64,000 nucleotides of DNA, taken from Candidatus Woesearchaeota archaeon. Its GTDB lineage: Archaea > Nanobdellota > Nanobdellia > Woesearchaeales > JABGUJ01. Location of the stretch: assembly GCA_018646625.1 (NCBI GenBank), contig JABGUJ010000002.1:164843-228842 (forward strand), in the 5' to 3' direction. Position 1 is the first letter of the stretch, and each line of letters starts with the position of its first letter. This document shows, piece after piece, positions 1-64,000 of this stretch. Under the pieces are notes generated by a model. The model saw nothing but the letters and a program-made list of their open reading frames with translations, was not told the origin of the DNA and searched no databases. The translations under genes and the position numbers were made by a program.

Positions 1-46
1 TTGCGATTACTCCGAATGTAAAGCAACTCAAGTTTTTGCAGGATAA
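1..46 (+). CDS. 3' end of an upstream gene (partial)
   Basis: Frame 2 is open from the window edge to a TAA at 44-46 and reads CDYSECKATQVFAG. The two Cys suggest the end of a small zinc-binding protein, but 14 codons are too few to prove coding. It lies in the same direction as the next gene, 50 bases away, so it could be the preceding gene of the element. No function can be given. Confidence 0.3.
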   Translation, partial: CDYSECKATQVFAG

Positions 47-96
47 ATAGAAAAGACCACACCAAGAAAGGATAAGACCGAAGAGATGATAAAATA

Positions 97-1761
97 ATGG
101 TTACGCCCGATGAGTTTGAAAATAATTTGCTCAATGAAAAGAAGGCAAGATTTCTCGCTGTTGTTAAGAAGACAGCTAATACTTTGAAAGTACCAGTACC
201 AAAAGTTAACTTTGATGGGTGTGAAGATGACAGCGGTGATGAAGAAGCACACATTCATCCTGAGATGTTACTTATTTGCGTATCAGAAAAAAAACTAAAA
301 CAAATGAGTTATGATGACATCGAGCATACTGCAAGTCATGAAGTGACCCATCTAGCAGATACTAAAGACGAGTCAAACCCGCACCATAGTAATGAATTCT
401 ATAAAAGACATCAAGAGACAGTTACATCTGGCTGGAAACCTCCCGCCGGAACTGTGCATATTAACGGTGGCGGATCAACATGCAAAGAGATTGATGACGA
501 GGAAGAAATACCTGTTGATAAAGAGCACTGCAATTATCATCTTTGTGGGAAGAAAGCCAAGCTAAGACAGTGTAAATATTGTGAGAACTATTACTGTGAT
601 GAACATCATGAGCCGTATGAACCTGAATGCGATAGGAAGTTTAAGACACCAACAAGAGAGGATGGTCATCCTTGTGCACCTTATGCAGATGTTATGATTG
701 AGAAGAAGAAGAAAGAGAAAGATAAATATGGGGACGCTCTAGCAAAATTATTAGGAAGAAAGAACCCTAAGAAAAAGCCTATCTATATTGATATTCCTGA
801 GCCAGTACCTCCGCCTAAACCACCAAAAGAACCAACTGAAGATAATTACCGTAATACCTACACATTTTTAACAAAGTTATTTCAGCCCTATATTGCATCT
901 ATTAGCAGTTTAATTAAGGAAATATGTCCCAATAACTACCGCATATCATTTTATGAGAACGGTGTTTGGAAGTCCATGACCACTTCGGCGTTCAGATATA
1001 AATTAAACACATACGGAGAAGAGTTCCAGGAATCTATGGGTGATAAGATAGAAGACAACAAATTACAAGTGTTCCTCTTATCGTTCTTCAAGATGTTAGC
1101 CTCTTTAATAAAATCAGATGTCTTGACTAAACATCAATTATTTACATTAACTAGAGAGTTTCTACAACTTACAGAAAAACGCTTAAAAATCTCAATAAAA
1201 ACAAAGCTCATATCTGAGTTTGAAGCACAAATTAAAGAAATAAAACCACCAACAATCAATCCTATTCCCGGTGGGAGAACTCCTGGTATTTCTAACCCTA
1301 ATCCAACTAAGTACAGTGGATGGGCAGGACCTATCACATTTGTCATTATGCTTGTCGGAATATTCCTATTTTTCACCCTATATCCTTCAGAAGTTAACAT
1401 ACCGGTTAATGTTAGTCCAGTAATTGAAGAAGTTGTTGAAGTGCAAAAGATTATACCAGTTGTAGAAGATGAACCAACGATAAACACATATCGCGATTAT
1501 CTAGATTATCCCAAAGTTTATCACGACCAAGAAATTGAGATGACTGGAACATACATCACACGTGAAGAAGAAAGAGAGAACAAGTTCTATGTAGACAGCT
1601 ATTTACAAGATGATGAGGGAGATACTATCAAACTTAAAGGCACAGAAGGTAGGCAGTTAGAGCAAGGTAAAACTTATAATATCTCTGGCACATTCAAAAA
1701 CTGGCCAACGGGTGCAGGGCTTGATGTGAAAAAGGTGAAAGAAAATGAAAAGGATATTTAG
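97..1761 (+). CDS. Membrane-anchored HExxH metalloprotease-like protein with AN1-type zinc finger
   Basis: The 554-residue protein is modular. An N-terminal domain holds an HEVTH motif at residues 81-85 (HExxH, typical of zinc metalloproteases), followed by His-rich sequence that could give a third ligand. Residues 145-177 carry Cys/His spacing like an AN1 zinc finger (C-x4-C-x8-C-x2-C-x4-C-x2-H). A Pro-rich linker, a helical region and one membrane segment (about 411-432) follow. The last 95 residues are beta-rich and resemble an OB-type domain (ISGTFKNW). The N-terminal domains are probably cytoplasmic because there is no signal peptide. The TPR gene starts inside its 3' end, so the two are probably co-translated. 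Substrate unknown; proteolysis is inferred from the motif only. Confidence 0.6.
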   Translation: MVTPDEFENNLLNEKKARFLAVVKKTANTLKVPVPKVNFDGCEDDSGDEEAHIHPEMLLICVSEKKLKQMSYDDIEHTASHEVTHLADTKDESNPHHSNEFYKRHQETVTSGWKPPAGTVHINGGGSTCKEIDDEEEIPVDKEHCNYHLCGKKAKLRQCKYCENYYCDEHHEPYEPECDRKFKTPTREDGHPCAPYADVMIEKKKKEKDKYGDALAKLLGRKNPKKKPIYIDIPEPVPPPKPPKEPTEDNYRNTYTFLTKLFQPYIASISSLIKEICPNNYRISFYENGVWKSMTTSAFRYKLNTYGEEFQESMGDKIEDNKLQVFLLSFFKMLASLIKSDVLTKHQLFTLTREFLQLTEKRLKISIKTKLISEFEAQIKEIKPPTINPIPGGRTPGISNPNPTKYSGWAGPITFVIMLVGIFLFFTLYPSEVNIPVNVSPVIEEVVEVQKIIPVVEDEPTINTYRDYLDYPKVYHDQEIEMTGTYITREEERENKFYVDSYLQDDEGDTIKLKGTEGRQLEQGKTYNISGTFKNWPTGAGLDVKKVKENEKDI

Positions 1762-2707
1762 GCGATTAAAAAAAGCATTAACAGGAAAAGATAAAGACGA
1801 TTTAGAAAAACATCTTGATGATCCTGAATATTTGTTAGCAGCAGGACACTCATTTTTTGAAGACGGTAAACTACCAGAGGCTATTTATTGCCTTATCAAA
1901 GCCGAAAAGATAGATCCAACTAATACTGACATACTAAATCAAATTGTAGCAGTATATAGTCAGACTGAAGGAGATGACAATCTTATGTTTAAAGCTGTAG
2001 AATATGCTGACAAAGTTTTACATCTAGATCCAGACAACTTTCAAGCTCTTAATAACAAGGGTACAGCATTAGAGGCTCTTGGGAAATTTAAGGAGGCCAT
2101 ACGCTGTTATGATCAAGCATTAAAAATCAATCCTAAATATGTTAAAGCATTAAACAACAAAGGCAGGGCATTAAAAGTATTGGGGGAATATGAGGAATCT
2201 ATAAAATACTTCAATAAGGTACTGAAAATAGAACCAGGATACAAAAAGGCATTGTACAATAAGCATAAAGCTTTAGAAAATATGGGTGAACTCGCCAAAT
2301 CAACGATTGTGATGCAGAAATATGTTCAATCAGTAACAGGAGATGAAAGTATTTGTTCTGATAAAGAATTCTTAAAGAAACATAATCAAGAAGCTGCCCC
2401 ATACAAGAAAACTATAATGTTACACAATAGAGCCATGGACCTTATCGAATTACGTAAATATTCTGATGCTTTGAAAAAATTAGATCTGGCCATTAAAGAA
2501 TATAACAAACTTAAAGTTGATAAGAACGAAATTCGAGCTAAAGGGACTTATCTAAATTTAATGAATGATAAAGGAATGGCGTTAATAAAGCTTAAAAATA
2601 TCAAAGAAGCAATACATTGTTTTGATGTTGCTTTGGAGATAGATCCGACCGATGAGACTGTGTTGCGAAATAAAGAAAGCGCTCTAAATCTTCTCGAAGA
2701 AAAATAA
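1745..2707 (+). CDS. Tetratricopeptide repeat (TPR) protein
   Basis: This 320-residue protein has clear TPR units, e.g. ALNNKGTALEALGKFKEAI and its neighbour ALNNKGRALKVLGEYEESI, around residues 95-190, with further repeats near 27-60 and at the C-terminus (KNIKEAIHCFDVALEIDP). TPRs bind partner proteins. There is no signal or membrane segment, so it is cytoplasmic. Its ATG lies 17 bases inside the metalloprotease-like gene with a GGTGA ribosome site before it. Tight coupling suggests that the TPR protein recruits substrates or partners for the membrane protease; that is inference. Confidence 0.8.
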   Translation: MKRIFRRLKKALTGKDKDDLEKHLDDPEYLLAAGHSFFEDGKLPEAIYCLIKAEKIDPTNTDILNQIVAVYSQTEGDDNLMFKAVEYADKVLHLDPDNFQALNNKGTALEALGKFKEAIRCYDQALKINPKYVKALNNKGRALKVLGEYEESIKYFNKVLKIEPGYKKALYNKHKALENMGELAKSTIVMQKYVQSVTGDESICSDKEFLKKHNQEAAPYKKTIMLHNRAMDLIELRKYSDALKKLDLAIKEYNKLKVDKNEIRAKGTYLNLMNDKGMALIKLKNIKEAIHCFDVALEIDPTDETVLRNKESALNLLEEK

Positions 2708-2740
2708 AAAGGCGACGACTCAGAAGTTAATCGCCACAGA

Positions 2741-3157
2741 TTACAATTTATTCGATAGCTTCTCTTCCCGTTTCATCTCATCATAGGCTTCTTGAAATTC
2801 TTCCCAAAATGGTTTTTCAACAGTAACATTAACATTCTCAGCTCTTACTCTATAGTTCGCACCATGATGTATCTTAAGAAGTTGAATAAGAATATTTGCA
2901 AGTTTAATCTTCATATCTGCGCTATAACATTTTGGTCTTATTTCTTCAATCAGCATTAAGATTTCAATAGCGAAGCAGTCTTTGTCATCTATCAAACTAA
3001 CAATTTTGTTTGAAACTTCATCAGTTAATCCTTTTTTACGTAACTCTCTAAGTCTAGCAGCCATTCGTTTATTTCGACTCCTCACTTTACCCCCCTTAGA
3101 GCCCAATTCTCTTGCTCGTTCCGTGCTTGTTATTGGTATTAAATTATTATTATTCAT
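2741..3157 (-). CDS. KGG-motif small basic protein of the mobile element
   Basis: The 138-residue protein begins with ITSTERARELGSKGGK, a signature common in small phage- and plasmid-encoded proteins, then a basic helix, a long helical middle and an acidic C-terminus (FWEEFQEAYDEMKREEKL). The layout resembles small terminase-like or DNA-binding accessory proteins, but I cannot assign a family. A GAGGT ribosome site sits 8 bases before the ATG. It converges with the TPR gene; a short GGCGA/TCGCC stem lies between them (2711-2735). Confidence 0.55.
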   Translation of the reverse strand: MNNNNLIPITSTERARELGSKGGKVRSRNKRMAARLRELRKKGLTDEVSNKIVSLIDDKDCFAIEILMLIEEIRPKCYSADMKIKLANILIQLLKIHHGANYRVRAENVNVTVEKPFWEEFQEAYDEMKREEKLSNKL

Positions 3158-3226
3158 ATGTTCAACCTCTATTCGACCTCACACACCTCTATAATAAACT
3201 ATGTAGTTGATTACTAGTTGAATAGT

Positions 3227-4210
3227 TTATACGACACCTCGGTCTTTGTATTTAGATATTATTCTGTAGATGTAAGTGTCGGAAGTTCCTATTTCTTGCT
3301 TAATTTCTTTTACACTCTTTCCTTGAAAATATCTTGACATTACTTTGAACTCAGTATTATGAGGATCACAGAAGTATTTGAGAAACTCAGTTACTAACTT
3401 GATGTCTGATTCAATAACTCGACCTCTATTATTTAAAATGCAAAGACCACCTAATAACCCCATCATTTTATCCTGTGACCGCGATAATGAGGGAGATAAA
3501 GCAAGATTCTTATAACTCCGAGATAGTTTGATTATCTCCTCGGAAAAGTCGTTAAAATTGCTTATTTCTAGCCTATCTAGTTTTATTTTATCACCAAAGT
3601 CCATACTCTTCCTCTCAGCACTAGTACGTATTAATTCAATCTGTTTATCTTCAGGTATGTGATAAAATATTGGAACAAGTCTCTCACCAAATGTATTATC
3701 CAAGAAAGATGTACGATTTCTCAGATAACTTTCTCTAGTAATATTTGCAATAACATTAATTCTAGACTTGAACACAATTGACGGAGAGTTTCTCTCTGAG
3801 TAGACATATTTTCCTTCAGATAACACTTCGGCCAGACCATTCACTAATCTATCCTTAGTTTGTTTTTTTTTAGTTGAGAATAGAAGTGTTAGATCATTAA
3901 TCATCAATGTCTTGTTATTACATAGTTTTCCTCCTCTGAACTTTTCCATCAGAGAATGCATCGTGAAATCCGATCCAAGATCAACAAATGTGGATGGCTG
4001 AAAGATCAACATAACCTCTATGGAAATTCTGCTTTTGAATTGTCCTGATGGTGCTATAGTTATGTTGGATACAGGGATATAACTACGATTCTTAACTCTC
4101 AAGCTAGCTAAACACGCTGCTTTGATAAGTCCAACGAAGCCAAGAGAATATTTTTTTTCAAAGTATTCGTAGATCTTCTTAGAGATTCTTTGTTCAGGAC
4201 TATCTAACAT
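3227..4210 (-). CDS. Compact MCM-like AAA+ ATPase with C-terminal HTH (putative replication helicase)
   Basis: The middle of the protein aligns by eye with the MCM AAA+ core: a Walker A-like APSGQFKS (MCM has GDPGTAKS), a Walker B-like LMINDLT, a sensor-1-like INVIANIT and an arginine-finger-like FGERLVPIF. The first Walker A glycine is Ala and the Walker B acidic pair is ND, so activity is not certain. The N-terminal OB/zinc domain of true MCMs is missing. The C-terminus (GKSVKEIKQEIGTSDTYIY) looks like a helix-turn-helix. The track start is at 4240, but GAGG lies 6-7 bases before the ATG at 4210, which I prefer. It follows the ERCC4 gene with a short overlap. Confidence 0.6.
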   Translation of the reverse strand: MLDSPEQRISKKIYEYFEKKYSLGFVGLIKAACLASLRVKNRSYIPVSNITIAPSGQFKSRISIEVMLIFQPSTFVDLGSDFTMHSLMEKFRGGKLCNNKTLMINDLTLLFSTKKKQTKDRLVNGLAEVLSEGKYVYSERNSPSIVFKSRINVIANITRESYLRNRTSFLDNTFGERLVPIFYHIPEDKQIELIRTSAERKSMDFGDKIKLDRLEISNFNDFSEEIIKLSRSYKNLALSPSLSRSQDKMMGLLGGLCILNNRGRVIESDIKLVTEFLKYFCDPHNTEFKVMSRYFQGKSVKEIKQEIGTSDTYIYRIISKYKDRGVV

Positions 4211-4634
4211 TTTTATCCTCGTACTGTAAATATCCTTCAAACAGTTTAGAGATTGCTAAAGCACCACCTTGTCTGGTACCTGTAAGAATTATAGGAATTC
4301 TGTACTTAACCTGCCATTTTAACATAGTTGAAAGAATAACATTAGGAGGAACGTTAGCATAGTAATTACCATTAATTATATCATAGTAATCTGCTTCGAT
4401 GATTATTGCAAAAAAATCGAATAATAAACCTCGTTCAATTTCCTTGACAAATCGGTCTCTGTCACGAGTTATTGAACAAATCCAATCATCTAAGTTTTTT
4501 CTTTCTACCACACAACTCTTAGGCCATAAAAGGTAATCTCCAGTCGGTAACTTCTCTCGACGGTATTTGATATTAAGTTTATCAAACTCCTCCGAGTAGT
4601 CTCTTTGTTCCCGTGTGTCAATTATTATTTCCAT
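4200..4634 (-). CDS. ERCC4/XPF-type nuclease
   Basis: The protein opens with MEIIIDTREQ and has the ERCC4 catalytic signature VVERKNLDDW (ERKxxxD), as in XPF/Mus81/Hef nucleases that cut branched or flap DNA. About 144 residues make it a nuclease-only form without helicase or HhH2 dimer domains, as seen in plasmid and viral homologues. The ATG at 4634 is preferred over the track start because it begins at the conserved domain and clears the upstream hairpin. Its neighbours (AAA+ ATPase, possible DNA-binding protein) point to element replication or recombination. Confidence 0.8.
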   Translation of the reverse strand: MEIIIDTREQRDYSEEFDKLNIKYRREKLPTGDYLLWPKSCVVERKNLDDWICSITRDRDRFVKEIERGLLFDFFAIIIEADYYDIINGNYYANVPPNVILSTMLKWQVKYRIPIILTGTRQGGALAISKLFEGYLQYEDKNVR

Positions 4635-4646
4635 TTTTAAAGAAAA

Positions 4647-4674
4647 GCAGTAACCCCTAAAGGGGTTTAACTGC
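4647..4674 (-). promoter_or_regulatory. Strong hairpin between two element genes
   Basis: Read leftward, GCAGT...AACCCC pairs around a short TTTA loop, giving about 11 base pairs with a two-base bulge, and is followed by TTTTCTTT. It overlaps the last codons and stop of the 154-residue gene and ends about 12 bases before the ERCC4 ATG. It could be an intrinsic-terminator-like attenuator, a processing site or a replication signal. The structure is seen; the role is inferred. Confidence 0.55.
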
Positions 4675-5121
4675 ATAATTTGTTTTGAAGGCTTGTCCAG
4701 TCTTCGTTATCCTTGCCTTGAAACTCTTGTTTCCTAACTTCTCAGCATTCTCGACTAATGACTTAAGAGCCATTATCAATCTCTTCGAGAATGTTTGCAA
4801 AGACCTTTGCACTTCTGTTCCGTTTAGTTCAACCACATCAAACTCAATGCCTTGTTGAGTTTCACCGTTGAAATCTTTCTGTACTTGTTTCCAATTCGTT
4901 AGAACTACATCTGTTGGTTCGTTTTCTTCTAACCTTACAAACTGTCCACTGAATTCACTCCAGTTTATTTCTTCCATTTTTATACCTATTTCCATCGTCG
5001 TTCTTTCCCTCGCATGTATTTTTTTCATCGATTCAGGAACTTTACAACCGTCAGCAATTAGCTCTGACAATTTTACTGATTCCATAGATGACTCTAACCA
5101 AATTAATTCTTCAATTTCCAT
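4657..5121 (-). CDS. Unknown element protein, possibly nucleic-acid binding
   Basis: I do not recognise this 154-residue protein. The first 50 residues are acidic. The rest is mixed alpha/beta, ending in a beta-rich stretch (FKARITKTGQAFKTNYAVK) that could belong to an OB-like single-strand DNA-binding fold. It is the first gene of the leftward replication-like cluster, ahead of the ERCC4 nuclease and AAA+ ATPase, where an SSB-like or nuclease-partner protein would fit. Internal Met codons (such as that before EEINWSEF, preceded by AGGT) are alternative starts. Confidence 0.5.
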   Translation of the reverse strand: MEIEELIWLESSMESVKLSELIADGCKVPESMKKIHARERTTMEIGIKMEEINWSEFSGQFVRLEENEPTDVVLTNWKQVQKDFNGETQQGIEFDVVELNGTEVQRSLQTFSKRLIMALKSLVENAEKLGNKSFKARITKTGQAFKTNYAVKPL

Positions 5122-5348
5122 TTTTCAAAAAAACCTAACCCGATCCGAAAATCTTTTCGCAGATAATGCTCCTAACTAATGAACTAGTAGAAACATGTCT
5201 CTTGCGAGATTCGGATAGAAGTTTTTCTCCTTCTTCATCTTTTAGTATTGTCTGAATCCTCATACTAAACTGTAGTAGGCATTACTACTTAGTCTTTTGC
5301 GGTCCGCAAATAAAAACATTTAAGTAGTCATAAGTACCATGTTTTGCC
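5122..5348. promoter_or_regulatory. Divergent intergenic control region with palindromes
   Basis: This gap separates the leftward replication module from the rightward regulator genes. A perfect 15-base palindrome TTTGCGGTCCGCAAA lies at 5296-5310, and a GTAGTA/TACTAC inverted repeat at 5272-5288. A TATA-like ATTTAAGT at 5318-5325 sits about 28 bases before the ATG at 5349, implying a leaderless message. The 15-mer abuts the TATA/BRE region, an ideal operator position. The nearby AbrB-like or RHH protein is the likely ligand (inference); an origin is an alternative. Confidence 0.55.
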
Positions 5349-5888
5349 ATGATTAAGAAAAAGATAATCCTAAGCGCCAGAAAATACCGATTAGATATTC
5401 CTGGATTAATCATGAAAGGTATGGGTTGGAAAGATGATGTGATTTATATTGCTCCAAATCCTGAAAATAATACACTAATAATCTACAATAAACGAAGAAA
5501 ACCTGCAGGACTTACGGGTTTTCAACTGAATATTGAGAATGCACGTTGGATCAGGAATAAGAAAAAATACAGTCAAGAATTAGCTCTTAATTTATCAGAA
5601 GATGCGAGACGTGCTCTTCACGAGACAGATTGGAACGAAGAGGAAGATGGAGGATATGGGGAGATTGTTCGTTTAGATAATTTTATAGAAGATTTAAGAG
5701 ATGCCATAAAAAATTATCCCGATTCACTTAAAGAATCTCTAAGTGCAGTAGAAATAGCCTACATTAAACATCTAAAAGAATATGTCACCTACTTAGAGAA
5801 AAAAGGCGGTAAAAAACCAGATGGGATCGATGCAATTGAGCGAAAATATGAGGATAAGAATGCCAAGACCAAAGAAGCCAATAAATGA
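5349..5888 (+). CDS. AbrB/SpoVT-like DNA-binding protein
   Basis: The first 50 residues (YRLDIPGLIMKGMGWKDDV, then a strand ending TLIIYNK) match the swapped-hairpin AbrB/SpoVT DNA-binding fold found in plasmid and toxin-antitoxin regulators. The remaining 130 residues are helical and charged and are not recognised; they may dimerise or bind a partner. The gene is leaderless behind the palindrome at 5296-5310 and overlaps the next regulator gene, so both probably form one operon that controls the element. Confidence 0.65.
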   Translation: MIKKKIILSARKYRLDIPGLIMKGMGWKDDVIYIAPNPENNTLIIYNKRRKPAGLTGFQLNIENARWIRNKKKYSQELALNLSEDARRALHETDWNEEEDGGYGEIVRLDNFIEDLRDAIKNYPDSLKESLSAVEIAYIKHLKEYVTYLEKKGGKKPDGIDAIERKYEDKNAKTKEANK

Positions 5889-6075
5889 AAAGAAGCAAAA
5901 GGTAACCATCACTTTGAATAAAAGTATGTATAAAAACCTCAAAAAGAGAGGTCTCAACATATCTGGCACAATTGAACAATTGCTCAGAGTGGCTTTATTC
6001 AATGACTACAACCAATCTAAAGATTCAGATAGATACCGGTTGACGGGGGTTCGAATCCTCCTAGGCTCATATTAA
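5860..6075 (+). CDS. Ribbon-helix-helix regulator whose C-terminus is read from the tRNA scar
   Basis: The basic start MPRPKKPINEKK is followed by VTITLNKSMYKNLKKRG and a helix, the ribbon-helix-helix pattern of CopG/Arc-type repressors. The track start is 5821, but GAGG lies 6 bases before the ATG at 5860, inside the preceding gene. The last codons (TGVRILLGSY) are encoded by the tRNA 3' fragment, so the C-terminus depends on the attachment site; in the free element the frame would continue into other DNA. It shares its last bases with the convergent gene at 6072. Confidence 0.65.
   Translation: MPRPKKPINEKKQKVTITLNKSMYKNLKKRGLNISGTIEQLLRVALFNDYNQSKDSDRYRLTGVRILLGSY
6036..6069 (+). other. 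Displaced tRNA 3' fragment (att site)
   Basis: The sequence folds as a tRNA T-arm: GGGGG (6045-6049), loop TTCGAAT (6050-6056), CCTCC (6057-6061). A 7-base 3' acceptor strand TAGGCTC and discriminator A follow; CCA is not encoded. No matching 5' acceptor GAGCCTA or D-arm occurs upstream, so this is not a complete tRNA. The isotype cannot be told because the anticodon is absent. The upstream limit of the repeat (about 6036) is a guess. Confidence 0.75.
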
Positions 6076-6653
6076 TTTTCTAGAATTATACCTTCGCTAA
6101 CTTCGAAGTTTTTCATATTCGGCTTGTAATTGTCCAGATTTCCTTTGAATTTGAACTCTTGGCCTTCTCGTAACGTTAAAAGACTTTCTTTTTCATCGTC
6201 ATCAAAGAATATTACAACATCAGAACCGAGACTCATTGACTTAAAAAATTGTGATGCATCCTTGATGTTTTTCATATCGCCTTGGTGACTTAAATTAATG
6301 TTGGCCATTACGATGTATTGACCCATTACATTCTTATCAACTGTACCCACATAAGCAGTCCACTCTACCAGATTGTTTTCGTATTTAGTTCGCCAAAATT
6401 CCTTTAGTTGAAGATCCGTTCGATCTTCCTTGAAGAACATATTATGTAGTGTTTCAAGAGATTCATTGATTTTTACTTGTTGTTTAACTTCTTCTTGTTT
6501 AGGTTCCGGAAGCGAAAAATTACCTTCTAAGAATTGGTTATAATCAGTAGGCATTCTTCCTGAATCGTATAGCATAAATGCAGCTAAGAGAACTGCAAGA
6601 ATAACTGGTAGAATGATCCAAAGTAAAGTGTGAGACTGCGCTCTTGAAGCCAT
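6072..6653 (-). CDS. Membrane-anchored protein with OB-like C-terminal domain
   Basis: The 193-residue protein has one N-terminal membrane segment (about residues 9-27) and a soluble, probably external, part. Its C-terminal 110 residues are beta-rich with strands such as GQEFKFKGNLDNY, resembling OB/tRNA_anti-like domains, as does the end of the metalloprotease-like protein at 97-1761. No catalytic motif is seen. The promoter has a TATA-like box at 6677-6684 next to a 15-mer shared with the following gene's promoter. This is the first chromosomal gene after the attachment site. Confidence 0.6.
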   Translation of the reverse strand: MASRAQSHTLLWIILPVILAVLLAAFMLYDSGRMPTDYNQFLEGNFSLPEPKQEEVKQQVKINESLETLHNMFFKEDRTDLQLKEFWRTKYENNLVEWTAYVGTVDKNVMGQYIVMANINLSHQGDMKNIKDASQFFKSMSLGSDVVIFFDDDEKESLLTLREGQEFKFKGNLDNYKPNMKNFEVSEGIILEN

Positions 6654-6676
6654 AGTGGCCTATTGTTAAATTAAGG

Positions 6677-6700
6677 ATTTAAATGTTTCTTTTAAGAATT
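6677..6700 (-). promoter_or_regulatory. Promoter with shared AATTCTTAAAAGAAA element
   Basis: On the minus strand AATTCTTAAAAGAAA is followed at once by CATTTAAAT, a TATA-like box, 24-30 bases before the ATG at 6653. The same 15-mer precedes the TATA box of the 6699-7271 gene. It occupies the BRE position and may be an extended promoter or a shared operator. Confidence 0.5.
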
Positions 6701-7271
6701 AAGCCAAAGTCCCATAAGATAAAGGTACAACCAAAAATAGGAATGCCACAAGTAAAAGAAAACTTACAGATAACACTATAGCTGAAAGAAATTTATGTTC
6801 CTCTTTCCAAATATACATTGTGGAAACAGCAATTATAAGCATAAGAGAAATATAGAGTATTGATATCCCGCCTGAAATCAAAAACAAGCCTACACCCATA
6901 GGAAAAATATCAATTGCCGTTAAGAATATCATTATAACAGACGCCACCCAAATATTTCCTAAAACTAGAAGTGACTTGTAACCTGCCTTCATAATAAGTA
7001 ATCCAGTAAAGAATAGAAGTCCGTAAGTGAATATGTACGATAGTATTAGTGCAGGCAATAAAAATATTAGTCCTCCCGAACCAATAAATAAAGATAATGG
7101 CGTTCCAACAGAAATAAGAATTGCGGGAAATAAAGATGCAAATAATGAAGCCTTAGCCCATACTTTGGTTTTGTTTTCCAACTCATCTGAATGTTCTATC
7201 AAAAAATAATGCCTAAAAATAAATATCATGTAAACGACAAAAATCCAAGTTAGTAAATGCCACATGAACAT
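6699..7271 (-). CDS. Polytopic membrane protein, unknown
   Basis: This 190-residue protein is almost entirely hydrophobic, with about six membrane segments and short polar loops. I see no transporter signature or conserved charged residue inside a helix, and do not recognise the family. It begins WHLLTWIFVVYMIFIFRHYF. It lies between two genes of the same strand but has its own promoter (7294-7318), so it may be independently transcribed and co-regulated with 6072-6653. Confidence 0.6.
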   Translation of the reverse strand: MFMWHLLTWIFVVYMIFIFRHYFLIEHSDELENKTKVWAKASLFASLFPAILISVGTPLSLFIGSGGLIFLLPALILSYIFTYGLLFFTGLLIMKAGYKSLLVLGNIWVASVIMIFLTAIDIFPMGVGLFLISGGISILYISLMLIIAVSTMYIWKEEHKFLSAIVLSVSFLLLVAFLFLVVPLSYGTLA

Positions 7272-7293
7272 ATAATAATAGTCGCAGGCGTAG

Positions 7294-7318
7294 TTTTTAA
7301 GTATTTCTTTTAAGAATT
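7294..7318 (-). promoter_or_regulatory. Promoter with second copy of AATTCTTAAAAGAAA
   Basis: The 15-mer at 7304-7318 is identical to that at 6686-6700 and is again followed directly by a TATA-like TACTTAAAAA on the minus strand. It serves the gene starting at 7271. It also contains the stop codon of the next upstream gene, as the first copy does. Confidence 0.45.
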
Positions 7319-7714
7319 CTCAATATTTACTTCGAATCCAACTTCTTGAAATGCCTTTATTGCAAGATCTAAGTGTTCTTCCCTAATTAACGCATAATCT
7401 TTTGAGAATGTTGAAACTAATAAAATGTTTTGTCCTTTGTCTGCAATTGTTTTTGATATCTTTGCCAAGAACCCAGGCGCTAAGAAAGGTATTGAAACTT
7501 TGAATTCAAACAACTTAAACCACTTAACTTCTTTTTCATATTTGGTGTCTTTTATATTCGCTTCTTCAGTTATAATTGTTGTTTCGTCTTTGTCTTTGCT
7601 TATTAGAAAATGATTTCTTATGTTTGTGTCTTCTCCTTTAAGGTATGCGTATCTTCCTGCAAGTACAGTCACAGGGCTTGATTTGATCACTTCGTCTAGT
7701 GTTGTTTCCGTCAT
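7310..7714 (-). CDS. ACT-domain protein (COG3603-like)
   Basis: The 134-residue protein has the pattern of two ACT-like halves: a first half with YAYLKGED, and a second half with FKVSIPFLAPGFLAKISKTI, then ILLVSTFSKDYALIREE. The second half is typical of the small ACT_7-type proteins related to the aspartokinase regulatory region. Such proteins are thought to bind amino acids. It starts 3 bases after the stop of the upstream DEAD-box helicase gene, so the two form an operon. The link between helicase and ACT protein is unexplained. Confidence 0.65.
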   Translation of the reverse strand: MTETTLDEVIKSSPVTVLAGRYAYLKGEDTNIRNHFLISKDKDETTIITEEANIKDTKYEKEVKWFKLFEFKVSIPFLAPGFLAKISKTIADKGQNILLVSTFSKDYALIREEHLDLAIKAFQEVGFEVNIENS

Positions 7715-7717
7715 AAT

Positions 7718-8824
7718 CTATAACTCTATTTCTTTAACATCAATTTCGAAAGTTTCTTCAATCTTTTCAAAACGTTCTACATCTTCAGGGCAAATAAAAG
7801 TTAAAGAGTATCCTTTTGCGTCAATTCTGCCAGTTCTACCAATTCTGTGCACATAAAACTCAGTTCTGGTGGGAACGTCGTAGTTGAATACGTTATCTAT
7901 TCTCTCGATGTGCAACCCTCGAGCAGCAACATCAGTTGTAACAAGAACAGCGATCTTTCCTTCTTTAAATAATGCCAACCGACTTTGACGTTCGCTTTGT
8001 TCTAACATTCCGCTGAACGGTTTAGCATTAATTTTATGATTAGTCAAGAATTCGGAGATGCCTTCAGTCTTAGCTTTCGTATTACAAAAAAGAACCGTTC
8101 TCTTAGGTTTCTTGTCTGTAAATATTTTAAGAATTAAATCATTCTTCTCTAGTTTTTCGCAATAAATCTTTTCTTGCACAATGTTCTCAGGAATTTGATT
8201 TCCAACATTAAGTAGAACATGATCGCCAATTTCAAACTCGACAAAGTTAGATACTTTATCGGTAATGGTTGCAGAAGATAAAACAGTTTGTACATCCGCG
8301 CTTACTCGTTCTTTGATGTAAGCGCAATCTTTGTAGAAGCCATCATCAAACATTTGATCACTTTCATCATAAACTAGATATTTGACTTCACCAACTTTTA
8401 TGTGTTTCATGTTTATTTGTTGAATTATTCTACCAGGAGTGCAAACCATGATTTGATTCTTTCGTTGTATAGTTTTTTGATCGCCGTGAAGGTTTCTTCC
8501 ACCGTATAGCACACCAGTATTGATGTTTAATGGATCGCAGATTTTTTTAACTTCTTTACCAACTTGAATACAAAGTTCTCTTGTAGGTACCATGATTAAC
8601 AATTGTAAGGCATGCTTAGGATTTATTTTATTTAGAAAACCCAATAGATATGCTAACGTTTTTCCGCTGCCAGTTCTTGAGGTAAAAACAACATTTTCTC
8701 CTTTCATCACAAGAGGAACCACAAGATCTTGTACTTCGAAGGATTCTTTATATCTCAGATTAGATAAAACGTCCAAAATATCCTTTTTCAGCCCTAGTTT
8801 CTTGAATTGACCCACTCTTAACAA
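7718..8824 (-). CDS. DEAD-box family RNA helicase
   Basis: All core motifs are present in order: SRTGSGKT (I), PTRELCIQ (Ia), GGR, TPGR (Ib), DESD (II), SAT (III), the TTDVAARG region (V) and HRIGRTGR (VI). Motif II reads DESD instead of DEAD, a variant that keeps the catalytic D-E. At 368 residues it is a minimal core with no RNA-binding tail. The track start is a TTG at 8824; a GTG at 8815 is an alternative. A TATA-like CTTTATAATA lies upstream. It probably remodels RNA in translation or decay. Confidence 0.9.
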   Translation of the reverse strand: MLRVGQFKKLGLKKDILDVLSNLRYKESFEVQDLVVPLVMKGENVVFTSRTGSGKTLAYLLGFLNKINPKHALQLLIMVPTRELCIQVGKEVKKICDPLNINTGVLYGGRNLHGDQKTIQRKNQIMVCTPGRIIQQINMKHIKVGEVKYLVYDESDQMFDDGFYKDCAYIKERVSADVQTVLSSATITDKVSNFVEFEIGDHVLLNVGNQIPENIVQEKIYCEKLEKNDLILKIFTDKKPKRTVLFCNTKAKTEGISEFLTNHKINAKPFSGMLEQSERQSRLALFKEGKIAVLVTTDVAARGLHIERIDNVFNYDVPTRTEFYVHRIGRTGRIDAKGYSLTFICPEDVERFEKIEETFEIDVKEIEL

Positions 8825-8898
8825 CCTAAAATATCTATATATTATAAAGTTAATGTGAACGAAAACATTATAAATTGGCGCTTTTTAGAAAATGCGAC

Positions 8899-10209
8899 AT
8901 GGGACATATTACATCAAAAAGCCATCTAGATCTACAAAAAAGACTTGAGAAATCACCACAAGGTGCACCAGCATCTGATTCCTTGTTCAAGATTCTAGAA
9001 ATTCTATTTACAGAAGATGAAGCATTATTAGTTTCCAAACTACCAATTAAATTCTTTAGCATAGCTCAGGCTGCAAAGATTTGGAAAAAGAGTGAAAAAG
9101 AAGCTCACAAAATATTAGATGAGTTGGCAGATAAAGGTTTGCTGTTAGATTTACAAAAAGGAAAACGTAAAGATTACATTCTTGCACCAACGATGGCAGG
9201 ATTTTTCGAGTTTTCTTTAATGAGAACTGATGGTAAGTTTGATAGAAAAGTTTTGTCAGAGTTGTATTATCAGTACATTAATGTTGAAGATGGTTTTGTG
9301 AAAGAAGTATTGGGACTAAAACCTGAGATTGCAAGAACTTTAGTTCATGAAGATCAAGTTAAAGAGTATAAATCAATAATTCTAGATTATGAGCGAGCCA
9401 GCAAAGTGATAGATACTGCTACTTGCATCACAGTTGGTACTTGTTATTGTCGGCATAAAATGGAACATATGAATAAAGCATGTTCACAGCCACAAGATGT
9501 TTGTTTAACGTTTAATAATGCAGCAAAGAGTTTGTCTAAGCACGGAATCGCTAAAAAGATTTCTAAAGCAGAGGCGCATAAGATTTTGGATCGATGTATT
9601 AAACTGGGTTTAGTGCAGATAGGCGATAATGTTCAAGAAGGAGTTAGTTGGATTTGTAATTGTTGCGGTTGTTGTTGTGAAGCAATTCTGGCGTATAAAC
9701 ATCTTGGTCGTAAAATGAATTTAACTAGTAATTTCTACGCATCATGTTCTGAACCAGATTGTACAGGATGTGGAGTTTGTATTAAGAAGTGTCCTGTTGA
9801 TGCAATTAAGAAGAAAGGTAAAGTTGTTGATGTAGATGATGAACAATGCATCGGATGCGGAGTTTGTGCGAGATTTTGTCCAACTAAAGCACTATCTATG
9901 GACCGTCGTTCTGAGACTGGTTTTGTTCCTAAAGATGCTTTTGAAAGATTCGTTGTTGGTGCAATTAATGAAGGCAAATTGCAGAATTTGATATTTGATA
10001 ATTATTCTTTGTGGACTCATACTATGTTGAGGCAGTTGCTAGGTGTGTTGTTCAAACTACCTCCTGCGAAGTGGATTTTAATGAATCAGCAATTGCGTTC
10101 TCGTTTTCTAGATAATGCAATCAAAGCATATTCAAAGATTAATAAAGATCTTAAGCCAATGTTGGATGAGGGTAAACTAGATTATACTCATCCTGAGTTG
10201 AAGAAATAG
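8899..10209 (+). CDS. Ferredoxin-type 4Fe-4S protein with winged-helix-like N-terminus
   Basis: Two classic cluster motifs, CTGCGVCIKKCP and CIGCGVCARFCP, lie near residues 290-340, after a dense Cys group (CNCCGCCC) and a CYCRHKMEH motif. These extra Cys may hold another cluster or metal. The N-terminal 100 residues are helical and look like a winged helix (EAHKILDELADKGLL). The TTG at 8875 falls inside the TATA box TTATAAAT (8868-8875), so the leaderless ATG at 8899 is the better start. Electron transfer or redox sensing is likely; the partner is unknown. Confidence 0.75.
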   Translation: MGHITSKSHLDLQKRLEKSPQGAPASDSLFKILEILFTEDEALLVSKLPIKFFSIAQAAKIWKKSEKEAHKILDELADKGLLLDLQKGKRKDYILAPTMAGFFEFSLMRTDGKFDRKVLSELYYQYINVEDGFVKEVLGLKPEIARTLVHEDQVKEYKSIILDYERASKVIDTATCITVGTCYCRHKMEHMNKACSQPQDVCLTFNNAAKSLSKHGIAKKISKAEAHKILDRCIKLGLVQIGDNVQEGVSWICNCCGCCCEAILAYKHLGRKMNLTSNFYASCSEPDCTGCGVCIKKCPVDAIKKKGKVVDVDDEQCIGCGVCARFCPTKALSMDRRSETGFVPKDAFERFVVGAINEGKLQNLIFDNYSLWTHTMLRQLLGVLFKLPPAKWILMNQQLRSRFLDNAIKAYSKINKDLKPMLDEGKLDYTHPELKK

Positions 10210-10278
10210 ATCCACCCTTTAGGTAAGGTTTATATACAGTAGTAGACATGTTCGTTCTAAGGGAGGTTGTTTGATAAA

Positions 10279-13005
10279 ATGTTTGGTAAAAAGAATCCAC
10301 TTACTTCTTTAATAATATTTATTGTATTTATATTGTTTTTTTCGCTATCTAGCGTTGTTTATATGGTGACAGACTATTATTGGTTTGGCGCACTAGGGTT
10401 TGAAAGTATTTTCTTAATAGGCCTAAAGGCCAAAATAATGTTATTTACATTATCCGCATTAGCCTTCTTTGGATTCTTGATGGTTAATTTGTGGGTATCC
10501 TCCATAAAAGGCAAGGCAAAGATTGTTAGTTTTAAATTAAAATTTCTTCTTGCACTTGTTATCTCTGTTGTTGTTGGCACTTCAACATCCCAGAAATGGT
10601 TTATACTTTTGAAATATTTAGAACAAGTTCCTTTTGGATTAAGTGATCCAATATTTATCAAAGATGTTGCATTCTATGTTTTTTCATTGCCATTCCTCTT
10701 ATTATTGTGGAAGTTTGCAATGAGTTGTGTTGTTGTAACAATAATTCTTGTCGCACTAGATTATCTACAATCAAAGCTTTCGGGTTTGTTTAAACCTCCA
10801 AAAGTTGTAAATCCAGAAGCTAAACCGCAGTTTAAGTTCGATAGCTTGATAAGCAGTTTTAAGAATAATGGAATGGGACATCTAGGTGTACTAGTGGCAT
10901 TGTTTTTTGTCTTATTATCTGTTCGACATTACCTTTCTAAATTCACTATAATGTATTCAGAAATGGGTATTGTTGTTGGTGCAGGATATACTGATGTAGC
11001 TGTGATCTTACCCGCATTTAAGATTCTAATGGTTGTTGCATTAATAGTTGCGGCTGTTATGTATTTGTGGTTTGCATTCTTTTCAGGGCAAGCAAAATTA
11101 AGAAAAAGGCATATTGTGTCTTATGCAATTGCGGTATATGTTATATTCTATGTTGTTGGAATGATGGTTGTTCCTGGTGTAGTGCAAAGTATGAAAGTTG
11201 CACCTAACGAGATTAATCTTGAAAAACCATACATAGAGAAAAACATCGAGTTCACAAAGATTGCTTATGGACTTGATAATGTCGAAGAACAAGAATTTGA
11301 TGTTGAAGCAGAGCTGAGTGCCCAAGTATTAGATAATGCATCTGAGACAATAGATAATGTAAGAATACTTGATTGGAGACCTCTTACTAAAACATACAAG
11401 CAGACTCAAGAGATTAGATTGTACTATGATCTAGAGGGAATAGACATTGATAGATACTATATTGATGGCAAGTATACTCAAGTCATGGTGGCCCCTAGAG
11501 AGCTAGATCAAAGGCAAATAGCCGCTAATGCCCAGACATGGGTTAATCTGCATATGGTATATACTCACGGATTTGGAGCTGTAATGAGCCCAGTTAACTC
11601 AGTGACTAGAGAAGGATTACCTAACTATTACATACAAGATATACCTCCTGTGCAGAATGTTGGCGGAGAAGATCTTAGAATAGATCAACCAAGAGTATAC
11701 TATGGCGAGAGAGATAATGATTATGTTCTAGTAAACTCTAAAACCGAAGAGTTTGATTATCCTAAAGGTAACACTAACGAGTACATCAGCTATGATGGCA
11801 AAGGTGGTGTTAAACTAGATACGTTTTGGAAGAAGGTTTTGATGGCAATCAGATTTAGAGATCTTAAGATATTGTTGTCTTCAGACATGACTCCTGAAAG
11901 TAGAATTATGTTTAGCAGAAATATCCAAGAAAGAATTAGCAGAATAACTCCTTTCTTGTTATTGGACATGGATCCTTATTTAGTTATTAGCGATGGGAGA
12001 ATGAAGTGGATACAAGATGCTTATACAGTTACAAGCTATTTCCCATACTCTCAGAAATACATGGGATCAATTAACTATTTACGTAATTCAGTAAAAGTTG
12101 TGATGGATGCATATGATGGAGATGTTACATATTATATCATGGATGTAAATGATCCGTTGATTGAGACATACTCTAAGATATATCCTAATCAGTTTAAGCC
12201 GTTTGCAGAAATGCCTTCGAACTTAAAATCACACACAAGATATCCTGAAGATTTGTTTAAAGTACAATCTTCAATATATAACACATATCACATGAGTGAT
12301 GCAACTGTGTTCTATAACAAAGAAGATGCTTGGCAAGTTCCTTCGGAGATTTACGGTACAAGTCAACAAGTTGATGTTGAACCTTATTATGTTATCATGA
12401 AACTTCCAGGTGAAGAAGAAGAGTTCGTTCTAATGAGCCCTTTCACACCAATAAAGAAGGATAACATGGTTGCGTGGATGGCGGCAAGATCTGATGGAGA
12501 TCATTATGGTAAGTTGTTGCTGTATAAATTCCAGAAAGATAAACTGATTTATGGTCCAATGCAGATTGAAGCTAAGTTTGATCAAGATTCAGAGATTTCT
12601 CAACAAATAACTTTGTGGTCTCAGCAAGGATCAAAAGTCACTAGAGGAAATTTGTTGGTAATACCAATTGAAAATAGCATACTCTATGTAGAACCATTGT
12701 ATATTCAATCAGAAAAGGGAGAACTTCCTCAGCTGAAGAGAATACTGGCATCTGACGGGGAAAGAGTGGTGATGGAAGAAAGTTTAGTTGAAGCATTAGA
12801 AGCATTGTTTGGTAAAAGCCAAAAGAAAACTGTTCAGGTTTCGGAAGATAATGAAACTAGCATAGTTGTTTCTGATGATTTAATTGAGCGCGCTAATCAG
12901 TATTACGAAGATGTTTTATCTTCTATGGAAGAACAAGACTGGGTAGCTATCGGAGATAACTTTGAAAAATTAGGTGACACATTAGAGGCTCTTAAATTTG
13001 AATAG
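10279..13005 (+). CDS. UPF0182 (COG1615) family membrane protein
   Basis: The protein is about 908 residues, the usual size of the family. The N-terminal third has about seven membrane segments, and the rest is a large soluble domain with family-like stretches (MSPVNSVTREGLPNYYIQDI; RVYYGERDNDYV). The family is common in bacteria and patchy in archaea, and its function is unknown. The track begins at a TTG directly against GGGAGG; the ATG at 10279, 12 bases after that ribosome site, is more likely. A TATA-like TTTATATA precedes it. Its stop abuts the convergent gene with no gap. Confidence 0.85.
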   Translation: MFGKKNPLTSLIIFIVFILFFSLSSVVYMVTDYYWFGALGFESIFLIGLKAKIMLFTLSALAFFGFLMVNLWVSSIKGKAKIVSFKLKFLLALVISVVVGTSTSQKWFILLKYLEQVPFGLSDPIFIKDVAFYVFSLPFLLLLWKFAMSCVVVTIILVALDYLQSKLSGLFKPPKVVNPEAKPQFKFDSLISSFKNNGMGHLGVLVALFFVLLSVRHYLSKFTIMYSEMGIVVGAGYTDVAVILPAFKILMVVALIVAAVMYLWFAFFSGQAKLRKRHIVSYAIAVYVIFYVVGMMVVPGVVQSMKVAPNEINLEKPYIEKNIEFTKIAYGLDNVEEQEFDVEAELSAQVLDNASETIDNVRILDWRPLTKTYKQTQEIRLYYDLEGIDIDRYYIDGKYTQVMVAPRELDQRQIAANAQTWVNLHMVYTHGFGAVMSPVNSVTREGLPNYYIQDIPPVQNVGGEDLRIDQPRVYYGERDNDYVLVNSKTEEFDYPKGNTNEYISYDGKGGVKLDTFWKKVLMAIRFRDLKILLSSDMTPESRIMFSRNIQERISRITPFLLLDMDPYLVISDGRMKWIQDAYTVTSYFPYSQKYMGSINYLRNSVKVVMDAYDGDVTYYIMDVNDPLIETYSKIYPNQFKPFAEMPSNLKSHTRYPEDLFKVQSSIYNTYHMSDATVFYNKEDAWQVPSEIYGTSQQVDVEPYYVIMKLPGEEEEFVLMSPFTPIKKDNMVAWMAARSDGDHYGKLLLYKFQKDKLIYGPMQIEAKFDQDSEISQQITLWSQQGSKVTRGNLLVIPIENSILYVEPLYIQSEKGELPQLKRILASDGERVVMEESLVEALEALFGKSQKKTVQVSEDNETSIVVSDDLIERANQYYEDVLSSMEEQDWVAIGDNFEKLGDTLEALKFE

Positions 13006-13227
13006 TTAACAAGAGTCTCTTAATCTATTTTTCACATAGAATAGTCGTACTCTTTTTTCAGGAGATGGATCTGTGAAATCTGGAAATCTATCGGAATGAA
13101 CGTATGCAATTAACTCTTCTGCACGCTGTTTGTTACCATTGCGAGCATACCTTCTAACATCAGCACACATAGCTCTAAAATCTTTGCTAATAGGTTCATA
13201 TATTTCTAAGAATGTTTCCAACTCCAT
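13006..13227 (-). CDS. Small conserved-looking hypothetical protein
   Basis: A 73-residue, helical, Arg-rich protein (MCADVRRYARNGNKQRAEEL) without membrane segment. The composition suits a small nucleic-acid- or protein-binding factor, but nothing specific is recognised. It converges with the UPF0182 gene, stop against stop. A TATA-like TTATATATGATT lies just upstream on its strand. Confidence 0.5.
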   Translation of the reverse strand: MELETFLEIYEPISKDFRAMCADVRRYARNGNKQRAEELIAYVHSDRFPDFTDPSPEKRVRLFYVKNRLRDSC

Positions 13228-13265
13228 TTTCCCAATATCATGCCAAAAATAATCATATATAAGAG

Positions 13266-14000
13266 TTATGCAACTTCTATAGTTGATATTAGAATGAAAT
13301 GATCAGCTTTACCTTCAATTACTTTTGTTTCACTTGCGTTCATATCTTTTGATGTGAATATATGATCTACATGTTCGCCAGAAGGACATGTTGCTTGCGT
13401 ATTCTTAATTTCTATTAACGATGAAGATAATAATTTAGGCAGTATTATTCCTGAATTTTCTGAATTCATATCTACGCCAATAATACACGGATCATCTAAT
13501 GTAGATAATATTAAATCTATTTCTTCTCTTGCGTATGACAATTCATCATCTTCTATGTGTTTATCGAATATATAATATGGAAAAAGATGTCCTGAAGCTA
13601 AATTTATTGATTTGTCGTCTAGTTCCAGTTGACAAAAAATGAATCCTTTGTCATGGGAGAGATATCCTTTGTCTTTATTTTCTAGTTTTGGATTTGTAAG
13701 CTTAATCAGTCTTGAATTTGATAACTTTTGTTTTGCGATTATACTTAAATGAAACTTTTTGTTTTTTTCTAAGTGAGATGGAGATATTGTTTGCGTAATA
13801 CAGTTGTAGTTGAGCGAAATTGCAATCTCTTCAGCTTGAGAATGTATATCATCTCCGTGAACTTCTTGCAGAAATACAATGTCACAGTCTTGCTCTTTGA
13901 TCATATTAGTAAAGTAATTCAGATTTTCTTCGTCGAACTTACCAGAGGCGGACTTAATCAATCCGCCTCCAATATTCCAAGTTGCGACTTTTAGTTTCAT
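13266..14000 (-). CDS. Endonuclease/exonuclease/phosphatase (EEP) superfamily protein
   Basis: The 244-residue protein has the EEP fold motifs in order: TWNIGGG, the Glu motif FLQEVHGDD, the Asp/Asn motif GVDMNSE and the terminal DHIF and ADHFI. These residues bind Mg2+ and catalyse phosphodiester or phosphate-ester cleavage, as in AP endonucleases, DNase I and TDP2-like enzymes. The substrate cannot be told; there is no signal peptide, so DNA repair or RNA processing is possible. Its ATG overlaps the stop of the coiled-coil gene by 4 bases (ATGA), which shows translational coupling. Confidence 0.85.
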   Translation of the reverse strand: MKLKVATWNIGGGLIKSASGKFDEENLNYFTNMIKEQDCDIVFLQEVHGDDIHSQAEEIAISLNYNCITQTISPSHLEKNKKFHLSIIAKQKLSNSRLIKLTNPKLENKDKGYLSHDKGFIFCQLELDDKSINLASGHLFPYYIFDKHIEDDELSYAREEIDLILSTLDDPCIIGVDMNSENSGIILPKLLSSSLIEIKNTQATCPSGEHVDHIFTSKDMNASETKVIEGKADHFILISTIEVA

Positions 14001-14290
14001 TCAACTAAACCTAGAAGTTGTTTCTTCTTTAATCTTAGTTCAGCAATCTTATTTCTGCAGAGTTCTTTTTCTTTTCTGCTTTCTTCAATCTGCGCATACA
14101 AGTCTTTGTTACGTTGTATTGCTTCTTTGTACTTTTCGTTTGCTTCTCTAAGTTCTGTTTTAACTTCATCTACTGCGTTTTGATCAATTGATCTTACAGG
14201 ATGGAGTTTTCTATGTTCTTCTATTTTACCAGGATCGAGTTTTCTCTCTTTCACTAGTTGTTTTTCTTCTTCTGTCAATACTATTCCCAT
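13997..14290 (-). CDS. Coiled-coil protein coupled to the EEP nuclease
   Basis: A 97-residue, highly charged protein. The N-terminal 30 residues (LTEEEKQLVKERKLDPGKI) precede a coiled coil of about 60 residues. No family recognised. Its stop overlaps the EEP gene start by 4 bases, so the two proteins probably act together, perhaps as an adaptor for the nuclease (inference). It lies 18 bases downstream of the cysteine desulfurase gene, in the same operon. Confidence 0.6.
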   Translation of the reverse strand: MGIVLTEEEKQLVKERKLDPGKIEEHRKLHPVRSIDQNAVDEVKTELREANEKYKEAIQRNKDLYAQIEESRKEKELCRNKIAELRLKKKQLLGLVE

Positions 14291-14308
14291 AAAAACACCT
14301 CATAAGAA

Positions 14309-15490
14309 TTATTCGCGAAGAACGATTTTGTTAACTACTTTCTCAATCCAAGAACCTTTCCTTAACTTTCGGACTAAACCTGGAAGAGTTTGTAGAACAT
14401 AGTCAATTTCTTCTTGAGTATTAAATCTACTAAGTGATAATCTGATACTTGATGCGGCATCTTGATTGCTTAAACCAAGTGCTTTCAAAACATGACTTCC
14501 TTTTTCTTGTCCTGCAGAACAAGCTGAACCTGCAGACGATGCAATGGACTTTACATTGAGATAGTTCCCTAAAACACCTGCGTTCACTCCTTTGAACAAG
14601 AAGTTAGCGTTGTTGCATAGTCTTTGATTCCCTTCAGGACCATTAAGCTTTACACCGGGTATTGTAAGTACTCCTTTGATTAACTTATCTCTCAGTGATT
14701 TTATGTGTTTAACGTGTTTTTTGTTTGCAACTCTTACGGCTTCAGCAAACCCTACGATACCGGAGATGTTCTCAGTTCCAGATCTTTCGTTAAACTCGTG
14801 CCCACCGCCATGCATTAATGGAGTAATCCGGGTTCCTGATTTAATGTACAAAGCACCAACTCCTTTGGGACCATGGATCTTGTGAGAGTTCAAAGTTACT
14901 AAATCAAGTTTCATCTTCTTTACGTCGATATCAACTTTAGTATAACTTTGACAAGCGTCTGTATGAAAATAAACTTTGTGTTTCTTGCAGATCTTTCCTA
15001 TTGCTTCTAAATCTTGAATAGTTCCGGTTTCATTATTTCCATGAATAACACTAACAAGTAATGTTCTTTTAGTGATTGCTTTTTCTAATTCTTTTAAGTT
15101 GACGAACCCTTCTTTGTCAACACCAAGGTAAGTTACTTTAAAGCCTTGAGTTTCTAACCATTTTGCACTTTCTAGAATACAGGGATGTTCTATCTTGGTT
15201 GTAATGATGTGATTGCCTTTGCTTTTGTTTGCCCAAGCAATTCCTTTCAAAGTAAAGTTGTTTGATTCAGTTCCGCCAGAAGTAAAAACGACCTCATCAG
15301 TTTTTGCACCAATTGATTTTGCAATTGTGCTTCTAGATTTTTCTAGTGCCTCTTTTGCTTGTTGACCAAATCGGTGTAAGGAGGATGCATTACCATAGAC
15401 TTTACCAAAGTAAGGCCCCATAACCTTTAGAACTTTAGGATCAACAATGGTTGAAGCGCCGCTGTCTAAATATACTTCTTTTAATCTCAT
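14309..15490 (-). CDS. Cysteine desulfurase (NifS/IscS-like)
   Basis: The 393-residue PLP enzyme moves sulfur from cysteine to Fe-S cluster or tRNA thiolation pathways. Family motifs are HGNNETGT, the H-T-D-A-C-Q PLP site, the Schiff-base Lys in SHKIHGPKGVGALY, and the catalytic Cys loop SAGSACSAG. Length and order are normal for group I desulfurases. No IscU-like scaffold is next to it; the downstream genes are a coiled-coil protein and an EEP nuclease. It could supply the Fe-S proteins of this window, such as that at 8899. Confidence 0.92.
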   Translation of the reverse strand: MRLKEVYLDSGASTIVDPKVLKVMGPYFGKVYGNASSLHRFGQQAKEALEKSRSTIAKSIGAKTDEVVFTSGGTESNNFTLKGIAWANKSKGNHIITTKIEHPCILESAKWLETQGFKVTYLGVDKEGFVNLKELEKAITKRTLLVSVIHGNNETGTIQDLEAIGKICKKHKVYFHTDACQSYTKVDIDVKKMKLDLVTLNSHKIHGPKGVGALYIKSGTRITPLMHGGGHEFNERSGTENISGIVGFAEAVRVANKKHVKHIKSLRDKLIKGVLTIPGVKLNGPEGNQRLCNNANFLFKGVNAGVLGNYLNVKSIASSAGSACSAGQEKGSHVLKALGLSNQDAASSIRLSLSRFNTQEEIDYVLQTLPGLVRKLRKGSWIEKVVNKIVLRE

Positions 15491-15574
15491 GCGAAGTAGG
15501 CTATGATTGTTATTTATAAGGTTTTCTAAGGATATAGCGCTTGAGAGTTAATAATACAGGCAGAATACTATCGT

Positions 15575-15594
15575 CACCACGCAGTGGTGTTTTT
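15575..15594 (+). terminator. Hairpin plus T-run, possible terminator of a small RNA
   Basis: CACCAC-GCA-GTGGTG followed by TTTTT forms a bacterial-type intrinsic terminator on the plus strand. No plus-strand gene ends here. A TATA-like ATTTATAAGG lies about 60 bases upstream (near 15513-15522), so a short untranslated RNA could be made and ended here. The stem is short and chance cannot be excluded. Confidence 0.35.
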
Positions 15595-15637
15595 CGAAAG
15601 ATTTATAAAGGAATAATTGCATAGAATTAGCAAGAAA

Positions 15638-16354
15638 ATGGCTAACTGGGAAAGAACTATATGGTCTGATAAAAGATTAGAAAACAGAGTAGATGAACGT
15701 GGAAAGTTTGCCAGTCAACATCATCTTGGTGGAAGAGATCGCCCTATAGATGGCAGTGCAGGAGCAGGTGCATGGCAAAGAGAAATTATAACCGTAGATT
15801 ATAGAAATAGTCTAGTTCTTCAAGATTTATATGACAAAGTTAGTAGAAAAGCAGCAGCTTCTGGAAAGATAACAGAGAAGTCTGCAATCGATGCGGTTTA
15901 TGATATTGTTAAAGCAGTTTACACTAATAAAAGTTCTAAAGCGGTTGACGCACTCTTGAAAAGACACGATGTTGGTCCTGATGAACCAATAAGTTTAGAT
16001 GAATTTGTCAAAGAAGGAACTGGCGTTTGTAGGCATATGGCTATGACTGTTGGTGTGATTCTTGAAAAGTATGTAAGACAAGGATATCTACGAGGAGAAG
16101 TTAGTGTTGATAGGAATACAGATGTTCGTGGAGGACATGCTTGGGTAAGATATACTCATGAAGATGGCAGAGTAACAATTATTGATGTTATGCAAAACTT
16201 CAAAGGCAGTTTAGCTAAAGCAATGAGAAAAGATAATGCATGGTCTTATGCGCGCCCTAAAGAACATGTGAAAGGGGAGAAAACTCAAACTATTGATTTT
16301 ACAAGTGGTCTAAGAAAAGATTGTGGCCAGTATCCAGTTTATACTCCAAATTAG
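15638..16354 (+). CDS. Transglutaminase-like (papain-fold) protein
   Basis: The catalytic triad of the transglutaminase-like cysteine peptidase fold can be read: Cys in GTGVCRHMA, His in GGHAWVRY and Asp in TIIDVMQNF. The protein is 238 residues with no signal peptide, so it acts in the cytoplasm, as an amidase/protease or cross-linker. The N-terminal stretch resembles a processed region (GGRDRPIDGSAGAGAW). The start is set at the ATG 15638: a TTTATAAA box at 15602-15609 makes the upstream TTG of the track untranscribed. Confidence 0.7.
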   Translation: MANWERTIWSDKRLENRVDERGKFASQHHLGGRDRPIDGSAGAGAWQREIITVDYRNSLVLQDLYDKVSRKAAASGKITEKSAIDAVYDIVKAVYTNKSSKAVDALLKRHDVGPDEPISLDEFVKEGTGVCRHMAMTVGVILEKYVRQGYLRGEVSVDRNTDVRGGHAWVRYTHEDGRVTIIDVMQNFKGSLAKAMRKDNAWSYARPKEHVKGEKTQTIDFTSGLRKDCGQYPVYTPN

Positions 16355-16356
16355 AA

Positions 16357-16539
16357 TTAATCCATAGCTTCAATTACTTCTTTCTGTTTCTTTTTTTCAA
16401 GTTCTTCGAATTCATCTATGTCGATTATTCCATTTTTTATTAGAAGATGTTTAAGAGTTTCAAGCGTAACTGCATTTTCTATCAGCATCGAACTCAGAAG
16501 TTTGTGGTTCTTTTCAAGATGTTCAATATCTTCAGACAT
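16357..16539 (-). CDS. Small helical protein
   Basis: A 60-residue, acidic, helical protein (HLEKNHKLLSSMLIENAVTLETLKHLLIKNGI). It has its own TATA-like TTTATATA about 30 bases before the ATG and ends 2 bases from the convergent transglutaminase-like gene, which supports a real gene. The function is unknown; the helical hairpin look suggests a small binding partner or regulator. Confidence 0.5.
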   Translation of the reverse strand: MSEDIEHLEKNHKLLSSMLIENAVTLETLKHLLIKNGIIDIDEFEELEKKKQKEVIEAMD

Positions 16540-16626
16540 GGGTTTCCCTGTTTAGTTGAAGTATATAAAATTAATCTAACAAGATTCACCGCAATCTTTA
16601 TAAAATAGGCTTTATAAGCTCCCTAC

Positions 16627-18075
16627 ATGGCTGAGAAAGAAAAACAAATCGGAATAACTTCTAAAAAAGATGATGATTTTAGTGAGTGGTATACTCAAGT
16701 AATCACTAAAGCAGATTTAATTGATTATAGTGACGTTTCTGGTTGCTACGTTCTCAAACCGGGTGCGTACATATTATGGGAGCGCATCCAATCATTCTTA
16801 GATTCTAAGTTTAAAGAGAAAGGAGTAAAGAATGCATATTTTCCTTTACTGATTCCCGAGAATTATCTTAATAGAGAAGCAGACCATGTTGAGGGTTTCT
16901 CTCCAGAAGTTGCATGGGTAACTGAGACAGGTAATTCAAAGTTACCAGAGAGATTAGCCATAAGACCAACTTCTGAAACTATCATGTATAATCATTATGC
17001 TAAATGGATCAGATCATGGAAAGATCTTCCATTAAAAATAAATCAATGGTGTAACATTGTAAGATGGGAATTTAACAACCCAGTTCCGTTTTTAAGATCG
17101 AGAGAGTTTTTGTGGCAAGAAGGTCATAACGTTTTAGCCACTCAGAAAGAAATGGATGAAGATGTTAAAGAAATGTTAGATGTTTATGCACAATGTTTTG
17201 AAGAGCTATTGGCAATTCCAGTAATAAAAGGAATGAAATCTGACAAGGAAAAGTTTGCAGGTGCAGATTATACTACATCTATTGAAACATTTATGCCAGC
17301 AGGTAAGGCCATACAGTGTGCAACATCTCACGCACTGGGGCAGAGTTTTGCAAAGGCATTCGAAATCTCGTTTACTGATCAAAATGAAAAGGTTCAAACT
17401 CCTTGGCAAGATTCATGGGGTTTCACGACGAGAAGTATAGGTATCTTGATTATGTATCACAGCGATGATAAAGGGTTAGTTATACCTCCTAAGTTGGCCG
17501 AGAACAAAGCAGTTGTTGTACCAATTATATTTGGAGATACAAAAGACAAAGTTAATTCTGAAGCTAAGAAGTTAGCAGATGAGTTGAAAGAGTTTAATGT
17601 AATACTTGATGACAGAGAAGATAAAACTGCAGGTTGGAAATTCAATGAATGGGAAATGAAAGGAATTCCTGTTAGAATAGAGATTGGTCCAAAAGACATT
17701 GAGAAAAATCAAGTTGTTCTGGTAAGAAGAGATACTTCTGAAAAGTTATTTGTAAAGAGAGAAGAACTTAATGATAAACTATCAGAATTGTTAGAAACAA
17801 TGCAGAGTGATTTGTTGGAGAATGCACGTAAGTTCATGGGTAGCAGCACAGTTGAAGCCAATTCATGGGAAGAAGTAGAGCAAGCCATTAAAGATAAGAA
17901 AATGATTAAGATGCAATGGTGTTGTGAAAGTGAATGTGAAGACCTGATGAAAGATGAAACTGGCGGTGCGAAAACTCTGAACATGCCTTTTGGTGAAAAA
18001 GTAAAAGAAGGAGCCAAATGTACGCATTGTGGAAAAGATGCTAAAGCAGTGGTTTATCTGGCTAAATCATATTAA
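16627..18075 (+). CDS. proS: Prolyl-tRNA synthetase, archaeal/eukaryotic type
   Basis: This 482-residue class II synthetase charges tRNA-Pro. Seen are the proline/ATP pocket around RPTSETIMY, motif 2 in WEFNNPVPFLRSREFLWQEG, motif 3 near TTRSIGILIMYHSDDKG, an anticodon-binding domain (VVVPIIFGDTKDK), and the C-terminal zinc domain with CCESEC and CTHC, ending in a terminal Tyr. This C-terminal extension marks the archaeal/eukaryotic form. A TATA-like CTTTATAA lies shortly before the ATG, so the message is leaderless or nearly so. Confidence 0.97.
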   Translation: MAEKEKQIGITSKKDDDFSEWYTQVITKADLIDYSDVSGCYVLKPGAYILWERIQSFLDSKFKEKGVKNAYFPLLIPENYLNREADHVEGFSPEVAWVTETGNSKLPERLAIRPTSETIMYNHYAKWIRSWKDLPLKINQWCNIVRWEFNNPVPFLRSREFLWQEGHNVLATQKEMDEDVKEMLDVYAQCFEELLAIPVIKGMKSDKEKFAGADYTTSIETFMPAGKAIQCATSHALGQSFAKAFEISFTDQNEKVQTPWQDSWGFTTRSIGILIMYHSDDKGLVIPPKLAENKAVVVPIIFGDTKDKVNSEAKKLADELKEFNVILDDREDKTAGWKFNEWEMKGIPVRIEIGPKDIEKNQVVLVRRDTSEKLFVKREELNDKLSELLETMQSDLLENARKFMGSSTVEANSWEEVEQAIKDKKMIKMQWCCESECEDLMKDETGGAKTLNMPFGEKVKEGAKCTHCGKDAKAVVYLAKSY

Positions 18076-18175
18076 TTCTTTTTATTGATTATATTTAAAA
18101 AGCAGAATAGTTGTAACTATTGTCCGATAACAAAATATTTATATAGTGTTTTAAGCTTTTAATCGCTGTTAGGGG

Positions 18176-19336
18176 GTGCTCATAATCAAGAAAATACTAA
18201 CTTTAGGACTTTTGGTACTATTACTTGTTTCTGTCTGCTACGCGGCCGGTGATTACTATTATGACATCGCTGTTGAAGAAACCGCAGATACTTATTTTGA
18301 CGGCATCAGATTTGATGATGTTAAAGTATATGTTAATGGAGATAAAGAATCCAGAGTTGATGAAGAAGGCGGTAAGATAGATGCATCTCCTGATAACGAA
18401 GTTCTAGTTCAGTATAAAGTTGAGAGCATGTTTGATTCACAATCAACAATTGAAATGAAAGATGTTGATGTCTATGTTATAATATACAAGCTGTATGCAA
18501 GAGACAAAGATGATTTTGAAGAACATAGAGATAATCCGTTTGATTTAGAAGCGGGGGAAAGAGAAAGTGATGATCTAAAGTTTAAAGTTCCAGTAGAAAT
18601 AAGAGAAGGCCAGTATGAGATGGAGATCAGAGCCAAAGGTTACGATGACAAAGATAATCTTAGAGAAGGTTATGTTAAGTTTAGGCTCGATATAGATAAG
18701 GAAAGAAATGAACTTAAGTTGGATAGAAAATCAGTTTCGTCTAGCGGATATTGTGAAGGACTGGCCTATATTGCGATTGAGTTGGTTAATACAGGAAGTA
18801 GTAAGCAGAGATTAGATTTAGATATTGAAAATTATGAATTAGACATTCATTTTGACGAACATGTTGAACTGGACGACGATCCTGTGCATGAAGATAACAA
18901 ATATTACGAAACATTCAGAATCGAACAACCAAAATTAGATGTTATACAAGGAAGTTATCCAGTTAACATAAGAATTGAGTCAGAATATTCTCTTATTGAA
19001 GAAACAGTAACATTAACTGTTCCGAACTGCGGAGAATATACTCAAGATTCTGAGGCTTTAGATGTGATGAAGGCAAGGCTAGAAGAACAAAAAAAATCTG
19101 GCGAGTATGTTGCACCTGTTGCTGCTGAGCCAACTGTTGAAGTGATTTATTCTGAAAATCCAGTTGTTACTGCGAGTGGTTTTCCTCAAAAAACTACAAC
19201 CAATGTAGTTCAAAAAGATAATTTTCTTAAGAAGAATCCAAAACTAGTTTTGTTTACAATTCTAGATATTGGATTGTTGCTGGGTTTAGTAATTGCTGTT
19301 CAGGCTGTTATTAAGAAGAGGAAGGGGAAAGTTTAA
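18176..19336 (+). CDS. Secreted membrane-anchored surface protein
   Basis: The protein has a signal peptide (KKILTLGLLVLLLVSVCYA), an acidic beta-rich ectodomain of about 310 residues looking like two immunoglobulin-like/CARDB-type domains, a Pro/Ala/Glu linker and a C-terminal membrane helix (about residues 358-380) with a basic tail. It is probably a surface or S-layer-associated protein. The start is unusual: the annotated GTG touches the AGGGG ribosome site. An ATA at 18182, 5 bases after AGGGGG, would give the typical MIKKILTLG signal start. No enzymatic motif is seen. Confidence 0.7.
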   Translation: MLIIKKILTLGLLVLLLVSVCYAAGDYYYDIAVEETADTYFDGIRFDDVKVYVNGDKESRVDEEGGKIDASPDNEVLVQYKVESMFDSQSTIEMKDVDVYVIIYKLYARDKDDFEEHRDNPFDLEAGERESDDLKFKVPVEIREGQYEMEIRAKGYDDKDNLREGYVKFRLDIDKERNELKLDRKSVSSSGYCEGLAYIAIELVNTGSSKQRLDLDIENYELDIHFDEHVELDDDPVHEDNKYYETFRIEQPKLDVIQGSYPVNIRIESEYSLIEETVTLTVPNCGEYTQDSEALDVMKARLEEQKKSGEYVAPVAAEPTVEVIYSENPVVTASGFPQKTTTNVVQKDNFLKKNPKLVLFTILDIGLLLGLVIAVQAVIKKRKGKV

Positions 19337-19419
19337 ACTCCTTTTCCCATTAATTCTCTAGCCATCGCATCCGGCGTTCTTCTCTCATAATTTACTTTAG
19401 AATTGTGAGTTCTACAAAA
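19333..19419 (-). pseudogene. Possible remnant or unstarted small ORF
   Basis: On the minus strand 28 codons are open after a TAA, ending in a protein-like sequence (YERRTPDAMARELMGKGV, then TAA), with a CRTHN Cys/His start. There is no usable start codon apart from an internal ATG, so this may be the C-terminal remnant of a lost gene or a chance frame. It overlaps the end of the surface-protein gene by 4 bases. Confidence 0.25.
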
Positions 19420-19473
19420 TTAATTATGTAGAGTATAGAAATCTTTATAATATTCCGTACTAGCGTATATGAT

Positions 19474-20235
19474 ATGAATCCCCTTGAAGATCTGAAGAAA
19501 AGTATAAGTCTCCTTTCTAGTGCTGTTAGATTCTTTAAGGAGAGCCCAGAGCTCATGAAAGCTGAGAAGCGAGACTATTCCGACTTTAGATTGAATAAAG
19601 CAGAGTACTATTTGAATATAATTAAACAAACTCCTGATAGAATAAAGAATGCTTTGTACAAAATAGATACTGACGATAGTACAACTCAAGGAGCCGTAAC
19701 GAAAGCAATTGAAAGTGCCAACATGTTAACTCGAGTTTGCATGGCTAAAAATATCGAGTTAATATCCAAATCATTAGATGATTTGGCAAGTCATATTTCT
19801 AAATTTAAACTTGATTCTCCAACCTCAAGTGAATCTCAAGTGGTTCAATTCCCAATAAATAGAATTCCTGCCGCGATTAGAGGAGAAATTAAAGCAGATA
19901 TTGATGAAATGATGAGGTGTTTTACATCGGGATGTCTACGAAGTACAGCGATATTATGTGGTCGCATTCTTGAAACTGCTTTGCATAGAAAATATTATGA
20001 TGCAACAGGGAATGATATTCTTGCAACTAATCCAGGAATTGGGTTGGGGAAATTAATTGCAAAGCTAAAAGAAATGAATGTACAATTTGATCCAGGCATA
20101 ACTGAACAGATTCATTTGATTAACCAAGTGAGAATATATTCAGTTCATAAAGCACAACAACCATTTGTTCCTTCTAAAAATCAAGCTCACGCTATGATTC
20201 TTTATACTCTAGATGTTTTGAAGAAACTATTTTAG
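19474..20235 (+). CDS. HEPN-like / DUF4145-like protein
   Basis: The C-terminal half (from ESQVVQFPINRI) is helical with RSTAILCGRILETALHRKYY and the motif NQVRIYSVH, an R-x4-H that is the hallmark of HEPN ribonucleases. The layout fits DUF4145-type HEPN domains found in defence and RNA-cutting proteins. The N-terminal 115 residues form long helices. No nucleotidyltransferase (MNT) or antitoxin partner adjoins it, so a plain toxin-antitoxin pair is not supported. TATA-like TTTATAAT lies about 26 bases before the ATG. Confidence 0.6.
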   Translation: MNPLEDLKKSISLLSSAVRFFKESPELMKAEKRDYSDFRLNKAEYYLNIIKQTPDRIKNALYKIDTDDSTTQGAVTKAIESANMLTRVCMAKNIELISKSLDDLASHISKFKLDSPTSSESQVVQFPINRIPAAIRGEIKADIDEMMRCFTSGCLRSTAILCGRILETALHRKYYDATGNDILATNPGIGLGKLIAKLKEMNVQFDPGITEQIHLINQVRIYSVHKAQQPFVPSKNQAHAMILYTLDVLKKLF

Positions 20236-20253
20236 AGCGTTAATAGAATTAAA

Positions 20254-21030
20254 TCAAATCTTTTTTAGGTTATTTCTGACTATCGTCCAGTTAAGATCAA
20301 AGCGCTGTAATGACTTTAGGTTCCCGCCAATAACCTGATTCTTTTGTTTTTTAATGGCATCAAGAAATTCACCAGTATTGTTTGCGTATGCTACAGTAAC
20401 TGTTGTTCCTAAAAGATTGGTGTTGTGACAATCCGATCCTCCGGTGAACGCCTTACCTGATTTTAATGCCCATTCAGTTGCCTTCCTGTTACCCCCAATA
20501 CTCTGCGATGAGTTAATTACCTCTATCGCATCTAGTTTCTTGAATAATCTTTTGTTTTCATTGAACATCTCATAACTCCTCTTAGGTCTCATAGAGAATG
20601 GATGTGGCAGAGATATCAAACAATTATAGTTGCTGGCTTCATCCATATACTCTTCAGCACTCTTAGAAGTCTTTCGTAAATCAAAATATTTGTTATTGAC
20701 CAAACTGTTCTTAATCATTTTATCATAGAACTGTTCAAGTTCTTTAGGATCATAGAAATAGAATAGAATATCTTTGCAATCTATTGTTCCAACCTCTACC
20801 GCAGGTATTGCGACCACATCTTTATGTTTACAGGCCAATATACTGCCCTTCACCGCATTATGATCCGTAACAGATATTCCAATATTGGCACGCTTGCATA
20901 ATCTCAGAGTGTCTTTTATTCCAACCAAACCATCAGAGTACGTAGAGTGGTAATGTAAGTCCACGCACAATAGTCCATCTCGTCTAAGCGAGTTAATATC
21001 TGGACTCCCGAATATGATATTTTGTCTCAT
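20254..21030 (-). CDS. PHP-domain metal-dependent phosphoesterase
   Basis: The 258-residue protein has the PHP metal-site motifs: LHYHSTYSDG (HxH), VTDHNAVKGS, SLPHPFSMRP and GGSDCHN. Such TrpH-like proteins hydrolyse phosphoesters, e.g. 3',5'-bisphosphonucleotides or short RNA 5' ends. It lies 15 bases downstream of a paralogue (21046) in one operon, and a third paralogue is at 45286. The substrate is not known. Compared with 21046 it lacks the basic N-terminal and C-terminal extensions. Confidence 0.85.
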   Translation of the reverse strand: MRQNIIFGSPDINSLRRDGLLCVDLHYHSTYSDGLVGIKDTLRLCKRANIGISVTDHNAVKGSILACKHKDVVAIPAVEVGTIDCKDILFYFYDPKELEQFYDKMIKNSLVNNKYFDLRKTSKSAEEYMDEASNYNCLISLPHPFSMRPKRSYEMFNENKRLFKKLDAIEVINSSQSIGGNRKATEWALKSGKAFTGGSDCHNTNLLGTTVTVAYANNTGEFLDAIKKQKNQVIGGNLKSLQRFDLNWTIVRNNLKKI

Positions 21031-21045
21031 TGTTTAAGAAGATAG

Positions 21046-21975
21046 TTATTTTTCAAAGACTTTTCTTTCTATCTTTTTAATTCTATGCTTGATTACATGC
21101 TCAAATAATTGACCATAATAATCTAGCTCTTCTCTAGCGTCCCGATAATAATAATTAATCATCGGACCTAATGTCTTAACATGAGTCGTTGCCATCTTAG
21201 CACCCATCACTGCTTTTCTGATATTGCTTAAGTGAACTCCAGCGATCTCATTTCTTTGTTTGGATATAACTTTATAAAATGATTCAAGATCATGTGCTTT
21301 TCCATATGCGAGTGCTTTCCCCAACGTCTTGACATCGTGACTATCCGAACCAGCAGTTTTGGGTTTTTTCAAATGCGAAGCTAATCGTTTTGATAATATA
21401 TTTTCATTTACTGTTTGCATAGCATTGATAGCTTCTATCCAGTCAAACTTTCTAAGGATCGAGTGGTCTACCTTTCCTCGATGAATCTTACTCATGATCC
21501 CCCCTGAAAATGGTGAATAAGGGTGAGGAAGACACAGGATAGCATTGTACTTATCCTTAAGATCAACAAGGTCCTCCGCACTTCGAGTGGTTGCAAGAAC
21601 CGGATCTTTGTATCTAAATTTCTTAACTTCTTTTTCATAAAAAGACTTTAGTGATCCGAAATCATGAAAATAAAATAAGATGTGACATCTCTCTTTTGCA
21701 GTTACTTCTATTCCCGGAATTATCTTGTCTTTATAGTTCTTTAATTTAGAAAGCATTAATGATCCTTTTATCTCATTGTGGTCGGTAACCGCAATATTAA
21801 TTCCTAAATTATCGATTGTCTCTTTTACTTGATTTAAAGTATTAAGACCATCAGAATAAATTGTATGAGAATGCATATCTGCATAAATAAAACCATCTTC
21901 CCTATTCACAACTTTATTGCGAATTTCTTTCTTACGCTTTCTATCATCTCTGATGCGTTTGATCCTTTTTTTCAT
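21046..21975 (-). CDS. PHP-domain metal-dependent phosphoesterase (paralogue)
   Basis: The 309-residue protein has the same PHP motifs (DMHSHTIYSDG, VTDHNEIKGS, CLPHPYSPF, TAGSDSHD). It adds a very basic N-terminus (MKKRIKRIRDDRKRKKEIR) and a basic C-terminal extension, which suggest nucleic-acid binding. It is first in the two-gene PHP operon, and divergent from the GtrA gene. The tandem probably arose by duplication; the basic arms may give the two enzymes different substrates. Confidence 0.85.
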   Translation of the reverse strand: MKKRIKRIRDDRKRKKEIRNKVVNREDGFIYADMHSHTIYSDGLNTLNQVKETIDNLGINIAVTDHNEIKGSLMLSKLKNYKDKIIPGIEVTAKERCHILFYFHDFGSLKSFYEKEVKKFRYKDPVLATTRSAEDLVDLKDKYNAILCLPHPYSPFSGGIMSKIHRGKVDHSILRKFDWIEAINAMQTVNENILSKRLASHLKKPKTAGSDSHDVKTLGKALAYGKAHDLESFYKVISKQRNEIAGVHLSNIRKAVMGAKMATTHVKTLGPMINYYYRDAREELDYYGQLFEHVIKHRIKKIERKVFEK

Positions 21976-22065
21976 CTTAAGTGGTTATAATACTTAATAA
22001 TTGATTAGCTCCAATAAAACCTGTGATTGAAAATATATATAAATACTTCTGTTATAACATCAGTA

Positions 22066-22518
22066 ATGAACGTCGTTAAACCGTTGCTGTTGCTTCTAAA
22101 AAACTATTCCCTAGTAAAGAAACTGACAAAGTTTGCAACGATTGGTTTCTTAACTTGGTTAATTGAGGTAACCTTACTTGCACTTATGGTTGAACTAGGG
22201 GATCTATATTATCTTCGTGCGGCCGCAATTGCAATTGTTTTCTCTAACACATTCAACTTCACATTTAACAAATTATGGACTTTTCAGAACAAAGAAAAGA
22301 AAGCTGTGAAAGTGCAATTACCACTATTTATTGCACAGAAAGTCGTTGGCGTGGCAGTCTATCTCTTCCTTATGTATACTCTAGTAGATATGGCAGGTTT
22401 TTGGTACATTTACTCGCAAATAATCTGCGGTTCCCTAATAGGTATATTTAATTTTACATTCTGTGGTTTGGTTGTTTTCAAGCAGAGAGCAGCTAGAAAA
22501 GCTAGAAAACGAATATAG
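22066..22518 (+). CDS. GtrA-like membrane protein
   Basis: The roughly 150-residue protein has four membrane helices in the GtrA/DPMS order, with the family hallmark KFATIGFLTWLIEV at the first helix and FNFTFNKLWTF at the end of the second. GtrA-like proteins are thought to flip or present lipid-linked sugars for cell-surface glycosylation. No glycosyltransferase is adjacent here. The track TTG start lies upstream of the TATA box TATATAAATA (22036-22045); the ATG at 22066 is the leaderless start. Confidence 0.85.
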   Translation: MNVVKPLLLLLKNYSLVKKLTKFATIGFLTWLIEVTLLALMVELGDLYYLRAAAIAIVFSNTFNFTFNKLWTFQNKEKKAVKVQLPLFIAQKVVGVAVYLFLMYTLVDMAGFWYIYSQIICGSLIGIFNFTFCGLVVFKQRAARKARKRI

Positions 22519-22595
22519 AAGACTTGTATCTATAAATTCACCAAAAAACTTATAAAGGCGCATTTTATAAACTAAGCAAAAGAGGATGATTATAT

Positions 22596-23432
22596 ATGAA
22601 ATCTAGGTTGGCGGTGGCGGTAGTTCTTCTAGCAGCAGTAATTGCTCTTGCGTCTATGAACTATCCTTCTAAATCTATAATAATTGTATGTAACGAACCT
22701 TACATAATGTATGGCGATGGTTGCTGCTTGGATACTAATTATAATAATGTGTGTGATGATCGTGAAGCAACATCGAAGCCAAGTTCTTATGAAATACAAC
22801 ACGAAATATATGATGAAGTATTAGAAGAACCGGTAGTTGAATTTGTTGAGGTTCCTTTAGAGGAAGAACCTGAAACAATGGCACAACCTGCTGCATTTAG
22901 CACTCCTACATGTGGTGATGGGGTCTGTGATGACAGATCTTCTTTCTTTCAAGATTACAAAGTAATGTGTGATGAGATCACTTGCGCAGTTAATGATGTT
23001 ATAACAGAGAATACTTTCTCTTGTCCAAGAGATTGCGGATATAAATGCGGTGAACGTACCAACTTCTATGTTGGTGAATGCAAACGTTCTGATTCGTTGT
23101 TAGTGCTTGAATTATCAAATGTTGGAAAGAATCCAATTGTGGGATTCTCATTTGTTTACACGACTTACAATACTAAAGATGAATATACATCAACAAGTTA
23201 TAGCATACATTCTTACGCTATAGAAGATTTCAAAGAAAACGTAGGATACGAGACGATGAGTTATTTGCTTAAACCTGGAGATAAGAGGGATTTCACATTC
23301 CAAAAAGCAATGTGGGAAGCAGAACTTGGAGATCGTTTAAGTCAAATTCAAATTATTCCTCGAATACTATCTGAAGACGAGATTGTTGATTGTTCAAATC
23401 AGCGAGTGGTCTTTAAGCTTGATAAATGTTAG
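22596..23432 (+). CDS. Exported Cys-rich protein with CCLDxNxNxxCD motif
   Basis: An N-terminal hydrophobic segment (residues 5-22) is followed by NEPYIMYGDGCCLDTNYN, the first of three copies in this cluster of a C-x2-PYI-x5-CCLD-x-N-x-N-x2-CDD module. Paired Cys and Asp/Asn spacing suggest disulfides plus a Ca2+ site. An acidic Pro/Glu linker, a GDGVCDD-type Cys stretch and a beta domain follow. The last 90 residues resemble the C-terminal domain of the next gene's product (both end ...NQR...KNC/DKC). No lipobox. Function unknown; probably surface-displayed. Confidence 0.65.
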   Translation: MKSRLAVAVVLLAAVIALASMNYPSKSIIIVCNEPYIMYGDGCCLDTNYNNVCDDREATSKPSSYEIQHEIYDEVLEEPVVEFVEVPLEEEPETMAQPAAFSTPTCGDGVCDDRSSFFQDYKVMCDEITCAVNDVITENTFSCPRDCGYKCGERTNFYVGECKRSDSLLVLELSNVGKNPIVGFSFVYTTYNTKDEYTSTSYSIHSYAIEDFKENVGYETMSYLLKPGDKRDFTFQKAMWEAELGDRLSQIQIIPRILSEDEIVDCSNQRVVFKLDKC

Positions 23433-23485
23433 GCCAAGTAAAAGAGGAATAACCAAAAAATTACATTAATACGAGGTGGAGATAA

Positions 23486-24091
23486 ATGAATACGAAAATT
23501 TTATTCGGACTTTTTGTGATCTTGTTACTAGTATTCTCAGGATGCGGAAGTCAAGCAGAACCAGAAACTCCTGATGAACCAACAGTACCAGCGGAACCGG
23601 TTGTTACAGAACCAGAACCTGAAGTTGTTGAGGAAATCATAGAAGCGCCTGCTGAGCCGGTTATTGACGAAGATGGTGAAGAAGTTCTTGAAGGAATGAC
23701 TGAAACAATCGAAGCAGAAGAAATGGATTACATTGCTTGTGATGAATCATTCACTCTGGCAGTTGTTAACAAAGGCGGATGTACTGTTGAAGAAAGTACT
23801 ATGCATTTGAGAGTGAAGAAAGTATCTTCTGCAGAATTTGATGGACTACTATTTACTTATGTTTCCCAGTCCAAGGAAGAAGCTAGAGAGCAATCTCCTG
23901 GATCTTTTGAAGAAGGTCAAGTTAAAGAATTTAATTTGGACTTGAGCAAATACGAGAGCTTAATGCCTCTTAAATCTGTACAAGTTACACCTTTGACTAA
24001 AGACGAAGCTGGAAACACAGTTATGTGTCTAAACCAAAGAATTAACTACCCATTCAAAAATTGCGAAGCTGAAGCAATGAAGATGGTTTAA
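23486..24091 (+). CDS. Putative lipoprotein with acidic Pro/Glu linker
   Basis: The N-terminus KILFGLFVILLLVFSGCGS is a lipoprotein-type signal with Cys at about residue 20. A Pro/Glu/Val linker (residues 25-70) leads to a beta-rich domain with paired Cys, related to the end of the preceding gene's product. The Phe at lipobox position -3 is not ideal. With Lgt encoded in this window, lipid anchoring is plausible. GAGGTGGAG precedes the ATG. A T-rich tract follows the stop. Confidence 0.65.
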   Translation: MNTKILFGLFVILLLVFSGCGSQAEPETPDEPTVPAEPVVTEPEPEVVEEIIEAPAEPVIDEDGEEVLEGMTETIEAEEMDYIACDESFTLAVVNKGGCTVEESTMHLRVKKVSSAEFDGLLFTYVSQSKEEAREQSPGSFEEGQVKEFNLDLSKYESLMPLKSVQVTPLTKDEAGNTVMCLNQRINYPFKNCEAEAMKMV

Positions 24092-24120
24092 TTCTTTTTT
24101 ATTTTATTTTTTTAGTTTTT
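24092..24120 (+). terminator. Oligo-T archaeal terminator
   Basis: Directly after the TAA the plus strand reads several T-runs (up to seven T) separated by single A, the usual archaeal termination signal and the type used by aCPSF1/FttA. It probably reduces read-through into the gene at 24137. Confidence 0.65.
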
Positions 24121-24136
24121 AACAAGAGGGGTGAAA

Positions 24137-25369
24137 ATGAAAAGATTATTTTTAGGGATTGTGGTGGTTGCATTTATTTTGTTAATTGCCCTTGTAAAAG
24201 TAGATTTCTTTAAACCTACGCCAATTCAACCAGTTTGTAATGCTCCTTATATTCACTTTGAGACCGATTGTTGTCTGGATGTAAACGATAATGCAATTTG
24301 CGACTCACAGGAAGAGATCGCTAAGAAGATAGACGAAGCAGAAGCGAGGGTAAGTGAAGTCAAACCTTCGGAAAACATCGATCCATTTGATGCTGCAAAA
24401 GCCAGCGAAGAAATTCTAAAGCTTTCTGAAGACTTCATGACTTATTTGTTAGATGATGATTATCATTCATTGTATTATTTATTCTCGGAAGAGTTCAAAA
24501 GCGAAGTGGATATAGATAATTTCGTCTTTGTGCTTAATAATATACCATTCATGCCTGAAGTTGAATCCATGTATGTCGCATCGTTAACTGTAAGAAGAAA
24601 TGAAGCGACTCTTACTTTTGGTGGAGAAGGTTCTGCATTTATGCTAGAAACTTTTGGATCAACTTCTTTAGCATATGACGACTACTATGGTTGGAGATTT
24701 GAGGACTTTTCAAATTATTTCGAACAATCTGTAAGTGAGTTCTGCATTCAATATTCTGAAAGTTCAGAAGAATGTATGTATGACTATGCGGTATTAAGCG
24801 AATATTCCGCAATGTGTGCAACTTTGTCTTCTCTTAAACCAAAATGTTTCTACAAAGTAGCATTAAAAACAGAAGATGCATCTTTATGCCATAAATCTGG
24901 TGAGTATCAACAAAGTTGTTTAACTTCTCTTGATATTCCGCTGACTTTATCTCAAAGAGTGAGATTCTGTGAAGATGATTTCAATTGCTTGCTGTGGCTT
25001 GCAATTAATGAAAACGATCGTACTGTTTGCGATTCTTTGAGTAACATTGATGCAGTACATAGATGTTATGGTCTGATTGCATATTTAGCTGATGATTACC
25101 AGCCTTGCATAGATTTAGGCAACGGTAAAGCGTCTTATTATTGCTCTATTCCGTTTATTGCAGATTTAGATACTGCGAGTGCTAATGATAACTCTATATG
25201 CAGTAGATTTGATGCGACATATTCTGCAAAATGCCAAGGAGATGTTCTAACGCACAGATTCACTGAGCAGAACTATGTTGGCTGGGCCTACAACAGAGAA
25301 TCTTCGCCCTCTGGAACAAAGACGGGAAAAGGTAGTGGTGTTGACATCTACAAAAAACCATTGAGGTAA
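24137..25369 (+). CDS. Exported protein: CCLD module, NTF2-like domain and Cys-pair repeats
   Basis: An N-terminal membrane anchor (residues 5-22) is followed by NAPYIHFETDCCLDVNDN. Residues about 90-200 look like an NTF2/DUF3887-like domain (LSEDFMTYLLDDDYHSLYYL). The C-terminal 200 residues carry repeated spaced Cys pairs (C-x-x-L/I...C every 20-25 residues), like those of the 41758 protein. GAGGGG lies 6 bases before the ATG at 24137, so the GTG at 24131 is rejected. It ends 5 bases before the next lipoprotein gene. Confidence 0.65.
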   Translation: MKRLFLGIVVVAFILLIALVKVDFFKPTPIQPVCNAPYIHFETDCCLDVNDNAICDSQEEIAKKIDEAEARVSEVKPSENIDPFDAAKASEEILKLSEDFMTYLLDDDYHSLYYLFSEEFKSEVDIDNFVFVLNNIPFMPEVESMYVASLTVRRNEATLTFGGEGSAFMLETFGSTSLAYDDYYGWRFEDFSNYFEQSVSEFCIQYSESSEECMYDYAVLSEYSAMCATLSSLKPKCFYKVALKTEDASLCHKSGEYQQSCLTSLDIPLTLSQRVRFCEDDFNCLLWLAINENDRTVCDSLSNIDAVHRCYGLIAYLADDYQPCIDLGNGKASYYCSIPFIADLDTASANDNSICSRFDATYSAKCQGDVLTHRFTEQNYVGWAYNRESSPSGTKTGKGSGVDIYKKPLR

Positions 25370-25374
25370 CTATC

Positions 25375-26541
25375 ATGAAATTATTACATACATCAACATT
25401 GGTTGTTCTGCTTGCGGTCTTGCTTTTAGCGGGATGTAATCAGATCAGTGAGACTAATTGTGATCATCCGTATATTCTTGTAGGGACTAGCTGCTGCTTG
25501 GATGTTAATGAAAATAGTGTGTGCGATGATCATGAAGAAAATATGTTGGTGTTAGTTGAACCAGAGATGGAAATAGTGGATGAACCTGTTGTTGAAGAAA
25601 CTGAAGAGGTTGAAGAAGAAATTCCTGATTATTTTTCTCAAACATATCAAGCACCTGTAGACGAAGTGGTGGATGAGAAACAGTATGATGTTGTTGATAC
25701 TGTAATTGAGGAAACTAGTGTTCCTGCTTCAGGCATGTTGAAGATGCACATTCTTGATATAGAAAATAGCAGAGGTCAAAGTGTTGTAGTAGAAACTCCT
25801 TCTGGAGATCTTATTTTGATTGATACTGCTATGAAAACATACGGATCAGTTATTGAAAGGTTCCTGAAAGGATCACTTAATGCCAATGCAATTGATTTGT
25901 TAATTATTAGCAGCATTGATGATAACCTTATTGGTGGTTATGATATCTTAAGAACTGAGTTCCCTGTTGGTTTACTAGTAGACAATGGTGCGGTTTCAAA
26001 CACCTTCCAATACTATAAATACGATATGTATGCTAGATCGGGAAATTATGATAAGATAGACCAAGATTCAGTATTTGAGTTTGATGACGGAGTTAACGTA
26101 GAACTTCTTGTTTCTTATGATACGTTATCACAAAGCAAGATGGATTCAACTGATTCTATTGTTGTGAGAATAACATATGGAGATGTTGCTTACCTTATTA
26201 TGACTGATTGTGTTGGTATTTGTGAAACAGAGATACTTAATACTGCAGAAGTTAAAGCAGATGTTATTGTTCTGGCAGATCACGGGGATGCTGATGGAGC
26301 AAAAGCCAACTTCTTGGATACTGTCGCACCTAAATATGCGTCTGTAGCGAAGATCAAGGGGTTACCGGCCAAGACCAGATACCGGCTAGATAATGCAGGA
26401 ATAAAGTGGTACAATACTTTTGATTATGGTATTGTGACTTTCTCTACTGATGGCACTTCAGTCTCAGTAGACAATGCCAAGTTAGTAGATCCTGGTTCGC
26501 TCTATAAACCAGAGGTCAAGACTGCGGATAAATATTACTAA
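25375..26541 (+). CDS. Lipoprotein with degenerate ComEC-like metallo-beta-lactamase domain
   Basis: The N-terminus LLAVLLLAGCNQ has a perfect lipobox (LAGC). The third CCLD module (DHPYILVGTSCCLDVNEN), an acidic linker, and from about residue 120 a ComEC-type MBL fold follow (MLKMHILDIENSRGQSVVVE; GDLILIDTA). The metal site HxHxDH is replaced by SSIDDNLIGG, while a later DHGDADGAKANFLD recalls the ComEC HHG motif. Metal hydrolysis is therefore doubtful; a binding role is more likely. It overlaps nothing and closes the exported-protein cluster. Confidence 0.75.
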   Translation: MKLLHTSTLVVLLAVLLLAGCNQISETNCDHPYILVGTSCCLDVNENSVCDDHEENMLVLVEPEMEIVDEPVVEETEEVEEEIPDYFSQTYQAPVDEVVDEKQYDVVDTVIEETSVPASGMLKMHILDIENSRGQSVVVETPSGDLILIDTAMKTYGSVIERFLKGSLNANAIDLLIISSIDDNLIGGYDILRTEFPVGLLVDNGAVSNTFQYYKYDMYARSGNYDKIDQDSVFEFDDGVNVELLVSYDTLSQSKMDSTDSIVVRITYGDVAYLIMTDCVGICETEILNTAEVKADVIVLADHGDADGAKANFLDTVAPKYASVAKIKGLPAKTRYRLDNAGIKWYNTFDYGIVTFSTDGTSVSVDNAKLVDPGSLYKPEVKTADKYY

Positions 26542-26666
26542 ATGACGTAATATGAGGATAGTAGCCATTGTCTCAGCACCGAAACCTTTAAATATGACCT
26601 GGTAATGTATAGGGGTAGGCGTTCTAATGATTAAAATGAATAATTCTAGAAGAGTGTTGATTAAAC

Positions 26667-27320
26667 ATGACATCAGATAATCTAAGTAAAGAAGGAAGGA
26701 TGAAAACTGGCACTACTACGGTATGTGTTAAGTGTAAAGACGGTATTGTTTTGGCAGCAGATAAAAGAGCAACTGCAGGCCACATGATAGCAGACAAAAG
26801 AGCTAAGAAGATACATATAGTATCCGATGATATGGCCCTGACAATCGCAGGAATGGTTTCTGATGCGCAGCTTTTAACTAAGCTAATAAGAGCAGAAATC
26901 AAATTGAAATCACTGAGAGTTGACAGATCAACTACAGTAAAAGAAGCTGCTAATATTCTAGCAGGAATGAATTATAATAATATAAGGACACCAAGTATGG
27001 TTCCAGGTATTGTTGGATTTCTATTTGCAGGACATGATGAAGAAAAAGGATTCACTGCATACAACATAGGAATTGACGGTAGTATTTCTGAGATTGTTGA
27101 TTACGAAAGTGATGGATCAGGATCTCCTTTTGCATTAGGTGCTCTTGAGAATTTGTACAAAAAGGATCTTTCAATTAAAGAGGGAGTTGAGATTGCTACG
27201 AGAGCTATTAGCACAGCATTACAAAGAGATAGTGCATCAGGTAATGGCTTGAATGTGGTTACAATAACCAAAGAAGGTGCAAAACTAATACTTGAAAAAG
27301 ATATTGAAACAAAGCTTTGA
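26667..27320 (+). CDS. psmB: Proteasome beta subunit
   Basis: This catalytic subunit of the 20S proteasome has a 15-residue propeptide cut at KTG|TTTV, exposing Thr16 (mature Thr1). Asp32 (mature Asp17) and Lys48 (mature Lys33) are present, as is the SDGSGSPFALG loop, so it should be active. The 217-residue length is normal. A TATA-like CTTTAAATA is at 26586-26594, giving a leader of about 50 bases. The alpha subunit is not in the window. Confidence 0.96.
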   Translation: MTSDNLSKEGRMKTGTTTVCVKCKDGIVLAADKRATAGHMIADKRAKKIHIVSDDMALTIAGMVSDAQLLTKLIRAEIKLKSLRVDRSTTVKEAANILAGMNYNNIRTPSMVPGIVGFLFAGHDEEKGFTAYNIGIDGSISEIVDYESDGSGSPFALGALENLYKKDLSIKEGVEIATRAISTALQRDSASGNGLNVVTITKEGAKLILEKDIETKL

Positions 27321-27330
27321 TTTGATCGTG

Positions 27331-27372
27331 TTTTCTAAATTAAAGTTTATTTATTTTTATTAGGCTTTTTTG
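27331..27372 (+). terminator. T-rich termination region after psmB
   Basis: Successive T-runs (TTTTCT, TTTATTTATTTTTA, CTTTTTTG) follow the psmB stop, before the next gene's start. This is an archaeal oligo-T terminator, possibly overlapping the promoter of the aCPSF1 gene (TTTTATTTAAA just before its ATG). Confidence 0.55.
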
Positions 27373-27392
27373 TTACGAGGTTTTTATTTAAA

Positions 27393-29285
27393 ATGGCAGA
27401 TATATTAAAAGAAATACTTAAAGAATTACCATCAGATAACATAAGTGATGCGGCTTATGAAGGCGCAAACATTGTATTGTATACAAAGAAAAAAGACTTT
27501 TTCTTTTCGCCAGGCGACATAATTAAGGGGCTAGTTGATAAATATAAGAAGAGAGTAGAACTTAGACCAGATCCTGCCATTACGCTTAAAGCAGAAGAAA
27601 CTGAAAAAATCATACTGAAATTGTTGCCAAAAGAAGCAAAGGCATCCAATATACTATTCGATCATCAAAGAAGTCAAGTTATTATTGAAGCAGAGAAGCC
27701 AGGCCTTGCAATTGGTAAACAAGGAAGTATTCTAAGAGAGATTAGAGAGAAAACACTATGGATTCCTACTATTAGAAGAATGCCTGCAATAAGAAGTCAA
27801 CTTATCGAAAGCATAAGGAATGTGTTGTATGATAATTCTAATGAAAGAAGACGATTCTTGAATAAAGTCGGACATAGAGTCTACGACGGTTGGCTGAGAG
27901 GCAAAAAAAACGAATGGGTGAGAATAACTTATCTAGGCGGTGGAAGAAGTGTTGGTAAAAGTTGCATACTACTCCAAACTCCAGAATCCAGAATTCTACT
28001 AGACTGTGGAATTGATATTGCAAATAACGATGATGCATACCCTTTCTTAGAATGTCCCGAGTTTAGGATTAATGAACTGGATGCAGTTATTGTTACGCAC
28101 TCCCACTTAGATCACTGCGGTTGTGTACCGTTGTTGTTTAAGTATGGATACAAAGGACCGATATATTGTACTTCTCCAACAAGAGATGTTATGGCTTTGC
28201 TGCAACTAGACTTTGTTAAGATACAAGTTAATTCAGGTCAAGATCCAATTTATACTAGTACTGAAGTCGAACAAATGGTTAAGCACACAATTACTTTGAA
28301 TTATGAAGAAGTTACCGATATAACTCCAGATGTGAGAATTACACTGTATGATGCAGGCCATATTCTTGGTTCATCTATGATTCATATGCACATAGGTAAT
28401 GGTTTACACAACTTATTGTATTCAGGTGATATGAAGTATGGTAAGACTTTGTTGTTAGATCAAGCACACACTAAGTTCCCCAGACTAGAGACTTTAATGA
28501 TTGAGTCGACTTATGGAGGAAGAGATAACGTTTTGCCGCCTAAGACTGAGAGTGATGAAGGACTAGGACAAATAATGGCCGAGACTGTTAAACGAGGCGG
28601 AAAAGCTTTGGTTCCAGTATTAGGTGTAGGTAGAGCTCAAGAAGTTATGTTAATCATTGACAAACTGATTAAGGATAAGAAAATTGATCGAATTCCAGTT
28701 TATATTGATGGTATGGTGTACGACGTTACTGCAATCCATACAGCATATCCAGAATTTCTAAATAAAAATTTGAGAAAACAAATATTCCATAAAGATCAGA
28801 ATCCATTCTTATCTGATGTATTTAGCAGAGTTGGATCTGCAAAAGAGAGAAGGCAAATAATCGAAGAGAAAGGCGCTTGCGTAATTGTCGCTACATCAGG
28901 TATGCTTGTTGGCGGAGCGTCTGTCGAATATCTAAAAGCTCTTGCAGATAATCCTAAGAATTCTTTAGTATTCGTAAACTATCAAGGAGCTGGTTCTTTA
29001 GGTAGAAGAATCCAAATGGGTGAAAAGGATATTAACATGGGTAATACAGCTAAACCTGACATGATGCATGTTAAAATGGAAATCCATGTTGTAGAAGGAT
29101 TTAGTGGTCACTCAGATAGAAATCAGTTAATGAACTTTGTTGCTAGATGCGAGCCAAGACCTAGAAAAGTTATAGTTAACCACGGCGAGAGTTCGAGATG
29201 TTTAGATCTTGCTAGTTCAATGCATAAACAATACAGAGTTGAGACTGTAGCACCTAGGAACTTAGAAGCAATTAGAATTAGATAG
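27393..29285 (+). CDS. aCPSF1/FttA: KH-domain beta-CASP ribonuclease and termination factor
   Basis: The 630-residue protein has the full archaeal CPSF1 layout: two N-terminal KH domains (to about residue 145; GLAIGKQGSILREI is a KH GxxG loop), a metallo-beta-lactamase domain (VTHSHLDHCG, LYSGDMKYG) and a beta-CASP insertion (GVGRAQEVM, TSGMLVGG), ending with EGFSGHSDR and VNHGE. This enzyme cuts nascent RNA at U-rich ends and ends transcription. All metal ligands are present. It follows psmB with a short T-rich gap. Confidence 0.95.
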   Translation: MADILKEILKELPSDNISDAAYEGANIVLYTKKKDFFFSPGDIIKGLVDKYKKRVELRPDPAITLKAEETEKIILKLLPKEAKASNILFDHQRSQVIIEAEKPGLAIGKQGSILREIREKTLWIPTIRRMPAIRSQLIESIRNVLYDNSNERRRFLNKVGHRVYDGWLRGKKNEWVRITYLGGGRSVGKSCILLQTPESRILLDCGIDIANNDDAYPFLECPEFRINELDAVIVTHSHLDHCGCVPLLFKYGYKGPIYCTSPTRDVMALLQLDFVKIQVNSGQDPIYTSTEVEQMVKHTITLNYEEVTDITPDVRITLYDAGHILGSSMIHMHIGNGLHNLLYSGDMKYGKTLLLDQAHTKFPRLETLMIESTYGGRDNVLPPKTESDEGLGQIMAETVKRGGKALVPVLGVGRAQEVMLIIDKLIKDKKIDRIPVYIDGMVYDVTAIHTAYPEFLNKNLRKQIFHKDQNPFLSDVFSRVGSAKERRQIIEEKGACVIVATSGMLVGGASVEYLKALADNPKNSLVFVNYQGAGSLGRRIQMGEKDINMGNTAKPDMMHVKMEIHVVEGFSGHSDRNQLMNFVARCEPRPRKVIVNHGESSRCLDLASSMHKQYRVETVAPRNLEAIRIR

Positions 29286-29286
29286 T

Positions 29287-29757
29287 TTATTTGTGAACTA
29301 TCTCGACGTATTCTGGTGTAAAGTATATTTCTATATCTTTCTTTTTTGAAAATAGTTCTATCTCTTCAGAGTGAGCATCACAAACTTCCCTTATGTCACA
29401 TTTAGAACATACTTTCTTTCGTACTAAGTCCTTCTTATACCAATACTTGCATGGAACCTGGAACAGCCAAGTTAGCTTTCTACCAATATCAGATGATTTA
29501 TCATAAACTTTAGTTTTGAAATGTTCTTCATCAATTAATCTACCAACAGTTTTACACATGTCGCACATGAATGTTTTACCTTTTTCATGGCTTTTGTATA
29601 TCTTTGCAGCTTTTTTACACTTAGGACATTCAATTTCTTCACCGTGCCACTTGTGTTCTTTCATGGTAACATAATCACAATTAGGACAAACTATTGATGC
29701 TTTATCTTCAATACAGTCAAAACCGCATTTGGGACACTTAGGTGTTTTCTCTGTCAT
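29287..29757 (-). CDS. Zinc-ribbon protein at the end of the surface-protein operon
   Basis: The 156-residue protein has paired CxxC ribbons: CPKC...CPNC (N-terminus), CPKC...CDMC (middle) and CSKCDIREVC, the last perhaps an extra metal or Fe-S site. It is cytoplasmic. Ribbons of this kind bind nucleic acid or act as protein adaptors. Its ATG overlaps the stop of the 831-residue surface-protein gene by 4 bases, so it belongs to that operon, an odd place for a cytoplasmic factor. It converges with the aCPSF1 gene. Confidence 0.65.
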   Translation of the reverse strand: MTEKTPKCPKCGFDCIEDKASIVCPNCDYVTMKEHKWHGEEIECPKCKKAAKIYKSHEKGKTFMCDMCKTVGRLIDEEHFKTKVYDKSSDIGRKLTWLFQVPCKYWYKKDLVRKKVCSKCDIREVCDAHSEEIELFSKKKDIEIYFTPEYVEIVHK

Positions 29758-32249
29758 CTCATTAATCCCTCGTCAATTTCAGCAGCTGTTAAGTATTTAT
29801 TAAATATTCTTAACTCGTCGATTGTCCCATCTAATGGTTTGTCTTCACCATTAACTGAAAGCTTGTTTCCTATTCCTATTTTATTATTAAGAGTGAACCC
29901 CGGATTAACAATCTCTTGTTCTTTGGCAACTTGGTTGTCTACCACCAAACTCATCATGTCTGCTAGAACATCCCATCTGAATACAACCAATTTAAATTCT
30001 GTTGTCCAAGTTGAATCTAATGGATATTCAAGCAAATTGTCTTTCAGTTGTATGTGTAGCTTCGAGTCTTCTACGAATATTTTAAGATCTCCTCTGTCAG
30101 AGAAGATGTAATGTATTCCAGAAAGATCATTGAATTTTACCCAAAATGAGACCGTACCGATCATTCTGGTTAGCACATCATGCGGAAAACTGTCTTTAAC
30201 TAAATACGCATCTCCAGTTATTGTTGCCCCGTTCACAACTTTAGCAGGATTGTATGATATGGTGTTGGCACCTAAAGGCACCAGATCGATGTCGTTTCCG
30301 TCATAGATACAAACTTCATCCTGATCAAATGAACAATATAGTACTTCCCCATCTAAACTACCCATAAAGAGATCATCCCCGACGAAAAATGAAGGAAATA
30401 CTTGTCCCGTTAAGCTCACATAAGGGTTAATTGTCGGATTGGATAATTCAGCAATACTATATTTTATAACTTCAATTCCTGATGAAACTAAATCAGATTC
30501 GCTAATTTGGTTAACGTTACCCACCAAGTAAACTCTGTACAGATTGTTAGCAGGATCTAAAACAGAATCATAATTACCAGTCCACACACTTGCATCAATA
30601 TATAATACAGGAGCATTAATGAACGAACCATATAGTGCAGCCAAGAGTTGTAGCTGTTCGGTGTCTTGATCTCCGTTCGCATCTCGCTCGACAATAACAA
30701 CTTCTTCGAATGTTTCCCAATAATTCACAATATTACTATAAGTTACAGGTGTAGGAGCTATGTGTCCATAAATGGGATCATCCTGCACAACAGTTGGCAC
30801 CCCTTTAGAATGGGTGAACCAATATAAAAGATTAGAGCCATGTTTACTCATCATTTCGTCAAGATGCCAGTCGACAATATTTGCACTAAATCCAAAATAT
30901 GCATAGTAATTATATTTCCTCATTTCTGTCTGAGTATAATCATTCCAAGTTGCAATAGGAATCAGAGTTAACAAATCTGGAAGTTGTTCATTTTTGTAAA
31001 TCATAAATACAGGATCTTCGGAATATTTCGTTTCGTCTTTAATATTAGGAGATCTTACACTTACTTCGACTGTTGATTCATCTGAAACGCCCTCATCATT
31101 AGTTACTGTTAGCGTTACAGGATATAATCCAGGCATGGAGTAGCTATATGTAAATTGATCTAGGTCTTTTGTTTCGCCATCACCTAAAGTCCAGACATAG
31201 TCTAAGTCATCATCTTTCGCGTCATAACTCTGCGAACCGTTAAAAACAATAAATTCCGAATGTTTGTACAAATCTTCATTTAATGGAGAAGAAATTATTG
31301 CGGTTGGCCTTCCAGGCAAAAACACAGCATACTTACCAAATTCAGCGATAGTTGACTCCGGTGTCGCCAGATTGATCTTTTTGTCAATGTCGGTTGCCAG
31401 AGGTAACCATTTATCTTGAGAAGTATCAAAATGTTTTAGTATTAACGATTTTTCGTCAACCCCCTTAGGTACAAGAGCTTCTTTGAATTTAAGTTTAAAA
31501 TTCAGATCTCCTACTAATAACAAAGTATCTTCAGGGGTTATTCGGTGCACTTCGCTAGCCAGATCAGGAGATGATGATTTGGTGGCCTCCAGACATACGT
31601 TAGCTTTTTTAGCATTTTGTGGAAATTGCAGTCTTGTCCCCTCAGGTATTTGTAGAGAAGCAGAACCAGTCTCAAGATAAGTATAATCTTTCGTCGCACC
31701 ATTACTATCTAATTGAACATCTTTACAACTTCTGAATACTGTATTAATTTGAGTACAAGTTCCTTTACCCTCTACGTTAAGAGCAAGTTTTTTTGTCTTA
31801 GGTATTTCATAACAGTCAAAATAAGGATAGTCTTGGTAACAAAAATCACCAACAAACATTGAATTTAAGAATTCTCCATCTTCGTAAAGAAATACATTTT
31901 TTTGTACATTTGCAAGTAAACTATTCTTAATAATAGGATAACCTTCTATCACAGGGCTATCTAAAATATCTAGTCTGTGAAATAAGTCTAGAATACATAC
32001 TTCGTTAACATTCTCTTGTATAGTTAGTTCTTCGTTTCTTGCAGAAGCATAATCGTCAGTCATTGTATCAGTAATTGCCCTCATGTCGGAAGAAAACTTA
32101 ACAACATCAATTGAAATCCCACTCGTTCTAATTGATTTTAACGAAGTTAATGCAAAATAAAGAAGAATTATAATTACAAACGCAGCTATTAGAAATCTAA
32201 CTAGCTTTTTGGCCTCAACATTTGCATTTTTGTTTCTGAAAACATTCAT
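29754..32249 (-). CDS. Large surface protein with PKD and LamG-type domains
   Basis: The 831-residue protein has an N-terminal membrane anchor (about residues 15-33, LIAAFVIIILLYFALTSL) and a long ectodomain. A PKD domain is clear near residues 315-400 (FNGSQSYDAKDDDLDYVW, LGDGETKD). A middle region with VYLVGNVNQISESDLVSSG recalls cell-wall-binding repeat 2. The C-terminal 170 residues are LamG/concanavalin-like, ending in GTIDELRIFNKYLT. These bind sugars or proteins. It starts 7 bases after the giant gene, with which it probably forms a complex at the cell surface. Confidence 0.75.
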   Translation of the reverse strand: MNVFRNKNANVEAKKLVRFLIAAFVIIILLYFALTSLKSIRTSGISIDVVKFSSDMRAITDTMTDDYASARNEELTIQENVNEVCILDLFHRLDILDSPVIEGYPIIKNSLLANVQKNVFLYEDGEFLNSMFVGDFCYQDYPYFDCYEIPKTKKLALNVEGKGTCTQINTVFRSCKDVQLDSNGATKDYTYLETGSASLQIPEGTRLQFPQNAKKANVCLEATKSSSPDLASEVHRITPEDTLLLVGDLNFKLKFKEALVPKGVDEKSLILKHFDTSQDKWLPLATDIDKKINLATPESTIAEFGKYAVFLPGRPTAIISSPLNEDLYKHSEFIVFNGSQSYDAKDDDLDYVWTLGDGETKDLDQFTYSYSMPGLYPVTLTVTNDEGVSDESTVEVSVRSPNIKDETKYSEDPVFMIYKNEQLPDLLTLIPIATWNDYTQTEMRKYNYYAYFGFSANIVDWHLDEMMSKHGSNLLYWFTHSKGVPTVVQDDPIYGHIAPTPVTYSNIVNYWETFEEVVIVERDANGDQDTEQLQLLAALYGSFINAPVLYIDASVWTGNYDSVLDPANNLYRVYLVGNVNQISESDLVSSGIEVIKYSIAELSNPTINPYVSLTGQVFPSFFVGDDLFMGSLDGEVLYCSFDQDEVCIYDGNDIDLVPLGANTISYNPAKVVNGATITGDAYLVKDSFPHDVLTRMIGTVSFWVKFNDLSGIHYIFSDRGDLKIFVEDSKLHIQLKDNLLEYPLDSTWTTEFKLVVFRWDVLADMMSLVVDNQVAKEQEIVNPGFTLNNKIGIGNKLSVNGEDKPLDGTIDELRIFNKYLTAAEIDEGLMR

Positions 32250-32256
32250 TCTACTC

Positions 32257-35200
32257 TTAATCGTCTCTTGTTAGGCTGATGTAGTTAACTAAATCATCAC
32301 CAGTATCTGCAACAAACCAATTACCTTGTACACAAGTACTTGGCATGCCTGACGTTAGAAGTGTGATTATATCAGTTTCACCATCTTGCCAAGTATCTTT
32401 GTTACCGTCATCACCACAACATTTCTTATAGTTTCCAAACGATGTGTCGTCTCTCCAACAACCAGTATCGCCCATATTATTACAAGGGTTAGCTAGCAGT
32501 ACACCACCTTCACTGATTATCCTACAAACTCCTTCAGCATAATCCGCATCGTTTATGTATTCAGCATCCACACAACCTCGCGGATTATCTTGATCTGTTA
32601 TGTACCATGTTTCGGATTCATCATCACCGCAACAAGGCGCGTTATCATGACTAGAACCGTCTATCCAGCAATATGAATCGTATAAATCTTCACAATTTCC
32701 AATATTAATTCCTTGATTAGTACAATATTCGAATGAGTTGTCTCTATCCATCCCAGTTTCATTAATTACACAAGCATACTTCCATTCAGACTTAGACTTA
32801 CCTGGATTGTCAAGCCAGATTGTCTCACCAGCACATTCTTCTTCTGATTGACAAACCTTTCCTGCGTCATCCTCAGCAATAGTCCAGTTTCCAGCAATAG
32901 AATCACAGAAATATACTATGGTTGATTCACTTTGATCTTGACATATTTGATATTCATTATTACATTCGACTTCGTGTTGTTCACAAGGGCTTGCAGCATT
33001 ACAGGTATAAATCTCCCCTTTGTTGCATAATTGTTTTTTATTTGAACTTAAAGCATTATCCCCATCAGGAGTACATTCACCCATACCACCACATGCAACT
33101 GCATTTTCGCAGATCTCATCATCGCAATCAGCAACACCATTGCAATCGTTATCAACACCATCGGTGCAGTTATTGTATTCGGTGGTGCTTAAAGTATAGA
33201 CAAGCGGTATCTTGTTATTAATAGGACAATCGTCACAAGCATCGCCCAGACCATCTTCATCTTGATCTAATTGATCAGTGTTTTGTGTGAGTAAGCAATT
33301 ATCTACATCATCCGCAATCTCATCTTCATCGGAGTCCGTAATACATTCTCCAAAGATAGTACCAACATAATTGCATTTGGAACCACAATATGAACATTCC
33401 GAATCTTCGCATTTGTTCCAAAACCCAGTACCGCATTCTTCACAAGAATTACACATATCATCACAAGCAGGATCTGCAGGGTGTTCTACACCGTCAATCA
33501 TACAGCCCGCAACATCGCAGACACCATCCGCATCGTTATCTAATCCATCGGTGCAAGAGTCTAAATCGTTCTCCACATCACAAACGTCCACAACACCATC
33601 ATTATCTTCATCGTTTAATGTAACATCAATCACAGGATTAATGCAACTATCACAATCATAAACACCATCATGACATTCTTTAACACAGTGATACTGTTCT
33701 ACAAACATTCCATAGTTAGGATCTGAAGAATCAGTCACACAGTATTCCCACAGCTCTTCAGTATTGGTAATCATATCCCAGCTGTCATCAATCTCATAAC
33801 AATATTTGTGCATATCATCTAAATCAATATAGTATGCATCTGTCGGGTCACCTAACTTATAAAAGTCATAATCTCCTTTAGTATTATCGGTTGGCCAGCA
33901 ATCAGAAACATCTGGACTTCCATCGCCATCATAATCAGTTAGAACAGTTTCATCCACTTGACCATTGCAATCGTTATCAACACCATCACCTAATCCACAA
34001 TCAGGCAATTCTTGAGAGCAAGCTAAATCTTCGTAATTAGTATAGCCCATATCAAAAGCAACAGGATCGTGTGTTTTTTGACAGTCGCAACCATCTTCAT
34101 AGTTATTATTTGAATCAAAATAACCATTAAAGCAACTACAATCTATTGTGTAATCAATATCGCAATCAATATTACAACTTGCAGAAGCTCCAGATTCAGA
34201 ACAAGTGTTTAAGCAAGCACACATCATGTTTTTCTCATTGAATGTGTAGGTAGTTTGTCCGCAAGGTGTTGTGTCGAAGTTATCATCACAAGTCGCTTCA
34301 GGCCAAGTACAATCTGCAGAACAAGTAACGACATCATCACTCACCATACTAGCAAGAGTAAAATCATCGATACAATAATTATTGCATGTTTCTGTTTTAG
34401 TATTACTCTCAGTACACTCAGCACCACACACATCTTTTAAGCAAGTGAATCCTGAGTTACATGAAGATATCGAAGTACATGTCTGTTCTGTTGCTCCAAC
34501 CCTGGATCTTAATGAGTCATCTCCTTCGCAAAGTTCGCAAACCATACAACCCGGATCGTTCGCACAATTGCCTAGCGGATTCTGACTACAGCAATCTCCG
34601 CCGCCAACAGTGAGAGTTTGTACATATATCGGGGTTCCTGGCACCTCCGTGGCCATTGTTTCATCTATATAACAAGCAACTGCAGTACTTCCAGCATCCC
34701 CTGAGTTACATTCAAATTTCTTTCTATATTCTCCAGAGTGTTCAATCCAACCAACGAAAGTACATCCAAGATCATCTGCAATCTCTATACTATCCAGGTT
34801 TGGCGCGTTTGCAGTACAGTATACTTCAATAGTTTCACCAGGGCAAGGATTCAATTTAGATACTTCAATTCCAGATAAAGATACTTCACAATCTTCATCA
34901 TTAGGCAACGTGTTTAGACCTTCATAATCTAAAGTACCATCACAATCATTATCTAAACCATCATCACATATAGTCTCGGCAGGCAGTAGTCCGGTACAGT
35001 CTTCCCAACCTTGTGCACCTAAGCAAGTCTTTTCTTCTCCTTGACATTCTCCTTGTTGATTATCACAAAGTTCCATCTCCATATTATAATCATCAGAGTC
35101 TATTCCATCCTTGCAATTATTATCAATACCATCACATACTTCTGCAGCATCAAGATTAATCTGCGCATTAGAATCATCACAATCACCTGCAATAGTAACT

Positions 35201-38200
35201 TGCCCTGCTGCGCATGCACCCGCACAAGAAGATTGAGCAGTATTTATGTTTCCAAACTCATCACCATCGGAATCAGTGTAGCAAGTCATGGTTGCAAGAT
35301 TCTCATCAACATCACCATCACAATCATTATCTAAACCATCACATATTTCAGAATCAGAAGGACTTATCTCCGCATCAGAATCATCACAATCCCCATCTTG
35401 AGTAACATATCCAACATCGCAGAAATCATAACAAACTTGAGTTAATGTGCTTCCGTAACCGTCATTATCAGAGTCTAAATAACAGTCCAGTAAAGGAAGA
35501 TTCTCGTCTTTCTCACCATCACAATCATTATCATCATCGTCACACACTTCAACAGGTTCAGGACCACACTGATCACAAGCATTCCTTAGCGCATATTCGA
35601 TCGATCCAATTTCATCAAATAAACCATCACAATCTTCATCCCCGCCGCCACAGGCTTCGACAGGCGTATCGCCACAACCGCCGCAAGCATTGGTTAATGC
35701 ATATTCGATCGATCCTATTTCATCAACTAAATCGTTACAATTATCGTCTAAAGAATTACAAGTTTCTTGTGCGCCTGGATAAACTAAATCGTTATCGTCA
35801 TTGCAATCCAGATCACCGCACTCACCACCTTGAATGCTGTAACCATCATTATCATTATCAGTACAGATCAAACAAGTTTCGTTAAGTGTTGGGTCATTAT
35901 CATCACAATCGTAAATTACAGGATCATAATTTCCATTTAAACAGTTGGCAGGATTTTGCCAAGGTTCACAAACAATACACTTTTCATAATCTTTCCCACC
36001 CATATTTTCGTTGCAGTAACCATCACCATCTAAGTCGTATGCGCAATGCGCACCAGCGTCTGTTGGTACACAACCAAGATTACAAGGTAAAACCGAAAAA
36101 GAACCTGGAGCGTATGGACCATATCCCGGGGAGCCATCAGGATAGTATATATGATTCCCGCATTTTGCTTCATTTATACTATTAGAGCTAAAACAATTAT
36201 CAGTAAATTCTTTAATAACGCCCGCAGAATTCACAAATCTGCTTATCGATGGAATCATTTTAAATGTTGTCCCATGAAGTGAATATTCATTAGCATAGTA
36301 TTCTTCTAAGTTATTTAATTCGCTACATGCGCAATATCTCACCTTATCAGTTCCAACAAATATTGTATCAACTAAGTCATCGCAATCCTCATCAACTCCA
36401 TTACACTCAGTTAACTCAGAAACTCCCGGATTCACATTAAAATTATCATCATCACAATCAATATCACCACAGTCTCCACCTTCTATACTGTAGCCATCAC
36501 CATCATTATCAGTACAAACTAGACAGTTTTCATTAACTGTTGGATCGTTATCGTCACAATCATAAACGGGCGTACCGTAGTCCTCATTAGCACAATCTGG
36601 ATCGTCATCAGGAGTACAAAGTAGACAACGTTCATAATCAGTTATTGTTGTGGATGATGATAAAAATGAATTACAGTAACCATCCCCATCTACATCATAA
36701 ACACAATGAGCGCCTTCGCTTGTTGTAACACACCCAAAAGGACAAGGTCTAGAATGTAATGTAGCTGCATCCTGAGGACCATAACCTGGAATTCCTTCAC
36801 CAAAAAACAGATTGTTATTGCAAATCGATTCATAAAAGTTTTCGTCGCTACAAAGATCCGCATATTGCTGTGGCACACCATAATGATTGTTGAACAAAGC
36901 CTTAGACGGAATATAACTTAAAGATACGCCACCATCAGAGTATTTAATCGGTGAATTTTCTTCAATAGAATTAGACTCACTACATGCGCAATATCTTACA
37001 AAGTAAGAACCAACTATGATTTCATCTATGAGGGTATCGCAATTTTCATCTACACCATTGCAGACTTCCTGCGCACCAGGATAAATGTCAGGATTATTAT
37101 CATTACAATCAATAGTACCACAGTCTCCGCCTTCGATACTGTAGCCATCATCATCAATATCCGTACAACTTAAACAATTTTCATCAACTTCCCCATTACA
37201 ATTATCATCTATATCATTAGAGCAAATCTCAGTCATTCCTTGGTTGACATTAGCATCTTCATCATTGCAATCATAAACAGGAGTTCCATATTCGCCATTC
37301 TCACAATCAGGATCTTCATCAGGCGTACAAAGCAAACATCTTTCGTAGTCTGTAGTTACTGATGAACTAGCAAGGTGTAAATTACAATAACCATCATCAT
37401 CTATATCATATTCACAATAGGCACTCTCATCTGTTGGTACACAACCAAGATAGCATGAGTTGTAAAGCCCGAGTGGCTCGCTACTAGTTGGAACCCCAGT
37501 CCCATATCCTGGAGTGCCGTCATTGAAGTAAGGCTCATTTTTACATGCTGCTTCAAGAATGGCAGTAGGGCTAGTACACACATCTTCTTTTTGTTTCGAC
37601 ACACCGAGGGCGTCTTTATACTGAGTGACAGATGGAATATGAATTAAAGAAACAGTATCGTGAGGATTAATGGTAGGGGAATTTTGTTCAATAAGATTAT
37701 CTTCAGTACAATCACAATAGTATAGTTTGAATGGACCAAAACCTACTGAGGACATTTGTTTTGCATCTATAAAACCATCACAATCATCATCGACATCATT
37801 ACAAGATTCTTGTGCACCTGGATAAACGTTAGGATTGTCATCATCGCAATCTACTTCCCCGCATTCGCCACCTTGAATACTGTATTCATCTAAATCAACA
37901 TCAGTACAAACTAAACATCCTTCATCTACTTCACCATTACAGTTATCATCTATTTCATTAGCGCAAACTTCTACCGCATCAGGATTAATATTGGAATTAG
38001 AATCATCACAATCATAAACAGGAGTTCCGTAATCTTCATTCTCGCAATCAGGATTTTCGTTCGGTGTACAAAGTAAACAACGCTCATAATCGTTCATGTT
38101 CTGTGAGGTGGAGAGTAAATTGTTGCAGAACCCATCTCCATCCTGATCATAAATACAATGTGCACCTTCACTCGTTGTATCACAACCAAGAGGACAAATC

Positions 38201-41200
38201 ATAGAAATTAATTTAGATGCACTTCCTGGGCCGTATCCAGGGATGCCAGCACCATAGAACAAAGCATTGTTACATGTTGCCTCGTAAAGAATATTAGCAT
38301 AGCATGAATCTGGACTTTCATACCAGTTTCCTGCGTGGCCTTTGTATTTGACTTTTGAAGGTATATAGTTGAGCAGGACACCGCCATCCGTAGGATCTTT
38401 TTCTGGCGAATCTTCTTCTAGAATGTTAGATTCAATGCAGGCACAGTATCTGACAATGTAGGAGCCAATAAACATTTCATCTATGAGAGTATCGCAATTT
38501 TCATCTACACCATTGCAGACTTCCTGTGCGCCTGGATAAATGTTAGGATTATTATCATCGCAATCTTTGGCACCACAGTCACCACCATATGTGCTGTAGC
38601 CATCGACATCATTATCTACACAAGGAGAACAAGCGCCATCTACGCATTGATAATCTTGCACGCAGTGATTGTCAGTAACACAAGAATTCCTGCATTCAGC
38701 GGTGTTCAATCTCACATAAGGATCACAAGATTGACATGCAATATCGTCATCGCAAATAGTATTAGAAGTCATTGTGCAACTAGCTCCGCTTTGAGCATTA
38801 TTTGGTTCACAGGTCATGTCACCATAGTAGCAGATACCTCCATCAACATATCCGTTGCCGCGAATTGATACGCCAGTAGCTGAACTTGCTTCGCCGTCAG
38901 TGCAAGTCCCTTGTCCAGAGTAACATATATCAGAGATAAATGTGTTAAGAGGAGATGCAGCGTGATAGCCATCCTGATATATATAGTGAATATCTTCATA
39001 GTAACAACGCCTAGTGCTTGTATCTTTGCACCCAGTATAAGAGTAATAGCAGTTGTTTGCTGCAAAATAATGTCCAGGACATAGTCCAGTTTTACTAATT
39101 GTTAGGACACTGTAACCAGGAGGTGTTGATGTCGAGCAGCCAGCACAGTCAGAATCAACAATGTCTATATCACCATCACAATCATTGTCAAGTCCATCAT
39201 CACAAAAAGTTTCAGAAGCAGTACAAGGACTACATTCGTTATCTATACAGTTATTGTCTGTAATACAATGACTGTCTTGAGTGCAAGAAGTTCTGCAAAT
39301 ATTACCGTTGCAATTATATGCACCGCATGATGTTGTTGTCTGAGAAGTGCACGCACCACCTGAACAAGTAGATTGAGTCTTAGCTTCATAAACATTTCCT
39401 GAAATAATTCCGCATGTAGCTGGAGGACAACTAGTTCCCCCTATTTGTGTTGAACAGTATCCTGAACCGTCACATGCTTTCCCTGTGTAAACTAATCCGT
39501 TTCTACAGAATGGTTCATCAATACAAATTGTTCCTGCAGCGACGTTATAAGAAGGAGGACTGCACTTGCCAACCGATCCCGAAGTACATGATCCAAACTT
39601 AGTTCTGCACCCTTCATTTTCAATTATTTTTTCACAAGAAACTTGCGATTGCCAAACTCCTGAAGTGCATGACTTGTAATACTCATCGTTATAACATTTC
39701 TCATAACCGTTTGAAAACTCATTACCGGATGAATCATATATACATTTATTTTGAGAGTGGCATCGTTTTGTTCCAAAAAAATCAAGATCACATTGATTAC
39801 TTTTACAATCCGAATCTGTTGTACAAACTTCTCCGTTTGTTAATTTACAGTCTATATCATTAGCATCCATATACCCATCACAATCGTTGTCCACCCCATC
39901 GGAACATAAACCAGATTCGAATTCTTTACATGAAACACATTCTCCGCTTAAACAAAAATAGCTACTATCTGCACAATCAGCATTTGATGAACAAGTTGTT
40001 TTACAAGTATAACTTGCACAAGCATATGCGCCACAATCATCATTGGAACAACAATTTGATGATGCAGAACCTACACAACCAGAACCGCAGCAAATGCCAT
40101 CTGCATTTAGTGATGATGCGGAGAGATAGTCGTTAGGATTTACATCTTTGTCACAAGAATCTCCATCAACACAAAGGGAACAATCGTTACGATAAACCCC
40201 CAAATCGTCTTCGCAAACTTCGTTAGGATCACAATTTATTTGAGTATAACTTGAAGGTAAAACTGCTCTAGATACCGTAACCGAACATATTCCTGTTGGA
40301 GAAAATCCAGGGTGTGCATCATTATCGCATAGCCTTAGTTCATCACCTGCATGATTTCGAGTATAACAATCAGCCATGTATTTACCAATGCTTCCAACCG
40401 CAACTTCTTCTTTGTCACAGTGATCAATATTAGAGTCGAGTTCCCCTATTGAACACATTCCACTGTATGGATGTGTATAAGAGTAATAATTATCACTACA
40501 TCTCGCTCCATTTGTATCAGAAGATGCCAAAACATCACAATGTTCTTTGCATAATCCTTCTACACAAAAATTTGCGTCATTACAATCATTTTTATCAGTA
40601 CAAGTTTCAGGAACACAATCATTGTTTGAGCACATTTCATTATCTTGACATTGCCAGTCAGCAGTACAATCAACCCATTTTCCATCAGTCATACATTCTT
40701 CTTTATCTCCATCACCATCAATATCATGGTGACAGTTTTCATTGTAGTTGCAACTAAATTTAAGACAGGCATTATTATTGTCATTACAATCAGTCATAAT
40801 GCCATCAAGTCCTGGATCATATATACACATTCCAAGGGTTATTGATTGCTGCTCGTTGTTATAAGTCGTTATTGGACTTTCAGCAAGACATATGTCCCGT
40901 CCTGTGGCTTCAGTACTACTACATATTGCCCCGTCATTGGTATCACATGCACCTGAGGAAACAAGATTATTCTCAAACTGAGAATCAAAAAAACAATTAC
41001 CTGGAGCAATACCATAAAACGGCTCACAATTACTATCTCCATTGCAGTCAGTATAGCCAGATTTTCGTATATACTTACATTGAAAATTATCACAATAAGT
41101 GTAGCAATTATTGCTGTTACAAGGATCCTGTCCAACCACCGCACCGGCAAGATCACACTCATCGTTTGAACAACATTCAGCTTCGTTGGAAGGTGTTGAA

Positions 41201-41751
41201 GATGCAAACTTATATCCATCAGTTGTGCAGTAGCAAGTCACGCCACCGCATTGAGAAATTGAATCTCCTAACGGAATTGTTGTGGCAGGTGAATTACTGT
41301 AAACACACAGTTTTGATTGTTCAGTCCCCGTACATCCCCATCCGTTGGCAGTACACATATCTTCAGTCCCATAATGACAATAATAACCAGATTCCAAATA
41401 CTCACCGCAGTCAGCCTCAGGAGTTGTATCTCGACCATAATATCTACATTTACAGCAATCAAAGGCACCATTTCCTGCACCAACCCAACTCAAAGTCCAC
41501 GCAGGCATACATATGTTGGTACCGGGAATACATTTAGGAGTATAGACATTGAAACAGGCATTATTACACTGTCCAGCAGGATCAGCAATGTACAAACAAT
41601 AGTTCGAATTATCCGGATCAACCATCGAAGAATCACAAGTAGTTCCTGATTGTATGCTGGTATGATACAAAGTTGCATTAACGCCAACACAAAGAATCAA
41701 AAGTACTATTGAGAACAAGAAAATACTAAGTACTTTTCGTGTTATATTCAT
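32257..41751 (-). CDS. Giant secreted Cys/Asp-rich MopE-like protein (3164 aa)
   Basis: A signal peptide (VLSIFLFSIVLLILCVGVNA) leads to an ectodomain packed with Cys and Asp. Many copies of the MopE-type motif (C-N-G-V-D-E-N-C-D... and CDGLDNDCDGDVDE) and DxDxDG loops resembling thrombospondin type 3/EF-hand-like Ca2+ sites (DEDNDGVVDVCD) are present. Four repeats of about 220-245 residues fill the middle. The end has two CCGDD...TW modules. There is no C-terminal anchor or PEF-like signal, so it is probably released or held by its operon partner. MopE proteins bind copper or calcium at cell surfaces. Adhesion, predation or host attachment is a plausible role (inference). Confidence 0.85.
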   Translation of the reverse strand: MNITRKVLSIFLFSIVLLILCVGVNATLYHTSIQSGTTCDSSMVDPDNSNYCLYIADPAGQCNNACFNVYTPKCIPGTNICMPAWTLSWVGAGNGAFDCCKCRYYGRDTTPEADCGEYLESGYYCHYGTEDMCTANGWGCTGTEQSKLCVYSNSPATTIPLGDSISQCGGVTCYCTTDGYKFASSTPSNEAECCSNDECDLAGAVVGQDPCNSNNCYTYCDNFQCKYIRKSGYTDCNGDSNCEPFYGIAPGNCFFDSQFENNLVSSGACDTNDGAICSSTEATGRDICLAESPITTYNNEQQSITLGMCIYDPGLDGIMTDCNDNNNACLKFSCNYNENCHHDIDGDGDKEECMTDGKWVDCTADWQCQDNEMCSNNDCVPETCTDKNDCNDANFCVEGLCKEHCDVLASSDTNGARCSDNYYSYTHPYSGMCSIGELDSNIDHCDKEEVAVGSIGKYMADCYTRNHAGDELRLCDNDAHPGFSPTGICSVTVSRAVLPSSYTQINCDPNEVCEDDLGVYRNDCSLCVDGDSCDKDVNPNDYLSASSLNADGICCGSGCVGSASSNCCSNDDCGAYACASYTCKTTCSSNADCADSSYFCLSGECVSCKEFESGLCSDGVDNDCDGYMDANDIDCKLTNGEVCTTDSDCKSNQCDLDFFGTKRCHSQNKCIYDSSGNEFSNGYEKCYNDEYYKSCTSGVWQSQVSCEKIIENEGCRTKFGSCTSGSVGKCSPPSYNVAAGTICIDEPFCRNGLVYTGKACDGSGYCSTQIGGTSCPPATCGIISGNVYEAKTQSTCSGGACTSQTTTSCGAYNCNGNICRTSCTQDSHCITDNNCIDNECSPCTASETFCDDGLDNDCDGDIDIVDSDCAGCSTSTPPGYSVLTISKTGLCPGHYFAANNCYYSYTGCKDTSTRRCYYEDIHYIYQDGYHAASPLNTFISDICYSGQGTCTDGEASSATGVSIRGNGYVDGGICYYGDMTCEPNNAQSGASCTMTSNTICDDDIACQSCDPYVRLNTAECRNSCVTDNHCVQDYQCVDGACSPCVDNDVDGYSTYGGDCGAKDCDDNNPNIYPGAQEVCNGVDENCDTLIDEMFIGSYIVRYCACIESNILEEDSPEKDPTDGGVLLNYIPSKVKYKGHAGNWYESPDSCYANILYEATCNNALFYGAGIPGYGPGSASKLISMICPLGCDTTSEGAHCIYDQDGDGFCNNLLSTSQNMNDYERCLLCTPNENPDCENEDYGTPVYDCDDSNSNINPDAVEVCANEIDDNCNGEVDEGCLVCTDVDLDEYSIQGGECGEVDCDDDNPNVYPGAQESCNDVDDDCDGFIDAKQMSSVGFGPFKLYYCDCTEDNLIEQNSPTINPHDTVSLIHIPSVTQYKDALGVSKQKEDVCTSPTAILEAACKNEPYFNDGTPGYGTGVPTSSEPLGLYNSCYLGCVPTDESAYCEYDIDDDGYCNLHLASSSVTTDYERCLLCTPDEDPDCENGEYGTPVYDCNDEDANVNQGMTEICSNDIDDNCNGEVDENCLSCTDIDDDGYSIEGGDCGTIDCNDNNPDIYPGAQEVCNGVDENCDTLIDEIIVGSYFVRYCACSESNSIEENSPIKYSDGGVSLSYIPSKALFNNHYGVPQQYADLCSDENFYESICNNNLFFGEGIPGYGPQDAATLHSRPCPFGCVTTSEGAHCVYDVDGDGYCNSFLSSSTTITDYERCLLCTPDDDPDCANEDYGTPVYDCDDNDPTVNENCLVCTDNDGDGYSIEGGDCGDIDCDDDNFNVNPGVSELTECNGVDEDCDDLVDTIFVGTDKVRYCACSELNNLEEYYANEYSLHGTTFKMIPSISRFVNSAGVIKEFTDNCFSSNSINEAKCGNHIYYPDGSPGYGPYAPGSFSVLPCNLGCVPTDAGAHCAYDLDGDGYCNENMGGKDYEKCIVCEPWQNPANCLNGNYDPVIYDCDDNDPTLNETCLICTDNDNDGYSIQGGECGDLDCNDDNDLVYPGAQETCNSLDDNCNDLVDEIGSIEYALTNACGGCGDTPVEACGGGDEDCDGLFDEIGSIEYALRNACDQCGPEPVEVCDDDDNDCDGEKDENLPLLDCYLDSDNDGYGSTLTQVCYDFCDVGYVTQDGDCDDSDAEISPSDSEICDGLDNDCDGDVDENLATMTCYTDSDGDEFGNINTAQSSCAGACAAGQVTIAGDCDDSNAQINLDAAEVCDGIDNNCKDGIDSDDYNMEMELCDNQQGECQGEEKTCLGAQGWEDCTGLLPAETICDDGLDNDCDGTLDYEGLNTLPNDEDCEVSLSGIEVSKLNPCPGETIEVYCTANAPNLDSIEIADDLGCTFVGWIEHSGEYRKKFECNSGDAGSTAVACYIDETMATEVPGTPIYVQTLTVGGGDCCSQNPLGNCANDPGCMVCELCEGDDSLRSRVGATEQTCTSISSCNSGFTCLKDVCGAECTESNTKTETCNNYCIDDFTLASMVSDDVVTCSADCTWPEATCDDNFDTTPCGQTTYTFNEKNMMCACLNTCSESGASASCNIDCDIDYTIDCSCFNGYFDSNNNYEDGCDCQKTHDPVAFDMGYTNYEDLACSQELPDCGLGDGVDNDCNGQVDETVLTDYDGDGSPDVSDCWPTDNTKGDYDFYKLGDPTDAYYIDLDDMHKYCYEIDDSWDMITNTEELWEYCVTDSSDPNYGMFVEQYHCVKECHDGVYDCDSCINPVIDVTLNDEDNDGVVDVCDVENDLDSCTDGLDNDADGVCDVAGCMIDGVEHPADPACDDMCNSCEECGTGFWNKCEDSECSYCGSKCNYVGTIFGECITDSDEDEIADDVDNCLLTQNTDQLDQDEDGLGDACDDCPINNKIPLVYTLSTTEYNNCTDGVDNDCNGVADCDDEICENAVACGGMGECTPDGDNALSSNKKQLCNKGEIYTCNAASPCEQHEVECNNEYQICQDQSESTIVYFCDSIAGNWTIAEDDAGKVCQSEEECAGETIWLDNPGKSKSEWKYACVINETGMDRDNSFEYCTNQGINIGNCEDLYDSYCWIDGSSHDNAPCCGDDESETWYITDQDNPRGCVDAEYINDADYAEGVCRIISEGGVLLANPCNNMGDTGCWRDDTSFGNYKKCCGDDGNKDTWQDGETDIITLLTSGMPSTCVQGNWFVADTGDDLVNYISLTRDD
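35579..35760 (-). repeat. Tandem pair of about 40-residue repeats in the giant gene
   Basis: Two adjacent units begin GSIEYALTNACGGCG and GSIEYALRNACDQCG, each with a CxxC and ending in a DEDCDG or DNDCDG acid loop and DE. In DNA they lie about 110 bases apart and share long stretches such as CATATTCGATCGATCC. They look like a recent local duplication. Confidence 0.65.
35820..38610 (-). repeat. Four large imperfect tandem repeats in the giant gene
   Basis: Anchor phrases (YSIEGGDCG, ...VRYCAC, IPS, GYGP, GAHC.YD.DGDGYCN, DYERCLLC, YGTPVYDCDD) recur in the same order four times. Anchor starts lie near 35.82, 36.47, 37.12, 37.86 and 38.58 kb, giving units of about 0.65-0.74 kb. Some DNA segments near 37.02 and 38.48 kb are almost identical, which points to recent duplication or gene conversion. 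Confidence 0.8.
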
Positions 41752-41757
41752 TAGTTA

Positions 41758-42459
41758 TTACCTATTTCTAAGAGTGATTACGCACTCTTCTTTCACTTTC
41801 TCGTTTATAATTTGTTTACAAAGATCTACGTCTTCATCAAGAGATTTTGTGAGAAAGTAATGGTCTCTACAACCCGATACTAGTTTCTTAGGAATTTGAT
41901 CACAAAGATTTGGATCTTTGTTTATTGTAGCAAGTTGTGCTTGATATTTTTGTAAACATTCATCTTTAACTTGAGACTTGGGAATCTTCTCGCAAAGCAT
42001 TCTGTCGTTACTTTCGAGAGCTTTATTCATTAATATTTCTCCTTCACAGGTCATTCTGTTAACATTAGTGCAATGACGTATCTCTCGTGCTTCCGCATCT
42101 CCAAGACCAAGAGCTTCATATTTATCTACCGTGGTTAAGGTATTAACAGTTGTCGCAGCAGTTTGTACTTGCACATCACTACCCCCAGTAAGTTGGAGTG
42201 TAGCTATAAGAATGACATTGAATACGAGAGAGATAACTAATAGAATCATAAATGCTTTTCGCGCAATGTTGTGATCTCCAGAAGATTGTTTTGCAGTCTG
42301 AGCTTCAGAATGTGCAGTTTTAAGGTATTCTTCAATCTCAGCAGGATCATAACCAGAATTGTAAAGTTGTTTTCGTATTTGATCATCAAAGAATCCGCTT
42401 TTTTCTTCTTGTTCTATGAAATCAATAATCCTTCGTTTAGTATTATCTTTAGCAGCCAT
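41758..42459 (-). CDS. Membrane protein with external Cys-ladder repeats
   Basis: The roughly 233-residue protein begins MAAKDNTKRR; the track's earlier Met is less likely. A helical cytoplasmic N-terminus (IRKQLYNSGYDPAEI) precedes one membrane segment (about residues 66-88) and an external domain with repeated C-x2-I-P-x5-C units (LCDQIPKKLVSGC, MLCEKIPKSQVKDEC). The same ladder occurs in the 24137 protein. It is first in the operon, 6 bases before the giant gene, so it may anchor or assemble that protein. Two TATA-like ATTTATAAA boxes lie upstream. Confidence 0.65.
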   Translation of the reverse strand: MAAKDNTKRRIIDFIEQEEKSGFFDDQIRKQLYNSGYDPAEIEEYLKTAHSEAQTAKQSSGDHNIARKAFMILLVISLVFNVILIATLQLTGGSDVQVQTAATTVNTLTTVDKYEALGLGDAEAREIRHCTNVNRMTCEGEILMNKALESNDRMLCEKIPKSQVKDECLQKYQAQLATINKDPNLCDQIPKKLVSGCRDHYFLTKSLDEDVDLCKQIINEKVKEECVITLRNR

Positions 42460-42619
42460 GTTAAAACCCCAGATAAAGGAAAGCAAGAGCTAGCCTAGAT
42501 TGGCCTAACTTATAGAAGCATGTACCCTCTTTTATTATGCTCTACACCCCTTTTTTAAGCTTAATTTATAAATTCAAAGAAGATTGGTTTATAAATGTTT
42601 TGATTGAATAGAATAAGAA

Positions 42620-43195
42620 TTACCTGACAAAAATATTGTGTTTCTCGAGGCCTTTTAGTTCCTGCATTACCCTCTTAATTATTGCTTTTGTTGGGTCCGG
42701 CATGAGCTTGACTCTCTTTCTCAAATCTTCAAATGATTCAAAAACAGTTTCGTCTCTTTGTTCTAGAATTTCCCACATGTGTTTCTTTCCTAATCCAGGT
42801 AAGAGCTCTAGTTGATGCATCCTCATAGTAAGAGGTTGCGCTTTATTGAAGAATTCTACAAAGAAAGGTTCATTCTTGACAACCAAATCCTTGACAACGT
42901 ATTCCAGCTCAGCTTTTGCTGTTGAAGTTAGTTTTTCGTAAGTCAACTTACCAGAAATGTGGTGAATTTGATCTCGCTTACCTTCGCCAACGTAAACTTC
43001 GGCTAAAGGTTGTAGAAAAACTTCTTTTTTAGGAACTAATTCTAGAAGTGTGAATTTTGAAGAACCGATACCTTGAACAATTGCAGTCTTTTTATGACTA
43101 GGACGCTTGTCGTAAGAATAACCATTTGGCAGAAAGTCTAGTACAACTACTATCTCCTCTCTCTTCTCGAGACTTTCCTGCGGTTGATCCATCAT
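42620..43195 (-). CDS. DUF655 (COG1491) RNA-binding protein
   Basis: The 191-residue protein has the family order: an N-terminal S1-like beta region (VVLDFLPNGYSYDKRPSHKK, VQGIGSSKFTLLELVPKK) and a C-terminal helix-hairpin-helix (LLPGLGKKHMWEILEQRD). In archaea this gene regularly follows rpl21e and rpoF, often with ksgA, as here, and is thought to act in RNA metabolism or translation. Its ATG overlaps the rpo4 stop by 4 bases. ksgA is not present downstream; the next gene is far and oppositely organised. Confidence 0.88.
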   Translation of the reverse strand: MMDQPQESLEKREEIVVVLDFLPNGYSYDKRPSHKKTAIVQGIGSSKFTLLELVPKKEVFLQPLAEVYVGEGKRDQIHHISGKLTYEKLTSTAKAELEYVVKDLVVKNEPFFVEFFNKAQPLTMRMHQLELLPGLGKKHMWEILEQRDETVFESFEDLRKRVKLMPDPTKAIIKRVMQELKGLEKHNIFVR

Positions 43196-43698
43196 TCTTC
43201 TTTTTTCTCTTCAGGTTGTTCTTCTTTAACATCTTCTTGAGGCGTCTCCTCTGTTGTTTCTTCAGCTGTTACTTCCTCAGCAACAGTTTCTTCCTCTTTT
43301 TTCTCTTCTTCCTCTTTTATGACTTTGTGCTTTTTTCTTGCTTCTTCAGCCTTTTCAGCGTAAGGTTTGATAACGTCAGCAAGCTTCTGAGCACTTTCGT
43401 TTGTAACCGAAACAGTGTATCCTTGCAATATCAATTTTACTTCCTCTGGCGTTGGAGGCAAAATGTCTACAAGTTTTGTTATGTGAATATCTTTTAATCT
43501 TGACACACCTAATCCTTCTAAACCTTTGCAAAGCTCGTCATTATCTTTCTTAGTTAACAAAGGAAATTGATTTAGGTATTCTTCCGTTTTATTTGCTCTG
43601 TAATTTAGTTCTTCATCCCTTTTCTTAATTTTGTTTAGCTCTTTCTTTAAGTGAACCATTGAAATGGGTTGTTCTGAAACTACTTCTGGTTTTGACAT
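43192..43698 (-). CDS. rpo4: RNA polymerase subunit Rpo4 (RpoF) with acidic tail
   Basis: Residues 1-115 match archaeal RpoF (YRANKTEEYLNQFPLLTKKD; DILPPTPEEVKLIL), which pairs with Rpo7 to form the polymerase stalk that binds RNA and aids initiation and termination. The last 45 or so residues are a Glu/Lys/Thr-rich, disordered tail (EEVTAEETTEETPQED) not usual for the family. The neighbours rpl21e and DUF655 confirm the identification. The tail is in frame and overlaps the DUF655 start, so it is not a frameshift product. Confidence 0.92.
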   Translation of the reverse strand: MSKPEVVSEQPISMVHLKKELNKIKKRDEELNYRANKTEEYLNQFPLLTKKDNDELCKGLEGLGVSRLKDIHITKLVDILPPTPEEVKLILQGYTVSVTNESAQKLADVIKPYAEKAEEARKKHKVIKEEEEKKEEETVAEEVTAEETTEETPQEDVKEEQPEEKKEE

Positions 43699-43738
43699 CT
43701 TTTAAATCCTCCTCGTTATCCCCCAATAAAAAATAAAA

Positions 43739-44029
43739 TTATAATTTTCGAAGATGTACCGGGTGTACAATAAAGGTCTTCTCCTTGTTTCCGTCTCTGG
43801 CTTCAACAAGATAACAACTACCTCTTCTGCCTTTGACTAGACCACTACCACCGTGAAATCTTCTAGGATACATACCACCTTGAATCGCAGGTTCTGCTTT
43901 AAAACAAACTCTAACTCCTGGTTCGAGTTCTTGGAAAAATCTGCTTATGCTGATCTTACCTTTTTGACGCCTACTCTTCTGTAGCTTATGTCTTGTTTTC
44001 CTTCTGCTTCCGCCTACTCTATCTACCAT
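43739..44029 (-). CDS. rpl21e: Ribosomal protein L21e
   Basis: The 96-residue basic protein has the L21e signature GGSRRKTRHKLQKSRR, the middle FQELEPGVRVCFKAEPAIQ, the GGMYPRRFHGGSG loop and ends HPVHLRKL. It is a component of the large subunit found only in archaea and eukaryotes. It leads the rpl21e-rpo4-DUF655 operon. A TATA-like CATATTTATATAG lies about 55 bases upstream, followed by AGGAG before the ATG. Confidence 0.97.
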   Translation of the reverse strand: MVDRVGGSRRKTRHKLQKSRRQKGKISISRFFQELEPGVRVCFKAEPAIQGGMYPRRFHGGSGLVKGRRGSCYLVEARDGNKEKTFIVHPVHLRKL

Positions 44030-44270
44030 GTTTCATCACTTTTTTTCTCCTATTTGAACTATATAAATATGACTACTGCAATCGAAGTTAAATCACTATT
44101 ATAAAAACCTTGCGGTTAGCGCTCAGAAGGCAATATAAAGCGTTTTGGACTACTCTCAAATAATTAATTAATAGAAACATTTAAATAGCTGACTTATTTC
44201 TATTTTAGTTAGAACTAAGTTAGATTTAGTCTAATTAGGGGTTAAAACTCATCAAAAGGAGGGGCATAAT
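44030..44270. promoter_or_regulatory. Divergent promoter region of rpl21e and sepF
   Basis: For sepF a TATA-like CATTTAAATA lies at 44178-44187. The resulting leader of about 60 bases holds a small inverted repeat TTAGA-TTTAG-TCTAA (44220-44234) and GGAGGGG at 44258-44264, six bases before the ATG. For rpl21e the minus strand has CATATTTATATAG. The middle (44100-44165) shows no gene. Confidence 0.6.
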
Positions 44271-44720
44271 ATGAAGAACTTTTTTAATAAGGTCAAAAGT
44301 AAAATAGGGGGTGCTCCTGAGGACGATTATATGATTCCACAGGAAGAAGATGAGGGCTACGTTGAAATTTCTCCAACATCATCCGCATCAAGCGCAGGAT
44401 CTAAGGTTATTGTGAGACCATTCATGCTTACTGACTTTGCAGACACTAAACCAATTCTAGATTCATTAAGAGAAGGTTATACTATTGCTTTAGTAAACAT
44501 TAAACCTCTTAAAGATAAGGATTTAGTTGAGCTTAAAAGATCAATTAACAAGTTAAAGAAGACTTGTGACGCAATTGATGGTGATATTGCAGGTTTTGGA
44601 GAAGATTGGATAACTATTTGTCCATCATTCGCACAAATTCACAGGGAAGCTCCTGAAGAAGTTTATCAAGGTTCACCACAGCCAACTTCAAGAGATACTA
44701 ATAACTTTGAAACTTATTAA
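44271..44720 (+). CDS. sepF: SepF, FtsZ membrane anchor
   Basis: The 149-residue protein begins with an amphipathic helix (MKNFFNKVKSKIGG) that binds membrane, an acidic linker, and the SepF core (VIVRPFMLTDFADTKPILDS; LKRSINKLKKTCDAIDGDIA; GEDWITICPS). Archaeal SepF tethers FtsZ to the membrane in division. FtsZ is not in the window. A strong ribosome site and a long leader suggest high translation. A T-rich terminator follows directly. Confidence 0.93.
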   Translation: MKNFFNKVKSKIGGAPEDDYMIPQEEDEGYVEISPTSSASSAGSKVIVRPFMLTDFADTKPILDSLREGYTIALVNIKPLKDKDLVELKRSINKLKKTCDAIDGDIAGFGEDWITICPSFAQIHREAPEEVYQGSPQPTSRDTNNFETY

Positions 44721-44734
44721 TTTTTTATTTTTTT
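44721..44734 (+). terminator. Oligo-T terminator after sepF
   Basis: TTTTTTATTTTTTT directly after the sepF TAA matches archaeal U-rich termination signals. Confidence 0.65.
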
Positions 44735-44789
44735 ACTTCATCTTTATTCTTTAGAAAGTTATTTAAACTTTTTTTATTTCTATAATATT

Positions 44790-45326
44790 ATGGCTGATTC
44801 AGAACCCGATATACTAACAGAACAAGATTGTCCATTTTGTCATAAAAAGACTTTGACAATGATGGAACAAGAAAGAGAAGTTCCTTATTTTGGAAAGGTG
44901 TTTGTATTTTCTATGGATTGTTCTAGTGATGGGTGTAATTATCATAAAGCAGATATTGAATGTGCAGAGACACATGAACCTTCTAAGTATGTTTTAGAAG
45001 TCACTTCTGAAGAAGACATGAAAGTAAGAGTAGTTAGATCGTCTCAAGCAACTATTAAAATCCCTAGAATCGCAACAATAACTCCAGGGCCTGCATCTAA
45101 TGGATACATTACAAATGTTGAAGGAATCTTGAATAGAATTAAAGTTCAAACAGAAAAATTAAGAGACGAAGCAGATAGTCCAGAGGAACGGAAAAAGGCC
45201 AAGAATATGGTTAAGAAATTACAGAAAATAATGTGGGGAGAAGATTCAATAAAAATAACTATTGAAGATCCTACAGGTAATAGCGCTATAATCTCTGAGA
45301 AGGCTGTAAAGTCGAAGATGAAATAA
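44790..45326 (+). CDS. ZPR1-type zinc-finger protein
   Basis: The 178-residue protein has the single ZPR1 zinc finger CPFCHKKTL...C...C and the following beta domain (YVLEVTSEEDMKVRVVRS; IPRIATITPGPASNGYITNVEGIL). Eukaryotic ZPR1 helps fold EF-1A; the archaeal single-domain form probably assists aEF1A similarly (inference). The C-terminus is charged and helical. The last 41 bases overlap the convergent PHP gene. Confidence 0.9.
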   Translation: MADSEPDILTEQDCPFCHKKTLTMMEQEREVPYFGKVFVFSMDCSSDGCNYHKADIECAETHEPSKYVLEVTSEEDMKVRVVRSSQATIKIPRIATITPGPASNGYITNVEGILNRIKVQTEKLRDEADSPEERKKAKNMVKKLQKIMWGEDSIKITIEDPTGNSAIISEKAVKSKMK

Positions 45327-46254
45327 GGATTCCTTGTGCAGATACTTCTCCTAATTCTTTGAATTGTTTTCCGTCGGCTTGTGGTTTTCTAAACCATTTA
45401 TATTTCGTAACAGATGATGCGTCAGGTTGTGCAATTGAGATTCTATAACCGTTTCTTTGCGGTTTAATTCTATACGTAACATAATCCCCTTGTACAATTG
45501 CATCCTTTAATGTTCCTTGACCATTACACTCAAAGACATATATTCCACTCAGACCAAATGTTTTTGAAGAATGGCAATCAGATCCAGCAAAAAGTGCGAA
45601 TGGATCTAGATTTCTCGCCACATTAAGCACGGCTCGCGCATTATCAGATGTGAACGCTCTATTACCGCTAGTTAGTTCAAGATGTATCTTACCTTCTAGA
45701 CCCCAGTCTTCAAAAAGATAAGGTCTTTTTTTAGGAAGTTGATCAATGTATGCTCTGAGTTTATCTTCACGTTTAACATTAGGAACTAATCCTTCGGTTC
45801 TTGAGAATAATAAACCACCGTAAGCACAAGGGTGAGGAAGATTAACTATTGCGTTATGTTCTGAATAGAATTCTAAGACATCAATTGGGTGAGGTCTTGA
45901 CAATGGTTTCTCGAAGAAAGAGTAATCATCAAGAAAGTTTGATATATCATTAGGATCTAAGAAAAGACCAATCATGTGACCAAATAAAGATGAGATTTCA
46001 ACGCCTTGAACTGTGGGCTGGCCATTGTATCTTGGAGCCATGTTGTGCTCTGTCAAAGCCATGTAAGATAATCCTAATCGTTTTCGACATGCTCTAGCAG
46101 CGCTCATCCTGTCAGCCCATCTAACATCTTCAACATCCATAGAAGATAAATGCACATGCGGATCAAACGGAGATCCTTTTTTTCCAGTTGCAAGTCTAAG
46201 CAACATTTTAACTAATCCGTTGTTACCGTTTTTTCTATGCTTCAACCACGTCAC
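45286..46254 (-). CDS. PHP-domain metal-dependent phosphoesterase (third paralogue)
   Basis: The 322-residue protein has PHP motifs with changes: DPHVHLSSMD (HxH), LTEHNMAPR where others have TDHN, NLPHPCAYGG and AGSDCHSSKTFG. The Asp-to-Glu exchange may change metal binding. The GTG start at 46254 lies about 50 bases after a GGAGG that has no ATG in frame behind it, so the true start may be upstream and non-standard. It overlaps the ZPR1 gene tail-to-tail by 41 bases. It is more distant from the pair at 20254/21046. Confidence 0.78.
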   Translation of the reverse strand: MTWLKHRKNGNNGLVKMLLRLATGKKGSPFDPHVHLSSMDVEDVRWADRMSAARACRKRLGLSYMALTEHNMAPRYNGQPTVQGVEISSLFGHMIGLFLDPNDISNFLDDYSFFEKPLSRPHPIDVLEFYSEHNAIVNLPHPCAYGGLLFSRTEGLVPNVKREDKLRAYIDQLPKKRPYLFEDWGLEGKIHLELTSGNRAFTSDNARAVLNVARNLDPFALFAGSDCHSSKTFGLSGIYVFECNGQGTLKDAIVQGDYVTYRIKPQRNGYRISIAQPDASSVTKYKWFRKPQADGKQFKELGEVSAQGILISSSTLQPSQRL

Positions 46255-46413
46255 CCAAGTATCTCTAATAAGAAGAATCGAGCTAATAATATCCCAACCA
46301 ATGCCCTCCTATCAAAAATTAAGTAAATAGTTAATATATAAACGTTTATAGTCTGTGTAAGTAGTGACTTATCTTCGATAATTTTATTAAGATTGTAACT
46401 TAGTTCTGCAAGT

Positions 46414-47169
46414 ATGGTTAAAATTGGAATAATTGGTGGTTCTGGATTAGATGATCCTAAGTTGATAGAGGATCCTAAAGATGTTGAAGTTGATACGCCT
46501 TATGGAAAACCTTCTTCTCCGTTAAAGTGTGGAAAAATAAAGGGAGTAGATGTTGTTATTCTTGCAAGACATGGAAGAAAACATACAATACCTCCAACTC
46601 AAGTTAACAATCGTGCAAACATTCATGCGTTAAAGGAAACAGGATGTACACATATTATTGTTACGACAGCATGCGGAAGTTTGAGAGAAAAAATTGGTCG
46701 AGGAGACTTTGTTGTGCTAGATCAGTTTATTGATTTTACAAAGAAAAGAGAATATACGTTCCATGATGAATTTAAGGATGGAGAAATGGCGCACTGTCCA
46801 ATGGCAGAACCGTTTTCTAAAGAACTTAGAACAACATTAATTGATTGTTGTAAAGAGTTAGAATTAAAATTTCACGAGAAAGGAACTGTGATTACAATTG
46901 AAGGTCCAAGGTTTTCTACAAAAGCAGAGAGCCACATGTTTAGAGCGTGGGGTGCAGACGTTATTAACATGAGTATTGCGCCGGAGTGCGTGTTGGCAAA
47001 CGAGATTGGCTTACCTTATGCCGCTGTAGCGATGTCAACAGATTATGATTGTTGGAAAGAAAACGAAGCACCAGTTACGTGGGAAGCAGTATTAGAAATC
47101 TTCAAAGAGAATGTTAGTAAAGTTACTAAGCTGTTAGTGGCAACTATTGAAAAAGTAGGTGATAAGTAA
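46414..47169 (+). CDS. mtnP: S-methyl-5'-thioadenosine phosphorylase
   Basis: The 251-residue PNP/MTAP-family enzyme splits methylthioadenosine with phosphate to adenine and methylthioribose-1-phosphate. Motifs are GGSGLDDP, TPYGKPSSPL, LARHGRKHTIPP (phosphate), EGPRFSTKAES and NMSIAPEC (base pocket), then STDYDCWKE. The Asp in STDYD favours adenine-type substrates over guanine-type. The apt gene starts at the next base after its stop, which forms a clear salvage route from MTA through adenine to AMP. Confidence 0.93.
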   Translation: MVKIGIIGGSGLDDPKLIEDPKDVEVDTPYGKPSSPLKCGKIKGVDVVILARHGRKHTIPPTQVNNRANIHALKETGCTHIIVTTACGSLREKIGRGDFVVLDQFIDFTKKREYTFHDEFKDGEMAHCPMAEPFSKELRTTLIDCCKELELKFHEKGTVITIEGPRFSTKAESHMFRAWGADVINMSIAPECVLANEIGLPYAAVAMSTDYDCWKENEAPVTWEAVLEIFKENVSKVTKLLVATIEKVGDK

Positions 47170-47700
47170 ATGTCAGATATAAAATCAAAAATTAGGACAG
47201 TACCTAACTGGCCAAAAGAAGGAATAATGTTTAGAGATATTACAACTTTGATAAAAGATCCTGAAGGATTAAAGTTGAGCGTTGATGATTTTGTTGCAAG
47301 ATATAAAGAAATGAATATCGATGTTGTTGTCGGCATAGATTCTCGAGGTTTTATTATGGGTGGCGCGATTGCTTATTTGCTTAACAAAGGTTTTGTACCT
47401 GTGAGAAAGAAAGGTAAATTGCCTGCAGAAACTGAGAGCGTAGAGTATGAACTGGAGTATGGTACAGATTGTGTGGAAATTCATAAAGATGCAATCTCAC
47501 AAGGGCAGAGAGTGGTTATTGTTGATGATTTAATTGCAACAGGTGGAACGGCATTAGCGGCTGCAGAGTTAGTTAAGAAACTTGGTGGCGAGATTGTTGA
47601 GTTTGCATTTGTAGTTGACTTGCCAGATGTTGGCGGAAGTAAGAAGTTAAAGAATGCAGGATTACCTTATTATGCACAAACTGTTTTTGAGGGCGATTAG
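47170..47700 (+). CDS. apt: Adenine phosphoribosyltransferase
   Basis: The 176-residue enzyme joins adenine to PRPP to make AMP. The PRPP motif VVIVDDLIATGGTALAA and the N-terminal PNWPKEGIMFRDITTL stretch are typical of Apt. It lies without a single spacer base between mtnP and the NUDIX gene, so adenine released by mtnP can be recycled by the next product of the same message. Confidence 0.96.
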   Translation: MSDIKSKIRTVPNWPKEGIMFRDITTLIKDPEGLKLSVDDFVARYKEMNIDVVVGIDSRGFIMGGAIAYLLNKGFVPVRKKGKLPAETESVEYELEYGTDCVEIHKDAISQGQRVVIVDDLIATGGTALAAAELVKKLGGEIVEFAFVVDLPDVGGSKKLKNAGLPYYAQTVFEGD

Positions 47701-48105
47701 ATGGAAGATCATCCTTGGATTGGTATAGATGCAATCATTCTTAGTGAAGACAAAAGTAAAGTTTTGTTGATTAAACGAGGCTCTAAAGCGTACAATGGTT
47801 ATTGGGGTTTTATTTCTGGGAAAGTTGAATGGGGAGAAGAGATTAAAGAGACAGTGATTAGAGAAGTTAAAGAAGAGACAAATCTGGATGTTATTGATGT
47901 TAAGTTTATTGGTAGATATTATGATAAAAAAGGAAGACATCCTACTAAGACCATGATTTGCCTACCACATTTTTGTACAGTTAAGGGCGAGTTGAAGGCT
48001 GGCGACGATGCAGTAGATGCTAAATGGGTTAGTTTAGAAGAAATTAAAAATATGGATTTAGCTTTTGATCATAAACAAATGTTAATAGATGAGAAATTAC
48101 TTTGA
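47701..48105 (+). CDS. NUDIX hydrolase
   Basis: The 134-residue protein has a complete NUDIX box, G-x5-E-x7-REV-x-EET, in the stretch GKVEWGEEIKETVIREVKEE. It hydrolyses a nucleoside diphosphate linked to another group. The third position in the mtnP-apt operon suggests an adenine- or PRPP-related nucleotide such as ADP-ribose, but the substrate is not known. Its last 9 bases overlap the convergent lgt gene. Confidence 0.92.
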   Translation: MEDHPWIGIDAIILSEDKSKVLLIKRGSKAYNGYWGFISGKVEWGEEIKETVIREVKEETNLDVIDVKFIGRYYDKKGRHPTKTMICLPHFCTVKGELKAGDDAVDAKWVSLEEIKNMDLAFDHKQMLIDEKLL

Positions 48106-48879
48106 CTTTTTCTTCTTTTTTGGTTGTTTCTTAGCGTTTAGTTTTCTTCTTGTAACCAACCAAATGCCTAATGCACCAATAATGATTATAGGAAGACTCA
48201 GATATTGTCCAATAGTTAATCCATTGTATAATGGAAAGTCTTTCCAGAATTCTACTATAAATCTAAATATACCGTATATGAAAAAGAAACTCCAGAATAC
48301 AAAACCATGCGGAAGTTTTTTCATCAGATTAAATTTATACATTATTAGAAATATTACAAAATTTTTGAACGCTTCATAGAGCTGGCTAGGGTGTCTTAAT
48401 CCCTCGTAACCATCAAACTCCACACCAATCCAGGAGGGAGTGACTCTACCTACAAGTTCTCCGTTAGTAAAGTTACCAAGTCTAACAAACATCGCACCTA
48501 GTGCAACAGGGACCATAGTTATGTCAGCTAATCTGTAAAATTTAATCTTCTTTATTCTTGCAAAAATTAGTGCAGCAATAGTCCCGCCAATCATACCGCC
48601 ATGACTTGCTAATCCACCTTTCCAGATGTACAGTATCTCTAGAGGGTATGTTAAGTAAAAGTCTGGTTCGTAAACTAAACAATGTAATAGTCTTGCGCCA
48701 ACTAAAATTCCAATCGCCATCCAAAAAACGTAGTCGGCAACTTGATCAAGGTCTTTGAAGACCTTCTTTTCTTTGGCTAATTTCCTTAGTATGAAGAAAC
48801 CGATTAAGAAAGCTAATGCCATTAGTACACCATAGTATCGTACCTGAAAAGGACCTAATTCTAGCAGTATTGGATTCAT
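48097..48879 (-). CDS. lgt: Prolipoprotein diacylglyceryl transferase
   Basis: The 260-residue, seven-helix membrane protein transfers diacylglyceryl to the lipobox Cys. Family signatures are RYYGVLMALAFLIGF, the SHGGMIGG loop, GNFTNGELVGR and RHPSQLYEAF. It ends in a poly-Lys tail. Lgt is the bacterial pathway and is uncommon in archaea; its presence explains the lipobox proteins at 23486 and 25375. The second enzyme LspA is not in the window. The lipid donor would have to be an archaeal lipid, an open question. Confidence 0.93.
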   Translation of the reverse strand: MNPILLELGPFQVRYYGVLMALAFLIGFFILRKLAKEKKVFKDLDQVADYVFWMAIGILVGARLLHCLVYEPDFYLTYPLEILYIWKGGLASHGGMIGGTIAALIFARIKKIKFYRLADITMVPVALGAMFVRLGNFTNGELVGRVTPSWIGVEFDGYEGLRHPSQLYEAFKNFVIFLIMYKFNLMKKLPHGFVFWSFFFIYGIFRFIVEFWKDFPLYNGLTIGQYLSLPIIIIGALGIWLVTRRKLNAKKQPKKKKKSK

Positions 48880-48931
48880 AGAGTGAGAGTTATTGGAAGG
48901 GTTTATAAATTTTGTTTAATGGATTTATATT

Positions 48932-50365
48932 ATGAAGTGGTTGATGAAACATAAAAGAGAGATCATACGAGTTGTTGTTGTTGCTTTGCTCTTGTTTGCG
49001 ATGTTTCCAGTACTAGCTAAAATTCTATTTTCTAATACCCCATATTTGTATAAAGCTCTTGAGCAAAATTTTTGGTTATTGGGCGTTACCGTGCTAGCAT
49101 TTTTAGTTATATCTCATTCAAAAATTAAATCTAACAAGTATGGTCTTGATTGTGTGTTAGTTATTGTTGGTCTAATTTTTATTATAGGGAGTGCATATTC
49201 GTTGGTTAGCATCGATTCTTTACCACACTCGTCTCTTAAGGTTAAAGGAGATTATGGTTTTGGTGAAGATAGACAATTGAACAAAGGCTGGATTGACTTA
49301 GAATCTGCGAGAGTACTTAGCTTTGCACCTCTTAATGTTCGTGTTCCAGTTTATGGAATCTATCTTATGGATTCAGATTCAGTTGTTCGTAAAGAGATTA
49401 TTCTTAACGAAGTCTCCGAGGATCTTACAGTCGCAATCCATTTATCTTGGCAAAATAGCTCTGTAGTCGTTTCATCTTTTGGTGAGAAGGATAATAATTA
49501 TGTTGGTTTGGTTATTAATGGTAATGAGTTTGACGTTTCTGATAGTGTTTTTAAGAGTGAAGAGTACGAAGGATTATGGATTTATGTTAGTGTTCCTGCA
49601 AGTTATTTTGTCGAAGGTGATAATATAATCTCTGTTAAATCTCGGCCGGGCGATAAAGTAGTAAAGGTTTCTGAGATTGTTTCAGGGAATGTTTCTTCGA
49701 TTATTGGCTCTTCAGGATTAGTGCATGAAAATGATAATTTGCTTATTTTTATCTCTGGAGATCGTTCTTTTTTCTATGAAGTTGGAAGTTTGCTTAAAAT
49801 ACTCGGGTTGCTGTTAATTTTCGTAGGTTGTGCAGGAATTCGATGGAAAGATGTTGTTAAAACTAAAAAAGAATTGTTATTCTCTATTGTTTTGTTGAAT
49901 GCTTTCTTTTATTTATCCTCTATTGCTAAAGAATATTGGTTTGTTTTGTCTAAAGCAGTTAGCTGGATTAATCAAACGTTGTTTGTTCTATTAGGAGTTC
50001 CGTCCACTCTTGAATTGGATAATCTCAGTGCCCCAGTGTTTCACATCAAAAATTTCTTTGTTAGCATCTCCACACCATGTTCAGGGATTGCTTCTTTGAA
50101 TTATTTTATGATTGCAATTGTTGTCATGTTAATTGTTAACTGGAAAGAAATAGATTTTAGGAAAGCCCTGTTTGTTGTTCCTCTAGGGATAGTTGGAATG
50201 TTCTTGATTAATACGTTAAGAGTATTTCTTTTGTTAATTATTGGTGCTTATTGGTCTCAAGAAATTGCTATAGGGATATTTCACACGTCTGCTGGGATGA
50301 TTTTGTTTATAATTTATTTTGGATTGTTTTGGTTCTTTGGTTGGAAGTACATGAGAAAAAGTTAA
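48932..50365 (+). CDS. Archaeosortase/exosortase-family transpeptidase with inserted beta domain
   Basis: The membrane enzyme has the archaeosortase catalytic trio: Cys383 in TPCSGIAS, Arg430 in NTLRVF and His451 in IFHTSAG. It cuts C-terminal sorting signals and joins the substrate to a lipid. Unusually, a soluble beta-rich domain of about 180 residues (roughly 100-285) lies between the second and third groups of helices. The overlapping convergent gene encodes a likely substrate ending in a PEF-type signal. A TATA-like GGTTTATAAA box precedes the start. Confidence 0.85.
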   Translation: MKWLMKHKREIIRVVVVALLLFAMFPVLAKILFSNTPYLYKALEQNFWLLGVTVLAFLVISHSKIKSNKYGLDCVLVIVGLIFIIGSAYSLVSIDSLPHSSLKVKGDYGFGEDRQLNKGWIDLESARVLSFAPLNVRVPVYGIYLMDSDSVVRKEIILNEVSEDLTVAIHLSWQNSSVVVSSFGEKDNNYVGLVINGNEFDVSDSVFKSEEYEGLWIYVSVPASYFVEGDNIISVKSRPGDKVVKVSEIVSGNVSSIIGSSGLVHENDNLLIFISGDRSFFYEVGSLLKILGLLLIFVGCAGIRWKDVVKTKKELLFSIVLLNAFFYLSSIAKEYWFVLSKAVSWINQTLFVLLGVPSTLELDNLSAPVFHIKNFFVSISTPCSGIASLNYFMIAIVVMLIVNWKEIDFRKALFVVPLGIVGMFLINTLRVFLLLIIGAYWSQEIAIGIFHTSAGMILFIIYFGLFWFFGWKYMRKS

Positions 50366-50826
50366 TGTTTTCTTTTTGAAATAAATATTGCTAATGTTAT
50401 TGCAACTACTAACGCTATTAGTCCAAAGTATAATGGGAATTCTGGTGCATCTTGTGCCATGTTGTGTATTACACACTGGTCATCAACTACGCAGATTTGA
50501 TTTACACAATCAGTACATTGATCAGGAGCTACCAAAAAATCACAATTTGAGTTGATAGCACATTCTGGAAGAAAATGTCTTTGGCATTCATATGTTTCAC
50601 AATGTACTACGACATCACACTCATGATTACCTGGAATTTTCCAGAAATAATTAATCGAACCATCATCAAAATAGCAACAAGTTGAACCTATTGAAACCCC
50701 ACAACAGTTTTGAGAAGAAGGCTCGTCTTGAATATAGCAGGTACCAAACACAGCCCCAGGAGGCGCAGCAAAGACAAAACTGCTAATCAAAAGCAGCCAC
50801 ACAACCATGAGGATTAACGTTTTCAT
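50362..50826 (-). CDS. Secreted Cys-rich protein with PEF-CTERM-like sorting signal
   Basis: The 154-residue protein has a signal peptide (VVWLLLISSFVFA), a Cys-rich middle with at least seven Cys pairs, and a C-terminus APEFPLYFGLIALVVAIT followed by a basic KRKH tail. This is the three-part form (PEF motif, hydrophobic helix, basic end) recognised by archaeosortases. It overlaps the archaeosortase gene tail-to-tail by 4 bases. It is therefore a candidate dedicated substrate. The mature function is unknown. Confidence 0.75.
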   Translation of the reverse strand: MKTLILMVVWLLLISSFVFAAPPGAVFGTCYIQDEPSSQNCCGVSIGSTCCYFDDGSINYFWKIPGNHECDVVVHCETYECQRHFLPECAINSNCDFLVAPDQCTDCVNQICVVDDQCVIHNMAQDAPEFPLYFGLIALVVAITLAIFISKRKH

Positions 50827-50902
50827 GTGTTAATTTTCCTGTCTTAATGTATTTAAATCTAATTAATAAAAATCCTAAATAACTGAGTTGTCTACGCAAC
50901 TA

Positions 50903-50925
50903 CAACACATATTTATATATTGTTG
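50903..50925 (+). promoter_or_regulatory. Inverted repeat around TATA box
   Basis: CAACA (50903-50907) and TGTTG (50921-50925) flank the TATA-like ATTTATATA of the gene at 50995. A nearby AGTTG/CAACT pair (50886-50901) repeats the half site. Binding by the Fis-type protein encoded downstream would block the promoter. Short arms leave chance possible. Confidence 0.35.
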
Positions 50926-50994
50926 CCACTTCTTAGTACTAATTCGCAAGAATAGGGGTTTTCTAGGCAATTTAGAGCTAAACAGGCGTCTACC

Positions 50995-51213
50995 ATGAAA
51001 CACATCAAAATTGACACAGACTGTGAGGACTATCTTATGGCTAGATACAAGATCCTCGATGAATGGCATAGGGCGTTCATCAAGACAATGCTTGAAAAAT
51101 ATGAATGGAATATAAGAGAAGCAGCACTGCGTACAGGCCTTACACAGATCGAATTTATAGATAAGATCAACCATTATGGAATAAAGCTTACGGCAAGAGA
51201 TAGACTAAGATAG
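50995..51213 (+). CDS. Fis-type helix-turn-helix protein
   Basis: The 72-residue protein ends in a Fis/NtrC-type helix-turn-helix (WNIREAALRTGLTQIEFIDK), as in the DNA-binding domain of bacterial Fis and sigma-54 activators. The first 30 residues form a helix for dimerisation. Such stand-alone Fis-like proteins are unusual in archaea. It may bind the inverted repeat in its own promoter. It may be co-transcribed with the following HTH-CBS gene, although that has its own TATA-like CATAAATA. Confidence 0.65.
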   Translation: MKHIKIDTDCEDYLMARYKILDEWHRAFIKTMLEKYEWNIREAALRTGLTQIEFIDKINHYGIKLTARDRLR

Positions 51214-51256
51214 ATATTCCAAAAGGCATAAATAAGAGTGTAAAATATTCTCAGCC

Positions 51257-51808
51257 ATGAGTTTTGATCTATCTAGACTAAAAGAAGTTAGGCAACGATT
51301 AGGTATAACGCAGAATGAGTTGTCTAATTTAGCAGGAGTTTCTCAATCATTAATAGCCAAAGTAGAAAGTGGAAGATTAGATCCAACGTATTCTAACGCA
51401 GGTAAGATAATTAATGCAATTGAGCAAGCCAGTAAAAAAAGTTGCATTAAAGCAAAAGAAATGATGAATAGCAAGATTGTGAGTTGTTCTCCTGAAGAGA
51501 ATATTAATTCTGTAGTTGTCAAGATGAACAAGAATGATATTTCACAGATTCCAGTAATTGATAATACAGTTGTAGGACTAGTATCAGAAAGATCTATATT
51601 GGATTCAATATCTAATCCACGTAAAACTGTTAGTAAAGCAAAAGAAATTATGGAAGGTGCACCACCAATAGTTTCGTCCGAGACACCTTCTGAAGCAGTA
51701 GTAGATCTGTTGAAGCATTTCCCTATTGCACTGGTTAGCGAAAATGGAAAATTGAAAGGCATAATCACCAAATCAGATATAATTACTAAGTTGTATGGTA
51801 AAAGATGA
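51257..51808 (+). CDS. XRE-type HTH protein with two CBS domains
   Basis: The 183-residue protein has an N-terminal XRE/Cro helix-turn-helix (LGITQNELSNLAGVSQSLIA) and a CBS pair (AKEMMNSKIVSCSPEENI; AKEIMEGAPPIVSSETPS). CBS pairs bind adenosine nucleotides, so it probably senses energy or nucleotide state. This architecture is well known in archaea. It overlaps the dus gene by 4 bases (ATGA), which may mean it regulates its own operon. Confidence 0.88.
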   Translation: MSFDLSRLKEVRQRLGITQNELSNLAGVSQSLIAKVESGRLDPTYSNAGKIINAIEQASKKSCIKAKEMMNSKIVSCSPEENINSVVVKMNKNDISQIPVIDNTVVGLVSERSILDSISNPRKTVSKAKEIMEGAPPIVSSETPSEAVVDLLKHFPIALVSENGKLKGIITKSDIITKLYGKR

Positions 51809-52740
51809 ATAAACTATTTGTTGGTAAGGTGTTTCTAGCACCAATGGCAGAGGTCACAGATTTAGCATTTAGAATTCTATGTAGAAAATATGGCGCAGAT
51901 GTTGCGGTGAGTGAAATGGTTAGCGCGAATGCCTTGTCTAGAGATAGTCAAAATTCTTTGAAAATAATTCAAACGTGTGAAGAAGATAAACCACTAGGAA
52001 TTCAGATATTCGGTCAGAATACTGAGTGTATTGAGAAAGCAGTTAAGATCGTAGAAGACAAATGTGATTTTATTGACTTCAATCTAGGATGTCCTGCACC
52101 AAAGATAATTGACCAAGGAGCAGGTTCTGCACTCTTGAAAAGACCAAATAGAATTAAAGAAATTCTTGAAACAATGGTCAGTAATTCTAAAGTTCCAGTT
52201 ACTGTGAAGATTAGAAGCGGCATCAATAAAGGAGATAATGTTGCAGTTAAAATCGCGAAAATTGCTGAAGAGGCTGGTGTGGAAGCTATTGCAGTGCATG
52301 CAAGAAGTCAACAACAAAAATATTCAGGAGAAGCAGATTGGAATATAATTAAAGAAGTTAAAGAAAATGTAGGTATTGCAGTTATTGGAAATGGCGATAT
52401 TGAAGATGCCATAGATGCTAAACTTATGAGAGAGAAAACAGGATGCGATTCGGTGATGATTGGAAGAGCATCAATGGGTAATCCTCATATATTCAAGCAA
52501 GTAAAAGAGTTGCTCGATAATGAAAATCTGATTGATCCTGTTTCCTCACATGAAAAACTAGAAATGTTTAAAGAATATTATAAACTGTGTACGCAGTATG
52601 ATCTTGACTCTGTTCCAAGAGCTAAAATGCATTTGATGTGGTTCACAAAAGGATTAAAGGGAAGCACAAAGATGAGAAATGCAATATCTAGAATTAAAAC
52701 TTTTGAAGAAGTTGAAGAATGGGTACAAAAAATAGTTTAA
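51805..52740 (+). CDS. dus: tRNA-dihydrouridine synthase
   Basis: The 311-residue FMN enzyme reduces uridine in tRNA D-loops. Family motifs are APMAEVTDLAFR, FNLGCPAPK with the catalytic Cys, VKIRSGI, VHARSQQQKYSG, GNGDI and MIGRASMGNP. It is coupled to the HTH-CBS gene by a 4-base overlap, and the following Cys-rich gene starts 22 bases inside its end. Confidence 0.95.
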   Translation: MNKLFVGKVFLAPMAEVTDLAFRILCRKYGADVAVSEMVSANALSRDSQNSLKIIQTCEEDKPLGIQIFGQNTECIEKAVKIVEDKCDFIDFNLGCPAPKIIDQGAGSALLKRPNRIKEILETMVSNSKVPVTVKIRSGINKGDNVAVKIAKIAEEAGVEAIAVHARSQQQKYSGEADWNIIKEVKENVGIAVIGNGDIEDAIDAKLMREKTGCDSVMIGRASMGNPHIFKQVKELLDNENLIDPVSSHEKLEMFKEYYKLCTQYDLDSVPRAKMHLMWFTKGLKGSTKMRNAISRIKTFEEVEEWVQKIV

Positions 52741-53192
52741 AGGATGTTAATCTTTGCATGGTGGATGACAAACACTTTTGCTTTGGATGTTGCGGTCATG
52801 ATTATACTACAAAAGAATCTATTATGTGGGGTATAAAGAAAAATACCCTAGAGATGCAAGATTTTAAAGATAAAATTGAGTTCGCAAATAGAGCTAAATT
52901 GTTACGTTGTTCAGGAATATGTAAAAACCTCACAGTTTTACCAGATGGAAGGGTTGGTTGTCCTTTGCATCCTGTATGGAATGAAGGTAAGGACTTAAGG
53001 TTGAAGCATAAAGATTGTAATACTAAATATTTGTGTAAGGTGTTTTTTAAATATGTCAATGACTGGGATGATGCAAAACGTCAAAGATTCCTTGATTTTG
53101 TTGATAGTTTGAAACTGGATTGGTTTGATTATTCCATAAAAATGGATGATGATAGTTTGTTAAAAGAGTTTGAGAAAAAAGAAGGAGAATAA
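52719..53192 (+). CDS. Cys-rich metal- or cluster-binding protein
   Basis: The 157-residue protein has clustered Cys: CFGCCG near the N-terminus, CSGICKNL, GCPLHP, and later DCNTKYLC. The spacing suits a zinc or Fe-S site, similar to small YkgJ-like Cys-rich proteins, but I cannot name the family. It starts inside dus (22 bases); an alternative is the ATG before VDDKHFC. It is followed 3 bases later by a small membrane protein gene. Confidence 0.6.
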   Translation: MGTKNSLKDVNLCMVDDKHFCFGCCGHDYTTKESIMWGIKKNTLEMQDFKDKIEFANRAKLLRCSGICKNLTVLPDGRVGCPLHPVWNEGKDLRLKHKDCNTKYLCKVFFKYVNDWDDAKRQRFLDFVDSLKLDWFDYSIKMDDDSLLKEFEKKEGE

Positions 53193-53195
53193 TAA

Positions 53196-55312
<2,117 letters not shown>

Positions 55313-55403
55313 TTATTGTGTGTTGATTTAAATATGTTTTCTTTTCAGATGGCGGTAGAAGGCCCTTACAGTAATAATTGGGCGGTTTAAGCTATTTTAG
55401 TAA

Positions 55404-55431
55404 CATTTATATAATACAATGCAATACAATG
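55404..55431 (+). promoter_or_regulatory. Promoter with 10-base-period direct repeat operator
   Basis: A TATA-like TTTATATA (55406-55413) runs into two copies of AATACAATG at 55413-55421 and 55423-55431. The 10-base step puts both on the same face of the helix, as expected for ribbon-helix-helix tetramers. The gene controlled encodes such a protein, so autorepression is likely. Confidence 0.55.
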
Positions 55432-55438
55432 TATTATT

Positions 55439-55666
55439 ATGAAAACTGTTAGTTTACGCATAGATACAGATCTGTTGGCAGATGTTGATAGATTAGTCAA
55501 ACCGTTTAGATATAGTAACAGAACCGAGTTAATTAGACAAGCAGTTAGAGAATTTGTTGAAAAGTTAGAGAACGATAGAGAGAGAAAAAGTTCTAAAAAA
55601 AATATATTAGTTAACGATGAAATTATTGCAGAGTTGGAAAAAAGATTTGGAGAACTTAAACAATAA
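55439..55666 (+). CDS. Ribbon-helix-helix (CopG-type) regulator
   Basis: The 75-residue protein has the RHH pattern KTVSLRIDTDLLADVDRL followed by SNRTELIRQAVREFVEKL. The last 25 residues are charged and helical. It begins just downstream of the repeated AATACAATG. No toxin gene of a known family adjoins it; the pilin cluster follows 100 bases later and may be a target. Confidence 0.85.
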   Translation: MKTVSLRIDTDLLADVDRLVKPFRYSNRTELIRQAVREFVEKLENDRERKSSKKNILVNDEIIAELEKRFGELKQ

Positions 55667-55762
55667 GTTTTTAGACGGAGATACATAGAAACCTTTATAA
55701 AGGACGTTTAGTTGAAGTTTATCATTACAATTACTAGTAATATAAAAAAGAGGTGTAGACAT

Positions 55763-56302
55763 ATGAAGATTTTTTCGGGTCGGATTTCTAGAAGAAAAAT
55801 GCTTAAGATTGGAAGTTTGAGTCTTTCCGTTAATGCAATTGTTGTTTTAGTTCTAGCGATTACTATGCTTGGATTAGGATTAGCATTTACTAAAGGAATG
55901 TTTGGTAAATTGGCAGGTAAAATAGAGATACCTCCTCCAAATATTCCAGCTACAAAAGGTGAACCTATTGTTCTCCCAGCTGAAGAAGTTAGATGGGAAA
56001 AACCAACTAAAGATTTAGCAATCTCAGTTAATATTTACAATGATGATGATGATGGATATGTTATGGCAGGTTTTGAGTGTCCAAACCTTGCAGGAATGAG
56101 TACCGCCATCACGGCAAGCAATTGGGTTAAAGCCGATGAATTTTCCCCATTCAAGATTTTACTACCCAAGTTTGCATCTGCACCTACCGCAAGTACAACT
56201 GTTTGTACGATATACAAGTGTTATGATGCTAATACAGCACCAACTAGCTGTACATCTGCTAGCGCATATGTAGATCAAAAGCAAATTACATTGAAAGTTT
56301 AA
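55763..56302 (+). CDS. Type IV pilin-like protein, variable head A
   Basis: A basic leader (SRRKMLKIG) and a 23-residue hydrophobic helix (SLSLSVNAIVVLVLAITM) match archaeal class III (pilin) signals, cut after Gly by a PibD-like peptidase. A constant GMFGKLAGKIEIPPPNIPAT stem is followed by a unique head with several Cys. The track TTG at 55712 is upstream; GAGGTG 7 bases before 55763 decides the start. A TATA-like CTTTATAAA is near 55693. It is first in a five-gene cluster. Confidence 0.78.
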   Translation: MKIFSGRISRRKMLKIGSLSLSVNAIVVLVLAITMLGLGLAFTKGMFGKLAGKIEIPPPNIPATKGEPIVLPAEEVRWEKPTKDLAISVNIYNDDDDGYVMAGFECPNLAGMSTAITASNWVKADEFSPFKILLPKFASAPTASTTVCTIYKCYDANTAPTSCTSASAYVDQKQITLKV

Positions 56303-56317
56303 GAGAGGTTATTCAAG

Positions 56318-56836
56318 ATGAGAAAGTATTACAAAATAGGAAGCTTAAGTCTTTCAGTGAATGCGATTGTTGTTCTAGTTCTGGGAATAACAATGCTAGG
56401 TCTTGGACTAGCTTTTACTAAGGGAATGTTCGGTAAGTTGGCAGGTAAAATAGAAATACCCCCGCCAAATATTCCAGCAACTGCGTCGGAGCCAATTGTT
56501 TTGCCAGGTGATGATATAGCAATAAATGGAAATGATGGAAAATCATCCATATTTTCTGTCAATGCATACCATGACGGTACTTGTTCGGCCGATGACAATA
56601 AAGTGAAACTAACGTTTAGCGCAGCGTCAGGGTGCGTAGGATTTGCTGCAACTCCAACCGCAGCAGAGTTAGCTGTAACTACACAAAAGATTCCTGAAGA
56701 CCAATTTAGAACGTACAAAATAGTCGCAACACCTACTGTAGCTATGGCCGGATCATGTTTAATCAGCATAACTTCCGAATGTGATGGTGCAGGCGGTAAA
56801 CTATCATCAAAGCAGATAACGCTTAAACCGGAATAA
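56318..56836 (+). CDS. Type IV pilin-like protein, variable head B
   Basis: The 172-residue protein shares its first 55 residues almost exactly with the preceding pilin (KIGSLSLSVNAIVVLVLG; KLAGKIEIPPPNIPAT), while the head differs and has four Cys. The DNA of the shared part differs at many third positions, so the match is kept by selection and is not a recent copy. Both could be subunits of one filament or alternative tips. Confidence 0.78.
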   Translation: MRKYYKIGSLSLSVNAIVVLVLGITMLGLGLAFTKGMFGKLAGKIEIPPPNIPATASEPIVLPGDDIAINGNDGKSSIFSVNAYHDGTCSADDNKVKLTFSAASGCVGFAATPTAAELAVTTQKIPEDQFRTYKIVATPTVAMAGSCLISITSECDGAGGKLSSKQITLKPE

Positions 56837-56850
56837 AGAGGTAAATTACA

Positions 56851-57084
56851 ATGGCAAGAGATATCAAAAAAAGATTAACTCAACAACAAGAGTTTGATAT
56901 CATGAAGCTTGTTTTGGACAAGTTCTTATGGTTAGGTACAGCAGTCATGGCTTTTGGCCTTCTTAATATGTGGGTTGAAGGAGTTGCAGGCATTAGAAGT
57001 GGCTTGCTAATTATGGTCGCAGGTGCAGTTGTCTTCGTACTATTCTTGATAATGGTTGTCAAAGAATACGAGATAATCAAATAA
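56851..57084 (+). CDS. Small two-helix membrane protein in the pilin cluster
   Basis: The 77-residue protein has a basic, helical cytoplasmic start (RDIKKRLTQQQEFDIMKLV) and two membrane helices ending in a short tail (KEYEIIK). No pilin signal is seen. It lies 14 bases after the second pilin gene and may help pilin assembly or anchor the filament base (inference). Confidence 0.6.
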   Translation: MARDIKKRLTQQQEFDIMKLVLDKFLWLGTAVMAFGLLNMWVEGVAGIRSGLLIMVAGAVVFVLFLIMVVKEYEIIK

Positions 57085-57116
57085 TTTTATATACTTCTTT
57101 CTTTTTCTTTTATTTT

Positions 57117-57704
57117 ATGTTTAATGATAAAAGAGGTTTTCAGATTGTTGCTTTAATTCTTATATTGGCGATTTTATTGTTTGTCGGACTAGGCGCGTTA
57201 GTTATGTTTTCACCAGATGAAATGGAAGAAGTTCCTGCTTCAGAAGAAGGTGTTTTTGAGAAATCTGAAATCCCTTTAGAGGAAATGACATCGGAGGAAG
57301 TAAAAGCTGCTTTGAAGGAGATGACAATAGAAGAGATAAAAGCCGAGATGGATAAATTGGGCGAGATACTTGAAACGCCCCCTCCAACAATACCTGCCAC
57401 TTCTGATGAACCCATTGTTGTTTCTGACGAGTTCGTCGATATTAGTAATGATGCCGCAATCATTCTAGTTAATGTATATAATTATGATACGGCTCAGGAG
57501 CTGACTTTGACGGTGGATTCCTCCAGCTGTAAGGAAAGCGTAGATTTTCACTCAGATCCTCAAGTAGTTCCTGAAAAAACGTATAAAGAATTTGAGCTGC
57601 TACTTAGCACATCTCAGTTATCAGAGTCATGTGCAGTCAACATTGAAGTAAGAAATAGTGATGGGATTTATGATATGAAACAAATAAGCCTGGTGACGCA
57701 TTAA
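57117..57704 (+). CDS. Pilin-like protein with acidic linker
   Basis: The start NDKRGFQIVALILILAIL is a class III pilin-type signal with the cut after Gly. An acidic linker of about 60 residues (EEVPASEEGVFEKSEI; ALKEMTIEEIKAEMDKL) precedes PPPTIPATSDEPIVV, which matches the PPPNIPAT stem of the two upstream pilins. The head is beta-rich with two Cys. The different helix and linker suggest a minor or tip pilin. Confidence 0.7.
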   Translation: MFNDKRGFQIVALILILAILLFVGLGALVMFSPDEMEEVPASEEGVFEKSEIPLEEMTSEEVKAALKEMTIEEIKAEMDKLGEILETPPPTIPATSDEPIVVSDEFVDISNDAAIILVNVYNYDTAQELTLTVDSSSCKESVDFHSDPQVVPEKTYKEFELLLSTSQLSESCAVNIEVRNSDGIYDMKQISLVTH

Positions 57705-57708
57705 TAAA

Positions 57709-58275
57709 ATGACAAATATCTGTAATAATAAGAAAGGTTTTCAGTTAACTGCCACGTTTATGGTTAGTTTAGTTCTTGCAATTGTTGTTTTTGGTATGGG
57801 GATGATGTTCTTTGCAGATATATTTCAGGAAGCTTCAGATGTGAAAACAAGATTAGATTCTCAAACAGATCAGCAAATAAGAAATATACTTCTAAGTACA
57901 GGAGAAAAAGTTGCAATACCTTTTGATAAAAAAGAAATTAATGGCGGTGATACCGCAACGTTCGGCGTGGGCATATTTAATGTTCCCGGACCAAATGCAC
58001 CCACAAATTTTAAAATAGAAAAGTCAGGCACGGATTTTTGTAAGTGCTTTAAGAAAGATAATACCGCTTGTCCAACATCTCCTACAGCAGTTGTTGGTGA
58101 CCAAGGTCTTGGACAGATTCTCAAGATCAAACCAAATCAACAAAGAGTTGCCGTTGTTGGAATAGAAGTAGGAGATGTAGATATTGGTAGCAACATAATT
58201 TGCACCATAAAAGTTACAGATGTAGATCATAATAAACAATATGGAAGTACACAACAGGTCTATATACAAGTTTAA
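57709..58275 (+). CDS. Pilin-like protein
   Basis: The 188-residue protein has NKKGFQLTATFMVSLVLAI, a class III pilin-type signal and helix, then a helical stalk (FQEASDVKTRLDSQTDQQI) and a beta-rich head with Cys. It lacks the PPPxIPAT stem. It starts 4 bases after the preceding pilin gene and ends overlapping the convergent tpiA gene by 4 bases. It is probably a separate subunit of the same filament. Confidence 0.7.
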   Translation: MTNICNNKKGFQLTATFMVSLVLAIVVFGMGMMFFADIFQEASDVKTRLDSQTDQQIRNILLSTGEKVAIPFDKKEINGGDTATFGVGIFNVPGPNAPTNFKIEKSGTDFCKCFKKDNTACPTSPTAVVGDQGLGQILKIKPNQQRVAVVGIEVGDVDIGSNIICTIKVTDVDHNKQYGSTQQVYIQV

Positions 58276-58919
58276 AGAAATCCTTTAACTAATTCTCTTA
58301 TTACTTTCTCAGGGTTGTTAGCTTTTGTTACACCAGAAGCGATAAGAATACCTTTTGAGCCTAGTTCTTTGGACTTACTAACATCGTCTTTACTCTTAAC
58401 ACCTGCACCGCAAAGTACTGGCACGTTGTTTACCACAGCCACAGTATCGGATATGATCTCAGGTTTAGCAGTTGAGACGGATATGTCTCCTCCAATCAAC
58501 TCAGGAGGTTCAATAGCAATATAATCAGGAGAAAACTTAGAGACTTGTGATGCTTTCTTTGGCGTATCAACGCAAACAATTGTAAGTAGACCAACAGACT
58601 TTGCCCGGTCTATTGATTGTTTAATATTGTCAAGTGAAACACGATCTTCTGAGTGATCAATCAAAACTCCATAAGCACCATTTTCTAATATAGCTTCAGC
58701 CAAATCATGGCCGGTGTGAGATCCGTACACTACCGGATCAATATGTTGTGCAAGGACGGGAATAGAAACTTGTCTTGCAACTCTGAATAAATCAACATTT
58801 TGTACTGCAATAAGAATAGGAACTTTGACTTCATGAGCAACTTTATCACAAATTCTAGCAAGGTCAACTGCCTTTTGCCCAGTCGCCGAGGCATATGTTT
58901 TGAAGTTAATGACGAGCAT
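58272..58919 (-). CDS. tpiA: Triosephosphate isomerase, archaeal type
   Basis: The roughly 215-residue, short TIM form typical of archaea interconverts DHAP and G3P. Catalytic residues are Lys in INFKTY, His in IDHSED and Glu in AIEPPELIGG; the phosphate loop is CGAGVKSKDD. Start is set at 58919, where GAGGT precedes the ATG, not at the track's 58970. It overlaps the coiled-coil gene upstream by 14 bases and probably shares its message. Confidence 0.95.
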   Translation of the reverse strand: MLVINFKTYASATGQKAVDLARICDKVAHEVKVPILIAVQNVDLFRVARQVSIPVLAQHIDPVVYGSHTGHDLAEAILENGAYGVLIDHSEDRVSLDNIKQSIDRAKSVGLLTIVCVDTPKKASQVSKFSPDYIAIEPPELIGGDISVSTAKPEIISDTVAVVNNVPVLCGAGVKSKDDVSKSKELGSKGILIASGVTKANNPEKVIRELVKGFL

Positions 58920-59478
58920 GTTTATTTCTACCTCTTTGCATTGCAGCCATGAGTTTTTCCAATGAGTCAATCTTCTTCATTAACTCGAGTTTTTCTTTGT
59001 CGTTTTTTTCGAGCATCTTACCAAATTTGACTAACTCAAAGTCTTTCTCACTGATGGTCTTCGATATTGATTGGAATTTCTTTAATTCTTCAGTTAATTT
59101 CGAGACGTTGCTTGAAACAGTTTTGATCTCAGATTCAAGTGCTTTATAATTACTAATGTGTTTTTTCATCTCAGTTACAACAACCTTAACTTGAGCTTCC
59201 ACATCCGCACTAATGGTTTTTTGCATGTGCTTTTTCTGATCTTTGAATGCTTTGATTTCTTGATCAAAGAGTTGTTGTGAAGAATCAATCTTTTTTGTAT
59301 TTTTCTCGAAATCTTTTTTTACGTCTTTATGAACAGTAGTTAATGAAGAAATCTCTTTCTTTAATGATTTTATATCCGCAGAGAGATTATTTACTTCTGA
59401 CGCAGTATTCTGTACTTCTGCGTTCACGGAGTCTATCATCTCTTTCGTATTTACAATATCTTTTATCTTGCCAAGCAT
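58906..59478 (-). CDS. Coiled-coil protein
   Basis: The 190-residue protein is almost entirely coiled coil, with heptads over residues 20-185 (NTASEVNNLSADIKSLKKEI; LMKKIDSLEKLMAAM) and no other domain. It may be structural or an adaptor. The promoter TATA-like TTTATAAA lies about 25 bases before the ATG. It is transcribed with tpiA, but a functional link is not evident. Confidence 0.6.
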   Translation of the reverse strand: MLGKIKDIVNTKEMIDSVNAEVQNTASEVNNLSADIKSLKKEISSLTTVHKDVKKDFEKNTKKIDSSQQLFDQEIKAFKDQKKHMQKTISADVEAQVKVVVTEMKKHISNYKALESEIKTVSSNVSKLTEELKKFQSISKTISEKDFELVKFGKMLEKNDKEKLELMKKIDSLEKLMAAMQRGRNKHARH

Positions 59479-59540
59479 ATAGTAAAACTTTGTTTATTGA
59501 TTTATAAAAGTTATCAATAAAAAACATAGAACAAAGAATA

Positions 59541-59568
59541 AAGGGTAAACAAAAAGAAAAAAGAAATT
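59541..59568 (-). terminator. T-rich terminator after trx
   Basis: On the minus strand a pyrimidine-rich run with blocks of four to six T (TTTCTTTTTTCTTTTTG) follows the thioredoxin stop. It separates the trxB-trx operon from the coiled-coil gene. Confidence 0.55.
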
Positions 59569-59576
59569 AGATCGAG

Positions 59577-59891
59577 TTACTTAATTGCACCATCAATCTT
59601 TTCTTTAAGACTATCTTTTGGGAATGCACCCACAAATCTGTCTACTTCTTCGCCATCCTTGAACATGATCAAGCAAGGAATACCAGAAATGTCATGTTCT
59701 CCCGCAACATCTGAGTTATCTTCAGTGTTTACCTTAGCAAATTTGACTTTGCCACTGTATTCCTCTGAAAGTTCCTCAAAAACAGGACCCATTCTCTTAC
59801 AAGGACCACACCATGGTGCCCAAAAGTCTACCAGTACCCAGCCTTCGCTAGTCTCTTTTTCAAAATTATCAGCATTTAATTCTAATACCAT
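59577..59891 (-). CDS. trx: Thioredoxin
   Basis: The roughly 104-residue protein has the WAPWCGPCKRM active site and the cis-Pro loop GIPCLIMFKDG, where Cys replaces the usual Thr after the cis-Pro. GAGGTG lies 6 bases before the ATG at 59891, which decides this start over the track's 59969. It follows trxB by 16 bases; together they give a complete cytoplasmic NADPH-thioredoxin disulfide reduction system. Confidence 0.95.
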   Translation of the reverse strand: MVLELNADNFEKETSEGWVLVDFWAPWCGPCKRMGPVFEELSEEYSGKVKFAKVNTEDNSDVAGEHDISGIPCLIMFKDGEEVDRFVGAFPKDSLKEKIDGAIK

Positions 59892-59907
59892 TTCTTCCAC
59901 CTCATGT

Positions 59908-60834
59908 TTAATAATTAAAACTCTCATGACCAAGATGCTCGTTTGCGCTGAATGCAGCTTTAACACCATCAGCAGCAGCAGTTATGGCCTGATCGTAATC
60001 TTGATTTGTTATGTCGCCGGCTGCAAAAATCCCTTTCACGTTTGTTCTGCAACCTGAATCAACGTTAACTCTTCCGTTTTTTGCAAGCTCTACACCCAGT
60101 TCTATAGGTAGATAATTGTTAGGAATGTGACCTATGGCAATGAAAATACCATCAAGAGGTAATTCGTTTGAGTTGTTGTATTCTTTGTCAAGCACTACGC
60201 TTCCAACTTTCTTGCCTTCTTCGTTAGCTTTAACTTCAGTTATGTTTGTATTGTAAATCAACTCAATCTTTTCGTGTTTCTCTACACGCTGTCTATTAAT
60301 CGGTTCTGCCCTTAATTTATCTTTTCTGTAGATTATGTAAACTTTCTTAGCATATTTTGCTAGCAAAAGTGCCTCTGTTGCTGCACTGTCAGATCCGCCG
60401 ATGATTGCCACAGTTTTTTCCTTGAAAAAAGCAGCATCACAAGTTGCACAATAGCTAACTCCTTTACTGTAAAACTCTTTCTCTCCAGGGATACCTAACT
60501 TTCTAACATCTGAACCAGTAGCAATGATTACAGTTTTTGTTTCAATCTCCCCACCATCAGCAGTTAGTTTGAATCCGCCATCAATTTTTTTTATTTCTTT
60601 AACTTGTTCGTATTTTAGTTCTCCATTGAAAGATTTGTAATGTTCTTCTAGTTGAACTCCCAAGTCATAACCAGATATTGCTTTTATGCCTGGCCAGTTT
60701 TCGACTAAATGTGATTTGGCAATGAGTCCGCCAATTTCTGCTGCGAACACTAATGTTTTTAGGTTAAACCTAATTGAATAAATAGCTGCGCTAAGTCCTG
60801 CTGGACCGCCCCCGATAATTACAACGTCATACAT
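59908..60834 (-). CDS. trxB: Thioredoxin reductase
   Basis: The 308-residue flavoenzyme has the FAD motif GGGPAGLSAAIYS, the redox pair CATC in YCATCDAAFF, the NAD(P)H motif GGSDSAATEA and the second FAD site GIFAAGDI. It regenerates reduced thioredoxin encoded by the next gene. Length and order are those of the low-molecular-weight family. It is divergent from the polB gene. Confidence 0.96.
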   Translation of the reverse strand: MYDVVIIGGGPAGLSAAIYSIRFNLKTLVFAAEIGGLIAKSHLVENWPGIKAISGYDLGVQLEEHYKSFNGELKYEQVKEIKKIDGGFKLTADGGEIETKTVIIATGSDVRKLGIPGEKEFYSKGVSYCATCDAAFFKEKTVAIIGGSDSAATEALLLAKYAKKVYIIYRKDKLRAEPINRQRVEKHEKIELIYNTNITEVKANEEGKKVGSVVLDKEYNNSNELPLDGIFIAIGHIPNNYLPIELGVELAKNGRVNVDSGCRTNVKGIFAAGDITNQDYDQAITAAADGVKAAFSANEHLGHESFNY

Positions 60835-60972
60835 TTTAGAGTATATTTTCCTAAAGATAGTATATAAAGCTTATCATAAAGGGTTGCATACATTGTTTAA
60901 TATGTTGTTTAGAGTGTTTAAGGTGTTGTTCGGTACAAAATCTTTAAATATCTATATTGCTACTGCATAAGT

Positions 60973-63432
60973 ATGACAAAATTAATGTTATATCCTTTGG
61001 AAGTGGACTATAAGGTAGTAGGTGGCAGGCCAAGGTTCTATATTTTTGGAAGAACGCAAAAAGGAGAGCAAATTTGTCTAATAGATGAAACATTTAGACC
61101 TTATTTCTATATTTTAATCAACCATGCAAACTTCGATAGTTTTGTTAAAAAGATAAAATCAATAAAAGCAAGACGTCGTGACAGAGAGTTTGGTGTGGTG
61201 GATGTTGAGATTGTAAGAAAAAAGTACAAAGGTGCAGAACAAAAGGCAATAAAAGTATATACAAAACTTCCAAAAGATATTGATGCGTTGGTGGATAAAA
61301 TTAAGGATCTGCCAGATGTGGCAGAGATTCTTGAAACCGATATATTGTTGATACGGCGATATCTAATAGAGAATCATATAACTCCTTGGGTATTGAGTGA
61401 AGCAGACGGAGAGGAAATTAATATAGGTCTTAGCATTAAGACATATAGAGTTTCATCCATATCTCAGAATTCTACAGATGTTTATGAGAATCCTAAGATT
61501 CTGGCATTTGATATTGAGACATATAATCCTACAGGGAAAGAATTTGATATGAGCAAGAACCCCATACTCATGATTTCTTTTTACTCTGATGGTTTTAAGA
61601 AAGTTATAACTCATAAGCGCATTAAGACAGATAAAGAATATATTACATTTGTTGATGGAGAAATGGAGTTGCTTGAGCAGGCTAAGAAAGTAATACAAGA
61701 TTTTCAGCCAGACATTCTTGCAGGATACTATAGCGACAATTTCGATCTTCCTTATTTAATGTATAGAGCAAAGAAATATCGTATTGATTTTGATATCGGA
61801 TTAGATAAATCCGAGCCAATGGTTAGAAGTGGATCTGAAACATCTATCAAAATAAGAGGTATAAGTCATGTTGATTTGTACAAAGTTTTTATAGGAATAA
61901 TGGAGCGACGTCTCAATCTTACATCTTATTCTCTAGATTCTGTTTCGGAAGCGTTGTTAGGAGAACATAAGGATGTTGTAGATATTGAGAATCTATGGAC
62001 AAGTTGGAACAATGAGAATGATGAAGAATTAGAAAAGTTTGCAGTTTATAATCTGAAAGATTCAGAGCTAACATATAGGTTATGTTTAGAAGCAAAAGAT
62101 GTTCTTCAAGAACTTGTTAGAATGGTAGGTGTGCCAATGTTTAACTCGGCGAGAATGGCTTTTTCTCAGTTAGTTGAATGGTATTTAATACGTCGTTCTG
62201 CAGATTTTGATGAAATAGTACCAAATAAACCTAACCATAAAGAGTTGGTTGAAAGAATGACGGCAGATTCCATTAAAGGGGGATTTGTGTTTACTCCTGA
62301 GCCTGGCGTGTATGAAAATCTTGCAGTGCTTGATTTTCGAAGTTTATATCCTAGTATAATTGTCACTCATAATCTTTCTCCTTCAACACTCAATTGTAAA
62401 TGTTGTAAATATAGTCCAAAGTATGTTCCAGGTCAGGATAAAAATTGGTTTTGTTCAAAGAAAGATGGTTTTATCCCTAAAGTGATTAGAGATATCTTGG
62501 ATCGTCGTACACGTATAAAGGATATGATATGGGATAAGAAAGAAGATGAAAGTGGTGTTTTGCATTCTAGAGAGTTGGTGTTGAAAACATTAGCAAATGC
62601 ATTCTACGGGTATCTTAGTTTTTTTCTATCTCGGTGGTATTCTAGAGAGTGTGCGTCCGCAGTGACTGCTTATGGTCGTAAATATATTACCGAAGTAATT
62701 AATTGGTCAAGTTCAGAAGGTTTTGAGTTGGTGTATTCGGATACGGACTCTGTATTTCTAATATTGCATGATAAAGAAGTTAGTGATATTATCAAATTTA
62801 GGGATAAGGTTAATGATTTTCTTCCTGGTTTGATTGAGTTAGAGTATGAAGGGCATTACAATAAAGCATTGTTTGTCCCAACAAAAGATGGTACCGGAGC
62901 AAAGAAGAAGTATGCTTTGATGGATTCACGGAAACATATAACTGTGAAAGGATTTGAATTTATTCGACGTAACATTCCTAAGATTGCTCGTGAAGTACAG
63001 TTTGAGATCATTCGCTTAATATTGCGCGATGAGAAAGATAAGATTAAGGATTTCCTGGATAAAATGATTAACAGAGTTGAAGATCATAAAATTCCAAAAG
63101 ATAAACTGATTATTAGTACTCAATTGTCAAAGAAGATAGAAGATTATGAAATGATAATGCCGCATGTTGCAGTTGCCAAAAGAATGATTGAGCAAGGTCA
63201 AGATGTGTCGGAAGGAGATATTATTGACTATGTTATTTGTAAAGGCGAAGGGAAGTTGAAAGATAAAGCTCGCGTACCTACAGAATGTGATTCTAGTGAA
63301 TATGATGCAGAGTATTATATTAATAACCAGATTATCCCAGCAGTAGACGGATTACTATCTCTAGTTAATATGGATCCAGCTAGATTTAACTATGATGGAA
63401 AAGATCAAGAAAAGTTAGATAAATTTATCTAA
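60973..63432 (+). CDS. polB: Family B DNA polymerase
   Basis: The 819-residue enzyme has exonuclease motifs FDIETYNP (Exo I), YYSDNFDLPYL (Exo II) and YNLKDSELTYR (Exo III), and polymerase motifs DFRSLYPSII (A), KTLANAFYGYLSF (B) and VYSDTDSVFL (C), all with catalytic residues. It is an active proofreading replicative or repair polymerase in one piece, unlike the split gene of Nanoarchaeum. A CxxC...C zinc-like insert (CKCCKYSP) lies after motif A. A TATA-like CTTTAAATA lies about 25 bases before the start. Confidence 0.96.
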   Translation: MTKLMLYPLEVDYKVVGGRPRFYIFGRTQKGEQICLIDETFRPYFYILINHANFDSFVKKIKSIKARRRDREFGVVDVEIVRKKYKGAEQKAIKVYTKLPKDIDALVDKIKDLPDVAEILETDILLIRRYLIENHITPWVLSEADGEEINIGLSIKTYRVSSISQNSTDVYENPKILAFDIETYNPTGKEFDMSKNPILMISFYSDGFKKVITHKRIKTDKEYITFVDGEMELLEQAKKVIQDFQPDILAGYYSDNFDLPYLMYRAKKYRIDFDIGLDKSEPMVRSGSETSIKIRGISHVDLYKVFIGIMERRLNLTSYSLDSVSEALLGEHKDVVDIENLWTSWNNENDEELEKFAVYNLKDSELTYRLCLEAKDVLQELVRMVGVPMFNSARMAFSQLVEWYLIRRSADFDEIVPNKPNHKELVERMTADSIKGGFVFTPEPGVYENLAVLDFRSLYPSIIVTHNLSPSTLNCKCCKYSPKYVPGQDKNWFCSKKDGFIPKVIRDILDRRTRIKDMIWDKKEDESGVLHSRELVLKTLANAFYGYLSFFLSRWYSRECASAVTAYGRKYITEVINWSSSEGFELVYSDTDSVFLILHDKEVSDIIKFRDKVNDFLPGLIELEYEGHYNKALFVPTKDGTGAKKKYALMDSRKHITVKGFEFIRRNIPKIAREVQFEIIRLILRDEKDKIKDFLDKMINRVEDHKIPKDKLIISTQLSKKIEDYEMIMPHVAVAKRMIEQGQDVSEGDIIDYVICKGEGKLKDKARVPTECDSSEYDAEYYINNQIIPAVDGLLSLVNMDPARFNYDGKDQEKLDKFI

Positions 63433-64000
63433 CCTTTAATGTTGTAAACAGTTCTTGTAGGGTATGGAATTCCTATCTTATTCTTATTCAATATGTCGTA
63501 GATTCCACTTACAGCTTTTTCTTTTGATGAAACTCTGTCACCTACATCTCCAACCCAGAAATAAACTTTAAAGTTTAGAGAAGAATCTCCCATTTCTAAG
63601 AATCTTACAACTGGTTCAGGATCATCTAGAACGCCGTCTATTTTGTTAATCACAGATAGAGCTAGCTTTCGCACTTTTTTGTGATCAGAACCATATTCTA
63701 CTCCAAATGGTACTACAACTCTTGCCTTAAGTGTAGGTAGTTTCCAGTTAGTTATCCTGCTGTTAGCAAGACCTCCATTTGGAAAAATCATTAATTCGTG
63801 ATCCCATGTTTCTATCTTTGTGGATCTTAATCCAACATCTAACACTTTACCGCTAACTCCGTCAATCTCAACAGAATCTCCTACTTTGAGTGCTTTGTCC
63901 AGAATTAATTGTATTCCGCCAAAGATATTTGAAAGACTGTCTTTAATAGCAAAACCAATAGCGAGACCAGCAATACCTAAACTTGCAATAAATGGACCTA
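63429..64000 (-). CDS. MscS-type mechanosensitive channel (5' end cut by window edge)
   Basis: The frame stays open from 63429 to the window edge; the track's Met at 63845 is internal. Seen are the pore helix (SLGIAGLAIGFAIKDSLSN), the beta domain (LKVGDSVEIDGVSGKVLDVG; IFPNGGLANSRITNW) and the alpha-beta end with a PEPVVRFLEMGDSS stretch. MscS channels release solutes in osmotic down-shock. The N-terminal membrane helices lie beyond base 64000. Its stop overlaps that of polB by 4 bases. Confidence 0.92.
   Translation of the reverse strand, partial: GPFIASLGIAGLAIGFAIKDSLSNIFGGIQLILDKALKVGDSVEIDGVSGKVLDVGLRSTKIETWDHELMIFPNGGLANSRITNWKLPTLKARVVVPFGVEYGSDHKKVRKLALSVINKIDGVLDDPEPVVRFLEMGDSSLNFKVYFWVGDVGDRVSSKEKAVSGIYDILNKNKIGIPYPTRTVYNIKG

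What the first reader, a model, noticed from the sequence alone, without database searches (positions are those of the whole stretch)
48932..50826. Archaeosortase with inserted beta domain, overlapping a PEF-type substrate gene
The catalytic Cys/Arg/His are present, but a 180-residue beta-rich domain is inserted in the loop facing outside. The tail-to-tail neighbour ends in APEFP-helix-KRKH, the expected signal. It may be a dedicated enzyme-substrate pair with built-in substrate recognition.
Basis: partly seen in the sequence, partly recalled or inferred. Interest (0 to 1): 0.6.

Follow-up and report, generated by a model that had tools for sequence, protein, structure and literature searches.

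The report
Archaeosortase with inserted outer domain
In a tiny uncultured archaeon, a membrane enzyme that cuts and anchors surface proteins carries an extra outward-facing domain and sits beside a small secreted protein bearing its expected cutting tag; enzymes with this extra domain recur in a few related archaea, nearly always beside the only tagged protein found in that genome.

Summary
Window 48932-50365(+) encodes a 477-aa archaeosortase: PF09721 E=4e-18; TIGR04178 50.8 bits, cut-off 23; C383/R430/H451 intact. An acidic, Cys-free insert of about 190 residues (aa 94-282) lies in an outward loop between TM3 and TM4. The tail-to-tail neighbour (50362-50826, minus strand) is a secreted 154-aa protein with 14 Cys, ending PEFP-helix-KRKH.

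The insert is not a one-off. A survey of archaeal relatives found it in six other genomes, as one homologous domain. Five keep an adjacent small Cys-containing PEF gene; in the sixth the active-type gene is missing or unassembled. Genome-wide, a signal model finds exactly one PEF protein in each of those five, the adjacent gene, and two in the window's genome. It finds 2-15 in 14 genomes with ordinary archaeosortases and 0-1 in genomes without. One related family also has catalytically dead paralogues that keep the insert.

So an archaeosortase subfamily with near one-to-one substrate pairing is supported. That the insert recognises the substrate is not shown: it could bind the lipid or glycan acceptor. 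Its fold is unresolved. The partner misses the curated PEF-CTERM cut-off (12.1 vs 23 bits). This is a new variant of a known kind.

The parts
48932..50365 (+). Archaeosortase/exosortase-family transmembrane enzyme, 477 aa, with extracytoplasmic insert
   Evidence: PF09721 E=4e-18; TIGR04178 50.8 bits > 23; 8 insert-type sequences including this one form a clade, 95/91 support, on core columns
49211..49777 (+). Inserted domain (aa 94-282) between TM3 and TM4, acidic, Cys-free, predicted outward-facing, beta-rich by sequence
   Evidence: absent from 18 plain relatives in A3; homologous in 6 other genomes (W173, N196, G229, N231 invariant in 9 sequences); no Pfam family
50078..50080 (+). Catalytic Cys383 codon (TPCSG motif)
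   Evidence: invariant in A3 and A8; the archaeosortase active-site Cys, reported as Cys-173 in Haloferax ArtA in PMC7157517
50219..50221 (+). Catalytic Arg430 codon
   Evidence: invariant
50282..50284 (+). Catalytic His451 codon
   Evidence: invariant
50362..50826 (-). Candidate dedicated substrate: 154-aa secreted protein, 14 Cys, tail-to-tail with the sortase (4-bp overlap)
   Evidence: PEF genes at five other insert-sortase loci
50767..50826 (-). N-terminal signal peptide of the candidate substrate (about aa 1-20)
   Evidence: hydrophobic core and SSFVFAA cleavage-like site, read from sequence
50365..50445 (-). C-terminal tripartite sorting signal PEFPLYFG-helix-SKRKH
   Evidence: signal model hit E=3.9e-10 (this row was in the model); TIGR03024 sub-threshold 12.1 bits

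Best explanation
The two genes are an archaeosortase and its main, near-dedicated substrate. The small Cys-rich protein is exported through its signal peptide and stays held in the membrane by its C-terminal helix. The sortase attacks at the PEF motif with Cys383 (helped by Arg430 and His451), releases the helix-KRKH tail and transfers the new C terminus to an amine-bearing membrane lipid, as proposed for ArtA. The inserted outer domain is most likely a docking module beside the active site that helps this variant work on one or two partner proteins instead of many. Shown here: family, active-site residues, insert, its conservation, and the near one-to-one pairing by genomic count. Inferred: cleavage at PEF, lipid transfer, and the docking role of the insert.
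For: Enzyme family and catalytic residues. Insert homologous in six other genomes; 8 of 9 insert sequences form a clade on core columns, 95/91. Small secreted Cys-containing PEF gene adjacent in G233, G435 and G548, one gene away in G569 and two in G437. Genome-wide PEF hits: 1 in each of these five, always that gene; 2 in the window genome; 2-15 in 14 plain-sortase genomes at E<=0.1; 0-1 in 7 genomes without a sortase match. Mann-Whitney p=0.0004 at E<=0.1 and 0.0045 at E<=0.001. A signal model built only from plain-type substrates still ranks the neighbour first genome-wide in G548 (6e-7) and G569 (1e-4). Between active enzymes with different partners the insert diverges faster than the core (G233a-G435a 36% vs 54%), as expected of a partner-facing domain.
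Against: The window genome has a second, unlinked PEFP protein (C1:374535-375410, lipobox plus signal). The plain-only signal model misses the neighbours in G233, G437 and G435 and scores the window's neighbour only E=0.98, so further divergent substrates could be overlooked. Neighbour ectodomains are not homologous across genomes except G233/G437. Dead paralogues keep the insert. Dedicated systems of another sortase type (rhombosortase, PMC3237569) show the same gene adjacency without needing such a domain. Three of the six counted insert-type genomes belong to one family, so counts are not independent. Insert fold unknown.
Confidence: 0.5

Rival explanations
1. The insert binds the acceptor (a lipid headgroup or surface glycan) or the envelope matrix, not the protein substrate; the single adjacent substrate reflects small secretomes or gene-cassette inheritance.
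For: Catalytically dead paralogues in G233, G437 and G436 keep a well-conserved insert (72-74% identity among themselves) and sit between phosphodiesterase (PF01663) and sulfatase (PF00884) genes, with a PAPS-reductase-domain gene (PF01507) in G233, which suggests envelope-glycan chemistry. The nine-row insert profile's only PDB hits are C-terminal strands of a glycoside hydrolase (5TA0/5TA1), not significant at E=0.057.
Against: Does not explain why insert-type genomes have one or two PEF proteins and plain-type genomes several. The dead paralogues are confined to one family; no glycan genes flank the window pair.
Confidence: 0.27
2. An ordinary PEF-type archaeosortase; the insert is a neutral loop expansion and the adjacency is unremarkable.
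For: Several plain sortases also have PEF genes within a few kb (L034, L038, L039, L040, L059, L071), and loop expansions are common in membrane enzymes (general knowledge).
Against: The insert is a homologous domain kept across lineages with invariant W, N, G, N positions, and retained even in dead copies. Substrate counts differ.
Confidence: 0.18
3. The neighbour is not a sortase substrate at all but a membrane-anchored Cys-rich protein whose APEFP stretch is coincidental.
For: Sub-threshold on TIGR03024 and other CTERM models; plain-only signal model E=0.98.
Against: A second protein in the same genome shares the tail at 63% identity over the signal, with an unrelated ectodomain; a similar layout recurs at five other loci.
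Confidence: 0.05

Closest known systems
Archaeosortase/exosortase superfamily (TIGR04178, PF09721), incl. ArtA of Haloferax volcanii (PMC7157517)
   Same: Multi-TM core with Cys/Arg/His, acting on secreted proteins with a short motif, TM helix and basic tail
   Different: An extracytoplasmic domain of about 190 residues inserted between TM3 and TM4; scores far below the cut-offs of every named subfamily hit (ArtC 37.6 vs 100; XrtA 31 vs 208)
PEF-CTERM / archaeosortase C system (TIGR03024 / TIGR03762)
   Same: PEF motif, C-terminal helix and KR tail; ArtC is the best-scoring named archaeosortase subfamily for the window protein
   Different: Signal 12.1 bits vs cut-off 23; enzyme 37.6 bits vs 100; genome has 2 candidate substrates
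Dedicated single-target sorting systems (described for rhombosortase/GlyGly-CTERM, PMC3237569)
   Same: One target in the genome, encoded beside its enzyme
   Different: Unrelated enzyme family; an inserted outer domain is not part of that description
Exosortase E/protease, VPEID-CTERM (TIGR04162)
   Same: Enlarged exosortase; at G569 a separate CPBP-type (PF02517) gene lies between the insert-type sortase and its PEF gene
   Different: There the extra part is a fused protease domain, not a TM3-TM4 insert; window 28.5 bits vs cut-off 150

Membership tests
Archaeosortase/exosortase superfamily | TIGR04178 / PF09721 match above curated cut-off | tested here: met
   50.8 bits vs 23; PF09721 66.1 vs 25.7
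Archaeosortase/exosortase superfamily | Conserved Cys, Arg, His active-site residues in C-terminal TM core | tested here: met
   C383, R430, H451 invariant; residues from about 330 on modelled at pLDDT above 85
Archaeosortase/exosortase superfamily | Peptidase/transferase activity on a C-terminal signal | not testable with these tools
   needs biochemistry
Archaeosortase C (TIGR03762) | Score above the curated cut-off of 100 bits | tested here: not met
   37.6 bits
PEF-CTERM proteins (TIGR03024) | Score above the curated cut-off of 23 bits | tested here: not met
   window neighbour 12.1 bits
PEF-CTERM proteins (TIGR03024) | Tripartite C terminus (PEF motif, TM helix, basic tail) plus N-terminal signal peptide | tested here: met
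   sequence read directly
Dedicated (single-target) sorting system | Only one target in the genome, near the enzyme gene | tested here: inconclusive
   one target near the enzyme in G233, G437, G435, G548, G569; two targets in the window genome, one adjacent; divergent signals might be missed
Exosortase E/protease VPEID (TIGR04162) | Score above 150 bits, fused CPBP protease domain | tested here: not met
   28.5 bits, no CPBP domain
Galactose-binding-like / jelly-roll domain (for the insert) | Significant sequence or structural match | tested here: inconclusive
   no Pfam hit; PDB profile hit E=0.057 only; AlphaFold insert model unusable

The most novel reading that the evidence does not exclude
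A subfamily of DPANN archaeosortases has gained an outward-facing recognition domain that turns a general sorting enzyme into one dedicated to a single co-encoded Cys-rich surface protein, and has further given rise to dead paralogues that use only the recognition domain, as pseudo-enzymes of envelope assembly.
Probability: 0.3. Interest if true: 0.65.

Novelty: new variant of a known kind. Interest (0 to 1): 0.48.

Why it matters
How archaeosortases choose substrates is, to my knowledge, not settled, and no solved structure related to this enzyme was found by sequence. A variant with a removable outer domain and only one or two natural substrates would be a clean system to test recognition. 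It also gives a simple handle on surface-protein anchoring in DPANN archaea; a search of the paper library found nothing joining Woesearchaeota and sortases. The pseudo-archaeosortases would be a new kind of component if confirmed.

Tried and rejected
TIGR03024 in the own genome: no true hits, only weak matches to unrelated frames. Single-protein scan of genome contigs: none. Alignment scan of genome contigs: 66 relatives, none with this insert recognised, but its one pattern (FH[ST][NQY]...) cannot match the window's own FHTSAG, so the scan is blind to at least part of the insert-type members. AlphaFold of the full protein (core good, insert not) and of the insert alone (pLDDT 31) gave no fold for the insert; Foldseek of the full model gave nothing at E<=0.001. 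IL-1beta hits of the three-row insert profile vanished with nine rows, so rejected as chance. A weak NosD Pfam hit (E=0.01, one member only) was rejected. Relatives from the genome search were left out of the structure job because its stated rule does not list them.

Full report
What is there. The window lies in a 1.57-Mb, four-contig genome. Its order contains records titled Candidatus Woesearchaeota, Nanoarchaeota or Nanoarchaeia archaeon: G040, G084 and G268 have contigs of the same length as JANQNC010000001, JAGLMD010000140 and JACQNC010000014. At 48932-50365 (+) is a 477-aa protein of the exosortase/archaeosortase family, the only one found in the genome by tblastn. Against 18 plain relatives it shows an extra stretch, aa ~94-282, between TM3 and TM4. 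Cytoplasmic loops are K/R-rich and the insert is acidic (27 D/E, 15 K/R) and Cys-free, so it should face outside, the side on which the active-site Cys lies. Cys383, Arg430 and His451 are invariant. The neighbour at 50362-50826 (-) overlaps tail to tail by 4 bp. It is 154 aa, with a signal peptide, 14 Cys and a PEFP-helix-KRKH end.

Is the signal widespread in this genome? A pattern search and a profile of PEF tails each found just one further protein, at C1:374535-375410 (-). It is about 267 aa from its likely start, with a lipobox (LLAGC), 19 Cys and an end, APEFPAYLGIIALLAAITIALLISKRK, 63% identical to the window signal. The profile that scored it first (A1, E=4e-7) did not contain it. So the enzyme has two candidate substrates, one adjacent.

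Is the insert a one-off? No. A class-wide search gave 24 genomes with a sortase, nearly all 300-370 aa, and one (G233) with two long copies aligned across the insert. A profile of the insert then found members in G233, G437, G436, G435, G548 and G569 among 353 genomes of the order. A 371-genome sample of the phylum added no clear new ones; all clear hits were in the same order. Nine sequences align through the whole insert, with W173, N196, G229 and N231 invariant. On columns outside the insert, eight of nine form a supported clade (95/91); the ninth (G569) is a long branch whose place is unresolved, and a single origin of the insert is not ruled out.

Neighbourhoods. By the insert-type sortase lies a small secreted PEF protein in G435 (135 aa, 10 Cys, directly downstream), G548 (268 aa, 20 Cys, convergent as in the window), G233 (113 aa, 7 Cys, upstream), G437 (113 aa, 9 Cys, two genes between) and G569 (81 aa, 4 Cys, a CPBP-type gene between). 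G436 shows only a dead copy, on a short contig. In G569 the catalytic CSG reads SSG, so its activity is doubtful. The ectodomains are not recognisably homologous except between G233 and G437.

Counting substrates. One profile (A5) was run on 28 genomes. Insert-type genomes gave 2 (window) and 1, 1, 1, 1, 1, each single hit being the neighbour; G436 gave one weak hit (E=0.012). Fourteen plain-sortase genomes gave 2-15 at E<=0.1 (0-6 at E<=0.001, counted by hand from the listing). Seven genomes with no sortase match gave 0-1, the latter weak. Mann-Whitney p=0.0004 and 0.0045. Limits: the neighbours of the insert-type sortases were in the profile, which favours finding them rather than missing others; but a profile of plain-type signals alone put the neighbour at the top only in G548 and G569, and missed it in G233, G437 and G435. 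Signals of these genomes have diverged, and unlike ones could be missed. Three of the six counted genomes belong to one family, so the tests overstate independence.

Mechanism. For ArtA of Haloferax, cleavage and lipid attachment by way of an active-site Cys and archaetidylethanolamine has been proposed (PMC7157517); the same chemistry is the natural reading here, inferred from homology. The insert, on the outer face with the active site, most likely docks the partner. In favour: the near one-to-one counts, and faster divergence of the insert than of the core between active enzymes with different partners (36% vs 54% for G233a-G435a). Against: the dead paralogues in G233, G437 and G436 (NSSG for the Cys motif, Arg and His lost) keep a conserved insert and lie with phosphodiesterase and sulfatase genes, which fits a binder of glycan or lipid as well. 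The fold is unresolved: no Pfam match, one non-significant PDB profile hit to C-terminal strands of a glycoside hydrolase (E=0.057), unusable AlphaFold models for this part.

Known or new. Single-target sorting systems with adjacent genes are a known pattern (PMC3237569). What is new, as far as the tools and the paper library show, is the inserted domain marking a subfamily, its association with one or two substrates, and dead insert-bearing paralogues. The original archaeosortase survey (Haft 2012) is not held in the library, so an earlier mention of such an insert cannot be excluded. No curated subfamily claims the protein. Verdict: new variant of a known kind; observation confirmed; interpretation partly supported.

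Noticed in passing
window 48097-48879 (-): A full bacterial-type Lgt (prolipoprotein diacylglyceryl transferase, PF01790, E=4e-69) lies 52 bp from the sortase, divergent. The family is in 296 of 335 genomes of this archaeal order (170 of 179 good ones), although a 2026 paper states Lgt is absent from archaea (PMC13251419). A 2025 paper on archaeal lipoproteins (Hong et al.) that may already report this is not held.
   Followed up: partly
G000 C1:374535-375410 (-) (L143 8536-9411): Second PEFP protein combines a lipobox signal peptide with a C-terminal sorting signal, so it could be anchored at both ends. A similar lipobox-plus-PEF protein is in L034 7456-8136.
   Followed up: partly
L030 6333-7775 (+), L138 10342-11784 (+), L139 1854-3296 (-): Catalytically dead archaeosortase paralogues that keep the inserted domain, each followed by a sulfatase gene and preceded (in G233 with one gene between) by a phosphodiesterase gene.
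   Followed up: partly
L142 2558-4927 (-): Insert-type sortase with SSG in place of CSG, a CPBP/Rce1-like protease gene and an 81-aa PEF peptide in one apparent operon, recalling the exosortase E/protease fusion.
   Followed up: partly
L021 229-2388 (-): A plain archaeosortase fused to a flippase-like multi-TM domain (719 aa).
   Followed up: no
window 32257-41751 (-): A 3164-aa secreted Cys-rich protein with many DCDG-type repeats; a comparable giant Cys-rich gene (over 2551 aa) lies next to the pair in G548 (L141 9347-17001).
   Followed up: no
L058, L071, L072, L081: Records titled Patescibacteria, Saccharibacteria or bacterium carry archaeosortase-like enzymes with PEF/PEL-type substrates beside them, related in sequence to the DPANN versions.
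   Followed up: no
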